From assembly GCF_003206615.1 (NCBI RefSeq), contig NZ_PZJW01000002.1, forward strand, positions 419,803 through 483,802: a stretch of DNA of 64,000 nucleotides. The letters are read 5' to 3'. The stretch is from Salinicola acroporae (GTDB lineage Bacteria; Pseudomonadota; Gammaproteobacteria; Pseudomonadales; Halomonadaceae). The notes beneath the pieces are model-generated. The model did not search any database and was not told the origin of the DNA. It saw only the letters and a program-made list of their open reading frames with translations. Shown in pieces: positions 1 through 64,000 of this stretch (positions are counted from its first letter, which is position 1; each line of letters begins with the position of its first letter). The translations under genes and the position numbers were made by a program.

Positions 1-312
1 CTAGCGGCCATCCGCGAGCATTGGGATGCGCTGGAACTGGCCAGCGAGATCGAAGAGAACGGCCAGGTCGTCACCTATCAGCAGGGCACGCTGGCCGAGC
101 TGCTGGATATCGAGACGCTACTGGCCAAGCTGCCCGCCGCACTCAAGCAGGGCGAATCGCTGGCCCCCAACACGCTGCTGCTGTGCGGCACGGTGCCAGC
201 CATCGGCGGTATCCGCCCCAGCCCGCGCTTCTCGATGACGCTCACCGACCCCGTGCTGAACCGCCGCCTGAGCCATAGCTACACCGTCATCGAGCTCGAG
301 GTCGCGCAATGA
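1..312 (+). CDS. DUF2848 family protein, C-terminal part
   Basis: Only the last 103 residues are in the window; the 5' end lies off the left edge. The tail contains LLCGTVPAIGGIRPSPRF followed by DPVLNRRLSHSYTV, which I recognise as the C-terminal signature of DUF2848 proteins, distant relatives of fumarylacetoacetate hydrolase-fold enzymes. No reaction is established for the family that I can cite. The stop codon overlaps the start of the downstream amidase (ATGA), so the two are probably translationally coupled. The group DUF2848, amidase, ureidoglycolate lyase-like suggests breakdown of an amide or ureide compound. Confidence 0.75.
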   Translation, partial: LAAIREHWDALELASEIEENGQVVTYQQGTLAELLDIETLLAKLPAALKQGESLAPNTLLLCGTVPAIGGIRPSPRFSMTLTDPVLNRRLSHSYTVIELEVAQ

Positions 313-1700
313 GCTCGCCCGAGACGTCACAAGATGACGCACGCGCGTTCTGGGATCGCCCTGCCGGCCAACGCCGGCTGCACGACTGGCAGGCGGCCAT
401 CGACAGCGGCGACTTCACCCCCACCCAGGCACTGGAGGCACTGATCGAGCGGGCACGGTCACGGGCCGAGGTCACCGCCACGACCTATATCGAATTCGAT
501 GCCGACAAGCTGCGGGACCGGTTGGCGCGGGTCGATCCCACCCAACCCCTGGCGGGTGTGCCGATCAGCATCAAGGATCTGTTCGATGTCCAAGGCGAGG
601 TGACCCAGGCCGCCTCCCGCGTGCTGGGTGACAACCCGCCAGCCAGTCGCGATGCGCCGGCGGTCCAGCGTCTGCGACGCGCCGGGGCGCTGCTGACCGG
701 GCGCACCAACATGAGCGAGTTCGCATTCTCGGGGCTCGGCCTCAACCAACACTACGGCACGCCCCCCAATCCGTTCGATGGCGAACGCGTCACCGGCGGT
801 TCGACCTCGGGTGGCGCCGCCTCGGTCGCCTTCGGCCTCGCCGCCGCCACGCTGGGCAGCGATACCGGCGGTTCGCTCAGGATCCCGGCGGCGTTCTGCG
901 GTCTGACCGGCTTCAAGCCGAGCCAGGCCTGCGTGCCCGGTGAAGGGGCCTATCCGCTGGCACCGAGTCTCGACTGCGTGGGTCCGATCGCGCCCAGCGT
1001 CGCGTGCTGCGCCAGCCTCTGGTCGATTCTGGCCGAGAGGCCGCTACCGGCGCTGGATGCCACGCCGCGACCGCTGCGGTTGGCAGTGGCAGCAGGCGGC
1101 CTGCTGAGCGAACTGGACGACGCCGTGGGTGACGGCTTCGAGGCCGCGATCGCGGTACTCGAGGCCCAGGGGTGCCATATCGAGCGAGTGTCGTTCACCG
1201 CGATCGACGCGGCGCTGGCCATCAACCAGCAGGGTGGCCTGGTGGTACCGGAAGCGGCCGCGCTGCATCGCGAGCAGCTCGCCCGCGCCGAAGCCGACTA
1301 CGACCCCTTGATCGCCGAACGCCTGAAGGGCGGCCGGGACATCAGCGCCGCGGACTACCTGCAGCGCCTGTGGCCAAGAGCGGGCTGGCAGCAACGCTTT
1401 GAACAGGAGATGACCGGCTTCGATGCGGTGCTGCTGCCCACCGTCGCCACGCTGCCCCCGAGACGGGCCGCGCTCGAGAACGATGCCGCCGCCTTCCAGC
1501 GCGCCAACCGGCTGGCGCTGCGCAATACCAGCGTCTTCAACTATCTCGACGCGGCCTCGATCTCGCTGCCCTACGTCGCGACCGGCGCCGAGCTTCCCAT
1601 CGGCCTGATGCTATCGCGCCCCCAGGGCGACGATACCATGCTGTTGCAGCATGCCTGCGTGGTGGAAGCGATGCTGCAAGACACCGATCAATCCCGCTGA
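309..1700 (+). CDS. Amidase signature family hydrolase
   Basis: 463-residue amidase of the Ser-cisSer-Lys class. The likely triad is visible: Lys89 in SIKDLF, cis-Ser165 in GGSTSGGA and nucleophile Ser189 in DTGGSLRIP, with spacing close to that of characterised members. It hydrolyses a C-N amide bond; the substrate cannot be read from the sequence. The start overlaps the stop of the DUF2848 gene and a ureidoglycolate lyase-family gene follows after 9 bp, so the three form one operon. It could be an allophanate, ureide or carbamoyl-type hydrolase, but it lacks the extra C-terminal domain of full allophanate hydrolases. Confidence 0.9.
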   Translation: MSSPETSQDDARAFWDRPAGQRRLHDWQAAIDSGDFTPTQALEALIERARSRAEVTATTYIEFDADKLRDRLARVDPTQPLAGVPISIKDLFDVQGEVTQAASRVLGDNPPASRDAPAVQRLRRAGALLTGRTNMSEFAFSGLGLNQHYGTPPNPFDGERVTGGSTSGGAASVAFGLAAATLGSDTGGSLRIPAAFCGLTGFKPSQACVPGEGAYPLAPSLDCVGPIAPSVACCASLWSILAERPLPALDATPRPLRLAVAAGGLLSELDDAVGDGFEAAIAVLEAQGCHIERVSFTAIDAALAINQQGGLVVPEAAALHREQLARAEADYDPLIAERLKGGRDISAADYLQRLWPRAGWQQRFEQEMTGFDAVLLPTVATLPPRRAALENDAAAFQRANRLALRNTSVFNYLDAASISLPYVATGAELPIGLMLSRPQGDDTMLLQHACVVEAMLQDTDQSR

Positions 1701-1709
1701 GGAGAGCGC

Positions 1710-2252
1710 GTGGACATCAAGACGCTACCGATCGACGCACTCTCGCCGACGTCATTCGCCCCTTATGGCGATGTGATGGGGTGGCCCGCCGATCTTGCCG
1801 AAGGCGAGCCGGGATATCGTTCTGCAGCCAGCGATTTCGTCCACCAGCTCAGCTTCGACACCGGCATCGATGGCGGTCCCGCTGAAGTGCTCTGGGTGCA
1901 CTATCGCGATAACTCATCGCGCATCGACAAGCTGGAGATGCATCGGCTGACCCATCAGGCCGTCGTGCCGATCCACGGCGGCGATCTCGTGCAGATCGTC
2001 TGTCTCGATCACGACGGCGGTCCGGATATCGATTCGCTGAAAGCCTTTCGGCTGCCCCAGGGCCTGGGCGTGTCGATGCATCCCGGCTGCTGGCATGCCA
2101 CGAGGGCACTCGACGGCGAGGTTACGGCGTTGATGCTGACCCGTCACTCCACCACTCGGGAGCTGATCGCCATGCTGACCGAAGGCGCGGCCGGTAGCGA
2201 GAGCCGGTTGACACCGCTGCCGGCCGCGATCGAGCTGGATCTCCAACGGTGA
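1710..2252 (+). CDS. Ureidoglycolate lyase (AllA) family protein
   Basis: 180 residues, close to the usual AllA length of about 160-170. The cupin-like core is recognisable from LEMHRLTHQAVVPIHG and the later SMHPGCWHA segment. AllA releases urea from ureidoglycolate to give glyoxylate. The start is GTG with GGAGAG just upstream. No allantoinase or allantoate amidohydrolase is nearby, so the natural substrate may be another ureido or amido acid produced by the upstream amidase. Family assignment is firm; the exact reaction is inferred. Confidence 0.8.
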   Translation: MDIKTLPIDALSPTSFAPYGDVMGWPADLAEGEPGYRSAASDFVHQLSFDTGIDGGPAEVLWVHYRDNSSRIDKLEMHRLTHQAVVPIHGGDLVQIVCLDHDGGPDIDSLKAFRLPQGLGVSMHPGCWHATRALDGEVTALMLTRHSTTRELIAMLTEGAAGSESRLTPLPAAIELDLQR

Positions 2253-2301
2253 TGTCGCCACGCGTCGAGATGCATCACGCACCCGGGCCTTAGTCACCTC
2301 A

Positions 2302-3600
2302 TCAACGTCCGGACCCACGACGAGCGAGCCGGCCGATCTTGTCGATCAGTCCCAGCGGCGGCATGGCAGGCAGATAGAAGTGCTGCAGTGGCACGCCCGG
2401 CCGGCTCGATACCGTCGCTTTCGGCGCGGCATCGGCCTGCGCCCCTCGCGCGGACCGGTATCCGATCGGCATCGTCGCCAACGCGATCGACGCGAAGACG
2501 ATGAAACAGAAGGCGTAGCCGTGGTTGCCGATCAGGTAGCCTGCCAGTGGCGAACCGACGATCTGGCCCGCCGCGATCATCAAGAACGGCAACCCGAGCC
2601 CGATGGCGGGACGGTCACTGTAGAGGCGCACGCCCCAGACCAGATAGATACCCGTGAGCATGATGTAGCTCGCCCCGAACAGGGCGCCTGACCCCAGCGC
2701 GGCCGGCAGGCTCGAGGGCATCAGCGCGAGCAGCGACAGCGCAAGTGCCAGCGCGAGCAGCGTTGCCCGGTGCACCCCATTGATGCCGAAGCGGTTGACG
2801 AGATCCCCGGCAAGGCCACCGACCAGGCCGGCGACGCCAATCAGAATCCAGACGCTGTTGGCCAGCGCCTGGGAGAACTCCCCCTGCGTCAGCAGCGCCT
2901 CGCTCGAGAACGTCCAGTAGGCGGCACTGGCAATGCCCATGCCCATCGCGGCCACCATCACGCGCCAGGCCGAGGCCCGCCGCACTCCTTCTCGGTTCGG
3001 CCTGCCCGCTGCCTTCGAGGCGGTGTCGTCACGCGCTTCGCTCGTCCCGGCACGCGGCACGCTGACGAACAACAGCACGGCGTTGAGCAAAGCGGCCACC
3101 GCAAAAGCGGCATAGGCGATTCGCCACTGCCCCGTGGCGATAAACGCCACCGGGCCGGAGATGGCGACGCCGAGGCTGGTACCGGCATTGATGACGGTAT
3201 TGGCCCGGCCCTGGCGGTCGGTTGCGATCGAACTCGAGACGGCCTGGGCCATGGGTGGCGATGCCAGTCCGGTGCTGGCTCCCGCCAGCAGGATGGCGCC
3301 GGCCAGCCACGGCGCGCTGGTGCTGACGGAGATGACCGCCATTCCCGTCGCGGCGACCAGGGCCGCGGCAACGGCAATGGCTCGAGCGCCGAGCCGCTCC
3401 ACCAGTAGCGCGCTGATCACGATGGCGAAACAGTAGCCCACGTAGGCACCGCTGCCGATGGCCCCCGCCATTGTCGAACCCATCCCGACATCCTCGCGCA
3501 TGCTGGGCAGGAACAGGCCGTAGGCGAAGCGTGCCAGGCCGTAGCTCACACCGATCAGTAGCGTCCCCGCGACGATGAGCCGACGTTCCTGGTGAGTCAT
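2302..3600 (-). CDS. MFS transporter, YbfB/YjiJ type
   Basis: 432-residue major facilitator with about twelve hydrophobic segments; the N-terminal GVSYGLARFAYGLFLPSM stretch is typical of the YbfB/YjiJ group. I chose the ATG at 3600 because GGGAGG lies directly before it; a longer reading frame upstream lacks hydrophobic or conserved residues. The substrate is unknown. The gene probably responds to the TetR regulator encoded just upstream: both leaders carry nearly the same 18-bp sequence (see the operator entries). An efflux role is likely but not shown. Confidence 0.85.
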   Translation of the reverse strand: MTHQERRLIVAGTLLIGVSYGLARFAYGLFLPSMREDVGMGSTMAGAIGSGAYVGYCFAIVISALLVERLGARAIAVAAALVAATGMAVISVSTSAPWLAGAILLAGASTGLASPPMAQAVSSSIATDRQGRANTVINAGTSLGVAISGPVAFIATGQWRIAYAAFAVAALLNAVLLFVSVPRAGTSEARDDTASKAAGRPNREGVRRASAWRVMVAAMGMGIASAAYWTFSSEALLTQGEFSQALANSVWILIGVAGLVGGLAGDLVNRFGINGVHRATLLALALALSLLALMPSSLPAALGSGALFGASYIMLTGIYLVWGVRLYSDRPAIGLGLPFLMIAAGQIVGSPLAGYLIGNHGYAFCFIVFASIALATMPIGYRSARGAQADAAPKATVSSRPGVPLQHFYLPAMPPLGLIDKIGRLARRGSGR

Positions 3601-3663
3601 GATGCAATCCTCCCTGGCTACCGAATCCGGCTCGAGTGACGATCCCAAGACGACGCCCCTGAT

Positions 3664-3681
3664 GTAAAATGATCGTTTTCC
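3664..3681 (-). promoter_or_regulatory. Candidate TetR operator upstream of the MFS gene
   Basis: Read on the minus strand this is GGAAAACGATCATTTTAC. It matches the sequence in front of the TetR gene (GTAAAACGATAACTTTAC) at all but three positions and has partial dyad symmetry. It lies about 65 bp upstream of the MFS start, where a promoter would be. Assignment to the neighbouring TetR protein is inferred from the sharing of the motif. Confidence 0.6.
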
Positions 3682-3735
3682 CCACGCTCGTGACACAGCC
3701 GCCGACATCGAGCCGGAGAGAGCAATTTCCTGCGG

Positions 3736-4263
3736 TCAGACCATAGCGGACTCGACCAGCCGCCGCGCCGCTCGCAGAGCCACGTCCACGGTCGCGCTAC
3801 CCCGATAGGTCGCGGCGTGGGTCACACCTTCGACCAGCAGCAGAATCGATTCGGCCAGTTCGTCGTCGCGACGCCCGGTCTCCGCTTCGACGATCTCTTC
3901 GATGCGCTGCCGCAGCCGCGCCTTGTGACGCGTCATGGCCTCGACGATTTCCGGCACGTCGCCGCCGGTCTCGGCCCAACTGCGCAGAAACAGACAGCCC
4001 CGCGCGCCCTCGTCGGCGAACCACGCGCCCAGCGCCCCGAACAGGTCATCCAGGCTGACGGCGCTCGCCAGCGAGCGCATGAAGCGACGATCGCGCTCGT
4101 CGAGGACGATCGCCAGCAGGCGGTTCTTGCTGCCGACATGCTTGTAGAGCGTGCGGCTGGAGATGCCGGCGCCGTGGGTCAGCCGGTCCATCCCCGTGGC
4201 GGTGAAGCCATGGCGATCGAAGAGCTGCTCGGCGGTGTCGATCAGTCGTGTGCGAATGTCCAT
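3736..4263 (-). CDS. TetR/AcrR family transcriptional regulator
   Basis: 175 residues. The N-terminal helix-turn-helix is clear: TRLIDTAEQLFDRHGFTATG, then SSRTLYKHVGSKNRLL, the usual TetR recognition helix. The C-terminal half carries the TetR_C-type segment GCLFLRSWAE. I set the start at 4263 (MDIRTRLIDTAEQ); the frame stays open upstream but that part is not conserved. A palindrome immediately upstream suggests autoregulation, and a second copy lies before the MFS gene, so this is most likely the local repressor of that transporter. Confidence 0.85.
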   Translation of the reverse strand: MDIRTRLIDTAEQLFDRHGFTATGMDRLTHGAGISSRTLYKHVGSKNRLLAIVLDERDRRFMRSLASAVSLDDLFGALGAWFADEGARGCLFLRSWAETGGDVPEIVEAMTRHKARLRQRIEEIVEAETGRRDDELAESILLLVEGVTHAATYRGSATVDVALRAARRLVESAMV

Positions 4264-4272
4264 GACCCCAAT

Positions 4273-4290
4273 GTAAAACGATAACTTTAC
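4273..4290 (-). promoter_or_regulatory. Candidate TetR autoregulatory operator
   Basis: GTAAAACGATAACTTTAC on the plus strand: GTAAA and TTTAC arms around an 8-bp centre. It begins 10 bp upstream of the TetR start codon and has a near copy upstream of the MFS transporter. Site sequence is observed; binding is inferred. Confidence 0.6.
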
Positions 4291-4424
4291 TCGTGCAAGG
4301 CCCGATTCACCGGTCTTCGGCCATCTTCGCGGTCCGCCTGTGCCGGGCGCTTCGCGCAAGGTCGGATCCGCCCCTTGGCAGGAAAATGCTAAGATGCCGC
4401 CCCCTTTACCGGAGGCCGCCAACC

Positions 4425-5627
4425 GTGTCCCGATCCGTTCCCCCTGCTGCTCGATCGCTGCCCGCCTGGCTATGGCTTGTGGCCTTCGGTCTGGCGGCGA
4501 TCAACTTGCGCGCACCGATCGTGGTGATCGGGCCGGTGCTCGAACCGATCATGGGGACACTGGCCATCGGTGCCGGCACGGCGAGCCTGTTCACCACCGG
4601 AATGATTCTCTGCTTCGGCCTGCTGTCGCCGCTGGCGCCGGGGTTCGCCGACCGTGTCGGGCTCGATCGCGCCATCGCCTGCGCGATCACGCTGATCGCT
4701 GTCGGCGGCGTGATGCGCGGCGTCGAGAGCCTGACAGTCATGCTGCTCGGCACGCTGTGCGCAGGAATGGGTATCGCCTTCGGCAATGTGTTCATGCCGA
4801 GCCTGGTCAAGCGCGATCGCGGTGACCGCCTGGGCCGTACCATGGGTCTCTACACGGTCATGATGGGCGTTGGCGCCACGATCAGCGCCGGGAGCGCCAT
4901 CCCGCTGATGAACGCCTCGGGAAGCTGGTCCACCCCGATCTGGCTGTGGGCCGCCTTCGGAATCGGATCCGCCATCGTGTGGTGGCGCATGGCGCTGTCG
5001 CTGGGGCCCGAGCAACCGACCGCCTCCCGTCGGCCGCCCATGTCGCGCCTGTTCCGCAGTCCGGTGGCGTGGACCCTGACGCTGTTCATGGGCGCCCAGT
5101 CACTGAGCTTCTATACGCTGCAGACCTGGGTGCCGGCGGTGGCGATCCAGGCCGGCGTCCCCGAAGCGACCGCGGGGATCATGCTGTCGCTGATCAACCT
5201 CACCAGCATTCCGGGCAGCTACATCGTTGCCCGCCTGGCCTCGCGGCTGACCCATCACAGCCTGCTGGTGCTCGGGCTCTGTTCGCTGGTGGCGTTGGCG
5301 CTGTTCGGCCTGCTACTGGCACCAGCGGCCTCGCCACTACTGTGGGCGGTGCTGCTGGGCGCCGGCCAGGGCGGCTGTTTCGCCTTCGCGCTGACCATGA
5401 TCGTGCTGCGTACCCGTCAGCCCCAGCATGCCGCGATGCTCTCGGGGATGTCCCAGAGCATCGGCTATCTGATGGGTGCCAGCGGCCCACTACTGTTCGG
5501 CGCCCTGCACGGCCTGAGCGGCGACTGGCAGCTGTCATTGATCTTTCTGATCGTGCTGCTCGCCGGCCAGAGCGTGGCCGGCGTACTGATCGGCCGGCCC
5601 AGAATGGTCAAGCTGGGAGACGACTGA
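4425..5627 (+). CDS. MFS transporter, CynX/NimT (cyanate permease-like) type
   Basis: 400 residues. The segment ALAAINLRAPIVVIGPVL (here FGLAAINLRAPIV) is characteristic of the CynX/NimT branch of the major facilitator superfamily, which includes cyanate and 2-nitroimidazole transporters. The frame is open for 132 bp upstream, but GGAGG at 4411 precedes a GTG at 4425, giving a start right before the first membrane helix; I take this GTG. No cyanase or linked catabolic gene is next to it, so the substrate is open. Confidence 0.8.
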   Translation: MSRSVPPAARSLPAWLWLVAFGLAAINLRAPIVVIGPVLEPIMGTLAIGAGTASLFTTGMILCFGLLSPLAPGFADRVGLDRAIACAITLIAVGGVMRGVESLTVMLLGTLCAGMGIAFGNVFMPSLVKRDRGDRLGRTMGLYTVMMGVGATISAGSAIPLMNASGSWSTPIWLWAAFGIGSAIVWWRMALSLGPEQPTASRRPPMSRLFRSPVAWTLTLFMGAQSLSFYTLQTWVPAVAIQAGVPEATAGIMLSLINLTSIPGSYIVARLASRLTHHSLLVLGLCSLVALALFGLLLAPAASPLLWAVLLGAGQGGCFAFALTMIVLRTRQPQHAAMLSGMSQSIGYLMGASGPLLFGALHGLSGDWQLSLIFLIVLLAGQSVAGVLIGRPRMVKLGDD

Positions 5628-5810
5628 CCTCCCGGGGAACAGGCTGGCGGCAAACGCTCACCGCCCTTGTCGGCAATCTCTGATACGCTGGCCGGTCGAA
5701 TGCGGGCAAACTTCGGGATCGTGCTGCAATCGGTGACGGGAACCCGCCCATCAGGCCTCGATTGCCCATCGCAACCTCCTCTCTTCCATCACCGCGCGTC
5801 GGGAATCGAT

Positions 5811-6266
5811 ATGGACTGGAACGTGGCTTATGTCTGGCTGGCCGTCGCCCTGCTGCTGGGGCTGGCGGAGCTGGCCTCCGGTGCCCTGGTGCTGCTGGCA
5901 CTGGCGATCGCTGCCGCCATCGCGGCGCTGCTGGCCTGGCTGGGTGCCTCGATGACCTGGCAACTGCTCGGGCTGGGATTTGCAGCCGGCGTGCTGCTGC
6001 CGCTGGTGGTCAAGGTGATCCGACCGAGGTTCTCGCCGCCGGGCGTCGACTACGGCACCACCGGCACCGGCGTCGAGAAGGGCAACGAGTACCGCACGCT
6101 CAAGCGCGATTTCGATGGCGCGACCGGCCTCAAGATCAATGGCGACTTCTATCGATTGAGAGTCGCCGATACCGATACCACCGAACTGCCGCTCGGCAGC
6201 CCGGTCATCTTTCAGCGTTTCGACGGTACCGAAGCCATCGTCACGCTGAAGCGTCCTACGGAGTAA
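5811..6266 (+). CDS. NfeD family membrane protein
   Basis: 151 residues: two or three N-terminal transmembrane helices (residues about 5-70) and a C-terminal OB-fold domain with GTTGTGVEKG and LPLGSPVIFQRFDGTEAIV. NfeD proteins work with SPFH/stomatin partners in membrane microdomains. The next gene, 5 bp downstream, is exactly such an SPFH protein, so the pair is a standard nfeD-stomatin operon. The start at MDWNVAYVWL is chosen because upstream codons are not hydrophobic or conserved. Confidence 0.9.
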   Translation: MDWNVAYVWLAVALLLGLAELASGALVLLALAIAAAIAALLAWLGASMTWQLLGLGFAAGVLLPLVVKVIRPRFSPPGVDYGTTGTGVEKGNEYRTLKRDFDGATGLKINGDFYRLRVADTDTTELPLGSPVIFQRFDGTEAIVTLKRPTE

Positions 6267-6271
6267 CGCTC

Positions 6272-7321
6272 ATGGATCTTCTCGCCAGCCCGGGTCTGAT
6301 CATCAGCCTGATCATCGTCGCCATCGGCGTGCTGCTCATCGTCAAGGGACTGGTGATCGTTCGCCAGTCGGAGGTGATGGTGGTGGAGCGACTGGGCTCC
6401 TTCAACCGACTGCTCGAGAGCGGGATCAACATCATCATCCCATTCATCGAGCAACCCCGTGCCATCAGCATGATCCGCTATCGCAAGCAGGGCGAAGAGT
6501 ACTACCCCATCGCCACCGACGAGATTCGCATCGACCGTCGCGAGACGGTGATGGACTTCCCGGGCCAGCCGGTGGTGACCACCGACAACGTGACGGTCAC
6601 GATCAATGGCGCGCTCTACTATCAGATCATCGATCCCAAGCGGGCGGTCTATGAAGTCGCCAACATGAGCCAGGCCGTCGAGGTGCTGGCCAAGACCACG
6701 CTGCGTTCGGTAGTGGGCAAGATGGAGCTCGACAAGCTGTTCGAATCCCGCGCCGAGGTCAACAACGCCATACAGTCCGCCATGGAGGAGCCGGCCTCGA
6801 AATGGGGCGTCAAGATCTCTCGCGTGGAGGTGCAGGACATCGCCATGCCGGAAGAGGTCGAGAGCGCCATGCGCCTGCAGATGGCGGCTGAGCGTAAACG
6901 ACGCGCCACCGTGACCGAAGCCGAGGGCGAGAAATCCGCTGCCATCGCCATGGCCCAGGGTCAGCGCGAATCGTCGATTCTCAATGCCGAAGGCGACAAG
7001 CAGTCCGCCATTCTGCGCGCCCAGGGCGAACAGGAGTCGATCAAGCTGGTGCTCAGTGCCATCGGCGAGACGGAAGAGAACAAGCGCACCGTGGTGGGTT
7101 ACCTGCTCGGCCAGAGCTACATCAAGGCCCTGCCGACCATGGCCAAGGATGGCGAGCGCGTGTTCGTCCCCTACGAGTCTTCCGCCCTGCTGGGCAGCAT
7201 GGGGATGTTCCGCGAGATGGCCGGCTCACCGGAAGAGGTGGTGAGCCAGCACGTCAGAAACCGCCAGAGTGGCGCCGACCTGCGCAGCGGCATGGTCGGT
7301 GGCGCCGCGGGGCAAGGCTGA
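6272..7321 (+). CDS. SPFH/stomatin-like membrane protein (QmcA type)
   Basis: 349 residues: one N-terminal membrane anchor (about 8-28), an SPFH domain with VVERLGSFNR, and an alanine/glutamate-rich coiled-coil (about 205-275) containing AERKRRATVTEAEGEK and IAMAQGQRES. This is the classic bacterial stomatin layout, similar in size to E. coli QmcA (305 aa). Such proteins form large oligomers at the inner membrane and modulate proteases and membrane organisation. It pairs with the adjacent NfeD gene. Confidence 0.93.
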   Translation: MDLLASPGLIISLIIVAIGVLLIVKGLVIVRQSEVMVVERLGSFNRLLESGINIIIPFIEQPRAISMIRYRKQGEEYYPIATDEIRIDRRETVMDFPGQPVVTTDNVTVTINGALYYQIIDPKRAVYEVANMSQAVEVLAKTTLRSVVGKMELDKLFESRAEVNNAIQSAMEEPASKWGVKISRVEVQDIAMPEEVESAMRLQMAAERKRRATVTEAEGEKSAAIAMAQGQRESSILNAEGDKQSAILRAQGEQESIKLVLSAIGETEENKRTVVGYLLGQSYIKALPTMAKDGERVFVPYESSALLGSMGMFREMAGSPEEVVSQHVRNRQSGADLRSGMVGGAAGQG

Positions 7322-7330
7322 GCGGCAGGC

Positions 7331-8692
7331 TCATGTCGCCAGTTGAAATGGATAGACGTTGCCGATGCCCAGCAGGCGGGTGAGTTCGTCCAGCGCTGCC
7401 AGTGTCTCCTCGGCGAGCTGCGGGTCGGCCAGATCGTCGGGCGTCAGCCGGTCACGGTAGTGACGCTCGACCCACGCCACCAGCTCGGCGTGCAGCCCCT
7501 CATCGAGCAGCACGCGCCCGCCCAGGGCGCCGCGCTCCTGCGCCGAGAGCGCCACCCGCAGACGCAGACACGCCGGCCCGCCCCCGTTGCGCATGCTCTG
7601 CTTGACGTCCTTGACCAGGATCTCGCCGATCGGGTTGTGCCCGGCCAGCAGCAGATCCTGGATCGCCCGCCACACCGTCTCGTTCTCCTGGCACTCGCCC
7701 GGCACCACCAGCGTCATGTCGCCGCCAGGGTTGGTGAGCAGCTGCGAGTTGAACAGATAGGTCGAGACCGCCTCCTCCAGGCTGATCGCCTCGCTGGGGA
7801 CGCGCACCGGGATCAGCGGCGTGGCCATTCGGCTGCGCAGCGCATCCAGGGTCTGCTCCTCGTCGAGGAACGCCATCTCGTGGTAGAGCAGTACCGGGCC
7901 GTTGCCCACCGCGATCACGTCGTTGTGGAACACCCCGGCATCGATCGCCTCGGGGTGCTGCTGGGCGAACACCGTCTGCGCATCAGTCAGGCCGTGCTGA
8001 CGCGCGATCGCCTGGCTCGCCTCGAGGGTCTGGCGGGCGGGATAACGCTGCGGGCCGCGCTCGCCGCCGAACGCCTGACGCCCGTAGACGTAGAGATGCA
8101 CGCCGGGCTCGCCGTGGTCGCCGCAGAGCCGGGTGTGGTTGGCCGCGCCCTCGTCGGAGAACGCCGGGGTCGCCGGCAGCGCCGAATGATGGGCGAAGTG
8201 CGCCGGATCGCGGAAGATCGCCGCCAGCACCCGGCCCGTGGTCTCCGGCTCGAGATAGCGATGGAAGCTCGACTGCAGATTGGCCGGGGTGAAGTGTACC
8301 CGGCCATCCGGCGCATCGGGACTCGGCGTGATCGTCGCCGCATTGGCGGTCCACATCGACGAGGCCGAGCAGACCGCCCGCAGGATCTGCGGTGCTTCTC
8401 GCCCGGCCCGCGCCAGCACCTCGGCGTTGCTGCCGGCAAAGCCGAGCGAGCGCAGCGCGCCCAGATCCGGGCGCTGCTGGGGCGGCAGTACGCCCTGGGC
8501 GTAGCCGGCATCCATCAGCGACTTCATCTTGGCCAGGCCCTGCAGCGCCGCCTCGCGGGGGTTGGACGCAAGCCCGCCATGGCGCATCGAGGCCACGTTG
8601 CCGTGAGCCAACCCGGCGTAGTTGTGGGTCGGTCCGACCAGGCCGTCGAAGTTGACCTCGAGGACGTCGTCCTTCACACCGTCGCGGCTCAT
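7331..8692 (-). CDS. astB: N-succinylarginine dihydrolase
   Basis: 453 residues against 447 for E. coli AstB. It cleaves N2-succinylarginine to N2-succinylornithine, CO2 and two ammonia, the second step of the AST pathway. Recognisable features are the N-terminal [16 protein letters not shown] and the HNDVIAVGN and [11 protein letters not shown] segments of the guanidino-modifying fold, carrying the catalytic His and Cys. Its ATG overlaps the astD stop (ATGA), so it is the last gene of the leftward aru/ast operon. Confidence 0.96.
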
Positions 8693-10158
8693 AGCGTGAC
8701 TCCGGGCGGCAGCTCCGCGGGCATGGTCAGCGTATCCGCTTCCATCGAGGCGACCGGATAGGCGCAGTAATCCGCTGCGTAGTAGGCGCTGGGGCGATGA
8801 TTGCCGCTGTCGCCGATGCCGCCGAAGGGAGCATCGCTGGAGGCCCCGGTGGTCTGGCGATTCCAATTGACGATGCCGGCGCGAATTCGCAGCAGAAAGT
8901 CGTCCCAGTCGGCCTGATCGCCGCCGATCAGACCGGCGGAGAGCCCATAGCGGGTGTCGTTGGCCAGTGCGATCGCCTCATCCCAGCCCGTGTAGCGATG
9001 GATCTTGAGCAGCGGACCGAAATGCTCCTCGTCGGGTACGTCGCAGCCGGTGACATCCACCAGGCCCGGTGACAATAGGCTGGTCCCCGCCTGCAGTGAC
9101 TGCATCCGCACCAGCACGCGCCCGCCTCGGGCTTCGAGGTCACGCTGCGCTTCGAGCAACCCCTCCGCGGCCTGGGGGCTGACCAGCCCGGCGTAGAACG
9201 GCGCCGGTTCGCTGAAAGGTTCCGCCACGCGCAGTTCGGCCATGGTTCGTGCCAGCTTTTCGACCAGTCGATCGCCAGCCTCGCCTTCCGGCACGATCAG
9301 GCGGCGGGCACAGGTGCAGCGCTGGCCACCGGAGAGAAATGCCGACTGCACGACGGTCAGCACCGCCGCATCGAGATCACGCACATCCTTGACCACCAGC
9401 GGGTTATTGCCGCCCAGCTCCAGGGCCAGGATCTTGCCGACCTGACCGCCGAACTGGCGGTGAAGCAGGCCGCCGACCTTGGCGCTGCCGGTGAACAGCA
9501 GGCCGTCGATAGCGGCGCTGCCCGCCAATGCCTGCCCGACTTCCGCCGCACCCTGGACCAGATCGATCACGCCGGCGGGCAGCCCCGCCCGCTCCCAGCA
9601 CTGCAGCGTCAGGTCGGCGGTCATCGGCGTCTGCTCGCTGGGCTTGAACACCACGCAATTGCCCGCCAGCAACGCCGGCACGATATGCCCATTGGGCAGG
9701 TGGCCCGGAAAGTTGTAGGGGCCGAAGACCGCCAGCACCCCGTGAGGGCGATGGCGCAGCACGGCCCGCGTGCCACTGGCATCGCGGGCACGCTCGCCGG
9801 TGCGCTCGTGGTAGGCGGTGAGCGAGATCGCGATCTTGCCGATCATCGCGCCCACTTCGGTGCGCGCCTCCCAGATCGGCTTGCCGGTCTCAAAGGCGAT
9901 GCTCCGGGCCAGCGGTTCACGATTGGCTTCCAGCTCGTCCCGGAAGCGCTCGACGATGGCCTGGCGCTCGGCGAATGGCCGCCGCCCCCAGCCTGGGAAC
10001 GCACGCCGCGCCGCCGCGATCGCTTCGTCGACCTGCTCGGGAGACGCCGCCGCGGCCTGCCACAGCAAGTCACCCGAGACGGGATCGCGCTTGTCGAAAC
10101 GCGTGGCGGCGCCGTCGATCCAGCGGCCGTCGATCAGCAGTTGTTGTTTGGCGTGCAT
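8689..10158 (-). CDS. astD: Succinylglutamate-semialdehyde dehydrogenase
   Basis: 489 residues against 492 for E. coli AstD. NAD-dependent aldehyde dehydrogenase oxidising N-succinylglutamate semialdehyde to succinylglutamate. The family motifs are present: LELGGNNPL with the general-base Glu and [11 protein letters not shown] with the catalytic Cys. It lies between aruG and astB; a 180-bp spacer with heptameric repeats separates it from aruG, while astB overlaps it by 4 bp. Confidence 0.96.
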
Positions 10159-10183
10159 TAGGTCGCTCCTGATGATTCATGGG

Positions 10184-10232
10184 TAAGCCATAAGCCATAA
10201 GCCGCAAGCCGCAAGCCGCAAGCCGCAAGCCA
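10184..10232. repeat. Seven 7-bp tandem repeats (TAAGCCR/CAAGCCG)
   Basis: Seven consecutive heptamers of the type taagcca, taagccg and caagccg lie between aruG and astD. The inverse motif occurs further right as cttacggctta (about 10287-10297) and ttacagcttatagct, so the spacer can fold into a long imperfect hairpin (TAAGCCGCAAG against CTTACGGCTTA). The heptamers sit inside an operon, so an effect on mRNA stability or on downstream expression is possible. Unit length is too short for CRISPR. Confidence 0.7.
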
Positions 10233-10339
10233 AAGTCAAACCACCACCACGAAATCCAACAATCGGTTTTTCGCTTTTGACCTTTCTTACGGCTTAAAGC
10301 TGGTTTTCCTTACAGCTTATAGCTCCCGGCGCAGCCGGG

Positions 10340-11358
10340 TTACGTTTCCAGCACCCGCAGCGCGTCGCCGCTGGTCACGCCCAGCCGCTCGGCTTCCGCG
10401 CTGGTGAGCGCGATCACCCCATCCTCGTCGGGTCCGCGCCCGATCCAGCTGCAGCGGAAGTCGCTCATGCCGGTGGTCGCGGCCATCCAGCCGGGGCGTT
10501 CGGGCTGAGCGAGAGAGTCGCCGCTGACTTCCACCGTGACGCAGGACGAGTGGCGAATGGCGCGGACGTCGTCGATGTAGGCCTCGACCGTGGGGCCACC
10601 GTCGAAGATGTCGATGTAGCCTTCCCAGCGCAGCCCTTCCTTCTTGAGCATCTCCAGCGCGGGCCGGGTGTGCTCGTGGACCTGGCCGATGCACTCCCGC
10701 GCCGCCTGAGGCAGGAACGGCGTGTAGATCGGGTACTTCGGCATCAGTTCGCCGATAAAGCTCTTCTGGCCCAGCCCGGTGAGCTGGTCGGCCTGCTTGA
10801 ACTCCATCGGGAAGAAGTGGCTGCCGAGGCTCTCCCAGAACGGGCTGACGCCCTCCGGGCTGAACACGCCGCGCATTTCCGCCAGCACCTTGGCCGGAAA
10901 GCAGTCGCGAAACTCCGCCATGAACAGCCAGCGCGCCTTGGAGAGCAGCGTGCCGTTGCGATCGCGGCGATAGGCCGGACGCAGGAACAGCGAAGCCACC
11001 TCGGCATCGCCGGTGTGATCCGAACTCAGAAACAGCGTATCGATGGTGCGATGCAGATCGAGCTGAACCGATGAGTGGGCCAGCTTGCCGACACGGTAGT
11101 GATAGAACGGTGTCTCGCGGCCAACCTCGGCCTCGATCGCGCAGCATCCGGCCAGTTCGCCGTTCTGCTCATCCTCGAGTACGAAGAAATAGAGTCGCTC
11201 CGACTCGGGGACTCGGCCCTCGAAAGCCGCCACCGCGTTGGCGATCTTGGCTGCCAGGAATTCTCGGCTGTTGGGCAGCGAGGTGAAACCGACCCCGGTT
11301 TCCTGGGCCAGTGCCTGCAGCTCGTCGATATCGTGGTGCCCAATGGGTCGCAGGCGCA

Positions 11359-11359
<1 letters not shown>
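10340..11359 (-). CDS. aruG: Arginine N-succinyltransferase, beta subunit
   Basis: 339 residues, typical for AstA/AruG (about 340). Transfers succinyl from succinyl-CoA to the alpha-amino group of arginine, the committing step of the AST pathway. The GNAT-like N-terminal MRLRPIGHHDIDELQALA and the SFIGELMPKYPIYTPFLP segment are family hallmarks, as is FDGGPTVEAYIDDVR. Its ATG overlaps the aruF stop (TAATG). Pseudomonads and halomonads use an AruF-AruG heteromer where E. coli has a single AstA. Confidence 0.95.
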
Positions 11360-13712
<2,353 letters not shown>

Positions 13713-13715
13713 TTA

Positions 13716-13858
13716 GGGAAGCACTGCATAAATGCCTGCGCAGGCGAATCGCTGCGTTGCGCGGTGCTCGGAATCCTCACCTATACCCCATAGGCTCCGG
13801 CTCCTGCGCTCCGTGCGTCTTGCGCTTCATCCTGCTCGTCGATCTATTCAGCGTTTCC
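13716..13858. mobile_element. 143-bp MITE-like element with terminal inverted repeats
   Basis: The left end GGGAAGCACTGCATAAAT and the inverted right end GGAAACGCTGAATAGAT match at most positions, and the element is flanked on both sides by TTA, which reads as a 3-bp target duplication. It contains no gene. TNA duplications are typical of the IS1031/IS427 branch of IS5, so this is probably a non-autonomous relative. A second, diverged copy lies in inverted orientation at 37884-38040. It sits in the presumed promoter/leader region of astC. Confidence 0.7.
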
Positions 13859-13902
13859 TTAGGGTTGTTTCAGTTGAGTATAAGGAGGCGGCAGTCAGGC
13901 GG

Positions 13903-13950
13903 CTTTCAGCAATGGGACGGCGAATTGCGAAAAGCGTCCCACGCTGAAAG
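13903..13950. other. Two-part inverted repeat (48 bp)
   Basis: CTTTCAGC...GCTGAAAG (8 bp) encloses TGGGACG...CGTCCCA (7 bp) around a 15-nt loop. It lies between the divergent astC and SDR genes, just right of the MITE-like element. There is no T-tract, so an intrinsic terminator is unlikely; an operator, a short mobile-element remnant or a leader hairpin are possible. The rest of the intergenic stretch up to 14092 shows no gene. Confidence 0.6.
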
Positions 13951-14092
13951 ACCTCACGGGGTTGTGTTCGCTGCCAATGCCCCGATCTCGAAGTGTACCC
14001 CCGCGACTTTCGTCGGAGCCATCACCCTCGCTCTCGAGACGGCGTGACTCGCGCGAAACGCAGACCACAGCGCAGGACAGAGGAGAGATCTG

Positions 14093-14887
14093 ATGAAAAT
14101 CGATCTGACAGGCAAGACCGCCATCGTCACCGGCTCCACCGCCGGCATCGGACTGGCCATCGCCGAGGGGCTGGCCGGCGCCGGTGCAGCCGTCACCGTC
14201 ACCGGGCGTACCCAGGCGCGGGTCGACGACGCCATCGCCCAGCTCGAGCGCAAGCTCCCGGATGCAACCGTGGACGGGGTCGCGGCGGACCTGGGGACGG
14301 CCGAGGGTTGCCGCACACTCATCGACCAGAAGCCCTCCTGCGACATCCTGATCAATAACGTCGGCATCTTCGGGCCCAAGGACTTCTTCGAGATCCCGGA
14401 TGAGGAGTGGCAGCAGTTCTTCGACGTCAACGTGATGAGCGCGGTGCGGCTGTCGCGTCACTACGCCAAGGGAATGAAAGAGCGCGACTGGGGCCGAATC
14501 CAGTTCCTGTCGAGCGAGTCCGCGCTCAACATTCCCGCCGAGATGGTCCACTACGGCATGACCAAGAGCGCGGTACAGTCGATCTCCCGCGGATTGGCCA
14601 AGGTGCTCGCCGGCACCCAAGTCACGGTCAACGCCGTGCTTCCCGGACCGACCAAGTCCGAGGGCGTCGGCAAGATGATCGCCGATATCGCTCGCCAGCA
14701 GGGCATCAGCGAGGCCGAGGCGGAAGCCAACTTCGTCAAGGAGAATCGGCCGTCGTCGATCATCCAGCGCGTGGCCGAAGTCGAGGAAGTCGCCAATCTC
14801 AGTGTCTATCTCGCCTCGCCCCAGGCCAGCGCCACCACCGGCGCCGCGATGCGGGTGGAGGGCGGCATCGTCGATACCATGGCCTGA
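14093..14887 (+). CDS. Short-chain dehydrogenase/reductase (SDR)
   Basis: 264-residue classical SDR with a Rossmann TGSTAGIGLAIAEGL cofactor motif (residues about 13-27), the NNVG motif and a catalytic Ser...Tyr-x-x-x-Lys set (SSES, then YGMTKSA). The TGSTAGIG loop with GRTQ after beta-2 favours NADP(H). AGGAGAG lies 7 bp before the ATG. It stands alone between the aru operon and the FabF-like gene; the substrate is not apparent. A strong hairpin follows the stop. Confidence 0.9.
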   Translation: MKIDLTGKTAIVTGSTAGIGLAIAEGLAGAGAAVTVTGRTQARVDDAIAQLERKLPDATVDGVAADLGTAEGCRTLIDQKPSCDILINNVGIFGPKDFFEIPDEEWQQFFDVNVMSAVRLSRHYAKGMKERDWGRIQFLSSESALNIPAEMVHYGMTKSAVQSISRGLAKVLAGTQVTVNAVLPGPTKSEGVGKMIADIARQQGISEAEAEANFVKENRPSSIIQRVAEVEEVANLSVYLASPQASATTGAAMRVEGGIVDTMA

Positions 14888-14937
14888 AGCCGCGAGCCGC
14901 GATAGCCAGCCTGCGCCCGCGGTTTGCCGTAAAGCAG

Positions 14938-14971
14938 AAAGCCAGCGACATCTGTCGCTGGCTTTCTTCTT
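14938..14971 (+). terminator. Rho-independent terminator after the SDR gene
   Basis: Perfect 10-bp stem GCCAGCGACA/TGTCGCTGGC with a 2-nt loop, followed by TTTCTTCTT. It is 50 bp past the SDR stop. The flanking AAAG/CTTT means it may also serve the converging FabF-like gene. The adjacent TAGCTCG heptamers (about 14971-14987) resemble the short tandem repeats seen between aruG and astD. Confidence 0.85.
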
Positions 14972-15011
14972 AGCTCGTAGCTCGTAGCCACGCTGCCAAG
15001 CGCAGCCCGTC

Positions 15012-16274
15012 TCAGCCCTCGTAGCGCTTGAAGATAGCGCTGGCGTTCACTCCGCCAAACCCGAAGCCGTTACAGATCGCATGCTCCATCGGCATCTTGC
15101 GCGACTCGCCGTGAACCACGTCCAGATCCGCCGCCATCGGGTCGGGTTCGGTGTAGTTGCGGGTCAGCGGTGCCACCTGATCGTGTAGCGCCATCACGGT
15201 GAAGATCGCCTCCACCCCGCCGGCAGCGCCCAGCAGGTGGCCCGTGGTCGCCTTGGTGGCGCTGATCGCCGGCGAGTGATCGCCGAACAGGCCATGGATC
15301 GCCGCCAATTCCCCACGATCGCCCACCGGCGTCGAGGTGGCGTGGGCGTTGAGGTGCTGGATATCGCTCGCCTCCAGCCCGGCTTGGCGCAGCGCAATCT
15401 TCATCGCCCGTGCCGCGCCGGAGCCATCTTCCGGACCGGCGGTCATGTGGTAGGCGTCGGAGGTGGTGCCGTAGCCGACCAGTTCCGCGATCGGTGTGGC
15501 GCCACGCGCCAGCGCGTGCTCGAGCGTCTCGATCACGATCAGCCCGGCACCCTCGCCCATGACGAAGCCGTCCCGCGCCTGATCGAAGGGACGGGAAGCC
15601 TGCTCGGGGGTGTCGTTGAAATGGCTCGACAGCGCCTTGGCGGCGGCAAAGCCACCGAGGCTGACACGATCGATACACGCTTCACTGCCGCCGCAGAGGG
15701 CGACATCGGCTTCGCCTGCGTGAATCATCCGTGCGGCGTCGCCGATCGCCTGCAGGCCGGCGGCGCAGGCGGTCACCGGCGCCCCGAGCGGACCCTTGAA
15801 GCCATGGCGAATCGACACCTGGCCACACGCCAGGTTGGCCAGGAACGAGGGAATCGTGAACGGCGACAAGCGGCGGGGGCCACGGCTGTCGGTGGTGCGC
15901 ACGGCATCGGCAATCGCCGGGAAGCCGCCGATGCCCGAGCCGATCAGGGTCGCGGTGCGCTCCTGTTCCGCTTCCGTCTTCGGATACCAGTTGGCCTGGG
16001 CCAGCGCCTCTTCCGCCGCCGCGACGGCCATCTGGATGAAGCGGTCCATCTTGCGCCGCTCCTTCGGATCCATGGTGGCGTCGGGGTCGAAACCCGCGCT
16101 GTCCTCGGCGATCGTCGGCACCGGCCCGCCGACGCCGGCCGCCAGCCCCTCGACGATCTCCGCCGGCAGCTTGCGCAGACCGGAAGCGCCCGACAGCAGG
16201 CGCTGCCATACCGTCTCGACGCCACAACCCAGTGGCGTGAGAAGCCCCATACCGGTCACTACGATACGTCGCAT
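15012..16274 (-). CDS. Beta-ketoacyl-ACP synthase II (FabF-like)
   Basis: 420-residue ketosynthase with the Cys-His-His triad: Cys170 in VTACAAG, His in NAHATSTPVGD and His in TTGHLLGAAGG. The length fits FabF (about 412). It condenses malonyl-ACP with an acyl-ACP. It is not in a fab cluster (no fabD, fabG or acpP nearby) but lies 12 bp downstream of an HxlR regulator, so it is probably a second, regulated paralogue and not the housekeeping fabF. For that reason no symbol is given. Confidence 0.88.
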   Translation of the reverse strand: MRRIVVTGMGLLTPLGCGVETVWQRLLSGASGLRKLPAEIVEGLAAGVGGPVPTIAEDSAGFDPDATMDPKERRKMDRFIQMAVAAAEEALAQANWYPKTEAEQERTATLIGSGIGGFPAIADAVRTTDSRGPRRLSPFTIPSFLANLACGQVSIRHGFKGPLGAPVTACAAGLQAIGDAARMIHAGEADVALCGGSEACIDRVSLGGFAAAKALSSHFNDTPEQASRPFDQARDGFVMGEGAGLIVIETLEHALARGATPIAELVGYGTTSDAYHMTAGPEDGSGAARAMKIALRQAGLEASDIQHLNAHATSTPVGDRGELAAIHGLFGDHSPAISATKATTGHLLGAAGGVEAIFTVMALHDQVAPLTRNYTEPDPMAADLDVVHGESRKMPMEHAICNGFGFGGVNASAIFKRYEG

Positions 16275-16286
16275 GACGATGTCCTT

Positions 16287-16865
16287 TCATTCATTGATCG
16301 AGTCACTCGCCGCCATGGCGGCCCGGCAGTCGGCGCGCGCCGCCGCTGGCTGCGAGTCGGGAAAATCGCCTCGTCCGAGGGCGTTGCGCATACGTTCGAC
16401 ACGGGCATGGACCGCCGGATTGGCATCGGGCCCCGGGGCCAGACACACGTCTCCAGGCGACAGTGGTCGATCGTGGCATCGGTCGTAGAGGATTGGCTCG
16501 ACAGGGTCCAGGGTCCGTCGATCGACAAGCTGAAAGCCGCTGGCTTCGATCGGCAGATGCTGCTCGCCCCAGCGGTAGAGCGTCAGGATAACCGGAGCGA
16601 GATCGTGGCCCTTGGCCGTCAGATGATACTCGTGACGCGGCGGATGCCGCTGATAGCAGCGTTTCTCGAGCAGTTCGTTGGAGACCATGCGCTCCAGCCG
16701 TCGCGTCAGCATGCTGGAAGCGATACCCAGGCCGCGCTGGAACTCGTCGAAACGACGCGCGCCCTGCATGGCGTCGCGCAGGATCAGCAGGGTCCAGCTG
16801 TCGCCAACGCACGTCAGCGCGCGGGCTACCGGGCAGAGGGGTGAGCTATCATCGGTCACTTTCAT
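16287..16865 (-). CDS. HxlR family winged-helix regulator
   Basis: 192 residues. The HxlR DNA-binding core is clear: CPVARALTCVGDSWTLLILR, then RRFDEFQRGLGIASSMLT and LTRRLERMVSNELLEKR, followed by RHEYHLTAKG. HxlR proteins respond to aldehydes, redox signals or other small molecules. The C-terminal 80 residues extend beyond the usual 110-130 aa core. The FabF-like gene follows after 12 bp on the same strand, so the pair may be co-transcribed and the ketosynthase may be its target. Confidence 0.88.
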   Translation of the reverse strand: MKVTDDSSPLCPVARALTCVGDSWTLLILRDAMQGARRFDEFQRGLGIASSMLTRRLERMVSNELLEKRCYQRHPPRHEYHLTAKGHDLAPVILTLYRWGEQHLPIEASGFQLVDRRTLDPVEPILYDRCHDRPLSPGDVCLAPGPDANPAVHARVERMRNALGRGDFPDSQPAAARADCRAAMAASDSINE

Positions 16866-16938
16866 TATGGAAGCGACTCTACCGAATTTTCCGCCACAAG
16901 GGAATCCCGTCCGGGACCGCCATCACGAAATCCCCCCG

Positions 16939-17433
16939 CTATTCGCCGGACGACACTGCCGGAAGGCGCATGCACACCCTCGGCAGCCGTTCACCACGAC
17001 GCTCGACCCACTCCTCGCCGAGGGTCTCCCAGCCGCGCCCGGAGAGCGAGGACGCCAACATGAGGCTGGCTTCGATCGACACCTCCGCGACGCCTGCTTC
17101 CCGTACCGCCTTGACGGACAGCGCCAGCAGGCGTGCGCCTATCCCCTGGCGCGCTACCGACGGCCAGACATAGAGCGTCTCGATGCGGCCAGCCGTGGCA
17201 TCGCGCTCGCAAAAGCCGATGCAGTGGCCATCACACTCGGCGACCAGCGTCGGATAGAGGGCCTGACGTGCCGCCCACGCCTCCGCGGTGCGCGGCAGCG
17301 AGCCGGCCCAGGCCTCGCGCTGGGCCAGCGTGTAGTGTCCGGCGGCCCCCTCCATGATCGCATGGTGAAAGACCTCGGCCTGATCCGAGGCGTCTCTGGG
17401 CAGGGCCTGGCGAAAGCGAATTCGTTCGAGCAT
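16939..17433 (-). CDS. GNAT family N-acetyltransferase
   Basis: 164 residues with a typical GNAT acetyl-CoA motif A (YVWPSVARQGIGARLLALSV, about 90-109) preceded by the beta-strand IETLYV, and motif B with VSIEASLMLASSLSGRGWE. Acceptor substrate unknown. It is followed on the same strand by the HxlR gene 73 bp away. The N-terminal RQALPRDASDQAEVFHHAI helix is family-like, which supports the chosen start. Confidence 0.85.
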   Translation of the reverse strand: MLERIRFRQALPRDASDQAEVFHHAIMEGAAGHYTLAQREAWAGSLPRTAEAWAARQALYPTLVAECDGHCIGFCERDATAGRIETLYVWPSVARQGIGARLLALSVKAVREAGVAEVSIEASLMLASSLSGRGWETLGEEWVERRGERLPRVCMRLPAVSSGE

Positions 17434-17475
17434 GGCGATCTCTCTCCTGCCATCGAGGATGGCATGGCGGCCGTC

Positions 17476-18036
17476 TCAAGCCGTTACAGCGTCGACGAGC
17501 GTCTCGAAGCGTGGAAACCGAAGCGCGATATCGCTCGCCGTCGCGATCACGTCATGGGACGGGACATTGCACATCGTCATCACCAGGAAGTCGGGCTCCG
17601 GGCCGATATCCAGCCAGTGCGGCAGCCCTGCCGGCACCGAGATCAGATCGCCCCGGTCGCAGCCGACGACATACACCCGATGGTCGAGATGAAAGTAGAA
17701 GATCGCCTGCCCCCTCAAAAACAGATGCCAGGCCTCCTCATCGCTCGCCGACTCGGTGCACAACAACTCTCGCCTGAGCTCGAGATCGGGGTATTGCGGG
17801 CTCATGCCGCGCAGGTCGCAATAACGGCGGCCGCTCAGTTGCTGGATCTCCTCCGCCGCATCGTTGTTCAGCACCATGAGCTGGCGACGATCGACACCGA
17901 CCGGTAGCTCCGTCAACTCGAGCCGATCGAAATAGACCTCGATGGAGCTGAGTTCGAGAGAGATACGATAGGCATCGTGGCTGCTCAACAGCGGCTGATC
18001 ACCGTCCGCCTCGTGATATACATGCAAGAAACTCAT
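17476..18036 (-). CDS. Acireductone dioxygenase-like cupin with degenerate metal site
   Basis: 186 residues, matching the size of acireductone dioxygenase (MtnD, about 180). The stretch FYFHLDHRVYVVGCDRGD and then LISVPAGLPHWLDIG is very like MtnD. Aligning on the preceding Gly109, the two His and the Glu of the usual HxH...E metal motif fall on Ser96, Ser98 and Ala102; only the last His (140) remains. Either the enzyme uses a different site or it is catalytically dead. No other methionine-salvage gene is nearby. AAGGAGAGG precedes the start. Confidence 0.75.
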   Translation of the reverse strand: MSFLHVYHEADGDQPLLSSHDAYRISLELSSIEVYFDRLELTELPVGVDRRQLMVLNNDAAEEIQQLSGRRYCDLRGMSPQYPDLELRRELLCTESASDEEAWHLFLRGQAIFYFHLDHRVYVVGCDRGDLISVPAGLPHWLDIGPEPDFLVMTMCNVPSHDVIATASDIALRFPRFETLVDAVTA

Positions 18037-18095
18037 CCAACACCTCTCCTTGGTATCATGCGAGCCTTAACCACTCTCGTGCCCGGTGAGCTTGG

Positions 18096-18165
18096 GGGCT
18101 GTCGACGTCTCGACCACGGCCACGCCGGCACCGCAACCCGGTTCGCGCCGATACGTCGACAGCCC
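18096..18165. other. Structured element between cupin and trmO genes
   Basis: A perfect 13-bp inverted repeat, GGGCTGTCGACGT and ACGTCGACAGCCC, encloses 44 nt that can themselves pair (CCGGCAC...CGCCG region with an AACCCGGTT palindrome). It lies between two divergent genes, so it would be in the leader of either transcript. It lacks a U-tract. I do not recognise it as a known riboswitch. Confidence 0.55.
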
Positions 18166-18221
18166 TAACGTCACTGCAGTATGGCACCAATACCCAATTT
18201 CACCTTGAGAAGCGTGATTCG

Positions 18222-19034
18222 ATGACACCAGCGCCCCGCCATGGCTCCCCTTCGCCCGATGACACCCTCACGCTGGAGGCGATCGGTCACGTGGCCAGCG
18301 ACTATCCCGACAAGTTCGGAGTCCCCCGGCAACCTGGGCTGGCGCCGTCGGCGCGGGCGATTCTATATCTGGCGCGGCCTTTCGACGACCCGCTTGCCGT
18401 CGAGGGCCTCGAGACAATGAGCCATCTCTGGCTGACGTTCCTCTTCGATCGCAGCCCGCTGACGTGGAAACCGCGGGTTCGGCCGCCGCGCCTGGGCGGC
18501 AATCGTCGTGTCGGCGTATTCGCCAGTCGAAGCACTCACCGTCCCAATCGACTGGGCCAGTCACTGGTGGAACTGGTCGAGGTGGAGTGCAGCCCGCGCC
18601 CTTCGCGGGCCCGTTCGCCGATCGCCGGTTCGCGCCTGGCCGGGCACGAGAGCCGGGTCAAGCTGCACCTGCGGGGGCACGATCTGTGCGATGCCACCCC
18701 GATCCTCGACATCAAGCCGTATCTCCCCTGGGCGGAGTCCCGCCCCGACGCCGATGCCGGTTTCGCCCCCGCCTCGCCGCCCCGCTGCCGCGTCGTCTTC
18801 GATGCTGCTGCCGGCGAAGCGCTTCGTCGGCACGCCGACGGCCAGTCGCTGGCTCGGCTGATCGAGGAGGTACTGGCGCAGGATCCGCGCCCCGCCTACC
18901 ACGGCAGCGCCACGGCCCGGCAGGGCGCCTCGAGGCCGTATGGCGTCCTGCTGCGCGACGTCAACGTTCGCTTTCTGGTCGACGAGCGCGACGGCGACAC
19001 CGAAATTCGGGTAGCAGCGATCGAGCCGCGCTGA
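18222..19034 (+). CDS. trmO: tRNA (t6A37) N6-methyltransferase, TrmO/TsaA family
   Basis: 270 residues against 235 for E. coli TrmO. It methylates N6-threonylcarbamoyladenosine at position 37 of ANN-decoding tRNAs using SAM. Family motifs: the N-terminal AIGHVASDYPDKFGVPRQPG, then GLETMSHLWLTFLF and GVFASRSTHRPNRLGQS, with DIKPYLPWAE near the middle. The C-terminal FVDERDG region completes the UPF0066 protein. It is transcribed alone. Confidence 0.93.
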   Translation: MTPAPRHGSPSPDDTLTLEAIGHVASDYPDKFGVPRQPGLAPSARAILYLARPFDDPLAVEGLETMSHLWLTFLFDRSPLTWKPRVRPPRLGGNRRVGVFASRSTHRPNRLGQSLVELVEVECSPRPSRARSPIAGSRLAGHESRVKLHLRGHDLCDATPILDIKPYLPWAESRPDADAGFAPASPPRCRVVFDAAAGEALRRHADGQSLARLIEEVLAQDPRPAYHGSATARQGASRPYGVLLRDVNVRFLVDERDGDTEIRVAAIEPR

Positions 19035-19039
19035 CTGGC

Positions 19040-19561
19040 TCAGCGCAGCAGTCGCTCGAGCACCAGGCTGGCCGGCTCGCCCGGCGTGTCTTCCAGCGTG
19101 CCGACGTCGCGGAAGCCCAGCTTGTGCAGGACCCGAACCGATTTCGCGTGCTGCGGGCGAACCAGGCCGTGCACCCTGTCCGCCGCCAGTCGCTCGGCCG
19201 CGTAGTCGATCGCCCCCTGGCCCATCTCGGTGGCATACCCCTTGCCCCACGCGGCGTGACAGAAGCGATATCCCAGGTTCAGAATCCAGCCCCAACCCGC
19301 CTCTTTCGTCCAGCCCAGGCCGCCAAAGCCGATGACGCCTCCCGGATTCGCCTTCTCCTCGATGGCCCATATCCCGAAGCCGTGGCGCTGCCAGTGGTCG
19401 AGCCACCCGCTCAACACCGCCATCGATACCGTGGCGTCGGTATGGGGGCCGGCTGGATTGAAGCGGTGGGTCTCGGGATCGCCGTAGATGGCGAACAGCC
19501 GCGGTCCATCGGCGCTATCCGGCTTCCTCAGGATCAGTCGATCGGTCTCATGGCGTGTCAT
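19040..19561 (-). CDS. GNAT acetyltransferase, RimJ/RimL type
   Basis: 173 residues starting with TDRLILRKPDSADG, the usual opening of RimJ/RimL-type acetyltransferases. The acetyl-CoA loop is AAWGKGYATEMGQGAI (about 110-125) and the C-terminal VLHKLGFRDVG matches the family. Substrates in this branch are protein N-termini or small amines; here it is unknown. It converges on trmO with only 5 bp between stop codons. Confidence 0.88.
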   Translation of the reverse strand: MTRHETDRLILRKPDSADGPRLFAIYGDPETHRFNPAGPHTDATVSMAVLSGWLDHWQRHGFGIWAIEEKANPGGVIGFGGLGWTKEAGWGWILNLGYRFCHAAWGKGYATEMGQGAIDYAAERLAADRVHGLVRPQHAKSVRVLHKLGFRDVGTLEDTPGEPASLVLERLLR

Positions 19562-19673
19562 GTTTCACCTCGTCATTGGCCCGTTGGCGGTGTAGACGCC
19601 CCGGTCGGCGCTGGCAAGCCCGTCCAGATGCCGCTAGGCTGGCGAGCTTCGATGAAAGACTGGAGTGCCTTCG

Positions 19674-20240
19674 ATGCGAAAGTCGCTGATCCCGCTGTGC
19701 CTGTCCGCCCTGACCCTGTTCTCGCTGCCGGCGCTCGCCGATGCCGACCATCCCCACGTGCGCCTGGAGACGAGCCAGGGGCCCATCGAGGTGGAGCTCG
19801 ACACCCAGGCAGCGCCCAAGACGGTGGAGAACTTCCTGCGCTACGTCGATGAGGACTTCTACGCCGGCACGGTCTTCCACCGTGTCATGCAGGACTTCAT
19901 GATCCAGGGTGGCGGCATGACGGCGGAACTCGAGCCCAAGCAGACCCACCCGCCGATCGCACTGGAGAAGAGCGGTCTCGACAATACCCGCGGCACCATC
20001 GCCATGGCGCGCACCGCCAACCCGGATTCCGCCACCAGCCAATTCTTCATCAACCTGGTCGACAACAGAGCGCTGAATTATCGCGATCTCTACAACCCGG
20101 GCTACACGGTGTTCGGTCATGTCGTGTCCGGCATGGACGTGGTCGACAAGATCGCCGAGACGCCCACCGGACGCCAGGGCCCGCATGCCGACGTGCCCAA
20201 GACCCCAATCACGATAACCGGCGCCGAGCGCCTGGACTGA
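19674..20240 (+). CDS. ppiA: Periplasmic peptidyl-prolyl cis-trans isomerase (cyclophilin)
   Basis: 188 residues: signal peptide (MRKSLIPLCLSALTLFSLPA, cleavage after ALA near residue 22) and a cyclophilin domain. Family markers are TVFHRVMQDFMIQGG, then NSATSQFFIN (here PDSATSQFFINL) and YTVFGHVVSGMDVVD. It accelerates proline isomerisation in exported proteins, like E. coli PpiA (190 aa). I chose the ATG at 19674, preceded by TGGAG and giving a clean signal peptide. Confidence 0.93.
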   Translation: MRKSLIPLCLSALTLFSLPALADADHPHVRLETSQGPIEVELDTQAAPKTVENFLRYVDEDFYAGTVFHRVMQDFMIQGGGMTAELEPKQTHPPIALEKSGLDNTRGTIAMARTANPDSATSQFFINLVDNRALNYRDLYNPGYTVFGHVVSGMDVVDKIAETPTGRQGPHADVPKTPITITGAERLD

Positions 20241-20305
20241 TCCCGGCGACGCCCCCCCGAGGCGCCGCTTTCCCGCCACGGCCCACGGGCATCACGGGCC
20301 CGACA

Positions 20306-20343
20306 CGACGAAGCCCCGGCGTCACCACGCCGGGGCTTCGTCG
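20306..20343. terminator. Convergent hairpin between ppiA and purC
   Basis: A perfect 17-bp stem (CGACGAAGCCCCGGCGT with its complement) around a 4-nt loop lies between two converging genes. There is no T-run, but the strength and position suggest a bidirectional terminator or a 3'-end stabiliser. Confidence 0.7.
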
Positions 20344-20363
20344 CTCGAACGGCAGGCGAAGGC

Positions 20364-21077
20364 TCAACCGAAGGTCATGCCGAGACGGCGCCCCACCTCT
20401 TCGTAGGCCTCGATCACACCGCCTAGGCCCTGACGGAAGCGATCCTTGTCCAGCTTCTCGCGCGTCTCGGCGTCCCACAGTCGGCAACCATCCGGCGAGA
20501 ACTCGTCGCCCAGCACGATCTCGCCCTCGAAGAGACCGAACTCGAGCTTGTAGTCCACCAGTAGCATGCCACCGTCGAGAAACAGCTGCTTGAGCACATC
20601 GTTGACCCGGAACGTCAGCGACTTCATGGTCGCCAGCTGCTCGGGCGTCGCCCAGCCGAACGTCTCCGCCAGCGACTCGTTGATCATCGGATCGCCCTTC
20701 TCGTCGTTCTTCAGAAACAGCTCGAAGGTCGGCGGGTTCAGGGCGATACCCTCCTCGACACCAAGACGGCGCACCAGACCACCGGCGGCCAGATTGCGCA
20801 CCACGCACTCCACCGGGATCATCTCCATCTTCTTGACCACGCACTCGGTGTCCGACAGCAACTGCTCGAAATGCGTGGGGATGCCGGCCGCCTGGAGTTT
20901 CTCCATGATGAACGCGTTGAACTTGTTGTTGACCATTCCCTTGCGCTCGAGCGCCTCTTTCTTCTTGCCGTCGAAGGCGCTGGTATCGTCGCGGAAGTGC
21001 AGGACGAGCCGCTGCGGGTCGTCGCTCAGGTAGACCGACTTGGCCTTGCCGGCATAGAGAAGATCGCGTTTTTGCAT
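20364..21077 (-). CDS. purC: Phosphoribosylaminoimidazole-succinocarboxamide synthase
   Basis: 237 residues, the same size as E. coli PurC. It joins aspartate to CAIR using ATP to make SAICAR in purine synthesis. The N-terminal [16 protein letters not shown], the central [18 protein letters not shown] and the late [13 protein letters not shown] segment are diagnostic. It lies downstream of the MBL-fold gene on the same strand, the usual gammaproteobacterial arrangement dapA-bamC-MBL-purC. Confidence 0.97.
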
Positions 21078-21167
21078 GGAGCTGTCTCCGTCGCGGCCCC
21101 GTGGGGCAGCAGGTTCATGAAGAGGGTGTGTAGCGTGGTGTGGCGACGGGGTGGGCGGGAGCCAACG

Positions 21168-21992
21168 TTACGCCACCTGCTGCCAGTCGATACCCCGATC
21201 CTGGGTCGAGACCAGCAGACGCGATTCATCGCCGTCGAGCAATGGCACCAACGCCTCCAGTACCCGCTCGGGGTGGTTATTTTGCGCCGACAGGTGCGAG
21301 CAGACAATCCGCTGCAGCCGGTCGAGTCCCAGCCGCCGCAGCAGGTCCGACGCCTGAGCGTTGGCCAGATGTCCCCAGCGCCCGGCAACCCGTCGCTTGA
21401 GATGCGGCGGGTAAGGCCCCTCGGCCAGCATCCGCGGATCGTGATTGCACTCCAGGAACAGCGCATCGCAGCCGCTGAAGGCATCGACCACGTGGGATGT
21501 CGGGTGGCCTAGATCCGTCAGCACGCCAAGACGGCGACCGTGGGCGCGAAAGCAGAACTGGATCGGCTCGCGGGCATCGTGGGGCACGGTGACCGGGTCG
21601 ATCTCCAGCCCGCCGATGGCGAAGCGTGCCTGCGGCACCAGAAGCTGGTGACAGGGTACGTCGCCGAGCTTGCCGGAGAGCCAACTGCCGGCACTGAGAT
21701 AGACCGGCAACTGATGGCGCCGCGCCAACGCGCCGACTCCGGTGATATGGTCGCTGTGCTCGTGCGTGACCAGTATGGCGGCCAGTTGGCGAGGGTGGAC
21801 GCCGAAACGGGCGAGGCGTTTTTCCGCCTCGCGCACGCCAAATCCGCAATCCACCAGAACCAGGGTCTCACCGTCGCTGACCAGGGTCGCGTTGCCCTTG
21901 CTACCACTGCCCAGCGAGGCGAAGCTGAGCCCAGGTTCGGGGCGCGGCCCCGGTAGAGCCCGCTGAGCGGGCATCGACGGCAGTGGCATCAC
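21168..21992 (-). CDS. MBL-fold metallo-hydrolase (YycJ-like)
   Basis: 274 residues with the metallo-beta-lactamase zinc motif THEHSDH (about 77-83) and LFLECNHD later. The opening FASLGSGSKGNATLV is typical of the YycJ/WalJ-type hydrolases, which include exonuclease-like proteins. It overlaps bamC by ATGA and precedes purC, a conserved gene order in gammaproteobacteria. Likely a phosphodiesterase or nuclease; the substrate is not shown. Confidence 0.88.
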   Translation of the reverse strand: MMPLPSMPAQRALPGPRPEPGLSFASLGSGSKGNATLVSDGETLVLVDCGFGVREAEKRLARFGVHPRQLAAILVTHEHSDHITGVGALARRHQLPVYLSAGSWLSGKLGDVPCHQLLVPQARFAIGGLEIDPVTVPHDAREPIQFCFRAHGRRLGVLTDLGHPTSHVVDAFSGCDALFLECNHDPRMLAEGPYPPHLKRRVAGRWGHLANAQASDLLRRLGLDRLQRIVCSHLSAQNNHPERVLEALVPLLDGDESRLLVSTQDRGIDWQQVA

Positions 21993-22942
21993 CGCAGCGT
22001 GGACGCGATGGCATCCAGCAGCTCCCGGGCCGTGGCAGGCTCGACCGGCTGCCCATCGGCGCCGGCCACCGTCACCACGCTGTTGCCGGCGCTCGAGTCG
22101 AGCTGGAGACGATAGTGGCTGGGCTGCGGATCGCTGCCGAACCAGCTGAACCAGCCACCGTCATCCGCATCCTGCGGCAGGTAGTCGATGAAGAACTGGC
22201 CCGCGCTTCGGTTCTGGTCGGTCACCGTCAGGCGGTTGCTGTCGAAGCCATTCTGCAACTGATAGTAGAGTTCGGACCAGGCGCGCTCGCCATCCAGTGC
22301 CAGGTCGAGCTCCCAGTTGCCGCCGCGATTGCGCAGCTTCACGCGCTCGCTCTGATCGAGCGGCTGGGCGGCCAGCGAGACGCCGCTATCCGCGGTGTGG
22401 TTGCTGTCCAAGTAGGCCTTGATCGAGCTCAGGCACTGGGCGCTGCCGCCGATGTCGCAGCGGACCTCACTGGTGCCGCTACGCAGGCCCTGGCGCAGAC
22501 TCACACTACCCTGCGCCGCCTCGATGCGACCGGCGGCGGCATTGATCGCCGTCGGGTTGACGCCGTGATCGACGGCGAAGCCCTGCAGCCGTGGCCATAC
22601 GCTGGCCGGCGCGGCATCGACCAGAAGCCAGTGCTCGCTACCGGCCTGGCGCAGCTCGGCATAGGGCTGCTCGTCGCCCTGTCCCGATGCCAGCGGCTGC
22701 GGACGAGGCGCATCGTCGACGGCGTCCGACGTGGAGAAATCGCTGTCGGCCTGGGGCACGGGCATCGAATCCTGGTAACGCACCTGATTGCGCGAAGCCG
22801 GCAGCTCCAGCGGTTTGGCCATCTCCGCCGTCTGATACTCGGCATTGCGGTCGTAATAGTAACCGTCCTGGAAAAGTCCGCAGCCGGAGAGGGCCAGCGA
22901 CGAGCACAACATCAGAGGCATCCATTTGAGGATGGGCTTCAT
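21989..22942 (-). CDS. bamC: Outer membrane assembly lipoprotein BamC
   Basis: 317 residues. A lipoprotein signal peptide ends in LALSGCG, so the mature protein starts at Cys21 (LSG|C lipobox). The N-terminal unstructured part and the two helix-grip domains of BamC/NlpB follow; conserved pieces are WLLVDAAPASVWPRLQGFA and WELDLALDGERAWSELYYQ. It is an accessory subunit of the BAM beta-barrel machine. Its place directly after dapA is conserved. Confidence 0.9.
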   Translation of the reverse strand: MKPILKWMPLMLCSSLALSGCGLFQDGYYYDRNAEYQTAEMAKPLELPASRNQVRYQDSMPVPQADSDFSTSDAVDDAPRPQPLASGQGDEQPYAELRQAGSEHWLLVDAAPASVWPRLQGFAVDHGVNPTAINAAAGRIEAAQGSVSLRQGLRSGTSEVRCDIGGSAQCLSSIKAYLDSNHTADSGVSLAAQPLDQSERVKLRNRGGNWELDLALDGERAWSELYYQLQNGFDSNRLTVTDQNRSAGQFFIDYLPQDADDGGWFSWFGSDPQPSHYRLQLDSSAGNSVVTVAGADGQPVEPATARELLDAIASTLR

Positions 22943-23001
22943 GCATCCACCTTTGTTTGAAGCAATGGGCTGGTTGGCGATTCGAACCACGTCGGCAGAT
23001 T

Positions 23002-23886
23002 TCACGTCGTCTCGATATTGGCGAGTTGCAGCGCTTCGCCGACGTTGCCGTGATAGCGCTCGGAAAGCCAGGTCAGCGGCAGCCGGATGCCGGTCTCGGC
23101 ATATCCCATGCGATTGAGTGCCCACTTGACCGGAATCGGATTGGATTCGATACCGAGCGCCGTGTGCAGCGGCGCCAGGCGCGCGTTGATCTGGTGCGCC
23201 TTTTCGCGCTGGCCGCTGGTCGCCGCGACGCAGAGATCGTGCATCGACTTCGGCGCGACGTTGGCGGTGACCGAAATGTCGCCATGGCCGCCCATCAGCA
23301 TGAAATCGCAGGCGGTGGCGTCGTCGCCGGAGTAGAGAGCGAAGCCGCTGCCCGCGAGGCGGTCGATCAACTCCTCGGCACGCTCCAGGTTGCCGGTGGC
23401 ATCCTTCAGGCCGATGATCCGCTCGAGCTCCGCCAGCCGGAAAACCGTCTCGTTGTAGATATCCGAGCAGGTCCGTCCGGGAACGTTGTAGAGAATGATC
23501 GGCAGCTCGCTCGCCTCGGCGACCGCCTTGAAATGCTGATACAAGCCTTCCTGGGTCGGCTTGTTGTAATAAGGCGCCACCGAAAGACAGCAGTCGGCAC
23601 CCACTTCACTGGCATAGCGGGCCAGTTCGACCGCTTCCGAGGTGTTGTTGGCTCCCGTGCCGGCGATGACGGGGATCCGGCCGTTGACCTCTTCGACCAC
23701 CGTGCGGATGACATCGAAATGCTCGGCAAACGACATCGTGGTCGGCTCGCCGGTGGTACCAGCGGCAACGATGGCGTCCGTGCCGTGTTCGAGATGGAAA
23801 TTGACCAGACGGCGCAGCGCCTCCCAATCGATCTCGCCACCGGCTTTCATCGGCGTCGCCATGGCAACGATACTGCCTGTGATCAT
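23002..23886 (-). CDS. dapA: 4-hydroxy-tetrahydrodipicolinate synthase
   Basis: 294 residues (E. coli DapA 292). It condenses pyruvate with aspartate semialdehyde in lysine and peptidoglycan precursor synthesis. Motifs: GTTGEPTTM, the Tyr in [22 protein letters not shown] and the Schiff-base lysine in [10 protein letters not shown]. The start at 23886 ([13 protein letters not shown]) is the family's. A more distant DHDPS-family gene occurs in the sugar-acid island at 45.2 kb; this one is the housekeeping copy. Confidence 0.97.
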
Positions 23887-24263
23887 CTTGCAGCTCTCTC
23901 TACTGTGACCGGATGGGCGGCCGGCCGCCTTGTCCAATCGATATCGAACGGCCGGAAACCGAATTGCCGGCCGGATGCACCCCGACACCCGAATCGCTGG
24001 CGTGCCCTGTGCAGGCCAGGCCAACGCGTTCCGGTCTCGGGCTCCAGCACGTCAGACATGATGTCGATGCGGTCGTGGCGCCTGCCCAGGCGCGATTTCA
24101 CGCCCCCAGATGGTACTCAGGCAGCCCCAGCGTGTACAGCCGCCAGGCCGGCTGTCGCCGCGATCGGCGCGACTGCCGGCGCATCGCAAGGCCTCGGCTA
24201 CCGAGCATTGACCGCCAGGATCGGCTATCGTTCGCCATTCACTTCCCGGTTTCGGAGCGCCTC
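23887..24263. other. Divergent intergenic region dapA/bcp, no gene seen
   Basis: 377 bp between the divergent dapA and bcp starts. Many gammaproteobacteria carry gcvR here, but no reading frame in this stretch resembles its ACT domains. It should hold the promoters of both neighbours; I could not pick convincing -35/-10 pairs. Confidence 0.5.
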
Positions 24264-24734
24264 ATGACTCTCAGCGTTGGACAACCCGTAGAAGACTTCT
24301 CCGCCGAAGCGACCGGCGACACGCCCTTTCGGCTCGGCGACTATCGTGGAAAACAGGTGGTGATCTACTTCTACCCCAAGGACAGCACGCCCGGGTGCAC
24401 CACGGAGGGCGGCGACTTCCGCGACAGGATCGGCGAGTTCGAGGCCGCCAACACGGTCGTCTTCGGCGTCTCGCGGGACGGTCTCAAGTCCCACGAGAAC
24501 TTCAAGGCCAAGCAGGGTTTCCCGTTCGAGCTGATCTCGGATCGCGACGAGGCGATCTGCCGCCAGTTCGATGTGATCAAGCTCAAGAAGATGTACGGCA
24601 AGGAACACCTGGGCGTCGAGCGCAGCACCTTCCTGATTGACGCGGAAGGCAAGCTCGCCCGCGAATGGCGTGGCGTCAAGGTTCCCGGCCACGTCGACGA
24701 GGTGCTGGAAGCAGCGCGGGAGCTGAACGGCTGA
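24264..24734 (+). CDS. bcp: Thioredoxin-dependent thiol peroxidase (Bcp/PrxQ)
   Basis: 156 residues, exactly the Bcp size. The peroxidatic Cys45 lies in STPGCTTEGG. The usual resolving cysteine five residues later (C50 of the PGCTxxxC pattern) is Gly50 here, so this is a one-Cys-like or atypical variant; another Cys occurs in DEAICRQFDV. It reduces hydroperoxides using thioredoxin. The start at MTLSVGQPVEDF is family-typical although the frame is open far upstream. Confidence 0.92.
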   Translation: MTLSVGQPVEDFSAEATGDTPFRLGDYRGKQVVIYFYPKDSTPGCTTEGGDFRDRIGEFEAANTVVFGVSRDGLKSHENFKAKQGFPFELISDRDEAICRQFDVIKLKKMYGKEHLGVERSTFLIDAEGKLAREWRGVKVPGHVDEVLEAARELNG

Positions 24735-24752
24735 ACACAGCCATGGCGGCGA

Positions 24753-25838
24753 TCAGCTCTCTTCCGTGATCACGGCCTGGTCCGACTCCCCGCGCGGCCA
24801 GGCCTGGACCAGCGCCTTGATCAGGGTTGCCAGCGGGATGGCGAAGAAGACGCCCCAGAATCCCCATAGCCCGCCGAAGAACAGCACCGCCAGGATGATC
24901 GAGACCGGGTGCAGGTTGACCGCTTCCGAGAACAGAATCGGCACCAGCACGTTGCCGTCGAGCGCCTGCAAGACGGCGTAAGCCACCAGCACGTAGAAGA
25001 ACTGGTCGCCGACGCCAAAGTGGAAGCCGGCCACCGCCGCCACGGGCAGCGTCGCCAGCGCTGCGCCAATGTAGGGCACCAGCACCGACAGGCCCACGGT
25101 GAGGCCGAGCAGCGCCGAATAGGGCAACCCGAACGCCCAGAAGACGATGAACGCCACGCTGCCGACGATGATGATCTCGATCGTCTTGCCGCGCACGTAG
25201 TTGGCGATCTGGTCGTCCATCTCCTGCCAGATGCGAGTCATCAGGGTGCGCTTGCCGGGCAGCATCGACAGCATGAAGTCGACCAGCCGCTCGCGGTCCT
25301 TGAGCATGAAGAAGACCAGGATCGGCACCAGGACCAGATAGATGATCACGGCCATCAGGTTGCCCAGCGACGCCAGCGAGAACGTCAGTGCGCGCTGGCC
25401 AAGCTGCGACGCCTGGTGACCGGCCGTGGCGATCCAGCCCTGGACCTGATCCGGCGTGACGATGGTGGGGTATCTGGCCTGCATTTCACCCAGCCAGCGC
25501 TGGCTGCTGGCGAACATGTTGGGGGCCTCCCTCACCAGTTCGACCAGCTGGTTCCAGACCAGCGGCATCACGATCAGCGCCAACGCCAGCAGCGCGCCCA
25601 CGAACAGCAGAAAGACCAGCCCCACCGCCAGCAGCCGAGGCAACCCCCGACGTTCCAGCCAGGCCACCACGCCTTGCAGCAGGAAGGCGACCACCAGCGC
25701 CGTAAAGAACGGGGCCAGCGCACCGCCGAGCCAGATGACGATGGCAAAGCCGCCGATCAGCAGCGCCAGCAGAACGATGGCCTCTTCGTCGGACAGGTAT
25801 CGCTCGAACCAGTTACGCAGGATGCCCTTCAAACTCAT
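24753..25838 (-). CDS. AI-2E family transporter (PerM-like permease)
   Basis: 361 residues with about eight hydrophobic helices; the VPYIGAALATLPV and LHPVSIILAVLFFGGLWGFWG segments are the signatures of the AI-2E/PerM family. Members export varied substrates; a role in AI-2 transport should not be assumed. It overlaps the upstream tusA-like gene by ATGA, a gene pair common next to bepA in gammaproteobacteria. Confidence 0.9.
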   Translation of the reverse strand: MSLKGILRNWFERYLSDEEAIVLLALLIGGFAIVIWLGGALAPFFTALVVAFLLQGVVAWLERRGLPRLLAVGLVFLLFVGALLALALIVMPLVWNQLVELVREAPNMFASSQRWLGEMQARYPTIVTPDQVQGWIATAGHQASQLGQRALTFSLASLGNLMAVIIYLVLVPILVFFMLKDRERLVDFMLSMLPGKRTLMTRIWQEMDDQIANYVRGKTIEIIIVGSVAFIVFWAFGLPYSALLGLTVGLSVLVPYIGAALATLPVAAVAGFHFGVGDQFFYVLVAYAVLQALDGNVLVPILFSEAVNLHPVSIILAVLFFGGLWGFWGVFFAIPLATLIKALVQAWPRGESDQAVITEES

Positions 25839-26086
25839 GCTCGCGCCTCTCCATCGGCTTTACGCAGCCAGTAGTGATACACACCCGAATTCTCCTCGCG
25901 CCCGACCAACGTATGTCGGCTATGCTCGACGAAACTCTCGAAATCCCGCCACGAACCGGCATCCGTCGCGATCACTTCGAGCAATTCCCCGGCCTGCATG
26001 TCCGCCAGCGCCTGCTTGGCTTTCAGCAGCGGCAATGGGCAGTTCAGACCGGAGGCATCCAGTCGACGATCCGGCTGTTGAGACAT
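25835..26086 (-). CDS. TusA-like sulfurtransferase
   Basis: 83 residues. The TusA/SirA motif LDASGLNCPLPLLKAKQAL gives the active Cys in the CPxP context (residues about 10-25). Such small proteins relay sulfur in tRNA 2-thiouridine formation or other thiolation paths. The start at 26086 (MSQQPDRRL) is taken; longer upstream frames have no conserved residues. It is coupled to the AI-2E permease gene and divergent from bepA. Confidence 0.88.
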   Translation of the reverse strand: MSQQPDRRLDASGLNCPLPLLKAKQALADMQAGELLEVIATDAGSWRDFESFVEHSRHTLVGREENSGVYHYWLRKADGEARA

Positions 26087-26265
26087 GACATACCCCAGGT
26101 TGGTTGGAAAAGAGGCGCGCTCGCGCGACAGGCCCGGCATGACGGCTGTTGCAACGCCCGGCTTTTCTAGGCAACGTCTGCCACAAGCTGCGGTCGAACG
26201 CATGATAGCGCAGACCACCATCGGCCACCCCGGCTTCAGCCTGAATGAGGAACGAGATCGTCAGC

Positions 26266-27729
26266 ATGAACCGTCAACGACTGACATCATTCCAGCGGCG
26301 CCTGCTGGCCGTTTCACTGCTCGCCGCGGGGCTGGCCGGCGCCTTGCCGCCCGCGCACGCTCAGCAAGGCTACCAGCTCCCGGATCTCGGCAGTACCAGC
26401 GCCGCCGTCACGTCCAATGACGAATATCGTCTGGGTCGGGCCTGGCTGCGTCAATTTCGTGCCCAGACCGATCCGTGGCAGGATCCGATCACGCAGACCT
26501 ATGTGCGCTCGATGCTGGCCAAGCTGGTGCCCTACAGCGGCGTCAACGAGAACCTCGTGGTGACGATGGTCGACAGCCGCCTGCTCAACGCCTTCGCCGT
26601 ACCGGGTGGCGTGGTCGGGGTCAACGCCGGTCTGTTCGCCACCGCGCCCGACGAGGACGAATTCGCCTCGGTGCTGGCGCACGAGCTGGGCCACCTGGCC
26701 CAGCGCCACTATGCCCGGCGCATGGAGCGGGTCGAGGAGACGCAGTTACCGACCATGGCGGCCATGCTGGCCGGGATGATCTTCGCGGCAGGTGGCGGCG
26801 GCGGCGCGGGTATCGCCGCGATGATGGGCTCTCAGGCGGCATTCATGCAGGATCAGCTCGCCTACTCCCGCCGGTTCGAACAGGAGGCCGATCGCGTCGG
26901 CCTCAGCGCCATGGCCAAGGCCGGGTACGACCCGCAGGCGATGCCGGAAATGTTCCGCACATTGCAGAAGCTCGCCGCGCTTCAAGGCGGCAATCCCCCC
27001 GAATTCCTGCTGACCCACCCGGTCACCGAATCGCGGATCAGCGACACCCAGGCCCGTGCCGACCAGTTGCCCTCCCCGCCCCACCGGGACGATCCGACCT
27101 ACGCCATGATCCGCGGGCGAGCACTGTTGATGCTCAACCGGGATAACCCGACCCAGGCAATGACAATACTCGAGCAGGATGACCCGCCAGCGGCTGCCGT
27201 GCGTTACCTGCAAGCGCTCACCGATGCACAACAGGGGCGTCCCGACGCGGCGCTGAAGACGCTCGACGAGCTTGCCGGAGATTATCCCGACCTTTCGATG
27301 ATCCCCGCCACCGCCGCCCAGGTCACCTACGACGCCGGGCGCCACCAGGACGCGCTGGCGAGAGCACGACACATCCTGCGGCTCTCTCCTGGCTATTATC
27401 CGGCACAGTGGGTGCAGGCGGAGGCGCTGGTGCAGACGGCGCCGACACAGGCGTTCGACGTGCTGCGAGACATGAGCGAGCAGTATCCGGAGGACCCCAA
27501 CGTGTTCGGCCTGCTGTCCGAGGCGGCCGGCCGCACCGGCCGCGATGCCTGGGGCCAGCTGGCTCGCGCCGAGCAGCTCCAGCTCGAGGGTCGCATCGAC
27601 ACCGCCATTCGTCAGATCGACTCCGCCGAGGATGTCGCCAAACGGAGTGGCGACTACGCCATGGCCAGCCGCGTCGAGCAACGACGCAAGGATTTCCTCG
27701 GCTACCGGGAGACGATGCGGAGTTTCTGA
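26266..27729 (+). CDS. bepA: Periplasmic M48 metalloprotease/chaperone BepA
   Basis: 487 residues (E. coli BepA/YfgC 487). Signal peptide to about residue 32 (PPAHA|QQ), zinc motif HELGH at 139-143 with the third ligand Glu in FEQEADRVGL, and C-terminal TPR-like repeats. It matures or degrades outer-membrane assembly substrates such as LptD. An ATG 21 bp upstream is possible, but the chosen one gives a normal signal peptide. Confidence 0.93.
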   Translation: MNRQRLTSFQRRLLAVSLLAAGLAGALPPAHAQQGYQLPDLGSTSAAVTSNDEYRLGRAWLRQFRAQTDPWQDPITQTYVRSMLAKLVPYSGVNENLVVTMVDSRLLNAFAVPGGVVGVNAGLFATAPDEDEFASVLAHELGHLAQRHYARRMERVEETQLPTMAAMLAGMIFAAGGGGGAGIAAMMGSQAAFMQDQLAYSRRFEQEADRVGLSAMAKAGYDPQAMPEMFRTLQKLAALQGGNPPEFLLTHPVTESRISDTQARADQLPSPPHRDDPTYAMIRGRALLMLNRDNPTQAMTILEQDDPPAAAVRYLQALTDAQQGRPDAALKTLDELAGDYPDLSMIPATAAQVTYDAGRHQDALARARHILRLSPGYYPAQWVQAEALVQTAPTQAFDVLRDMSEQYPEDPNVFGLLSEAAGRTGRDAWGQLARAEQLQLEGRIDTAIRQIDSAEDVAKRSGDYAMASRVEQRRKDFLGYRETMRSF

Positions 27730-27739
27730 CCGCATGGCC

Positions 27740-28984
27740 TCAGGCTGGCACGCCGGCCTGCCCCTCGAGATGTGCCACGACCGCGTCGCAGAACACCATC
27801 GGATCGATCACCAATCTGCCGAGCGGTTTCGGCGCGGCGGCGTTCTGAGCGATCACGATGCCACGCGCCGGGTTGACGTAGATGAGCTGGCCGTGGATGC
27901 CCCTCGCGGCGAAGGCGCGATCCCGGCGCGACGATGGCGTCCACGCGGTCCACCACATGTAGCCGTATTCCAGCGAATCGCCGCCGGCGAGTGTCGTGGG
28001 GCGCGTGGCGGCGTCGATCCAGCCATCGGGTAGCAGAGATCGACCCTCGATCCTGCCGCCATCGAGCATGAACTGACCGAAGCGTGCGTAGTCTCTCAAG
28101 GTTGCCGCGATGCCACTGCCGCCGATCTCGACGCCGTCGGCGGACGCCAGCCACCAGCTGGCATCGCTCTCCATGCCGTAGGGCTGCCACAGTTTCTCCG
28201 AGAGATAGTCGGCCAGCGGTCGTCCAACGGCCTGCCGAACCAGTTCGGCGAGAATCTGCGTCTCGCCGGTGCTGTAGTTATGGCGCGTGCCCGGTTTGGC
28301 GGCACGAGGCAGTGCTGCCATCACCTTCATCGCCCCGCCCGGCTGCTGGGCGATCTGCGCCTTCAACAGCGCGCGACGATCGGATCGGGGGTCGGTATAG
28401 GTCTCGTTCCAGGCGACGCCGGACGCCATCATCAGCAGGTCGCGCAGGCTGACGCCCTGGTAGGCGCTTCCCGCCAGCAGCGGTACGTAATCGGTCACCT
28501 GTGCGGCCAGGCCTTCGCGGATCAGACCGTCCCGGATGGCCATGCCGGCCAGCGTCGAACAGACGGACTTGGCCACCGACATCGACATCCAGCGGGTATC
28601 GCGATGATTACCGCGCTGGTAGGTCTCATGGACGATGTCGCCGCGTCGTAGCACCAGCAGGCCGGTGACACTGTTCAACGCCAGGTAGTCGTAGAGATCG
28701 TAAGCCTCGCCGTTGATGCTGGCGACCACCCCATCGAGGCACGTCGGCGCCTGCCCGAGCGGACGCGGAGAAGCACCCGCGGCGATGATCCGCGAGGGAA
28801 ACAAGCGGTCGATATTGCGGAAGGTATTCACCGCCAGATCGGGCGCCAGGCGGCCACTGTAGGCTTGCTCGATGTCACCGATCGGCTCGCCGGCATGACG
28901 GTAGATGGCGTCGGACCGGGACGGTTCGAGGCGAGTCGCATCGGCAGAACGGGCGAAATCTGGCTGGGACGGACGAGACGTCAT
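27740..28984 (-). CDS. Serine hydrolase, beta-lactamase/6-aminohexanoate-dimer hydrolase family
   Basis: 414 residues of the class C beta-lactamase fold. The catalytic SxxK is SVAK in MSMSVAKSVCSTLAGM; a YxN/YST-like Tyr follows in HNYSTGETQIL. No export signal is visible, and family members with this shape hydrolyse esters or amides instead of antibiotics. AAGGAG precedes the chosen ATG at 28984, so a longer N-terminus is unlikely. It converges on bepA with a 10-bp gap. Confidence 0.85.
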   Translation of the reverse strand: MTSRPSQPDFARSADATRLEPSRSDAIYRHAGEPIGDIEQAYSGRLAPDLAVNTFRNIDRLFPSRIIAAGASPRPLGQAPTCLDGVVASINGEAYDLYDYLALNSVTGLLVLRRGDIVHETYQRGNHRDTRWMSMSVAKSVCSTLAGMAIRDGLIREGLAAQVTDYVPLLAGSAYQGVSLRDLLMMASGVAWNETYTDPRSDRRALLKAQIAQQPGGAMKVMAALPRAAKPGTRHNYSTGETQILAELVRQAVGRPLADYLSEKLWQPYGMESDASWWLASADGVEIGGSGIAATLRDYARFGQFMLDGGRIEGRSLLPDGWIDAATRPTTLAGGDSLEYGYMWWTAWTPSSRRDRAFAARGIHGQLIYVNPARGIVIAQNAAAPKPLGRLVIDPMVFCDAVVAHLEGQAGVPA

Positions 28985-29072
28985 GAGGGGGCTCCTTAGG
29001 GAATCCTCAATCAGTAACACAGCCACGCGAAGAGGTGCATCGATTTGTCGGCGAAGTGGGAAATCATCGAAA

Positions 29073-29148
29073 TGGTGGGTCGTGTAGGATTCGAACCTAC
29101 GACCAATTGGTTAAAAGCCAACTGCTCTACCAACTGAGCTAACGACCC
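29073..29148 (-). tRNA. tRNA-Lys (UUU), copy 3 of the tandem array
   Basis: 76 nt including encoded CCA. Acceptor GGGTCGT pairs with ACGACCC, the D-arm is AGCTCAGTTGGTAGAGC, and the anticodon loop CTTTTAA carries UUU. The T-arm is GTAGGTTCGAATCCTAC. It is identical to the two other copies and last in the leftward transcript, 61 bp from the middle copy. Confidence 0.97.
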
Positions 29149-29209
29149 GAGACGTGACACTGACAGCGGGCGCTGTGCAGTGCTGCCGAAACGGCGGGGG
29201 AGCGATCGA

Positions 29210-29285
29210 TGGTGGGTCGTGTAGGATTCGAACCTACGACCAATTGGTTAAAAGCCAACTGCTCTACCAACTGAGCTAACGACCC
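29210..29285 (-). tRNA. tRNA-Lys (UUU), copy 2 of the tandem array
   Basis: Identical in sequence to the other copies over all 76 nt, with encoded CCA. A 21-bp spacer separates it from the promoter-proximal copy, which supports co-transcription and processing from one precursor. Confidence 0.97.
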
Positions 29286-29306
29286 ATCGTGCGACCCGTC
29301 GGAAAG

Positions 29307-29382
29307 TGGTGGGTCGTGTAGGATTCGAACCTACGACCAATTGGTTAAAAGCCAACTGCTCTACCAACTGAGCTAACGACCC
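29307..29382 (-). tRNA. tRNA-Lys (UUU), copy 1 of the tandem array
   Basis: Promoter-proximal copy, 76 nt with encoded CCA and UUU anticodon, identical to the other two. The mature 5' end is 17 bp from the -10 hexamer on the upstream side. Confidence 0.97.
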
Positions 29383-29399
29383 CTTCCGACTGGGCGCAC

Positions 29400-29428
29400 A
29401 TATTACTCATAAGCCTCGGAGCAGGCAA
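29400..29428 (-). promoter_or_regulatory. Sigma-70 promoter of the tRNA-Lys array
   Basis: On the minus strand TTGCCT, a 17-bp spacer, then TAATAT, followed by a GC-rich discriminator (GTGCGCCC). Consensus hexamers, ideal spacing and GC-rich discriminator fit a strong, stringently controlled stable-RNA promoter. Confidence 0.8.
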
Positions 29429-29469
29429 GCGTTTTTTCCCGCCCCGCGGCCGATGTCGCAACGCCGGAA

Positions 29470-30336
29470 TCAGGAGTCCTGACGACGCGGGCGACGCGGT
29501 TTCTTCATCGCCGTCACCGGGCGACGCTTGTTCTTGTCGCGGCTCCAGCGGTTCTTCTCGTCCGGCGTCAGCTCGGGCACCTTGCGCGGTTCGAGGCCAG
29601 CCAGGTTCGACAGCTCGTCGATCTCGTCCTGGGTCATCTCGGTCCACTCGCCGGCCTTGGCCCGCTTGTCGAGGAAGATATTGCCGTAGCGGACTCGCTT
29701 CAACCGGCTCACGGTCAGGCCCTGGGACTCCCACAGCCGCCGCACCTCGCGGTTGCGACCTTCGAGGATCACGACGTGGAACCAGGTGTTGATGCCCTCG
29801 CCGCCGAACTCCTGGACATCGGAGAAGCGCGCCGGGCCATCCTCGAGCATCACGCCCTCGACCATGGCGACCACGTGTTCACGCTTCACTTCGCCCATGA
29901 CGCGAACGGCATATTCACGTTCGATCTGGTGCGAGGGGTGCATCAGCCGGTTGGCCAGCTCCCCGTCGGTGGTGAACAGCAGCAGCCCGCTGGTGTTGAT
30001 GTCGAGGCGGCCGATCGCGATCCAGCGCTCGCCCTTCAGTCGCGGCAGGCGTTCGAACACGGTCCGCCGCCCCTCCGGATCCTTGCGCGTGCACAGCTCG
30101 CCTTCCGGCTTGTTGTACATGATGACCCGGCGAGGCACCTCCTCGACGGCGCGCAGGTTGATGGCCCGGTCGTCGAGCGCCACGCGGTCGCGCGAGCCGA
30201 CGCGGTCGCCCAGCTTGGCGACCTGGCCATTGACCTTGATCCGGCCGGCGCTGATCGCGGCTTCCATTTCGCGTCGCGAGCCATATCCGGCGCGCGCCAG
30301 CACTTTCTGCAGTTTCTCGGTGTTGGTATCCGTCAT
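29470..30336 (-). CDS. rluB: 23S rRNA pseudouridine(2605) synthase
   Basis: 288 residues (E. coli RluB 291). N-terminal S4-like domain ([19 protein letters not shown]), then the pseudouridine synthase core with catalytic Asp in [15 protein letters not shown]-terminal basic tail rich in Arg/Lys, ending [11 protein letters not shown], typical of RluB. It lies downstream of scpA-scpB, the common gammaproteobacterial arrangement. Confidence 0.94.
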
Positions 30337-30411
30337 GATGCTTCATTGCCTCTTCGGCTAGTCGCCAGCTTCCGCCCGGGCTGTCGGCAGCCCGGCTCGA
30401 GGCGGCGACTG

Positions 30412-31323
30412 TCAGATGTCCGTGTCCGATCCATCGGGGTCCGAATCGGTGCCGCTACCCGGCACCTCCGATTCATCCCGACGTCTGCGGGCACGTTCGG
30501 CCAGTCGCGCCTCGAGCTCGGCAAAACTCAGCGACTCGCCGGGGGACGCCATCTCGGCGTGTTCGTCATTGTCGGAAGCAGGTTCCGACGTTACCGATGA
30601 ATCTTCTCTGCCGGCCGTTGTGTCGTCGGAAGACGCGGTGTCATCCACGCCGGCTTCGGCATTGCTACCGTCCGCCTCGTCGGCGCCGGGACCGGCATCG
30701 GCAGCGACGCCGTCGGGCACATCGGCGAACGGCTGGTGCATGGCCGTTTCGAACGTCTCGAAGGACTTGAGTTCATGCATCGGCGGCAACGAATCCAGCG
30801 TCTGCAGCCCCAGGTCATCGAGAAACGCCCGGGTAGTCGCGTAGACCGCCGGCCGTCCCGGCACGTCGCGATGACCGACGACCCGGATCCAGCCCCGCTC
30901 CACCAGCGTGCGCATGATCGAACTGCTGACCGCCACGCCGCGCACTTCCTCGATGTCCCCGCGGGTGACCGGCTGGCGGTAGGCGATCAGCGCCAGGGTC
31001 TCGAGCAGCGCCCGCGAGTATCGCTGCGGTTTCTCGTCCCACAGCCGCGATACCCACGGCGAGTAGCGCTGACGGATCCTGACCTGATAACCCGAGGCGG
31101 ACTCCTGCAACTCCAGCGCCCCGCCCGCCATCAACCGTTCGCCGAGCTTGTTCAGCGACTCGCGGATGGCGGCACGGGACGGCGGCTGCCCCGAACCGAG
31201 CGGGCCGTCGCCGAACAGCCCCTCGATCCGTTCCAGCGAGAGCGGCTCGCCGGCGGCCAGCAGTACCGCCTCCAGAATCTCGTCCAGCGCTGGGGTCACG
31301 TAAGGGTCGGTCAGACGGTTCAT
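30412..31323 (-). CDS. scpB: Segregation and condensation protein B
   Basis: 303 residues. Two winged-helix domains typical of ScpB: DEILEAVLLAAGEPLSLERI, then ALLETLALIAYRQPVTRGDIE and IRVVGHRDVPGRPAVYATT. ScpB dimers join ScpA and SMC in the condensin complex. The last 100 residues are low-complexity and acidic (Asp, Glu, Ser, Thr), an extension seen in several gammaproteobacterial ScpB proteins. The start overlaps the scpA stop. Confidence 0.94.
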   Translation of the reverse strand: MNRLTDPYVTPALDEILEAVLLAAGEPLSLERIEGLFGDGPLGSGQPPSRAAIRESLNKLGERLMAGGALELQESASGYQVRIRQRYSPWVSRLWDEKPQRYSRALLETLALIAYRQPVTRGDIEEVRGVAVSSSIMRTLVERGWIRVVGHRDVPGRPAVYATTRAFLDDLGLQTLDSLPPMHELKSFETFETAMHQPFADVPDGVAADAGPGADEADGSNAEAGVDDTASSDDTTAGREDSSVTSEPASDNDEHAEMASPGESLSFAELEARLAERARRRRDESEVPGSGTDSDPDGSDTDI

Positions 31324-32285
31324 GCCCGGATCTCGCCGTCGCCGTTATCGGATGCCTCGATGCCGCTCGCCGGCGCGGACGTCCCGGTCTCGAAAGCCGG
31401 CTCGCCCGGGATATCGCCATCGTCGCCTGCGGCGCCGTCCTCGACCGCCAGCCTGGCCCGCAGGTGTATCGGCGAGAGCGGCGCATTCTGCACGATTTCG
31501 ATCATCGACTCACGCGCTAATTCGAGAATCGCCATGAAGGTGACGATGACCCCGGCGCGGCCCTCGGAAAGGTCGAACAGTGCCTCGAACGGCGTGTAGC
31601 GATCCGCGTTCAGTCTGGCCATGATCGACAGCATCCGCTCGCGGGTCGAGAGGACCTCGCGACTGATCCGGTGGGTCTGGCGCAGATCGGCCCGCTTGAG
31701 CATGCCGCCGAGGGCCCCGAGCAGATCGTTCAGCGATACGTCGGGATGGACCACCCGCGGTTCGAGTTCCGGCAGCGCCGCCTGTGCCGGATACCAGTCG
31801 CGCCCCATGCGTGGCAGCGTGTCGAGCTCCTCGGCGGAGAGCTTGAGCTGTTCGTACTCCTGCAGCCGCCGGCTCAGCTCGGCGCGCGGGTCGGCTTCCT
31901 CGTCGTCTTCGTCGCCCTTGGGCGGCCGCGGCAACAGCGTGCGCGACTTGATCTCGGCGAGCATCGCGGCCATCACCAGATACTCGCCGGCCAGGTCGAT
32001 CTCCATCGCCTGCATCAGATCCACGTACTCGACGTACTGGTGGGTGATGGCGGCGACGTTGATCGCCAGGATATCGAGATTCTGCCGCCGGATCAGATAG
32101 AGCAGCAGGTCGAGCGGCCCCTCGAAGGTCTCGAGGAAGACCTTGAGCGCTTCCGGCGGGATATAGAGATCCTGCGGCAGCTCGGTCAGGCGTTCGCCGT
32201 TGACCCGGACCACGAAGTCGAGTGGCAACTGCCCTGATGGCGACGCCTCGGCGGCATCGGGCTGTTCGGATTCGATCACGCTCAC
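31320..32285 (-). CDS. scpA: Segregation and condensation protein A
   Basis: 321 residues. Kleisin subunit: the N-terminal FEGPLDLLLYLIRRQNLDILAI (helical SMC-binding part, quoted here in two pieces: FEGPLDLLLYLIR and RQNLDILAI) is diagnostic, and the C-terminal winged helix includes VIVTFMAILELARE. It bridges SMC heads with ScpB. It is translationally coupled to scpB by a 4-bp overlap. Confidence 0.94.
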   Translation of the reverse strand: MSVIESEQPDAAEASPSGQLPLDFVVRVNGERLTELPQDLYIPPEALKVFLETFEGPLDLLLYLIRRQNLDILAINVAAITHQYVEYVDLMQAMEIDLAGEYLVMAAMLAEIKSRTLLPRPPKGDEDDEEADPRAELSRRLQEYEQLKLSAEELDTLPRMGRDWYPAQAALPELEPRVVHPDVSLNDLLGALGGMLKRADLRQTHRISREVLSTRERMLSIMARLNADRYTPFEALFDLSEGRAGVIVTFMAILELARESMIEIVQNAPLSPIHLRARLAVEDGAAGDDGDIPGEPAFETGTSAPASGIEASDNGDGEIRA

Positions 32286-32398
32286 GCCGCCTCCCGGATC
32301 GCTGATGGATAGTGACCGCAGTCTAACAAGGCAGGCGACGCTGGCCTATCGGCACGAAGTCGACGGTTCGGCGATGGCCACACCGCTCCGGCCAAGTA

Positions 32399-33523
32399 TC
32401 AAGCGGGCTGGCGCGAAAAACGCCGGTAGGTGAAGTCGTCGTCTCGCTTCGAATCGACGATCGCCAGCGTCTGGATCTCGTCATGATAGGGCGAGCGCTC
32501 GCAGACCGGGTCCATCTGGGTGGCGTCACCGGTCAACATCAAGGCCTGGCAGCGGCAGCCGCCCCAGTCGATCTCGCGCCGCTCGCAGCTCTGGCACGCG
32601 TCCGGCATCCAGTCGGTACCGCGATAGGCGTTGAAGGCGGGGCTATGCTGCCAGATATCCCCAAGAGAATGTTCGTTCACGTTCCAGAACGCGAGGCCGG
32701 GGATCGTCTCGGCGGCGTGGCACGGCAGCACCTTGCCCGCGGGCGTCACATTGAGTGACTGGCGCCCCCAGCCGTTCATGCACGGCTTGGGCAGCCGCGC
32801 ATAGTAATCCGGCACCACGGCGTCGATCACCAACTTGCCCTTGAGCCGCTCGCGGGCCGCTTCCACCAGATCGAGCGCTTCCATCACCTGTTCCCGCGGC
32901 GGCATCAGCGCGCCACGGTTCTGAAGCGCCCAGCCGTAATACTGCGCGTGCGCGATCTCGAGGCGCCGCGCGCCCAGTTCCAGTGCCAGTTCGACCAGAT
33001 CGGGGATCTGACGCAGGTTGGCACGATGGATCACGCTGTTGAGCGTCAACGGCAGCCCGACGTCGGTCACCTCGGCGGCAAAGGCCAGCTTCTTGTCGAA
33101 GGCGCCGGGAAGGTTGGCGATATGATCGTTGACCTCCGCCGTCGCACCCTGCACCGAGAGCTGGACGTGATCGAGCCCGGCGTCTGCCAGCGCTTCGAGA
33201 CGCGCGCGACCGATATTGACGCCGGCGGTGATCAGATTGGAATAGAGGCCATGTTCGGCACAGCTCGCCACCAGCGCTTCCAGATCCTGGCGCAACGCCG
33301 GCTCGCCGCCGGAAAGATGCACCTGCAGCACGCCGAGCTCGGCCGCCTCGGCAAAGACTCGCTGCCAGGTCTCGGTCTCGAGCTCCTCGCGTTTGCGGGT
33401 CAGTTCGACCGGGTTGGAGCAGTACGGGCACTGCAGCGGGCAGCGGTGGGTTAGCTCCGCCAGCATGCCGATAGGCGCCGGCGGCATCGGGGGCGACTGG
33501 TGCGCTTCCGGCCGGGTATTCAT
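32399..33523 (-). CDS. pqqE: PQQ synthesis radical SAM enzyme PqqE
   Basis: 374 residues. The radical-SAM cysteines are Cys28, Cys32 and Cys35 in RCPLQCPYC; the C-terminal SPASM cysteines lie in [11 protein letters not shown] and [20 protein letters not shown]. It forms the C-C bond between Glu and Tyr of PqqA with PqqD as chaperone. The ATG overlaps the pqqD stop. Last gene of the leftward pqqABCDE operon. Confidence 0.96.
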
Positions 33524-33840
33524 GTCACTTCCAGAACGTTCTTGGTGATCAGGTCGGCGAGCATGCGGCGCACGTCGCCGAGAATGCGCTCCCGCGGTGC
33601 GGCAAAAGCCTGCGCCAGATCGTCGACGATGGCGGCGATATCGCGCTCGCCGTCGACACGCATCAGTACCTGCTGGGCGATGGGATCGAGCTGGAACACC
33701 CGCTCCGGCGCCAGCAGCACCCAGCCACCGCGGGTCTTGTCCTCGCGCAGCCGCACGCCACGCGGGATCTTGACCACGTCGGACTCGTGAAGACCGGGCA
33801 CGCCGCCGGCGTCGCCATTGCTATCGGTATCGGCACTCAC
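33520..33840 (-). CDS. pqqD: PQQ peptide chaperone PqqD
   Basis: 106 residues (typical 90-100). The [20 protein letters not shown] and [15 protein letters not shown] segments are the PqqD fold that binds PqqA and presents it to PqqE. The first 20 residues are a Gly/Asp/Ser-rich extension; a later start is possible but the given ATG overlaps the pqqC stop by 4 bp, as in the rest of the operon. Confidence 0.94.
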
Positions 33841-34667
33841 CGAGCAAGCCCCCCGTGGTCATTCAGGCCGTCGCCCTCGATCTCCTGCCCTTCGACACCA
33901 CTGCCCCAGGCGCCCGGCGGCACCTGGCCCGAGCCCTCCGAGCCGGAGCCCACGTAGGCGTGCTGGAGCGCATCGAGCATTGCCCACAGCACGCTGCACT
34001 TGAAGCGCAGTGCATCGATCACCGCTTGCTGCTGATCGGCACGCACCGCGTGGCGCTTGACGTAGTCCAGCGCCATCTCGGCATCCCGCGGCGCCTGGGT
34101 CAGCCGCGGCTCGAAGTAGGCAAGCGTCTCGCGGGAGACGAAATCGTAGTGTTCGAGCATGCCGCGCACGCGCTGGCCGATCACCATCGGCGAGAACAGC
34201 TCGGTCAGCGACGAGGCGATCGCTTCCAGCAGCGTCCGGTCGCGCACGAAGTGGGTATAGGCCTCGACGGCAAAGCGCGTCGCCGGGAGGATGCCGCGGG
34301 TCGAGACGACCAGTTCCCGCGACAGCCCGAGACCATCGGTCAGCTTCAGCCAGCGCTCGATGCCACCCTCGCCCGGCGCTTCGCCGTCATGGTCGACCAG
34401 TCGCGAGCGCCAGGTTCGACGCAGCTCGGGATCGTCGAGCCTCGCCATCAGCGAGGCATCCTTGATCGGGATCATCGCCTGGTAGTAGTAGCGGTTGAGC
34501 GCCCAGGCCTGGACCTGGCGCTTGTCGAGCTCGCCGTTCTGCAGCATCAGCTGGAACGGATGACGATGGTGATAGCGCGTCTCGCCCACCTCGCGCAGGC
34601 GGGCTTCCAGCGCCTCCACGCTCAGCGGCTCGACGAGATCCGGATGATTCTCGAAAGAGAGGCTCAA
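33837..34667 (-). CDS. pqqC: Pyrroloquinoline-quinone synthase PqqC
   Basis: 276 residues, about 25 longer than usual. Catalyses the last oxidation and ring closure to PQQ. Conserved core: RYHHRHPFQLMLQNGELD, ALNRYYYQAMIPIKDA and VVSTRGILPATRFAVEAY. The C-terminus after the normal VPPGAW end carries an extra Gly/Glu/Asp-rich tail. Overlaps pqqB by 4 bp. Confidence 0.95.
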   Translation of the reverse strand: MSLSFENHPDLVEPLSVEALEARLREVGETRYHHRHPFQLMLQNGELDKRQVQAWALNRYYYQAMIPIKDASLMARLDDPELRRTWRSRLVDHDGEAPGEGGIERWLKLTDGLGLSRELVVSTRGILPATRFAVEAYTHFVRDRTLLEAIASSLTELFSPMVIGQRVRGMLEHYDFVSRETLAYFEPRLTQAPRDAEMALDYVKRHAVRADQQQAVIDALRFKCSVLWAMLDALQHAYVGSGSEGSGQVPPGAWGSGVEGQEIEGDGLNDHGGLAR

Positions 34668-35599
34668 CAGCTCAGCTCCATGCCGTCATGGGCGATCTCC
34701 CAGCCGGCGCCCTCGGCGGCCTGGCGCTCGGGAGAGCCCGCGATCAACACCGGGTTGGTGTTGTTGATGTGAACGAAGACACGCTGGCCCAGCGAGAGGT
34801 CGGCCAGCGCGGCGATGCTGCCATCTTCCCCGGACATCGACATGTGGCCCATGCGTTGGCCCGTCTTGTGGCCGACGCCCGCCCGCACCATTTCGTCGTC
34901 GCGCCACAGCGTGCCGTCGAACAGCAGCAGGTCGGCACCATCGAGGCGCGCGGCGAGTGCCGGGGTCATCGCCGCACAGCCGGGAATGTAGAAGGCCCGC
35001 TTGTCGCCACTGGTCAACTCGACGCCTACGGTGCTCTCGTCTTCGACGCCGATCTCGACCTGGTCGCCCTCGAGATAGAGCGCGGTCTTGCCGGGCACCG
35101 CGAACAGCCGCGCTTGCAGACCTTCGAGCAGGGCAAACGGCCGGCCCAGGACGATCGATTCACGACTGACGTAGTCTGGGTTCAGCACCTCGAAGATCGG
35201 ACTGCCGCGCAGCACATCCTGAATTATCGGCGTTGCCAGCAGCCGGAACGGCGAGCTCTCGCGCAGGTTGAGCAGGCCGCCGATATGATCGACATCGGCA
35301 TTGGTCAGCAGCACGCTGGCGATCGGCGTATGCCGACGACCCTCGCGCGGATGCAGTGCCGGCGTCTGTTGGATCTGCTTGAGAATATCGGGCGCGCAGT
35401 TGATCAGCGCCCAGTTCTCGCCGTCGACACTGACGGCGATCGAGGATTGGGTGCGTGGCGAGACGCGTGGATCCCCTTTCCAGGCCAGGCGGCAGACATC
35501 GCAGCGGCAGTTCCACTGAGGCGAACCGCCACCGGCGGCCGCCCCCAGTACACGCAGCTGCAGCACAGCGCCGCCGCGCGGGTCTCGCTGCGGGATCAA
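34664..35599 (-). CDS. pqqB: PQQ synthesis protein PqqB (MBL fold)
   Basis: 311 residues with the opening LRVLGAAAGGGSPQWNCRC and the zinc-hydrolase motif TNADVDHIGG. PqqB is an iron-dependent hydroxylase acting on the cross-linked Glu-Tyr intermediate. The start is uncertain: TTG at 35599 overlaps the pqqA stop (TTGA) and fits tight coupling, while a GTG at about 35566 (before LQLRVLG) gives the more usual N-terminus. Neither has a strong ribosome site. Confidence 0.93.
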   Translation of the reverse strand: MIPQRDPRGGAVLQLRVLGAAAGGGSPQWNCRCDVCRLAWKGDPRVSPRTQSSIAVSVDGENWALINCAPDILKQIQQTPALHPREGRRHTPIASVLLTNADVDHIGGLLNLRESSPFRLLATPIIQDVLRGSPIFEVLNPDYVSRESIVLGRPFALLEGLQARLFAVPGKTALYLEGDQVEIGVEDESTVGVELTSGDKRAFYIPGCAAMTPALAARLDGADLLLFDGTLWRDDEMVRAGVGHKTGQRMGHMSMSGEDGSIAALADLSLGQRVFVHINNTNPVLIAGSPERQAAEGAGWEIAHDGMELSC

Positions 35600-35673
35600 A
35601 ACTCAGCGGGCATGTAGTCGTTGATTTCCATGCCGACGCAGATTTCCTTCACTTCAGGGGTCGTCCAGCTCAT
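35596..35673 (-). CDS. pqqA: PQQ precursor peptide PqqA
   Basis: 25-residue peptide. It contains Glu16 and Tyr20 in MEINDY, the exact E-x-x-x-Y pair that PqqE cross-links to build PQQ. The N-terminal MSWTTPEVKEICVGM is family-typical. AAGGAG precedes the ATG. The stop overlaps the presumed pqqB start. Easily missed because of its size. Confidence 0.95.
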   Translation of the reverse strand: MSWTTPEVKEICVGMEINDYMPAEF

Positions 35674-35726
35674 GGGGAGCTCCTTGGCTTTCGGGTTGGG
35701 GTAAACGCTCGAACGAGCGCCACTTC

Positions 35727-35755
35727 ATTCTAGTCAAAGGTCGCGATTGGCCCAA
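35727..35755 (-). promoter_or_regulatory. Putative sigma-70 promoter of pqqABCDE
   Basis: On the minus strand TTGGGC, 17 bp, TAGAAT, about 55 bp upstream of the pqqA start. The leader then contains a small palindrome, CGCTCGAACGAGCG (35706-35719). The hexamers are imperfect, so this is tentative. Confidence 0.5.
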
Positions 35756-35780
35756 TGACTTTATTAGCAAGAAAACAATT

Positions 35781-37724
35781 TCATCCTTCGGCGGCGGCCG
35801 TGTCCGCCGTGCGATAACGCCCGACATAGTCGAACAACTTCTCGTCGACCCGCCAATGACGTCCGGTCTTGCGACCGATGACGAAGTCCGGCGCGCGCAG
35901 GCGTGCCGCTTGCTCGGCGGCCTCCTCGGCCGAACGAGGTTGCCAGCCGCTACCCGGTGCACGTAGATGCCGGCGCAGAAAGACGCGTTCGAACACATGC
36001 CGCTGCCCCGGCGTGTCGAGTCCGAACCACTCGTCCAGGGTGTCGCCGTCCTCATCGTGATAGGTCACCTTGAGCCGTGGCACGCCGCGCCCGTTGGTGG
36101 TCGCCGTCAGTTGCATGCCACCGACCCGCAGAACCTTGGCGTGACGCAGCTTGAGCGCATCGCGCAGCTTGTCGTCGGGGTCGACCAGTCGCTCGCCACA
36201 CTGCCCGCACACGCGGGCGGCGATGTCGTTCTCGCCGCCGCACTGCTCGCACACCTTGAAGCGGAAGCGGAAGGTGCACTGGCTTTTCATCGCACCCGAC
36301 CCCGCGCTCTCGCTTGCATTGGCGCCCGACCCCGCGCCGACAGCCGATTCTCTCGTCGATTTTGGCTCTGCGCCTTTCGCGCGGCTTTGGGCGCGATAAA
36401 CGAGCCCCTGGCAGCGCCGACCATGGTGCTCGATCACGACCTCACCGTCGCGCTTGCCCCAGAAGGTATTGGCAAAACCGCACTCGGGACACTCGACCTG
36501 CACCGGCTCACTCTCGCCGTCCGGGCGTGCCTGGGCGATCTCCGGGGCGTAGAGTTCCCAGGGGTTGCCGGCATAGTCGAGGATCAGGCAGTCGGTCTTG
36601 CCCGGCGAGAGCCGCAGGCCGCGACCGACGATCTGCTGATAGAGCCCCACGGATTCGGTCGGGCGCAGAATGGCGATCACGTCCACGTGCGGCGCATCGA
36701 AGCCGGTCGTCAGCACCGCCACATTGACCAGGTACTTGAGCTCGCGGGCCTTGAAAGCCGCAATCAATCGCTCTCGCTCCGGCCCCGGCGTCGCCCCGGT
36801 CACCAGCGCGCTCTCCTCCCCAGGCAGCAGCCCCAGCACTTCCTCGGCGTGGGCGACGGTGGCGGCGAAGATCATCACGCCCTGCCGATCGCGGGCACGC
36901 TCGATCACGTCATCAACGATCCGTGGCGTAGCACGATTGCCTCGAACCACGCCGTCGAGATCACGTTCGGCGAACTGACCATTGCGCTGTGGCGTCAGCC
37001 GGGAGAAGTCGTAGAACGCCAGGGCGCCATCGATGCGCCTGGGCTCGGCGAGGTAGCCCTGACGCACCATCACCCGTAGCGGCTGCTCGAATACGCAGTC
37101 GCGGAAGAAGGCATCCTCCGGCCCCTTCACCATGCCGTGGTAGTGGCGGTGGTAGAGAAAACCCTCGCCGAGCCGATAGGGCGTTGCCGTCAGTCCCAGC
37201 ACCTTGAGGTTGGGCCGCGCCTCGCGCAGCCGCGCGATCACCCTCTCGTAGGTCGAGACGCTGCGCCGACGGTCATCCTCGGTGTTGCCGGCACCGCGAG
37301 CCAGCGCCTCTTTTGAAATCGACAGGCGGTGACACTCATCGATCACCAGCAGCGTGAACTCGCCACTGGTGAAATCGTCCAGCCCGTTGACCACCGACTG
37401 CACCGAGCCGAACACCACCTGGAGCTCACTCTCCTTGCGCTTGAGGCCGGCGCTGTAGATGTCCGCCTCCAGGCCGTAAGCGAGGTACTTGGCATGATTC
37501 TGCTCGACCAGCTCGCGCACATGGGCCAGCACCAGCACGCGGCCGCGAGCGAGCCTGGCCAGTTCGGCGATGACCAGGGACTTGCCGCTACCGGTGGGCA
37601 ACACGACCACCGCCGGATCGTCGCTAAGCCGGAAGTGTTCGATGACGTTATCGACGGCCTGGCGCTGATAGGGGCGGAGTCGAGGGGCGGCGTAGGTGAC
37701 GGAGGATCTGGGCATGAGCGGCAT
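35781..37724 (-). CDS. Superfamily 2 DEAD/DEAH-type helicase with zinc ribbon
   Basis: About 647 residues. Walker A PTGSGKS (about 43-49), DECH box in [10 protein letters not shown], and helicase C-terminal motif [15 protein letters not shown]. After the motor come two Cys pairs, [10 protein letters not shown] and CEQCGGEND...CGQCGERL, i.e. zinc ribbons. This is the RadD/YejH-like arrangement; E. coli RadD (586 aa) acts in DNA crossover repair. No clear ribosome site; starts at 37763, 37724 or 37715 are all possible and I take the middle one. Confidence 0.85.
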
Positions 37725-37841
37725 GGTACTCAGGTCTCGCGGCCGGGGAAACGGTCCGGCCAAGGCGTGACCACCCCTCTTTGAGCGCAGCGCTCAACGA
37801 CATCCCCCGCGACCACTACATCTTTAGTTGAATTGCCAATA

Positions 37842-37879
37842 ATGATTGGTTCGATCAAATTAACTACCGTTCCAATCAT
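37842..37879. promoter_or_regulatory. Island operator 1, upstream of kdgT-lar operon
   Basis: ATTGGTTCGATCAAA at 37845-37859 matches the island palindrome ATTGATYCGATCAAT with three changes. In addition ATGATTGG (37842) and CCAATCAT (37872) form an 8-bp inverted repeat. Same family as the sites before the NRAMP-like, tct and deoR genes. The MITE-like copy lies between this site and the kdgT start. Confidence 0.6.
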
Positions 37880-37883
37880 CATA

Positions 37884-38040
37884 TGCCCTGCATGAGTCGA
37901 CGCGCGGCGTGAAGCACGACGCGCCAGAGGCTCAGAAACCGGAGCCTGAGCGGTACAGGCGAGAATTCCGTCCGGGCTGGCGTGCCAGCACCGCACAACG
38001 AAGCGACCTTCCCGCCCAGGCATTTATGCAGCGCTTCCCC
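37884..38040. mobile_element. Diverged second copy of the MITE-like element
   Basis: In inverted orientation it begins GGGAAGCGCTGCATAAATG, then aligns through GGTGCT, AGGCTCCGG and CGTGCTTCAC-type blocks with the element at 13716. The right end is degenerate (TCATGCAGGGCATATG), so its inverted repeats and target duplication are no longer recognisable. It occupies the leader between the putative operator and kdgT. Confidence 0.65.
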
Positions 38041-38081
38041 AGCGAACCACTCGCCACGCATGGCGCACGGGAGTCAACCCC

Positions 38082-39206
38082 ATGAAACTGCTCGCCACGA
38101 TCCAGAAGGTCCCCGGAGGCCTGATGGTGGTCCCCCTCATCTTTGGCGCCGCGCTCAATACCATCGATCAGCTCCACCTGCCCTGGATCACCGCGATCCT
38201 GCAGTGGCTGGGTGCGGGGCAGACCGACAGCGGCCAGTACGAATTCCTGCGCATCGGCGGTTTTTCCCAGGAGCTGTTCAAGGATGGGGCGCTAGTGCTG
38301 ATTGCGCTGTTCCTGTTCTGCTCCGGTAGCCAGATGAACCTGCGCGTGGGCGGCAAGGCGCTCAAGAAAGGCGCTCTGCTGGTCACCGCCAAATATCTGA
38401 CCGGCCTGGCGGTAGGTGTGGGTCTGGGCCTGATGTTCGATCCGATCGATGGCCTGCTGGGTCTTTCGACGGTGGCGATCATTGCCGCCATGACCAACGG
38501 CAACGGCGGCATGTACGCGGCACTCACCAGCCAGTACGGCAACCGCTCCGACACCGGCGCGGTGGCGATCCTGTCACTCAACGATGGCCCGTTCTTCACG
38601 CTGATGTCGCTGGGCCTGCTGGGCTCCCAGTTCCCGGTGATCGCCTTCATCGCCGTACTGCTGCCGATCGCGCTGGGGATGCTGCTGGGCAATCTCGATC
38701 GCGACATTCGCACTTTTCTCAAGCCCGGCGAGATCCTGCCGGTGCCGTTCTTTGCCTTTGCCCTGGGCGCCAACATGAACCTGGCGGCCTTCTTCAATCC
38801 CGAGGTCGTGGGGGCCGGCCTGCTGCTGGGCGTCATGACGACGATACTGACTGGTGGCGCCGGTATCCTGGTCTTCCGGCTGTTCCGCGAGCCCAGTGTC
38901 ATCGCCCCGGTGTCGGAAGCGACCACGGCCGGCAACGCTGCCGGAACGCCGGCCGCCATCGCCGCCGCGGCAGCGGTGGCCGCCAACTCGGGCATGATGA
39001 GCGCGGCCGAGGCGCAGAGCTATCATGACCTGGTCAACATCGCCACGTCGCAAATCTCGATCGCCACGCTGACGACCGCCATCCTCGGGCCGATCGCCGT
39101 GATGCTGGTCGACCGCTGGCAGAAGAGACGCGGTATCGATGGCACCCTCGAGGACGAGCCCCACCTTCGTGCCGGCGACGAGCTGAGCACGGCGCGCGAC
39201 GGTTGA
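38082..39206 (+). CDS. kdgT: 2-keto-3-deoxygluconate permease family transporter
   Basis: 374 residues against about 327 for KdgT; the extra part is a 40-residue C-terminal tail. The family segments KVPGGLMVVPLIFGAALNT, MTNGNGGMYAAL and LSLNDGPFFTLMSLG are plain. It imports sugar-derived acids (2-keto-3-deoxygluconate in enterics) by proton symport. It heads an operon with larA, larE, larB and larC, which suggests the permease brings in the 2-hydroxy acid on which the LarA-type enzyme acts. The real substrate may differ from KDG. Confidence 0.88.
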   Translation: MKLLATIQKVPGGLMVVPLIFGAALNTIDQLHLPWITAILQWLGAGQTDSGQYEFLRIGGFSQELFKDGALVLIALFLFCSGSQMNLRVGGKALKKGALLVTAKYLTGLAVGVGLGLMFDPIDGLLGLSTVAIIAAMTNGNGGMYAALTSQYGNRSDTGAVAILSLNDGPFFTLMSLGLLGSQFPVIAFIAVLLPIALGMLLGNLDRDIRTFLKPGEILPVPFFAFALGANMNLAAFFNPEVVGAGLLLGVMTTILTGGAGILVFRLFREPSVIAPVSEATTAGNAAGTPAAIAAAAAVAANSGMMSAAEAQSYHDLVNIATSQISIATLTTAILGPIAVMLVDRWQKRRGIDGTLEDEPHLRAGDELSTARDG

Positions 39207-39288
39207 GCGACGTCACGTCGATATCGTGGCATGCTGAAAACCACGCGATTCCCCGGCGGCGCGCCAGCGCCGTCAACCTGGAGCCCTC

Positions 39289-40551
39289 ATGAAAACCTCT
39301 CTGCTCTACGGCAAGGGTGAGCTGGCACTCGACTTGCCGGACGACGCTTTCGTCGTCGAACCGCCGACACAACACGCCATGACGGATCCCGAGGCCGGGG
39401 TACGCGAAGCGCTGGACTCGCCGATCGGCACGCCCCCGCTAAAGGAGATGGTCAAGGCCAGCGATACGGTCGCCATCGTGATCAGCGATATCACCCGGCC
39501 CACGCCCAACCACCTGCTGGTGCCGCTGCTGATCGAAGCGCTCGATCACGTGCCGCACGAGAATTTCGTCATCATCAACGGCACCGGGACCCACCGCGAC
39601 CAGACGGTCGAGGAGCTCCGCGGCATGCTGGGCGACTGGGTGGTGGACCACATCGAGATCATCAATAACCACTGCGACAACTACGACGAACTGGTCAACG
39701 TCGGCGACAACAGTTTCGGCTGCCCGTCGTGGCTCAACCGGCGCTGGGTCGAGGCCGATTTTCGCATCGTCACCGGCTTCATCGAACCGCACTTCTTTGC
39801 CGGCTTCTCCGGCGGCCCCAAGGGCGTGATGCCGGGCATCGCCGGTCTCGAAACGATCATGACCTTCCATAATGCCCGCATGATCGGCGACCCGCGGTCG
39901 ACCTGGGGCAACATGGACGATAACCCGCTGCAGGCGATGACCCGCGAGATCAACGCGCTGTGCCCGCCGCATTTCATGCTCAACGTCACGCTCAACCGCG
40001 ACAAGGCGATCACCCGGGTGTTCGCCGGCGACCTGACCGAGGCGCACCGTCAGGGCTGCGAGCACGAACTCGAACACGCGATGGTGAAGGCCGATCGGCG
40101 CTTCGACGTCGTGATCACCGGCAACTCCGGCTATCCGCTGGACCAGAACCTCTATCAGGCGGTCAAGGGAATGAGCGCCGCGCACAAGATCGTCAAGCGC
40201 GGCGGCACCATCCTGATGGCCTGCGAGTGCTCGGACGGCATTCCCGATCACGGCAAGTTCGCCGAGATCCTGGCCATGGCCGATTCGCCCCAGGCCCTGC
40301 TCGAGATGATCGAGGAGCCGGGGTTCGCCATGCTCGATCAGTGGCAGGTTCAAAAGCAGGCGGTCATCCAGAGTTGGGCCGACGTCATGCTCTACTCGAC
40401 GCTGAGCGATGCCCAGGCGCGCGCCGCCTTGATGGAACCGGTCCACGATATCGCCGAGACGCTGCAGACGTTGAAGGCGCGTTACGGCGAGGAAATGACC
40501 ATTGCCGTGATGCCGCTGGGGCCGCTGACCGTGCCCTATGTCGATGATTGA
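39289..40551 (+). CDS. larA: LarA-family nickel-pincer racemase/epimerase
   Basis: 420 residues (L. plantarum LarA 424). The active-site set is intact: His102 in GTGTHRD, His168 in [10 protein letters not shown], Lys178 in GGPKGVMPG and His194 in MTFHNAR. As I recall them, the L. plantarum residues are His108, His174, Lys184 and His200, a constant offset of six. LarA enzymes use the NPN nickel cofactor to invert the alpha carbon of 2-hydroxy acids. Next to kdgT, an aldonate or C4 sugar acid seems more likely than lactate. CTGGAG precedes the start; larE, larB and larC follow. Confidence 0.92.
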
Positions 40552-40582
40552 GCATCGACCACCATCTAAAGGGAGGGGACCC

Positions 40583-41488
40583 ATGACCTCGATGGCCCGA
40601 GCCGAACGGATCGATGCCGTGACCGTGGAGGCGGCACCGTCGCACTCGCCTGGCGTGCCGCTGACAGCCGATGTGGCCCAGGGCGCCGAACTCGATGCCA
40701 AGCTCGAACGGTTGCGCCAGGTGCTGCGCGAGATGGGCGACGTGGTGGTGGCATTCTCCGGCGGCGTCGACAGCACCTTCCTGCTGGCCATCGCGCTGGA
40801 GACACTGGGCCGCGAACGCGTCCTGGCGGTGACCGCCGATTCGGAATCCTATCCGTTCGAGGAACTCGATGCCGCCCGCGACTTGGCTCGGCGCCTAGAG
40901 GCGCCGCACCGAGTCATCGAGACCTCGGAGATCGCCATTCCCGGTTACGCCGACAACGACGCCAACCGCTGCTACTACTGCAAGTCCGGCCTGTTCACCC
41001 ATCTCGCGCCGATCATGGTCGATGCCGGATTCCACAATATCGTGTTCGGCCTGATCGCCGACGATGACGGCGAGCACCGGCCCGGCACCCAGGCCGCCCG
41101 CGAGTATGGCGTCCGCGGCCCGCTGCACGAAGTCGGGCTCTACAAGGCCGAGATTCGCGAACTCTCCCAGGCCATGGGCCTGCCGACCTGGAACAAACCG
41201 TCGCTGGCCTGCCTGTCGTCGCGGGTTGCCTACGGCGAGCGCATCACGCTGGAGAAGCTGGAGCGGATCGCCGAGGCCGAGCGTCGCGTCAGAGCCCTGA
41301 ACATCGGCCAGCTCCGGGTGCGTCATCATGGCGAACTGGCCCGGATCGAGGTCGAACCCCAGAACATGGCGACGGTGCTCGAACATCACGACCGGCTGGT
41401 CGCGGAGCTCACGGCACTGGGTTATGCCTGGGTGACGCTGGATCTGGCCGGCTATCGCAGCGGCAGCATGAATCGGCTGCTGTCTTGA
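40583..41488 (+). CDS. larE: NPN cofactor sulfur insertase LarE
   Basis: 301 residues. PP-loop ATPase motif SGGVDS at 59-64. The sulfur-donor Cys210 lies in [12 protein letters not shown]. Two further cysteines, Cys130 and Cys133 in NRCYYCK, give the three-Cys pattern of [4Fe-4S]-type LarE (T. maritima class), unlike the sacrificial single-Cys L. plantarum enzyme. It thiolates the carboxylates of the pyridinium precursor. Start set at 40583 after GGGAGGGG. Confidence 0.93.
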
Positions 41489-41510
41489 CTCCGGATCGAC
41501 AGGATAAGGC

Positions 41511-42275
41511 ATGACCGAACGCTCCATCTCCGACCTGGGATTCGCCCGCGTCGACCATGATCGTGAAGCCCGCAACGGTGTCCCCGAAGTCGTTTTCGGC
41601 GAGGGCAAGCAGGCCGACCAGATCAGCGCCATCGTCGGCCGCCTGATCGATCGGCACCGGCGAGCGCTGGTCACGCGCCTCGACGCCGAACGCGCCGATC
41701 GAGTATTGCGGGATCATCCCCACGGCCACTACGATCCGATCAGCCGGCTGCTTTGCTGGGGCGCTCCCCCCAGACGCCTTCCCGGGACCGTGGCGGTGAT
41801 TTGCGCCGGCACCTCCGACCTGCCGGTGGCAGAAGAGGCCGCAGGCACGCTCGAATGGCTGGGCGCCGACGTCGCCCGACTCAATGATGTCGGCGTCGCC
41901 GGCATCGATCGACTGCTGGCCCACCGCGAGGCGCTGACCCGGGCCGACGTGCTGATCGTGATCGCCGGCATGGAGGGCGCGCTACCCAGCGTGGTCACCG
42001 GGCTGGTTCGCAACCCGGTGATCGCGGTACCCACCTCGGTGGGCTACGGCGCCAGCCTGCAAGGCGTCACCGCGCTGCTCGGCATGCTGTCGGCATGCGC
42101 CACCGGCATGAGCGTGGTCAACATCGACAACGGCTTCGGCGCCGCCTGGCAGGCCGCCAGCATCCTTTCGCTGCTAGAACGCGGCCCCGATCCGCGCCCC
42201 GCCAGCTTCGAGAGCAGCGCGTCCGCCGCGCCGACATCTCATCCGCCAGCCTCCACCGAGCCTCGGACCTCATGA
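41511..42275 (+). CDS. larB: NPN cofactor carboxylase LarB
   Basis: 254 residues. N-terminal half with PEVVFGEGKQADQI, C-terminal PurE-like domain with CAGTSDLPVAEEAA and AVPTSVGYGASLQG. LarB carboxylates nicotinic acid adenine dinucleotide and hydrolyses it to the mononucleotide, the first NPN step. The last 30 residues are Ser/Pro/Ala-rich. The stop overlaps the larC start (ATGA). Confidence 0.93.
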   Translation: MTERSISDLGFARVDHDREARNGVPEVVFGEGKQADQISAIVGRLIDRHRRALVTRLDAERADRVLRDHPHGHYDPISRLLCWGAPPRRLPGTVAVICAGTSDLPVAEEAAGTLEWLGADVARLNDVGVAGIDRLLAHREALTRADVLIVIAGMEGALPSVVTGLVRNPVIAVPTSVGYGASLQGVTALLGMLSACATGMSVVNIDNGFGAAWQAASILSLLERGPDPRPASFESSASAAPTSHPPASTEPRTS

Positions 42276-43552
42276 AGACGCTTCACATCGACTGCACCTT
42301 CGGTATCGCCGGCGACATGCTGCTGGCGGCACTGGTGGACCTCGGCGCCGATCTGGATCAGATCGCCGTGGCGTTGCGGCGCTTGCCGATCGATCCGTTC
42401 GCACTCGAAACCCGGTCGGTGGATCGTTGCGGTATCCGCTCGCGGTTGCTCAGGATCGCGCTCGAACCCGAGGGTCACGATCACTCCCACGGCCATGACC
42501 ACCAAGACCACGACCACGACCACGACTACGACCACGGCCACGGCCACGGCCACGACCACGAGCATGCGCCTGGCCATCGCCGGGCCGGTGACATTCTGGC
42601 GATGGTTGCCGACGCCGATCTGCCCCCTCGCGTGGGGCGCCGGGCGACGGCGATCTTCACTGCGATTGCCGAGGCCGAGGGTCGAATCCACGGCATCGAC
42701 CCGGCCGAGGTTCATCTGCACGAAGTGGGCGCGATGGACTCGATCATCGACATCCTCGGCGTCTGTCTGGCGCTGGAGGCCCTCGATATCGAGACGATCA
42801 CCGCGACCCCGGTGCCGGTGGGGTACGGCGTGGTCAGCATGGCCCATGGCCGCTTCCCGATCCCCGCGCCGGCCACGCTGGAACTGCTCAAGGGCGTACC
42901 GCTGTCCACCTTCGAACCCGATGTCGCGGGCGAGCTGACCACCCCCACCGGTGCCGCGTTCCTGGCCACGCTGGTCGAGTCGTTCCGCCCTGCGCCAGCG
43001 GGGACACCGGTCGAGATCGGCTACGGTGCCGGCAATCGCGACTTCCCCCACCCCAACGTACTGCGCGTGATCTCGCTGGAAACGGCGGCACCCGATCAGG
43101 GCAGAGAGACCATTGCCGTGCTGGCCTGCCAGCTCGACGATGCCACCGGGGAGCAACTGGGTCATCTGATGGGCGTCCTGCTGGACGCCCGGGCCCTCGA
43201 CGTGTTCTACACCCCGGTGACGATGAAGAAGTCGCGCCCGGGAACGCTGGTCACGGTGCTGGCGCCCTGCGACGAAGCCGATCGCCTGGAGACGCTCATG
43301 CTGCGCCACTCGCCGACGTTCGGCGTACGCCGTCACCACACCACGCGACGCATCCTCGAGCGCCGGATAGAGTCTGTGGAAATCGATGGCATCAACGTGC
43401 GCTTCAAGATCGGCAGCCTGGACGGCGAAGAGATCCGCGTCGCTCCGGAGTATGAAGACATCGCGCGTTTCGCTCGCGAACGCGCCAAAACGTTGGATGA
43501 GGCCCAACGACTCGTGCTTGAGGCCTGGCATCGGCAAACCGCCGCCGACTGA
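42272..43552 (+). CDS. larC: NPN nickel insertase LarC, single continuous chain
   Basis: 426 residues. Starts TLHIDCTFGIAGDMLLAALVD (family opening, here split: HIDCTFGIAGDM). A His/Asp-rich segment at about 69-102 (HDHSHGHDHQDHDHDHDYDH and on) is a probable nickel-binding loop. C-terminal CTP-binding part includes YGAGNRDFPHPNVLR. It inserts Ni into the pincer using CTP. In L. plantarum LarC is produced by a programmed frameshift; here both parts lie in one frame. Last gene of the kdgT-lar operon. Confidence 0.93.
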   Translation: MKTLHIDCTFGIAGDMLLAALVDLGADLDQIAVALRRLPIDPFALETRSVDRCGIRSRLLRIALEPEGHDHSHGHDHQDHDHDHDYDHGHGHGHDHEHAPGHRRAGDILAMVADADLPPRVGRRATAIFTAIAEAEGRIHGIDPAEVHLHEVGAMDSIIDILGVCLALEALDIETITATPVPVGYGVVSMAHGRFPIPAPATLELLKGVPLSTFEPDVAGELTTPTGAAFLATLVESFRPAPAGTPVEIGYGAGNRDFPHPNVLRVISLETAAPDQGRETIAVLACQLDDATGEQLGHLMGVLLDARALDVFYTPVTMKKSRPGTLVTVLAPCDEADRLETLMLRHSPTFGVRRHHTTRRILERRIESVEIDGINVRFKIGSLDGEEIRVAPEYEDIARFARERAKTLDEAQRLVLEAWHRQTAAD

Positions 43553-43620
43553 CAGCTTCCGCTCAGAATCTTGCCTATCTAGAGACCTCCTCTAGCTCTA
43601 GCCCTCGCCCCCGTTCCGGC

Positions 43621-43653
43621 ATCGTGAACTGATCATTTCAGTCAGTTCACGAT
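43621..43653 (+). terminator. Hairpin after larC
   Basis: Perfect 12-bp stem ATCGTGAACTGA/TCAGTTCACGAT with a 9-nt loop, 68 bp past the larC stop. No U-run follows, so termination strength is uncertain; it separates the kdgT-lar unit from the next promoter. Confidence 0.55.
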
Positions 43654-43756
43654 CACCAGATAACTCCCCACCCAGCGCGCTCTATAAAAACAGAGAACTC
43701 CAGACGTTTACGACCTAAGGCGTATCGCTAGACGATGGTATATGTTGTTCAATATG

Positions 43757-43771
43757 ATTGATTCGATCATT
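43757..43771. promoter_or_regulatory. Island operator 2, upstream of the NRAMP-like gene
   Basis: ATTGATTCGATCATT, two changes from the perfect palindrome at 54782. A further half-site, TTATTGATCAC, follows at about 43772. It ends 35 bp before the ATG, so a bound protein would block initiation. The stretch around it is AT-rich, unlike the flanking coding DNA. Confidence 0.65.
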
Positions 43772-43806
43772 TTATTGATCACATTCATCATATCGAGATC
43801 AGCAGC

Positions 43807-45165
43807 ATGTCCGCGAAAGACATCGATGCCGCCTCAGGATCGCTCCCACCCAAACTCCCACGGACTGTGGGCGACTACGTGCGTAGCGTGGGCCCAGGGC
43901 TCGTGCTGGCAATGGCGTTTCTCGGCACCGGCGATCTGGTCAGCTCCACCGTTTCGGGTGCCAATTACGGCTACGCGCTGATGTGGACACTGGTGCTCGC
44001 GTTGACCGCTCGCTACTTCATGATTTCAGCCATCGCCAAATACAAACTGGCCAATCGATTCGAAGACTCATCGCTGATGGCAGGCTATCAACGCCTGTGG
44101 AAGGGGTTTCCAGCATTTTTCGCCATTCTGATGCTGATCTATGGCCTTATCATTCAGATGAGTTTCATGCGCGCCTGCGCGGTTGCCCTCGCTCATCTGG
44201 TCGAGTCCACCGGCGTACCACTGCCCGACGACATCGGTCTTTCGCTGATGGGGCTCATCGTCATGGTGCTTTCACTGGTCATGCTGTCAGGCCACAACGC
44301 CTTTCGTTGGCTCGAACGGCTGGCTCGAGTTGCGTCCGTAGTCATCATTGGCTCGTTCGTCTATGCCCTGTTTCGGATCGGCCATATCGATTTCCCCGCT
44401 CTGCTCAGCGGGCTGACGTTTGCGGTGCCGCAGGATAACGGCCCGTTCGACGCACTATTTATCGCCGTGGCGACGATCGGCACCATCGGCGGCTCAGCGA
44501 TCAATTTGCTCTACCCCTACTTCATGGATGATCGCGGCTGGAACCGACCCGCTCATCGCAAGATCCAGCGACTCGATCTGATCGGCGGAATGCTGCCACT
44601 GCTGATCATCAACGCGCTGTTCTGGATCGTGGCGGCGGAAACGCTTCGTGGGACGGGCGTGACCGTCTCCAGTGAATCTGACCTCGCCACGATGATGCAG
44701 ATGGCAGTGGGTGAATGGGGGCCCACGCTGCTCTGGATTAGCCTGTTCATGGCGGCTTTCACCAGCTTCCCGGCACAGGCGCATGGGCTCGCCAAACTCA
44801 TGTTCAACGGGCTGCACCTGGCCATCGGCAAGAAAGACGGTGAGATGCGTCCCGAGCAAGATCCACGCTACCGGCCGACGCTCATCGGTCTATTCATCGT
44901 CGCACCACTATTCATCACCCTACCTTTTGCACCCAATCTCGTTTATCTGAGCGTCTTTGGCACCAGCGTGGTCACGGCCACGGTATTGCCGCCGATCCTG
45001 ATCGGCATCCTGATACTGACGACCAGCAAGCGCTTCATGCTCGACGACTACGCCAACAAATGGTGGGAGACGCTCATCCTGAGCATCATCTCCGTCATCG
45101 GGCTGTGGTCGCTCTACGCCATTCTCACCAACCTGGTCGACGCCATCCAGAGAGTCGCCAGTTAA
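43807..45165 (+). CDS. NRAMP-related permease lacking the DPGN metal motif
   Basis: 452 residues, about eleven membrane helices. The opening VGPGLVLAMAFLGTGDLVSS aligns with the canonical Nramp first helix, but DPGN is replaced by GTGD (residues 40-43). In helix 6 the metal-binding MPH is also absent: GGSAINLLYPYF. The usual Mn/Fe substrate is therefore doubtful. Being first in an operon of sugar-acid enzymes suggests either an organic-acid permease or a nickel/magnesium carrier serving the Lar system. Function open. Confidence 0.8.
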   Translation: MSAKDIDAASGSLPPKLPRTVGDYVRSVGPGLVLAMAFLGTGDLVSSTVSGANYGYALMWTLVLALTARYFMISAIAKYKLANRFEDSSLMAGYQRLWKGFPAFFAILMLIYGLIIQMSFMRACAVALAHLVESTGVPLPDDIGLSLMGLIVMVLSLVMLSGHNAFRWLERLARVASVVIIGSFVYALFRIGHIDFPALLSGLTFAVPQDNGPFDALFIAVATIGTIGGSAINLLYPYFMDDRGWNRPAHRKIQRLDLIGGMLPLLIINALFWIVAAETLRGTGVTVSSESDLATMMQMAVGEWGPTLLWISLFMAAFTSFPAQAHGLAKLMFNGLHLAIGKKDGEMRPEQDPRYRPTLIGLFIVAPLFITLPFAPNLVYLSVFGTSVVTATVLPPILIGILILTTSKRFMLDDYANKWWETLILSIISVIGLWSLYAILTNLVDAIQRVAS

Positions 45166-45187
45166 CTTGCCCACTCGAGGACACCTC

Positions 45188-46081
45188 ATGAGTACCACGC
45201 AATTTCGAGGCATCGTGCCTGCCATGATCACCCCGCTAGACGAGCATGAGGAGATCGACGAACAAGGTCTGCGTGATCTGGCCGAAACCCTGATCAACAA
45301 GGGCGTTCACGGGCTCTTCGCGCTGGGCACCAACGGCGAGTTCTTCTCGCTCACCGATGACGAAAAAGTGCGCGTTGCCTCGATCGTCAAGGACCAGGCC
45401 GCGGGACGCGTACCGGTCTTCGCCGGCACCGGCGGCTACACCACTCGTGGCGTGATCGAACTGAACCGCCGCATGGAAGACGTCGGTATCGATGGCCTAT
45501 CGATCATCACCCCCTACTTCAATGGCGCCACCCAGGCCGAGCTGATCACGCATTACGAGCGTATCGCGGAGGCCACCGACCTGCCGATCCTGCTCTACAC
45601 CATTCCGGCCAAAGCGGGGGTGACACTAACCGTACCCAGCGTGGCGAAACTCTCTGAAATACCCAATATCCGTGCCATCAAGGACAGTGGGGGCGACTTC
45701 GACCGCCTGGTGCAATTGATCCGCCTGCGCCGCGATGACTTCGCCGTCTTCACCGGCACCGACTCGATGATCCTGTGGACGTTGATGGCCGGCGGTGATG
45801 GCGCCGTTGCCGCAACCACCAATGCCGTACCCGATGTCGTGATGACGATATGGAATGCCTGGCAGGCCGGCGATTTCGAAACGGCTCGCGAAGCTCAGGA
45901 GAAGCTCCGCCCTCTGCGCAGCGCCTTTGCGCTGGGGACCATGCCGAGCGTACTGAAGACGGCTGCCGCGCTCCTCGGCATGCCGGCCGGCCCGGCTCGC
46001 TCTCCGGTGCAGGCGCTGGAGCCGGACGCGTTGGATAAACTCAAGCAAGCCATCAAGGTCTACGATCGTGTCGAACGCTGA
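45188..46081 (+). CDS. DHDPS/NAL-family aldolase or synthase
   Basis: 297 residues of the pyruvate-Schiff-base class I fold: LGTNGEFFSL, Tyr137 in LLYTIPAKAG and Schiff-base Lys165 in IRAIKDSGGD. It is not the housekeeping DapA (found at 23.0-23.9 kb). In sugar-acid clusters such enzymes split 2-keto-3-deoxy acids to pyruvate and an aldehyde, but no dehydratase to make such an acid is present here. GAGGA precedes the ATG at 45188. Its stop is directly followed by the remnant of the kinase gene. Confidence 0.85.
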   Translation: MSTTQFRGIVPAMITPLDEHEEIDEQGLRDLAETLINKGVHGLFALGTNGEFFSLTDDEKVRVASIVKDQAAGRVPVFAGTGGYTTRGVIELNRRMEDVGIDGLSIITPYFNGATQAELITHYERIAEATDLPILLYTIPAKAGVTLTVPSVAKLSEIPNIRAIKDSGGDFDRLVQLIRLRRDDFAVFTGTDSMILWTLMAGGDGAVAATTNAVPDVVMTIWNAWQAGDFETAREAQEKLRPLRSAFALGTMPSVLKTAAALLGMPAGPARSPVQALEPDALDKLKQAIKVYDRVER

Positions 46082-47059
46082 CGCAGGACCGATCAGCGGA
46101 CCGCCCCGGCTTACCCCGCCACCGGCCGCACCACGCACGGCGGTCGTCAGTGGCTTCATGGCCAGCCGGTAGAAGAGACGGAGGTCTGGACCAACGAAGG
46201 CATTACCGGCCAGGCCGACCTGGTGGCGATGCTTCGGGGTGCGGCGCTGAGCACCGCCCACCTCGATCTCGATGCGCTCAACGGCCGCGACGAGGATGTC
46301 TTCGCCACACTACGCGAGCAGCAGCGGCTGGGCGTCCAGGCCGTTGTCTGCGATGCCGAGACCGATGACGACTTGCGACGCCTCGCGGCCCTCAGTGCCG
46401 GGTTGAAAAATGTCTTCTGGGTCGGTTCCGCCGGTCTTGGCGACATGCTTCCCGAAGCGCTGAAGCTCGCCGGAAGCGTGGCCGGCCATCCTGCGCCGCT
46501 CCCTCGCTCACGCCCGACAATGATCGTCATCGGCAGCATGAGCGCTACCTCTCATGCGCAGGCCGACGCGCTTGTCGATCACGCCAAGGGGCTGGAGGTG
46601 ATCGAAATCGAAGCCGCCACACTGCGCCCGGCAGCCCCGCAAGGCGCCGTCGACGCGTTGAATCTGCGCGTTGCCCAGGCCTTAGCAGGGGGGAAAGACG
46701 TGATGGTGCGCCTTCATCAGAGCCAGGATCGCAACGCATCTGAAGGGGCACGGCTCAGTCTCGCGCTGGGAGCGTTGCTGGCGCCACACTTCGAAGCCAT
46801 CGATCGCCTGATCGCCACGGGCGGCGCTACCGCCCGAGCACTGCTGATAGCGGCCGAGATCACCGAACTCTCGCTACTGGACGCTCCCGATACCGGTATG
46901 GCACGGCTGCGCTGCCAACCCGGTCCGCGCCAACTGGAGGTCGTGACCAAGGCTGGTGGTTTCGGCGACACCCACGCCTTTCAACGGGTCTGGAACGACA
47001 GGCCCATTGCTACCGCTTCTTCGCCCACACATTTGCCCAACCCAAGGACACTGTCATGA
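46082..47059 (+). pseudogene. DUF1537 four-carbon-acid sugar kinase, 5'-truncated
   Basis: In one frame after the upstream stop the sequence reads APAYPATGRTTHGG, HGQPVEETEV and on through KNVFWVGSAGLGDML to IATGGATARALL, the middle and C-terminal parts of DUF1537 kinases (about 420 aa). Roughly the first 100-130 residues are missing, including the ADDLTGA substrate motif. No start or ribosome site precedes the remnant; the earliest in-frame start is GTG at 46223. A deletion that joined the aldolase 3' end to the kinase interior explains this best. DUF1537 kinases phosphorylate threonate or erythronate-type acids. Confidence 0.8.
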
Positions 47060-48066
47060 GCGAACGTCCCGTCATTGGTATCACCATGGGCGATGCCGCT
47101 GGCATCGGTCCCGAAGTCATCGTCCGCGCGCTCGCCCACGACTCGGTTCACGATATCTGCTGTCCGCTGGTCATCGGTGATGCCGGACGCCTGCGCAAGG
47201 CAATGGCCATCGTCGGTTCGAAGCTAGAGCTACACACCGTCGAATCCCCCAGTGAAGCGCACTTCGAGCGCGGTACGCTCGAGTGTATCGATCTCGGACT
47301 GATCCCCGACGATCTACCTTGGGGTGCCGTTTCCAGCATCGCCGGTGATGCTGCCTATCAGTACATCGCCAAGACCGTCGAACTGATCGAGTCCGGCGAG
47401 CTGAACGCGATCTGCACCGCACCGCTCAACAAGGAAGCGCTACACGCCGGCGGTCATATCTTCCCCGGCCACACAGAGCTACTCGCTCATCTCACCGGTA
47501 CAGAAGAAGTCTCGATGATGCTGGTGACGCCGAAGATGAAGGTCATACACGTCACCACCCATATCGGCATCATCGATGCCATCGCGCGTATCGAACCCAG
47601 CCTGGTAACTCGCACGATCGAACGCGCTCACGAAACCCTGGCGCGTGCCGGTCAGCACGACCCACGCATTGCAGTCTGCGGCATCAACCCTCACGCCGGA
47701 GAAAACGGTCTGTTCGGTTATGGCGAGGAAGAGGAAAAGATCGTCCCCGCGATCAAGGCATTGCGAGAGCGCGGATGGAACGTCGAGGGCCCGCTGCCTG
47801 CCGACACGCTGTTCTTCCGTGCCGGCCGCGGGGACTTTGACTGCGTGGTGGCAATGTACCACGACCAAGGTCATGGCCCGGTCAAGGTGATGGGCCTGGA
47901 AGCCGGCGTCAACGTCACCGTCGGTTTGCCGGTGGTGCGTACCTCGGTCGATCACGGCACCGCCTTCGACATCGCAGGTAAGGGTATCGCCGACGAACGC
48001 AGCCTGATCGAGGCCCTACGCCAGGCGGTAGAGCTCGCCAGCCGTCCCGTGAAAGCCCAGGCATAG
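47056..48066 (+). CDS. pdxA2: PdxA2-type 4-phospho-C4-acid dehydrogenase
   Basis: 336 residues of the PdxA family; metal-binding His residues lie in HVTTHIGI, the NPHAGENGLFG motif and MYHDQGHGPVKV. PdxA2 oxidises 4-phospho-D-threonate or -erythronate and decarboxylates it to dihydroxyacetone phosphate. Partnership with a DUF1537 kinase is the known context, and here the kinase remnant overlaps it (ATGA). AAGGA precedes the ATG, so it can be translated on its own. The vitamin B6 PdxA would lie elsewhere in the genome. Confidence 0.85.
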   Translation: MSERPVIGITMGDAAGIGPEVIVRALAHDSVHDICCPLVIGDAGRLRKAMAIVGSKLELHTVESPSEAHFERGTLECIDLGLIPDDLPWGAVSSIAGDAAYQYIAKTVELIESGELNAICTAPLNKEALHAGGHIFPGHTELLAHLTGTEEVSMMLVTPKMKVIHVTTHIGIIDAIARIEPSLVTRTIERAHETLARAGQHDPRIAVCGINPHAGENGLFGYGEEEEKIVPAIKALRERGWNVEGPLPADTLFFRAGRGDFDCVVAMYHDQGHGPVKVMGLEAGVNVTVGLPVVRTSVDHGTAFDIAGKGIADERSLIEALRQAVELASRPVKAQA

Positions 48067-48154
48067 CGCCGGCGTCGCATTCACCATCTGAAAGCGCCGC
48101 CGCTCGAATGAATGCACCGAGCGTGCGGCACGAACGACAGAGAAGGAGAACACC

Positions 48155-49054
48155 ATGGAACGCATCGGTTTTGTCGGCCTTGGCCTGATGGGCGGCTACA
48201 TGGCGCAGAACATTCTCGAGGCCGGCTACCCGCTGACCGTTGTTGCCCACCGCAATCGCGGGACCGTCGACACATTGACGGCCCTTGGTGCCAGTGAAGC
48301 AGATGATGCCGCCGCCCTCGCCGCCCAATGCGACATCGTGTTCGTCTGCGTGCCAACCTCCGAGCATGTCGAGTCGGTCATCGAAGGCGAGAAGGGGCTG
48401 CGGGCCGGCGCCAAGGCGGCGGACCACAAGCTGATCATCGTCGACTGCTCGACGTCCGAGCCCACGGTGACACGGCGGCTGGCGGCATCACTCGAGACCG
48501 ATGGCATCACCCTGGTCGACGCAGCACTTGGCGGCACGCCGACCCAGGCGGAATCAGGACAACTTCAGGCGATCGTGGGCAGCGACGACGAGACGTTGGC
48601 GCGATTACGCCCAGTGCTCGAGACCTGGGCCGGCAAGATTCTCCACTGCGGCCCAGTCGGCGCCGGACATACCATGAAACTGCTCAACCAGTTCCTGGCC
48701 ATGAGCTATGGTGCCGTGTTTTCCGAAGCCCTCACTATCGGCGCCAAGGCCGGTATCTCGCCTCAGACCTTCGACAGCGTCATTCGCGGTTCACGCATGG
48801 ACAGCGGGTTCTATCAGACGTTCTTCCAATATGTGCTGGAACGTGACCGCAACGCCCATCGTTTTACCCTTGCCAACGCGGGCAAGGATATCCGCTACGT
48901 GGCTGCACTGGCCGATGCGCTGAACGTCAAGGCGGGCGTCGCTCACGCCGTGAGCGATCTTTATACCAGCGCCCTGGATCAAGGCGAGGGTGAGAAATTC
49001 GTCCCGGAACTGTCCGATATCGTCGCCGCCCGGCATCAGCTGTCGCTGTTCTAA
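48155..49054 (+). CDS. Beta-hydroxyacid dehydrogenase, LtnD-like
   Basis: 299 residues. NAD-binding GFVGLGLMGGYMA at 5-17 and catalytic Lys175 in GAGHTMKLLNQ, the 3-hydroxyisobutyrate dehydrogenase fold. In C4-acid clusters such enzymes are L-threonate (LtnD) or D-erythronate dehydrogenases; related ones act on tartronate semialdehyde. AGAAGGAG precedes the start. Lying between pdxA2 and a 2-hydroxyacid dehydrogenase, it most likely oxidises a sugar acid, but the isomer cannot be read. Confidence 0.85.
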   Translation: MERIGFVGLGLMGGYMAQNILEAGYPLTVVAHRNRGTVDTLTALGASEADDAAALAAQCDIVFVCVPTSEHVESVIEGEKGLRAGAKAADHKLIIVDCSTSEPTVTRRLAASLETDGITLVDAALGGTPTQAESGQLQAIVGSDDETLARLRPVLETWAGKILHCGPVGAGHTMKLLNQFLAMSYGAVFSEALTIGAKAGISPQTFDSVIRGSRMDSGFYQTFFQYVLERDRNAHRFTLANAGKDIRYVAALADALNVKAGVAHAVSDLYTSALDQGEGEKFVPELSDIVAARHQLSLF

Positions 49055-49076
49055 TTCGCCGTTCAGAGGAACTCTC

Positions 49077-50027
49077 ATGAAAATCGTCTGTACTTCCCCT
49101 TCGTTCGCCAAGTACTCGGAGCGGCCTTACCAAGTCATCGATGCTGCTGGTATGACGTTCGAAAGCTTGCCAGCAGATATCGATGAGGCCAGCTTCATCG
49201 AGCACGCCGCCGATGCCGACGCCGCCATCGTCGCTTTCAATCCGATGACCGAGACTGTTTTTGCCGCGCTGCCGAATCTGAAAGTGGTCGCCAAGCACGG
49301 CGTCGGCGTGGACAACATCGATCTCGCCGCCGCCGCGCGTCACGATGTCCGTATCACCAACGTGCCCGCTGCCAACCGCCACGCCGTCGCCGACTTCACC
49401 TTTGCCCTGCTGCTTTCACTGGCACGCGACATACCGAGAGTGGACGCCGGCACCCGTTCAGGCGACTGGCCCCGTTGTTTCGGTCGCGATGTCCATGGCA
49501 TGACGCTGGGTATCGTGGGCATCGGCAGTATTGGCCAGGCGGTAGCCAAACGCGCTGCCGGCTTCGAAATGTGCGTCATCGCTCACGACCCTTTCGCCGA
49601 TCCCGCCACAGCCGTCACGCTTGGCGTGGAACTGGTCGATCTGGACACCTTATGTCGCGAAGCGGACTTCCTGACGCTGCATGTGGGCCTGTCCGAGCAG
49701 ACGCGCCATCTGATCGATGCCAAGCGCCTGGCGCTGATGAAGCCAACAGCCATGCTGATCAATGCCGCTCGTGGCGGCATCGTCGACGAACAAGCCTTGT
49801 TCGATGCGCTAGAGGCCAAGCGCCTGGCCGGGGCCGCGCTGGATGCGTTCGAGCAGGAACCGCTGGAGAGCAGCCCTCTATTTGCCCTCGACAACGTCAT
49901 CGTCAGTTCACACATCGCAGGCTACACAGAGAATGCCCTGACGACCTTGAGCCTCAGCTGTGTCGAGGACGTCATCGCCGTCCTGCGCGGCGAGGATCCC
50001 CACCACCCGGTTGCACTAACACGCTGA
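49077..50027 (+). CDS. D-2-hydroxyacid dehydrogenase (SerA/Pgdh-like)
   Basis: 316 residues. The catalytic triad is Arg232 in INAARGG, Glu261 in FEQEPLE and His279 in SSHIAGYT; the NAD loop is GIVGIGSIGQAV (about 145-156). It lacks the ACT regulatory domain of biosynthetic SerA. It probably interconverts a 2-keto acid and a D-2-hydroxy acid in the island's pathway. AGAGGA precedes the ATG, 22 bp after the LtnD-like gene. Last gene of the rightward catabolic operon. Confidence 0.88.
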   Translation: MKIVCTSPSFAKYSERPYQVIDAAGMTFESLPADIDEASFIEHAADADAAIVAFNPMTETVFAALPNLKVVAKHGVGVDNIDLAAAARHDVRITNVPAANRHAVADFTFALLLSLARDIPRVDAGTRSGDWPRCFGRDVHGMTLGIVGIGSIGQAVAKRAAGFEMCVIAHDPFADPATAVTLGVELVDLDTLCREADFLTLHVGLSEQTRHLIDAKRLALMKPTAMLINAARGGIVDEQALFDALEAKRLAGAALDAFEQEPLESSPLFALDNVIVSSHIAGYTENALTTLSLSCVEDVIAVLRGEDPHHPVALTR

Positions 50028-50147
50028 TGGGCTAACTCCGCTACCGAAAGAATTCGTGCCACCCGTGAGGGATGGCGCGTTACCCAACATGACCGATGTC
50101 GATATCTTCGAGATCAACATCTCGATCCAGACCTTTGGAACGAGGCT

Positions 50148-51464
50148 TCAGTGAGGCCACTCGTCGAGCAACCGACCGTCATCGCCGAAACGCATCGGCC
50201 GTGGTTCCTGCAGGATCTCGATTCCGGCCCTATCTCGAAGCGCCGGTAGTAGCGCCTCGGACGCGTAGAGATATTCGAGATGAAGCGTATTGGGGATGCG
50301 CATGACGCCAATCGCCTCCGGCGTATGCGAGCCGCAGGTCTTTACCGCGGCTTGAATGGCACTGCGATCGTCAGGCATCGCCAAGGGAATGGAGGCGGCG
50401 ATCAGCACGCCGGAGGTGAGCGAATTGGTATAAACCTTTTCGCGGTCGAAGCGCTGAAACAGCCGTTCGGTAATGACATCGGCCCGAGCGACGCCGTTGG
50501 CGTTACCTTCGCTCTTGTCGGTGACATCCAATACCGCAATGCGCGACACATCGGGGCCGCCGCTGATCGCCGTGGAAGATGGCCGGCCGGTGATATTGGG
50601 GTCCATGCCGCTGCCCGAAAACTCCTTGCCGACATGATCGACGATCAGTACGTCCAGCGGACCGGAGGCAAGCGGCGCCTCCGGAGGCCCGAGCGGTAGC
50701 CTCGGCATGTTGCGCATCGCTTCGCCAAGATAGACTCGCTCGTCCTCGATCAGCGTCTGGCGTGGCAGAACAACGACCCGGGCAAGTCGGTCGTAGGCAT
50801 TCTCGATCGTGCCGATCCCGAACAGGACACGACATTTTTCGAGTTTCATGCGCGCCATTTCGACGATGAAACGCCCGACGTAATGGAAACCCCAGGCGTG
50901 GCAGTTGTCTGCCCCCGACTGCTTGCCCAGCCCGATGGAAAGCATCTTGACCAACCCGCTCTCGTTGTCGGAACGGAAGGCACTGTGGGGTTTGATGCGA
51001 TTGAACAGCACGATGCCGTCGGCTTCGAAAGCAAGCTTATCGATCTGCACCGACATGCCATTGTCGAGCCGGCCGATCTCGACCGTTTCCATGCTCGAGC
51101 GAATCGTGCAGCCAGCGCTCTCCTCGGTCACACCAAGGTGCGCCAGCACGCTGACCTGCCCTTCCGCGGTGGCGCCGCCGTGACTTCCCATGGAAGGGAC
51201 GATGAACGGCTTGGCACCGCGGGCGAGCAGCTCGTCGACGATAGCCTTGACGAGTTCCGGGAGACTGGCCAGCCCGCGACTGCCCACCGTCAGAGCCACG
51301 GACATCCCCGGTCGAATCGTGTCGCCAACCACGGCGGCCTGTGCCATCGCGGCTTCCACGGCAGACACCGGGTCACCCGCATCCTCGGTATCGAAGTGCT
51401 GACGGACCAGCGCCATCGGAGGCAGCGCCACGCCCTCCACGAGTTTCGCGTAGCTTGGCTTCAT
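50148..51464 (-). CDS. Second, divergent LarA-family (DUF2088) racemase/epimerase
   Basis: 438 residues, only remotely like the island's first LarA but with the cofactor residues in place: His95 in SMGSHGG, His160 in NRIKPHSAF, Lys173 in GLVKMLS and His189 in DNCHAWG (Lys-to-His distance 16, as in LarA). Such proteins need the same nickel-pincer cofactor, which larEBC upstream could supply. It follows tctA on the same strand with GGAGGAG before its ATG. Substrate probably the acid imported by the TctABC system. Confidence 0.82.
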   Translation of the reverse strand: MKPSYAKLVEGVALPPMALVRQHFDTEDAGDPVSAVEAAMAQAAVVGDTIRPGMSVALTVGSRGLASLPELVKAIVDELLARGAKPFIVPSMGSHGGATAEGQVSVLAHLGVTEESAGCTIRSSMETVEIGRLDNGMSVQIDKLAFEADGIVLFNRIKPHSAFRSDNESGLVKMLSIGLGKQSGADNCHAWGFHYVGRFIVEMARMKLEKCRVLFGIGTIENAYDRLARVVVLPRQTLIEDERVYLGEAMRNMPRLPLGPPEAPLASGPLDVLIVDHVGKEFSGSGMDPNITGRPSSTAISGGPDVSRIAVLDVTDKSEGNANGVARADVITERLFQRFDREKVYTNSLTSGVLIAASIPLAMPDDRSAIQAAVKTCGSHTPEAIGVMRIPNTLHLEYLYASEALLPALRDRAGIEILQEPRPMRFGDDGRLLDEWPH

Positions 51465-51489
51465 GTCATCTCCTCCGCCGATTTTGCTA

Positions 51490-52971
51490 TCAAACCGCCA
51501 TCGCCTGACGCTTCTGACGCCAGCTTCGCAGCGCCGGCAACAGCAGGGACAGCGCAGCCAACCCCAGGAAGAACAGCGTCAGCGGCCCAGACAGGAAAAC
51601 CCCGAGGTCGTCGCGAGCACTCATCAGCCCAAGACGCAGATTGGATTCCGCCATTGGCCCAAGGATCAGCGCGATACACAGTGCAGCCTGTGAAAAGCCG
51701 TATTTGTGCATGAAGAACCCCAGCACGCCAAATCCGACCATGGTGTAGAGATCGACCACATTGAGATTGATCGCCCACGAGCCGACGAAGCAGAACACTA
51801 CGATCGCCAATGTCAGCAGACGCCGCGGTACGCGCAGAATCTGGGTGAAGAAGCGAATCCCCAGCAGCCCGAAAATCAGCATGAATACGGTAGCCACAAA
51901 AACACCGGTGAATATGCCGACGACCACGTCCGGGTGTTGCTGGAACAGCATCGGGCCTGGTGCCAATCCCTGGATCATCAGTCCGCCCATAAGCACGGCC
52001 GTGACCACATCTCCAGGAATCCCCAGCGCCAGTAGCGGAATCAATGCAGCAGCACATACGGCATTATTGGCGCTCTCCGTGGCCGCGACTCCCGGCAGAT
52101 GGCCGGTGCCGAATTTCTCCGGTGTCTTCGACGTCCGCCGAGCTTCGTTGTAGCTGATCCAGGCGGCCGTTCCCGATCCTGTGCCGGGAACGATGCCGAT
52201 GAAAGTGCCGATCAGCGATCCTCGCAGCATCGGCATCCCGGTCGTCTTCAGCTCTTCGCGGCTCGGCCAAATACCCGAGACTTTCATCCGTTCGATGCGG
52301 TCACCGAGGATCTTCTCGATCTGCACGAACACTTCGGAGAGCGCAAAAAGCCCTATCAGCGCCGGCGTGAAGGAAAAACCCGACGCGAAGCCCGTGACAC
52401 CGAAGGTGTAGCGTGAGATACCACTGATCGGATCCGCACCAACGCAGCCGATCAACACCCCCATGAGACCGGCAAGCGCGCCCTTTAGAATGTCGCCGGA
52501 GAGGCTGGCAATGATCGTCAATCCGAAGACAGCCAACGCAAAATACTCAGCCGGCCCGAATTTCAGCGCCAACGAAGCAAGTTGTGGAGCCAGCGCCGCA
52601 AGGACCACGGCAGCGATGATCCCGCCGACGAAAGAGGCGATGGTGGCCATTCCCAACGCTTTGCCTGCTTCGCCCTTCTGCGCCAGCGGATAACCATCGA
52701 GAACTGTCGCGGCAGAGGACGGCGTCCCCGGGGTACGCAGCAGAATGGCCGAGACGCAGCCGCCATAGATACCACCGATATAAATACCGATGAGCATGTT
52801 CAGCCCCATCACGGGGGCCATGCCGAAGGTCAGCGGAATCAGCAAAGCGACGCCCATCGTGGCCGTCAGCCCCGGGAGCGCACCGATAATCATGCCACCC
52901 AGGGTACCCAGGGCGATGGTCCAGAGAATCTGGAGGTCGAACACTGCCAATACGTGAGTCGAAATATCCAT
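51490..52971 (-). CDS. tctA: Tripartite tricarboxylate transporter large subunit (TctA)
   Basis: 493 residues, eleven or twelve membrane helices; family motifs GALPGLTATMGVALLIPL and IVPGTGSGTAAWISYNEA (two glycine-rich substrate signatures). TctA is the sodium-driven permease of TTT systems for citrate, aromatic and other carboxylates. It is third in the order tctB, tctC, tctA, larA2 on the minus strand, so the cargo is probably a sugar acid or dicarboxylate. Confidence 0.93.
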   Translation of the reverse strand: MDISTHVLAVFDLQILWTIALGTLGGMIIGALPGLTATMGVALLIPLTFGMAPVMGLNMLIGIYIGGIYGGCVSAILLRTPGTPSSAATVLDGYPLAQKGEAGKALGMATIASFVGGIIAAVVLAALAPQLASLALKFGPAEYFALAVFGLTIIASLSGDILKGALAGLMGVLIGCVGADPISGISRYTFGVTGFASGFSFTPALIGLFALSEVFVQIEKILGDRIERMKVSGIWPSREELKTTGMPMLRGSLIGTFIGIVPGTGSGTAAWISYNEARRTSKTPEKFGTGHLPGVAATESANNAVCAAALIPLLALGIPGDVVTAVLMGGLMIQGLAPGPMLFQQHPDVVVGIFTGVFVATVFMLIFGLLGIRFFTQILRVPRRLLTLAIVVFCFVGSWAINLNVVDLYTMVGFGVLGFFMHKYGFSQAALCIALILGPMAESNLRLGLMSARDDLGVFLSGPLTLFFLGLAALSLLLPALRSWRQKRQAMAV

Positions 52972-53047
52972 AGCGACCTGCTCGCTCTAAGAAACGCTGG
53001 ATATGACTTGCCCGCGCAGCAAGCGCGGGCAAGTCAGTGAGTTCCGT

Positions 53048-54019
53048 TTATTGGTTGACGCCATACATGCCGAGCTGGCGAATGATCTTCTCCGCCGTCG
53101 CCGAATCCTTCTCGGCCAGCTCGCGATAGGCATCCCCCGGGCGATAATCGACGAATTCCCCCAGCTCCTTCATGCGAGAACGGAAGTCTTCATCGTTGAA
53201 GGTCTTCTCTAGTGCCTCGGACAGCGTCTGCTTGACGTCATCGGGCAATCCTTTAGGAGCGATCACGCCCTTCCAGGAAGACCACGTAAAATCAATGCCT
53301 AGTTCTTTGGGTACGGGGGTGTCCGGCAGCACATCGATGCGCTCATCCTCCATGACCAACAGCGGCTGGATGCTTCCGGACTGAGCCTGCGGGAGGACTT
53401 CCGCCGGAGACGCGACAACGGCATCGATATGTCCCCCGACGCACGCGGTGACGGCTGCCGACGCCCCCCCGAACGGCATGCTGTTGACTTCGATGCCGGC
53501 AGCGTCGGCGAAGCCCTCCATTGCGATGTGATTGGCACCACCCGCCCCCGAGTTGCCTACTCGTACTTCGCCGGGATGTTCCTCGGCGTAATCGACGAAA
53601 CCTTGGGCGTCATCGAAAGGCGCTCCCTGACAGCCGGCGACGACCATCAGGTTACGTCCCATCAGCGCCAGAAATTCGACGTCGTCGAGGCTGTAGTCGA
53701 CACCCCCGTAGTGAGGCAGCATCGCCAGCGGCCCCTGTGCCCCCATGCCTACCGTGTATCCATCGGGACGTGCATGGGCGACCGCACTGGTACCGATCGA
53801 GCCACCGCCGCCGGGCTGATTACGCACGACCATGGACTTGTCGAGATATTTCTTCATGGTATCGGCCATGATGCGCGCCGAGAGATCAGTGCCGCCGCCG
53901 GCGGAGTAGGGCACGATGACCTGGATGGGCCGCACCGGATAGTCGTCCGCCTGGACCGGTGTTGTGGCCAGCATCGCGCCAGCGCTGAGGACGACCAGAG
54001 TCGAGAGTGTCTTTTTCAT
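53048..54019 (-). CDS. tctC: TTT solute-binding protein (TctC/Bug family)
   Basis: 323 residues. Signal peptide ends at about residue 24 (TPVQA|DDYP). The mature domain begins YPVRPIQVIVPYSAGGGTD, the typical Bug start, and has NQPGGGGSIGTSAVA. It captures a carboxylate in the periplasm and delivers it to TctAB. AAAGGGA precedes the ATG. Confidence 0.93.
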   Translation of the reverse strand: MKKTLSTLVVLSAGAMLATTPVQADDYPVRPIQVIVPYSAGGGTDLSARIMADTMKKYLDKSMVVRNQPGGGGSIGTSAVAHARPDGYTVGMGAQGPLAMLPHYGGVDYSLDDVEFLALMGRNLMVVAGCQGAPFDDAQGFVDYAEEHPGEVRVGNSGAGGANHIAMEGFADAAGIEVNSMPFGGASAAVTACVGGHIDAVVASPAEVLPQAQSGSIQPLLVMEDERIDVLPDTPVPKELGIDFTWSSWKGVIAPKGLPDDVKQTLSEALEKTFNDEDFRSRMKELGEFVDYRPGDAYRELAEKDSATAEKIIRQLGMYGVNQ

Positions 54020-54070
54020 GAGATTCCCTTTGATTGCCTGTTCTCTACCGGCTGTCGCCGGATACTTTGC

Positions 54071-54544
54071 TCAGGGCAGATAGACGTCGAGCAAGTGGGT
54101 GAAACCGAAGTAGACACCCGCCACGATCAACGCCGGTACGATCAGAAACTGAAGGACACGTCGCTCGCGAAGCAGCAACATGCCGATGACAAAAGTCACT
54201 AGGGTACTGAGGAGATAGCCGATCCGTTCGAAAGCGGCTGCGTACCCCACCATCAGCGCCACGAACAGGATCAGCGCCACCGTGGCGTAACGCCCGGCAC
54301 CCGATTCAGCAGTGCCTCCAGCCGTTGACTCGGCAGACACATCATCGACTTTCGAGCACAGCCCACGAATGAAAAGTGCGACCGACAATGCTGTGATACC
54401 GATAATGGCCAACCAGGGGAAGAAATCGGGCCCAGCCTGACCACCAGCCCCGGAAGATGGGATCAGCAACGTTCGCCAAGTGACAAAGGCACAGAAAGCC
54501 AGCATTAGGAGCGCCAGCCAGCAATCGGCTTTGCGTAATATCAT
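54071..54544 (-). CDS. tctB: TTT small membrane subunit (TctB)
   Basis: 157 residues with four hydrophobic segments and the family's early GPDFFPWLAIIGITALS motif. Pairs with TctA in the membrane. First gene of the leftward tctBCA-larA2 unit; GAAGGAAG lies 7 bp before the ATG. Its leader contains an island operator-like site. Confidence 0.88.
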   Translation of the reverse strand: MILRKADCWLALLMLAFCAFVTWRTLLIPSSGAGGQAGPDFFPWLAIIGITALSVALFIRGLCSKVDDVSAESTAGGTAESGAGRYATVALILFVALMVGYAAAFERIGYLLSTLVTFVIGMLLLRERRVLQFLIVPALIVAGVYFGFTHLLDVYLP

Positions 54545-54643
54545 GTCGATCTTCCTTCTCGTACTTTGGGCTTCGCTCGTCAGCGATGTATCATCCGAGC
54601 GAGACTAAATCGATCAAAAAAGAGACTTTGTGGCGCCAAAATG

Positions 54644-54658
54644 ATTGATTCAATCCTT
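54644..54658. promoter_or_regulatory. Island operator 3, upstream of tctBCA-larA2
   Basis: ATTGATTCAATCCTT, preceded by ATG as in the other sites; the right half is weakened. A further half-site, CGATCAAA, occurs at 54611-54618. The AT-rich spacer from 54659 to 54780 shows no gene. Confidence 0.5.
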
Positions 54659-54781
54659 TTTAGCAATACGACTCTTGACTACCACGGGATCAATGAACAA
54701 AAAAGTTTTTCAAATACCTATTTTTAAAGCATTTTCAAAAAACAGCTCAGAAACGGTGTAGACCAATGTCTAATTAAAATG

Positions 54782-54796
54782 ATTGATCCGATCAAT
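54782..54796. promoter_or_regulatory. Island operator 4, perfect palindrome upstream of deoR
   Basis: ATTGATCCGATCAAT is a perfect 7-bp inverted repeat around one central base, 70 bp before the DeoR-family start. It is the best of the four related sites in the island and fits autoregulation by that regulator. Site sequence is observed; binding protein is inferred. Confidence 0.7.
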
Positions 54797-54865
54797 AAGA
54801 GCTGGCACTGCAGGCGAGGTCTGTGTCTGCCATACTAACCACCGACCACAGGTGCAGATTCGTCA

Positions 54866-55633
54866 ATGAAAGTCGCCAAACGCCGCCAGGCCATGCTGGA
54901 TGCCGTCCTTTCCGGCATCACCAGCATCGATGCCCTCTGCCAGCATTTCGAGATTTCCGAAGCGACCGCGCGACGCGATCTGGGCGCGCTCTCCGACCAG
55001 GGATTGCTGGTGCGTACCTATGGTGGTGCGGCAGCGCACATTGGCCGTCGCGAGCCTGAGCTGACACTGGAGCAGCGGCGCACACGTCAAGGCGACATCA
55101 AGGCTCGCCTGGCAGCCCGCGCGCTGGATTGCATCGAGGACAACGACACCGTGCTGCTGGACGGCGGCACCACGACCGCCGCACTGGCCGCGCGGCTCAA
55201 CGAGCGACGCGGCCTTCACGTGGTCACCAACAACATGGCGGCACTGACGTGGCTGACGAACCTGCCGGAGGGGCACGCCACCGTGCTGGGCGGCGACCTA
55301 CGCGCCTCGAGCATGACCGTCTACGGGCCGCTGGCTCATGCCGCGTTAGCAAGACTGACCGTTGATCGGCTTTTTCTCAGCGCCGACGGGGTGACCGAAC
55401 TCGGGCTATGCGAGGCCAGTCCCGAGCAGGCGTGGCTGAAAGAGGCCATGATTGCTCGCGCCGCCGAAGTCTACGTCATGGCGGATGCCACCAAACTGGG
55501 TCGTGCGAGCCAGCAGCATTGGACCGCCTTTCCGCCCCGCTGGACGCTGATCACCGATGCTACCGATGAGAAAGTCGAACCTTTCGAGAGACTCGGCGCG
55601 ACTATTATCAACCCGCTCGGGACGCCAGCCTGA
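54866..55633 (+). CDS. DeoR/GlpR family transcriptional regulator
   Basis: 255 residues. N-terminal helix-turn-helix (ITSIDALCQHFEISEATARRD, quoted in part: HFEISEATARRDL) and a C-terminal sugar-phosphate-sensing domain with LDGGTTTAALAARL and LFLSADGVTELGL. DeoR-type repressors sense phosphorylated sugars or acids; a 4-phospho-C4 acid from the kinase step would be a natural effector. It is divergent from tctB and is the only regulator in the island, with the best operator directly before it. Confidence 0.9.
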   Translation: MKVAKRRQAMLDAVLSGITSIDALCQHFEISEATARRDLGALSDQGLLVRTYGGAAAHIGRREPELTLEQRRTRQGDIKARLAARALDCIEDNDTVLLDGGTTTAALAARLNERRGLHVVTNNMAALTWLTNLPEGHATVLGGDLRASSMTVYGPLAHAALARLTVDRLFLSADGVTELGLCEASPEQAWLKEAMIARAAEVYVMADATKLGRASQQHWTAFPPRWTLITDATDEKVEPFERLGATIINPLGTPA

Positions 55634-55733
55634 ATCGCACTCGGATCACCTGGCCGCCTTCCACGCTTTCCTGCCTTACAATGAATGGCATTGGCGCCAC
55701 CGCGCCCAAGACCGACTTTGCCCGGAGCGCCCC

Positions 55734-56165
55734 ATGCAAACCGATACCTCGCAGGAATCCAACGCGCCACTCGCGCGTTACATCGAACAGTTGCGTGCCA
55801 TGGAGATCGACATCGAGGCGATGGACACCCACGCGGCACGCATACGCCAGGACCAGTTGGAGTTCGTGCTGGTCGTCGCCGCCGACGAGCCGGCGTTCTT
55901 CCAGTTGATGCTGCCCGGCGTGTGGCAGGCCGCGGAGACCACCACCCGGACGCTGTTACTGGAAACCGCCAACGAGGTGATGAATACCCTGAAGGCCGCC
56001 AAACTCGTCGTCCACAACGAAGCCGTGCACGTCAGTGTCGAGCAGTTCGTCGAGGGGCCGGACCAGGGCGTTGCGCTGATCCCCGGCTTGCTGGAACTCC
56101 TCAAGAGCGCGGTGGCCGAATTCCAGGAGCGTCTCGGCATGGGCGAGGCTCCGCGCGTCCACTGA
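55734..56165 (+). CDS. Unrecognised small acidic protein
   Basis: 143 residues; I do not recognise a family. It looks folded and soluble: predicted amphipathic helices (RYIEQLRAMEIDIEAMDTH), then a strand-like FVLVVAADEPAFF and a long helix through TRTLLLETANEVMNTLKAA, with a strand-like LVVHNEAVHVSVEQFV and a C-terminal helix. No signal or membrane segment. It follows the DeoR gene by 100 bp on the same strand. The frame is open upstream; the ATG at 55734 is chosen from coding bias. Confidence 0.65.
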   Translation: MQTDTSQESNAPLARYIEQLRAMEIDIEAMDTHAARIRQDQLEFVLVVAADEPAFFQLMLPGVWQAAETTTRTLLLETANEVMNTLKAAKLVVHNEAVHVSVEQFVEGPDQGVALIPGLLELLKSAVAEFQERLGMGEAPRVH

Positions 56166-56242
56166 CCGGAACGGCAGCTTTCGCCCTTGCCGTCACGCGC
56201 CTAGACTGCCGGCGACGCATCCATTCCCACAAGGAGGTTCCC

Positions 56243-56557
56243 ATGGCTGACACCACTCACTTCGTGGTCATCGCCGAGTTCCAAGTCAAGGCTGGTCAGG
56301 TACCGGCCTTTCTGGCGCTGGCGCACAACGATGCCAGCGAGTCGCTGGCCAACGAGGAGGGCTGTTTCGCCTTCGACGTGCTGACCCCGGAAGGCAGCGA
56401 AGACATCGTCGTGCTGCACGAGGTCTACCGCGATCGCGCCGCCTTCGAGCATCACACCCAGATGCCGCACTACAAGCCGTTCAAGGAAGGCTCCGCGCCG
56501 CTGCTCGCGGCCGCCCCCTCGGTCCGGTTCTTCTACACGGCGGTCCGGCCAGGCTGA
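56243..56557 (+). CDS. Antibiotic biosynthesis monooxygenase (ABM) domain protein
   Basis: 104 residues. The ABM ferredoxin-like fold is recognised from VVIAEFQVKAGQVPAFLALA, EGCFAFDVLTPEG and LHEVYRDRAAFEHH with TQMPHYKPF. Similar to LsrG/YgiN-type small enzymes, which act on autoinducer adducts or quinols; substrate here unknown. AAGGAGG 7 bp before the ATG is a strong ribosome site. Confidence 0.88.
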   Translation: MADTTHFVVIAEFQVKAGQVPAFLALAHNDASESLANEEGCFAFDVLTPEGSEDIVVLHEVYRDRAAFEHHTQMPHYKPFKEGSAPLLAAAPSVRFFYTAVRPG

Positions 56558-56702
56558 TAGCGAGGGCCACCGCCCGATCTGCGGTCGCGCTAGCCTGTGG
56601 TGACAGCCCACTGCATTCGACCTTTGTCGTACGCCATCCGCTGGTTCATGGCCTGATCGTCGGGCTAAACTCGGCGATCCTCGAATCACGGATGTCGCTT
56701 TC

Positions 56703-58226
56703 ATGTCACTCCCTGTCCCTCCTGTCGTCTTCGGCCTCGAGCCGCTCTCCATCGACGCGATCGACGCGCTCTCGAAGCGTCGAGTGAAATCTTGCCTCGA
56801 TGCCGATCCGCAATGGCGCGCGCGAATCGACCGGGGGGCGGCGGTCGTCGACGGCCTGCTCGACCGCGAGGGGCAGATCTACGGCATCACCACCGGCTAC
56901 GGTGATTCCTGCGTCACCGCGATTCCCCTGAACCAGGTCGAAGCGCTGCCGCGCCAGCTCTACACCTTTCACGGCTGCGGGCTGGGCCGCTTCCTCGACC
57001 CCGAAGCCGCACGGGCGGTGCTCGCGGCACGCCTGCAGTCGCTGTGCCAGGGCGTCTCCGGCGTGCGCTTCGCGCTGCTCGAGCGCCTTCACGCCTGTCT
57101 ACAGGAAGATCTGCTGCCGAGAATCCCCGAGGAGGGCTCGGTGGGGGCCAGCGGTGACCTCACGCCGCTCTCCTACGTCGCCGCCATGCTCTGTGGCGAG
57201 CGCGAGGTGATCTGGCGCGGCGATGTCCGGATGGCGGCCGATATCCACGCCGAGCTGGGCTGGGAGCCGCTGACCCTGCGCCCCAAGGAGGCGCTGGCGC
57301 TGATGAACGGCACCGCAGTAATGACCGCGCTGGCGTGCCAGGCCTTCGTTCGTGCCGAATACCTGCTGAAGCTCGCGACCCGCATCACTGCCCTCAACGT
57401 GGTCGCGCTGCGCGGCAATCCGGACCATTTCGGCGCGCGCCTGTTCGCGGCCAAGCCCCACCCCGGCCAGGGCCGGGTCGCGGCCTGGCTGCGCGAGGAT
57501 CTGGAGAGCGAGGCCGCCGCACCGCAGCAACGCCTGCAGGATCGCTACTCGCTGCGCTGCGCGCCTCACGTGCTGGGAGTGCTGGCCGATAGCCTCGGCT
57601 GGCTGCGCGGCTTCATCGAGATCGAACTCAACAGCGCCAACGACAACCCGCTGATCGACCCGGACGTCGGCGACGTCATGCATGGCGGCCACTTCTATGG
57701 CGGCCATATCGCCTTCGCCATGGACAGCCTCAAAACGCTGACCGCCAACGTCGCCGACCTGCTCGACCGTCAGCTCGCACTGCTGGTCGACAGCCGCTAC
57801 AACCACGGCCTGCCGAGCAACCTCTCCGGCGCACCGGCGGTGCGGGCGATGATCAATCACGGCTTCAAGGCGGTGCAGATCGGCGCCTCCGCCTGGGCCG
57901 CCGAGGCACTCAAGGGCACCCTGCCGGCCAGCGTCTTTTCGCGTTCCACCGAGTGCCACAACCAGGACAAGGTCAGCATGGGCACCATCGCCGCCCGCGA
58001 CGCCCTGCGCGTGCTCGAACTCACCGAACAGGTCGCCGCCGCGACACTGCTGGCAGCGCTGCAGGGGGTACACCTGCGCGGCGACCCGCTGCCCGGGCCG
58101 CTGGATACCATGGTCGCGACGCTGCGTGAGGATTTCGCCCCGGTGGCCGAAGATCGCGCGCTGGATGGTGAGCTGCGGCTTTGTCTCGAGCGGATACGGG
58201 CGCGCTATTGGTCGCTGTACTCATAA
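56703..58226 (+). CDS. MIO-dependent aromatic amino acid ammonia-lyase
   Basis: 507 residues (HutH about 510). The MIO cofactor triad is Ala149-Ser150-Gly151 in GSVGASGDLTPLSY; the catalytic Tyr60 lies in YGITTGYG. Deaminates histidine, phenylalanine or tyrosine to an unsaturated acid. The selectivity segment reads YTFHGCGLG and does not match the usual HutH SHAAG. No hutU, hutI or hutG is nearby, so it is not the histidine-utilisation enzyme by context. Monocistronic, with a hairpin after the stop. Confidence 0.88.
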   Translation: MSLPVPPVVFGLEPLSIDAIDALSKRRVKSCLDADPQWRARIDRGAAVVDGLLDREGQIYGITTGYGDSCVTAIPLNQVEALPRQLYTFHGCGLGRFLDPEAARAVLAARLQSLCQGVSGVRFALLERLHACLQEDLLPRIPEEGSVGASGDLTPLSYVAAMLCGEREVIWRGDVRMAADIHAELGWEPLTLRPKEALALMNGTAVMTALACQAFVRAEYLLKLATRITALNVVALRGNPDHFGARLFAAKPHPGQGRVAAWLREDLESEAAAPQQRLQDRYSLRCAPHVLGVLADSLGWLRGFIEIELNSANDNPLIDPDVGDVMHGGHFYGGHIAFAMDSLKTLTANVADLLDRQLALLVDSRYNHGLPSNLSGAPAVRAMINHGFKAVQIGASAWAAEALKGTLPASVFSRSTECHNQDKVSMGTIAARDALRVLELTEQVAAATLLAALQGVHLRGDPLPGPLDTMVATLREDFAPVAEDRALDGELRLCLERIRARYWSLYS

Positions 58227-58303
58227 CCTGGTAGGTAGGTGGTCACGACGAGATCAGCAAGGACACGACTGTTTACGTCCTTATCGCCCTATCGCATGGT
58301 CTG

Positions 58304-58334
58304 AAGAGAGGGCTTAACGCTCGCCCTCTCTTCG
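58304..58334 (+). terminator. Hairpin after the ammonia-lyase gene
   Basis: 11-bp perfect stem GAAGAGAGGGC/GCCCTCTCTTC with a 9-nt loop, 78 bp past the stop. Runs of T are weak (CTCTTT follows). Likely the transcription end of the lyase gene. Confidence 0.65.
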
Positions 58335-58392
58335 CTCTCCCTCTTTATTGCACCCGAAATCTCGAAACCCTGGCCGGTCCGCCGGCTGCGCT

Positions 58393-58459
58393 CCGGGTCG
58401 GCGCGCACGGACATCCTGTCCTGGCGCGCCTCTTTCGACATCCATGTCGAAAGACCCGG
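58393..58459. other. Three-way-junction-like folded element
   Basis: Outer arms CCGGGT (58393-58398) and ACCCGG (58454-58459) enclose two perfect hairpins: GGCGCGC...GCGCGCC with an inner GGACA-TCC-TGTCC, and CTTTCGACAT-CC-ATGTCGAAAG. Nearly every base is paired. It lies in a 492-bp stretch (58227-58718) with no gene. A REP/BIME-type genomic element or a structured RNA are the main options; I see no known riboswitch. Confidence 0.55.
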
Positions 58460-58718
58460 CTAGCCGCGAACCCGCCAGCACGCTTTCGAAGGTGCGGGCA
58501 GGTGTACCCAGCAAAAGTGACGCCCTCATATAAAAACCTTACCGGCCCTCGTAATGACGCGCACAAGGGCAGTAGATGCGTCGTCAGTCGTATCGTCGTC
58601 AAGATAGAGCTAGCCGCCCAGCCAACCACCCATAATAAAACCAACCTGCCCCGAGGTTATAAAACCCAGGACAAGCCGGTTTTCGTCATCACGCCAACGC
58701 TGGCGTCAATCCCTTACA

Positions 58719-61700
58719 TCATCCGACCCAGACACGCGCATTGCGGAACATCCGCATCCACGCGCCGTCCTGCTTCCACTCCGGCGGGCGCCAGGAGTTG
58801 GTCACCGCGCGAGCGACCCGCTCCGGGTGCGGCATCATGATGGTGACGCGGCCATTCGGCGTGGTCAGACCAGTGATGCCGGCGGGCGAGCCGTTGGGGT
58901 TGGCCGGGTAGCGCGTCGTCACCTGGCCTTCGTTGTCGATATAGCGCATCGCAATCTGACCGCTGGTCTGCATACTGCGCAGGTGGCCGCTATCCTCGAA
59001 CAGCGCCTGGCCCTCGCCGTGGGCGACGGCGATCGGCACGGTCGAACCGGCCATGCCGGCGAGCAGGATCGACGGGCTGTCCTCGACCTGGACCATCGAC
59101 ACGCGGGCCTCGAACTGCTCCGAGCCGTTGCGGACGAAGCGCGGCCAGCGCTCGGCGCCGGGGATCAGCTCTTTCAACTGCGAGAACATCTGGCAGCCGT
59201 TGCAGACGCCGAGGCCGAAGGTGTCTTCACGTTCGAAGAAGGCCGCGAACTGATCGCGTGCGGCGGCATTGTAGAGCGCCGACTTGGCCCAGCCGCCGCC
59301 GGCACCGAGCACGTCGCCGTAGGAGAAGCCGCCACAGCCGACCAGGCCCTTCATGTCGTCGAGGGTGATGCGCCCGGCGAGAATGTCGCTCATGTGCACA
59401 TCGACCGCCTCGAAGCCGGCATGATCGAACGCCGCCGCCATTTCCACGTGCCCGTTGACCCCCTGCTCGCGCAGGATCGCCACGCGTGGCCGTGCGCCGG
59501 TCTGGAGGTAAGGCGCAGTGATGTCGTCGTCGACATCGAAGGTCGGATTGGCCGACAGCCCCGGATCGCGCAGGTTGAGCAGCCCGTCGAATTCGCTCTT
59601 GGCGGACTCCGGGTTATCGCGAAGCGCCTGCATCCGATAACTGGTTTCCGACCAGACACGCTGGGTCATGGCCCGGGTGGTTTCCAGCAGCGGCTCCTCG
59701 AACAGCGTCACCCGGACCTGATCGTCATAGCGCGGTCGGGCAATGACGCCACAGGTCTCGAGGCCGGCCGCGGCCAACTGCGCCAGCACGAATTCGGTAT
59801 CCTGGCGGTTGACCTGGATCACCGCACCGAGTTCTTCGGCGAACAGCGCATCCACCGCGCCGACGGCATCGTCAGTGAGCCAGTCGAGCTTGATCTCGAG
59901 CCCGCCGCGGCCGGCGAAGGCCATCTCCAGCAGGGTCACGATCAGGCCGCCGTCGCTACGGTCGTGGTAGGCGAGCAGCTTGCCGTCGGCGTTGAGCCCC
60001 TGAATGACGCTGAAGAACGCCACCAGATCCTCGGCTTCGTCCAGATCCGGGCAGACGTTGCCGACCTGGCCGTAGACCTGCGCCAGGGCGGAGCCACCGA
60101 GCCGATGCTGGCCGCGACCGAGATCGATCAGGATCAGGTCGCTCTCGTCCTGGTCGAGGCGCAGTTGCGGGGTCAGCGTGCGCAGCGCGTCGGTGACCGG
60201 GGCAAAGCCGGTGATATTGAGCGTCAACGGTGCGGTAATGCTTTTCTCGTCACCCGCTTCCGTCTGCCAGGCGGTGCGCATCGACATCGAGTCCTTGCCC
60301 ACCGGCACCGCGATGCCAAGCTGAGGGCACAGCTCCATGCCCACCGCATGCACGGCATCATAGAGCGCCTGGTTCTCGCCAACGTGATCGGCGGCGCTCA
60401 TCCAGTTGGCGGAGAGCTTGATGTCGGAGAGCTTTTCGATCGGCGCGGCGGCGAGATTGGTGATTGCCTCCGCCACCGCCAGGCGTGCGCTCGCCGCCGG
60501 GTCGATCAAGGCCACCGGCGGGCGCTCGCCCATCGCCATCGCTTCGCCGGCATGGGTGTCGAAGCTGGCGGTGGTGACCGCGCAGTCGGCGACGGGCACC
60601 TGCCACGGGCCGACCATCTGGTCGCGGGCGACCTGACCGGTAATCGAGCGGTCGCCGATGGTGATCAGAAAGCTCTTCGAGGCCACGGTCGGCAGGCGCA
60701 GCACACGATCCAGCGCTTCCCGCAGGTCGAGATTGTCGAGCCCGAGGCCGGGCAGGTTGAGCGTGTGACGTTCGAAGCTGCGCTGCATCCTGGGCGGCTT
60801 GCCGAACAGTACGCTCATCGGCAGATCGACCGGATCGGCCTCGAAATGACCGTCGCGAACCGCCAGGTGGTGAGACTCGATCGCCTCGCCGACCACCGCG
60901 TAGGGGCAGCGTTCGCGGGCACACAACGCATCGAAGCGCTCGAGCTGCGCCGGCGTCACCGCCAGCACGTAGCGCTCCTGGGCCTCGTTGCACCAGATTT
61001 CCAGCGGGCTCATGCCCGGTTCGGCGTTGGGCACCGCGCGCAGATCGAACAGGCCGCCGCGGCCGCCATCCTTGACCAGCTCCGGCAGGGCGTTGGAAAG
61101 CCCGCCCGCGCCCACGTCATGGATGAAGGCGATGGGGTTGTCGTCGCCCAGCGCCCAGCAGCGATCGATCACTTCCTGGGCGCGTCGCTCCATCTCCGGG
61201 TTGTCGCGCTGCACCGAGGCGAAGTCGAGGTCCTCGCTGGAGGCACCCGACGCCATCGACGACGCCGCGCCGCCGCCGAGGCCGATCAGCATCGCCGGGC
61301 CGCCCATCACGATCAGTTTGGCGCCGATGGGAATCTCGCCCTTGAGCACGTGAGCGTCGCGCACGTTGCCGTAGCCGCCGGCCAGCATCACCGGCTTGTG
61401 GTAGCCCCGGCGCTCGATGCCATCGGCGCCGACGGCATCGAGCTCGAACGTCCGGAAGAAACCGTTGAGATTGGGCCGGCCGAATTCATTGTTGAACGCC
61501 GCCCCGCCGATCGGGCCCTCGATCATGATGTCGAGCGCCGACTGAATCCGCTCGGGCTTGCCGTAGTCGAACGCTTCCCACGGCTGCACGAACTCGGGGA
61601 TGCGCAGGTTGGAGACAGTGAAGCCGGTGAGCCCCGCCTTGGGCTTGCCGCCACGCCCGGTGGCGCCCTCGTCGCGAATCTCGCCGCCGGCACCGGTGGC

Positions 61701-62633
61701 CGCCCCCGGATGCGGCGCGATGGCCGTCGGGTGGTTGTGGGTCTCCACCTTCATCAGGATGTGGATCGGTTCCCGGGTCGCGCCGTAGACCTGGTCGTCA
61801 GGCGAGGGGAAGAAACGGCCCGCCGTCGACCCTTCGATGATCGCGGCGTTGTCGCTGTAGGCCGAGAGCACCTTGTCGCCGGACTGCTCGAAGGTGTTCT
61901 TGATCATCTTGAACAGCGAGTGGCTCTGCGGCTCGCCGTCGATCACCCAGTCGGCGTTGAAGATCTTGTGACGGCAGTGCTCGGAGTTGGCCTGAGCGAA
62001 CATCATCAGCTCGACGTCCGTCGGATTGCGACCCAGCGCCTTGAACGCCTCGACCAGATAGTCGATCTCGTCTTCCGCCAGGGCCAGGCCGAGCTGGCTA
62101 TTGGCATCCGCCAGCGCCGGGCGTCCGCCCTCGATCACGTCGATGGTCGCCAGCGGTGCCGGCTGGTGATGGGAGAACAGCTTGGCGGCATCGCTGGCGT
62201 CGTACAGCACGGTTTCCGTCATGCGGTCATGCAGACGCGAGACCAGGATGGCGTAGGCGTCGGCAGTCGGCGCGCTTTTCAGCGTCAGTCGATAGGCGAT
62301 GCCGCGCTCGATGCGTGCCACCTGCTCGAGCCCGCAATTGTGGGCGATGTCGGTCGCCTTGGATGACCACGGCGAGATCGTGCCGATACGGGGCACGACC
62401 AGAAACAGATGCCCCTCGGGCGGTGTGCCCCGTCCGGGTTCGGCACCATGGCCATAGTCCAGCAGCCGCTCCAGTACCCGATGTGCTTCATCGTCGAGCT
62501 CGTCATGGTGGTCGACGAAATGAACGTAGTGCGCCTTGAGGGACTCGACTTCGGGAACGGCGGCGCGAAGATCGGCGAGCAGTTTGGCGTGACGGAATGC
62601 AGATAGCGCGGGGGCGCCTTGCAATTCGAGCAT
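58719..62633 (-). CDS. purL: Phosphoribosylformylglycinamidine synthase
   Basis: 1304 residues (E. coli PurL 1295). N-terminal domain opening [14 protein letters not shown], two AIR-synthase-like ATP-binding halves ([29 protein letters not shown]), and a C-terminal glutaminase with nucleophile Cys in [12 protein letters not shown] and His in MPHPERVAR. It converts FGAR to FGAM using glutamine. I take the ATG at 62633, with GGAGG 11 bp upstream, over the longer start at 62669. Confidence 0.97.
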
Positions 62634-62906
62634 GGCGTGGAAAGCCTCCAGGACGGTCGAGGATCGCATTTGTCTCGTGCGAGACGGGCAGCAATGCCGG
62701 GATCAGGGCGACATGATACTGGAAAGCGACGACGCTCGCTAAGGCAACGCAACCGGCGCCGGCCGATGCTCCTGCAGAGCGTCAGGCCGTCCCTTCCACC
62801 AAAGCCGCGCCCCCGCCTCGCGGGACGTTTAGCGTGTTAGCCAATAGATGACAGCGGGACGGCGGCCGGCTATGGTGTGCCGTCACGCTCTCACCGACCC
62901 GACTGC

Positions 62907-64000
62907 ATGGCCAAGCTCCTGACACGTCTGCGGCGCGCACTGGTACTGCTGTTGGCGCTGACGATCGTCCTCTGCCCAGCTCAATGGATACCGCGTTTCA
63001 GCGACGGACTCGAGCCGATCCAGAAGCGCGGTTTCCTGCAGGTGGCGACACGCGGCGGGCCGATCACCTTCTATTCCGGGGGCCATGGCCCGACCGGCTT
63101 CGAGTACGAGCTGATGCGCCGTTTCTCGGCGTCGCTGGGGGTCAGCCTGTCGGTCGACACCGAAGCCAGTATCGGAGGCGTCATCGGCAAGGTGAGACAT
63201 GGCGATGCGGACGTGGGGGCCGCAGCCCTGGCACTCGACCTGGACCGGGAAGGCATCCGCTACAGCCAGCCGATCCTGACGCTGCAGCCGCTGGTGGTCT
63301 ATCGCCGGGGGTTGCCGCCGGTACGCACGCTGAACGATCTTCCGGGGTTGCGGATCGGCGTCATTGCCGATTCCGGCAATGCCGCGGCGCTGCGCACGCA
63401 GCAGCGGAATCTGCCGGGGCTGGGCTGGAAGGAGGCCGAAGGCCTGACCATCGCCGATCTGATGGAGATGGTCGAACGTGACGATCTCGATGCCGCCGTG
63501 GTCTACACCCAGCAATTCAGGCTCAACCGGTTGTTCTTTCCCAATGTCGAGCGCGGTTTCCCACTAGGCAAACCCGTGAGTCTGGCCTGGGCCTTCTCGA
63601 CGAACCAGCCGATCGATCTGCTCAACGCCGCCAACGATTTCCTGGAAGACCAGCGTCGCAACGGTGAGCTCGATGGACTCGTGGGACGCTATTTCGGCCA
63701 CGACGATTATCTCGAATACGTTGGCGCTCGACTGTTCATTCACCATGTCGGGACGCGGCTGCCGCGCTTTGTACCTTACTTCAAGGAGGCCGCCCGGGAG
63801 ACCGGCTTCGACTGGCATCTGCTGGCCGCGCTCGGTTTCCAGGAGTCGCACTGGGAGGCCGATGCCGAATCGCCGACCGGCGTTCGCGGGCTGATGATGC
63901 TGACGCACCCCACCGCCGAAGAGGTCGGCATCGACAACCGTCTCGACCCGCGCCAGAGTATCGACGGTGGCGCCAGATACCTGCTTCAAGTCAAACAGCG
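62907..64000 (+). CDS. mltF: Membrane-bound lytic transglycosylase F, 3' part missing
   Basis: 364 residues in the window, running off the right edge. N-terminal membrane/signal segment (ALVLLLALTIVLCPA), then a periplasmic amino-acid-binding-like domain (GFLQVATRGGPITFYSGG) and the start of the SLT domain with catalytic Glu in LGFQESHWEADAESPTG and GLMMLT. It cleaves peptidoglycan to 1,6-anhydro products. Divergent from purL, a conserved gammaproteobacterial neighbourhood. Left untruncated E. coli MltF is 518 aa. Confidence 0.93.
   Translation, partial: MAKLLTRLRRALVLLLALTIVLCPAQWIPRFSDGLEPIQKRGFLQVATRGGPITFYSGGHGPTGFEYELMRRFSASLGVSLSVDTEASIGGVIGKVRHGDADVGAAALALDLDREGIRYSQPILTLQPLVVYRRGLPPVRTLNDLPGLRIGVIADSGNAAALRTQQRNLPGLGWKEAEGLTIADLMEMVERDDLDAAVVYTQQFRLNRLFFPNVERGFPLGKPVSLAWAFSTNQPIDLLNAANDFLEDQRRNGELDGLVGRYFGHDDYLEYVGARLFIHHVGTRLPRFVPYFKEAARETGFDWHLLAALGFQESHWEADAESPTGVRGLMMLTHPTAEEVGIDNRLDPRQSIDGGARYLLQVKQ

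Follow-up and report, generated by a model that had tools for sequence, protein, structure and literature searches.

A net 328-bp deletion probably made a pseudogene of a DUF1537 acid-sugar kinase gene in Salinicola acroporae

Introduction

Behind an intact aldolase gene of the salt-loving bacterium Salinicola acroporae, an open reading frame sets in within a DUF1537 kinase sequence, and we were curious to know whether this gene has been inactivated, is used in a shortened form or was incompletely assembled. The window, by which we mean the whole analysed stretch of 64,000 nucleotides, is part of a contig of 625,965 bases (C12) in a genome of 4.37 Mb, 32 contigs and 99.99% completeness. Features lie on the forward strand unless stated otherwise.

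Results

The open frame at 46082-47059 translates into DUF1537 sequence starting at APAYPATGRTT (46103), with the N-terminal part absent; translation and Pfam matches bear out the preliminary description of this DNA, according to which the frame resumes inside a DUF1537 protein just behind the aldolase stop. The remnant (46103-47059; 318 codons from APAYP plus the stop) comprises the second half of SBD_N along with the complete NBD_C. While both domains are expected to be complete in a functional DUF1537 kinase, the SBD_N match spans only positions 110-228 of 230; the NBD_C match is complete (1-168 of 168), at 65.9 bits against a cut-off of 28.3. The ADDLTG motif, likewise expected of a functional kinase, is found in 12 of 12 related loci and nowhere in the window copy. 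The N-terminal domain had earlier been described as lost: the deletion is real, whereas what it removed is the leader and roughly the first half of SBD_N, not the whole domain. The remnant shares its frame with the aldolase, whose TGA separates the two, a coincidence to be expected by chance in one case of three.

The closest sister locus is that of Salinicola socius SMB35 (G014, contig NZ_MSDO01000005.1; L033 and L066), which has the same aldolase-kinase-pdxA2 order and an orthologous kinase with about 80% identity over the common 318 codons. The sister kinase has 453 residues including ADDLTG, whereas the window copy is without everything before residue 122 and is frameshifted relative to its own start. 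At the DNA level, similarity to the S. socius locus extends to about 11 bp past the aldolase stop (263/290) and picks up again at 46102 (264/298), which places the deletion junction in the interval 46082-46102. The distance from the kinase GTG to APAYP is 35 nt in the window vs 363 nt in S. socius, a net loss of 328 nt, or 109 codons plus 1 nt; the alignment and these distances agree with the earlier placing of the junction no more than 25 bp from the aldolase stop, and the measured loss fits the estimate of some 100-130 missing residues including the ADDLTGA motif. Residues 1-121 of the S. socius kinase precede the part common to the remnant, and the lost residues include ADDLTG and KKVDSTLRGN. 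Solved structures of the DUF1537 family include 4xfm, 4xfr and 1yzy; in an alignment with the first of these, the stretch around ADDLTG in the sister corresponds to ADDFTG. At its 3' end, the S. socius kinase gene carries a short in-frame repeat of three PTHS-type units (L066 about 10828-10900, reverse strand), of which the window has one unit (46997-47059).

The kinase of S. socius starts at a GTG that overlaps the end of the aldolase gene, and a GTG in this overlapping position is found in each of the six printed loci with the aldolase upstream (G014, G016, G005, G015, Halomonas citrativorans and H. dongshanensis). The window keeps the equivalent GTG at 46068, so that the earlier statement that the gene has no start was wrong in detail: the native start remains, out of frame with the gene body, where a functional kinase would have it in frame. 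Because the 328-nt loss is not a multiple of three, this GTG now runs into a stop at 46170-46172 and specifies a frameshifted peptide of 34 residues (46068-46172). Inside the remnant, the longest ORF with a possible start is a GTG-initiated one of 278 aa (46223-47059), a putative reading frame.

Among the relatives, the kinase is one uninterrupted frame with the N-terminal motif in each of the ten further Salinicola loci that have it and in both Halomonas loci; two further rows, duplicates of G006 and G009, were left out of these 12 related loci. Such intact orthologs at the same place are what is expected where a pseudogene arose by deletion, and they support the in-operon deletion that had been proposed. 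In a wider survey, 29 of 275 family genomes gave a kinase match at E<=1e-30 (31 rows), and 27 of these 29 had a full-length, single-frame match (28 rows). In six of the 27, the sole match is 41-45% identical and may belong to another subfamily; without these six, 21 of 23 are full-length. The two exceptions are the source genome, which matches residues 121-452 only, and G222, where the gene is split. In G222 (G222:C1:203788-204995) the kinase lies in two frames, divided near residue 301; with 86% completeness and 6% contamination of that assembly, the likely cause is a sequencing indel. No short form of the kinase was found among the relatives examined (the 12 related loci and 275 family genomes); its conservation in sister strains had been named as the outcome that would speak against a deletion. 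Across the 18 Salinicola genomes, the kinase is intact in ten, a remnant in one and without a strong match in seven; it is an accessory gene of patchy distribution in this genus.

The remnant has no stop in its 318 codons, and its dN/dS between window and S. socius is 0.212. For the printed pairs of intact Salinicola kinases with dS <0.9 (n=23), dN/dS lies at 0.199-0.282 in 21, the others being 0.364 (G014-G003) and 0.419 (G003-G008, a very close pair). At columns on which all 12 other sequences agree, the window copy deviates once and the sister in two cases; the highest count is seven, in H. citrativorans. Unique changes, unseen in the other 11 sequences, number 13 in the window and 13 in the sister; by a simple binomial bound, at most about 29% of the branch can have been fully neutral. 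When changes were polarised with at least eight of the 11 others agreeing, seven were assigned to the window, three to the sister and five stayed undecided, from which no bound follows; with all 11 others agreeing, the counts were one, two and one. These counts, which have little power, give no clear excess of changes over the sister of the kind expected under relaxed selection in the remnant. In a simple simulation, the probability that a neutral remnant had acquired no stop was 0.02 after 0.21 substitutions per site, which is half of the pairwise dS, and 0.36 after 0.05. Without stops and with a dN/dS of 0.21, the remnant is not clearly decayed, which makes a recent loss probable; the word 'recent' in the preliminary description is consistent with this picture.

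The genes on either side are intact. Upstream lies a DapA-type aldolase/lyase of the DHDPS family (45188-46081; stop TGA 46079-46081; PF00701, 270.9 bits), and downstream follow a PdxA-family, PdxA2-like dehydrogenase (47056-48066; TIGR00557, 363.7 bits vs a cut-off of 290.35), whose ATG overlaps the kinase stop, and a GarR/HIBADH-like reductase (48155-49054; PF03446 and PF14833); the profile matches of the latter two agree with the earlier remark that the downstream genes are intact. The trio of kinase, pdxA2 and GarR-like reductase recurs in 12 of 12 related loci, where the reductase follows pdxA2. Judged by dN/dS against S. socius (0.066 for the aldolase, 0.021 for pdxA2), both genes are strongly constrained. 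A scan for promoters and terminators gave three and four sites vs 1.7 and 3.3 in shuffles, none of them at the junction.

We then turn to the substrate. The best NCBIfam model for both the intact sister and the remnant is that of the D-threonate kinase DtnK (NF047819), whose cut-off of 450 is far above the 183.7 bits of the S. socius kinase and the 88.7 bits of the remnant; for this reason, no substrate is assigned here, and the earlier naming of D-threonate is not supported as stated. Neither does the OtnK model NF043035 (cut-off 350) reach its threshold, with 70.1 bits for the remnant and 99.2 for the S. socius kinase. PdxA2 scores 340.1 vs a cut-off of 583 for D-threonate 4-phosphate dehydrogenase, while it exceeds the general pdxA cut-off.

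A profile search of the genome for PF07005 returned the remnant and one OtnK (3-oxo-tetronate kinase) on contig C23 only (L065:8443-9753), which scores 621 bits vs the OtnK model cut-off of 350. Its neighbours are the genes for L-threonate dehydrogenase (LtnD), OtnC, OtnI and D-erythronate dehydrogenase (DenD), each above its own cut-off. This OtnK belongs to the same superfamily as the window kinase, but it shares only 24.7% identity with the S. socius kinase in the aligned region and sits in a canonical otn cluster, that is, in a different pathway. All ten Salinicola genomes with an intact kinase also contain one or more full-length SBD_N genes in this high score class, and the scores suggest that these genes are OtnK as well. 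Since an OtnK-class gene and the intact kinase normally coexist in the ten sisters, simple redundancy is argued against and OtnK is not an obvious substitute, although it may substitute weakly. A search of the genome for the lost N-terminus, with the first 121 residues of the S. socius kinase as query, gave six weak matches (best E 0.012), one of them OtnK, and no close intact kinase copy was found in the genome. Of the earlier proposal that a kinase elsewhere complements the loss, the existence of one other DUF1537 gene stands; the presence of the OtnK class in all ten sisters speaks against it as an obvious substitute.

Discussion

We consider it highly probable that the gene is a loss-of-function pseudogene, formed when a DUF1537 acid-sugar kinase gene lost a net 328 bp from its 5' part by deletion. 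The deletion would have occurred in the source Salinicola lineage, leaving the GTG at 46068 to yield nothing other than the frameshifted 34-residue peptide. DUF1537 proteins have conserved residues in the half of the sugar-binding domain that was lost here, and because of their loss we infer that no active kinase is made. The kinase-dependent branch, from acid sugar via acid-sugar phosphate to PdxA2, would then be off, unless OtnK substitutes weakly, and the event would be recent, given the constraint still apparent in the remnant and its neighbours. Two points sit less easily with a pseudogene: a remnant without clear decay, with no stop, a dN/dS of 0.212 and one changed invariant column, would also fit a short form under selection, and the aldolase and pdxA2 remain strongly constrained.

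An assembly or consensus error, in which the kinase gene of the strain is complete and the assembly misses about 330 bp of it, is unlikely. Flanking pathway genes that look intact and constrained would suit it; the junction, however, lies deep within a contig of 626 kb, a search of the remaining assembly did not bring up the lost segment, junction words of at least 14 nt do not recur in the window, to which this check was confined (one 12-mer does), and the two sister flanks have no longer word in common than one of 7 nt, which lies away from the breakpoints. No repeat that would explain a collapse or a homologous deletion was found in the window and the two sister flanks. There may be microhomology at the deletion junction, for which the sister flanks stood in for the ancestral left flank.

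We give even less credence to a functional short form, that is, a remnant whose translation begins at an internal start and which selection maintains. The 318 open codons, the dN/dS as in most intact pairs, the single change at an otherwise invariant column and the internal GTG ORF of 278 aa all speak for it, but relatives with such a form are lacking among those examined, half of the sugar-binding domain is missing, the old start meets a stop after 34 residues, and a recent deletion accounts equally well for the undecayed state. The more specific version, a C-terminal, nucleotide-binding half-kinase made from the internal start and kept by selection in the species, perhaps as a regulator or a partner of OtnK, is more doubtful again. 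Hardly credible at all is stop-codon readthrough that fuses the aldolase to the remnant as one protein; the common frame, to be expected one time in three, is in its favour, whereas the six printed loci with the aldolase upstream have one gene for the aldolase and another, overlapping one for the kinase, and the fused part would still be without half of the sugar-binding domain.

Read as a pseudogene, the locus offers a clean, small example of an accessory catabolic cluster starting to decay, where one internal deletion disables the kinase and the neighbours stay intact. Automated annotation may label the 278-codon ORF a kinase and so credit the strain with an acid-sugar pathway that it probably does not have. 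The case is one of ordinary gene decay, and the picture of the DUF1537 family stays as it was.

The surroundings of the cluster deserve a few observations of their own. Directly upstream of the aldolase, kinase and pdxA2 genes lie a kdgT-like permease gene and the nickel-pincer cofactor genes larA, larE, larB and larC (window 38082-50027), and the larA-E-B-C block precedes the kinase in eight of 11 Salinicola loci, the window included. A connection of a nickel-pincer epimerase with the kinase/PdxA2 pathway is possible; a literature search for nickel-pincer, kinase and PdxA in one paper returned none. Between larC and the aldolase gene, an Nramp-family transporter gene is located (43807-45165; NF037982, 80.2 bits vs a cut-off of 50), whose cargo may be nickel for the cofactor or the substrate. 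Besides, a second NPN enzyme gene at 50148-51464 on the reverse strand matches the model 'nickel pincer cofactor-dependent isomerase, group 22' (486.3 bits vs a cut-off of 400) and adjoins TctA/TctC-like transporter genes; the terms 'group 22' and 'LarAH22' do not appear in the passages of the LarA literature that were searched. Going by synonymous distances to the three sisters compared, the cluster at 38082-51464 looks mosaic: kdgT to larC is nearest to G009 (dS 0.08-0.22), the Nramp-like gene to G016 (dS 0.85), and aldolase to pdxA2 to G014 (dS 0.39-0.49).
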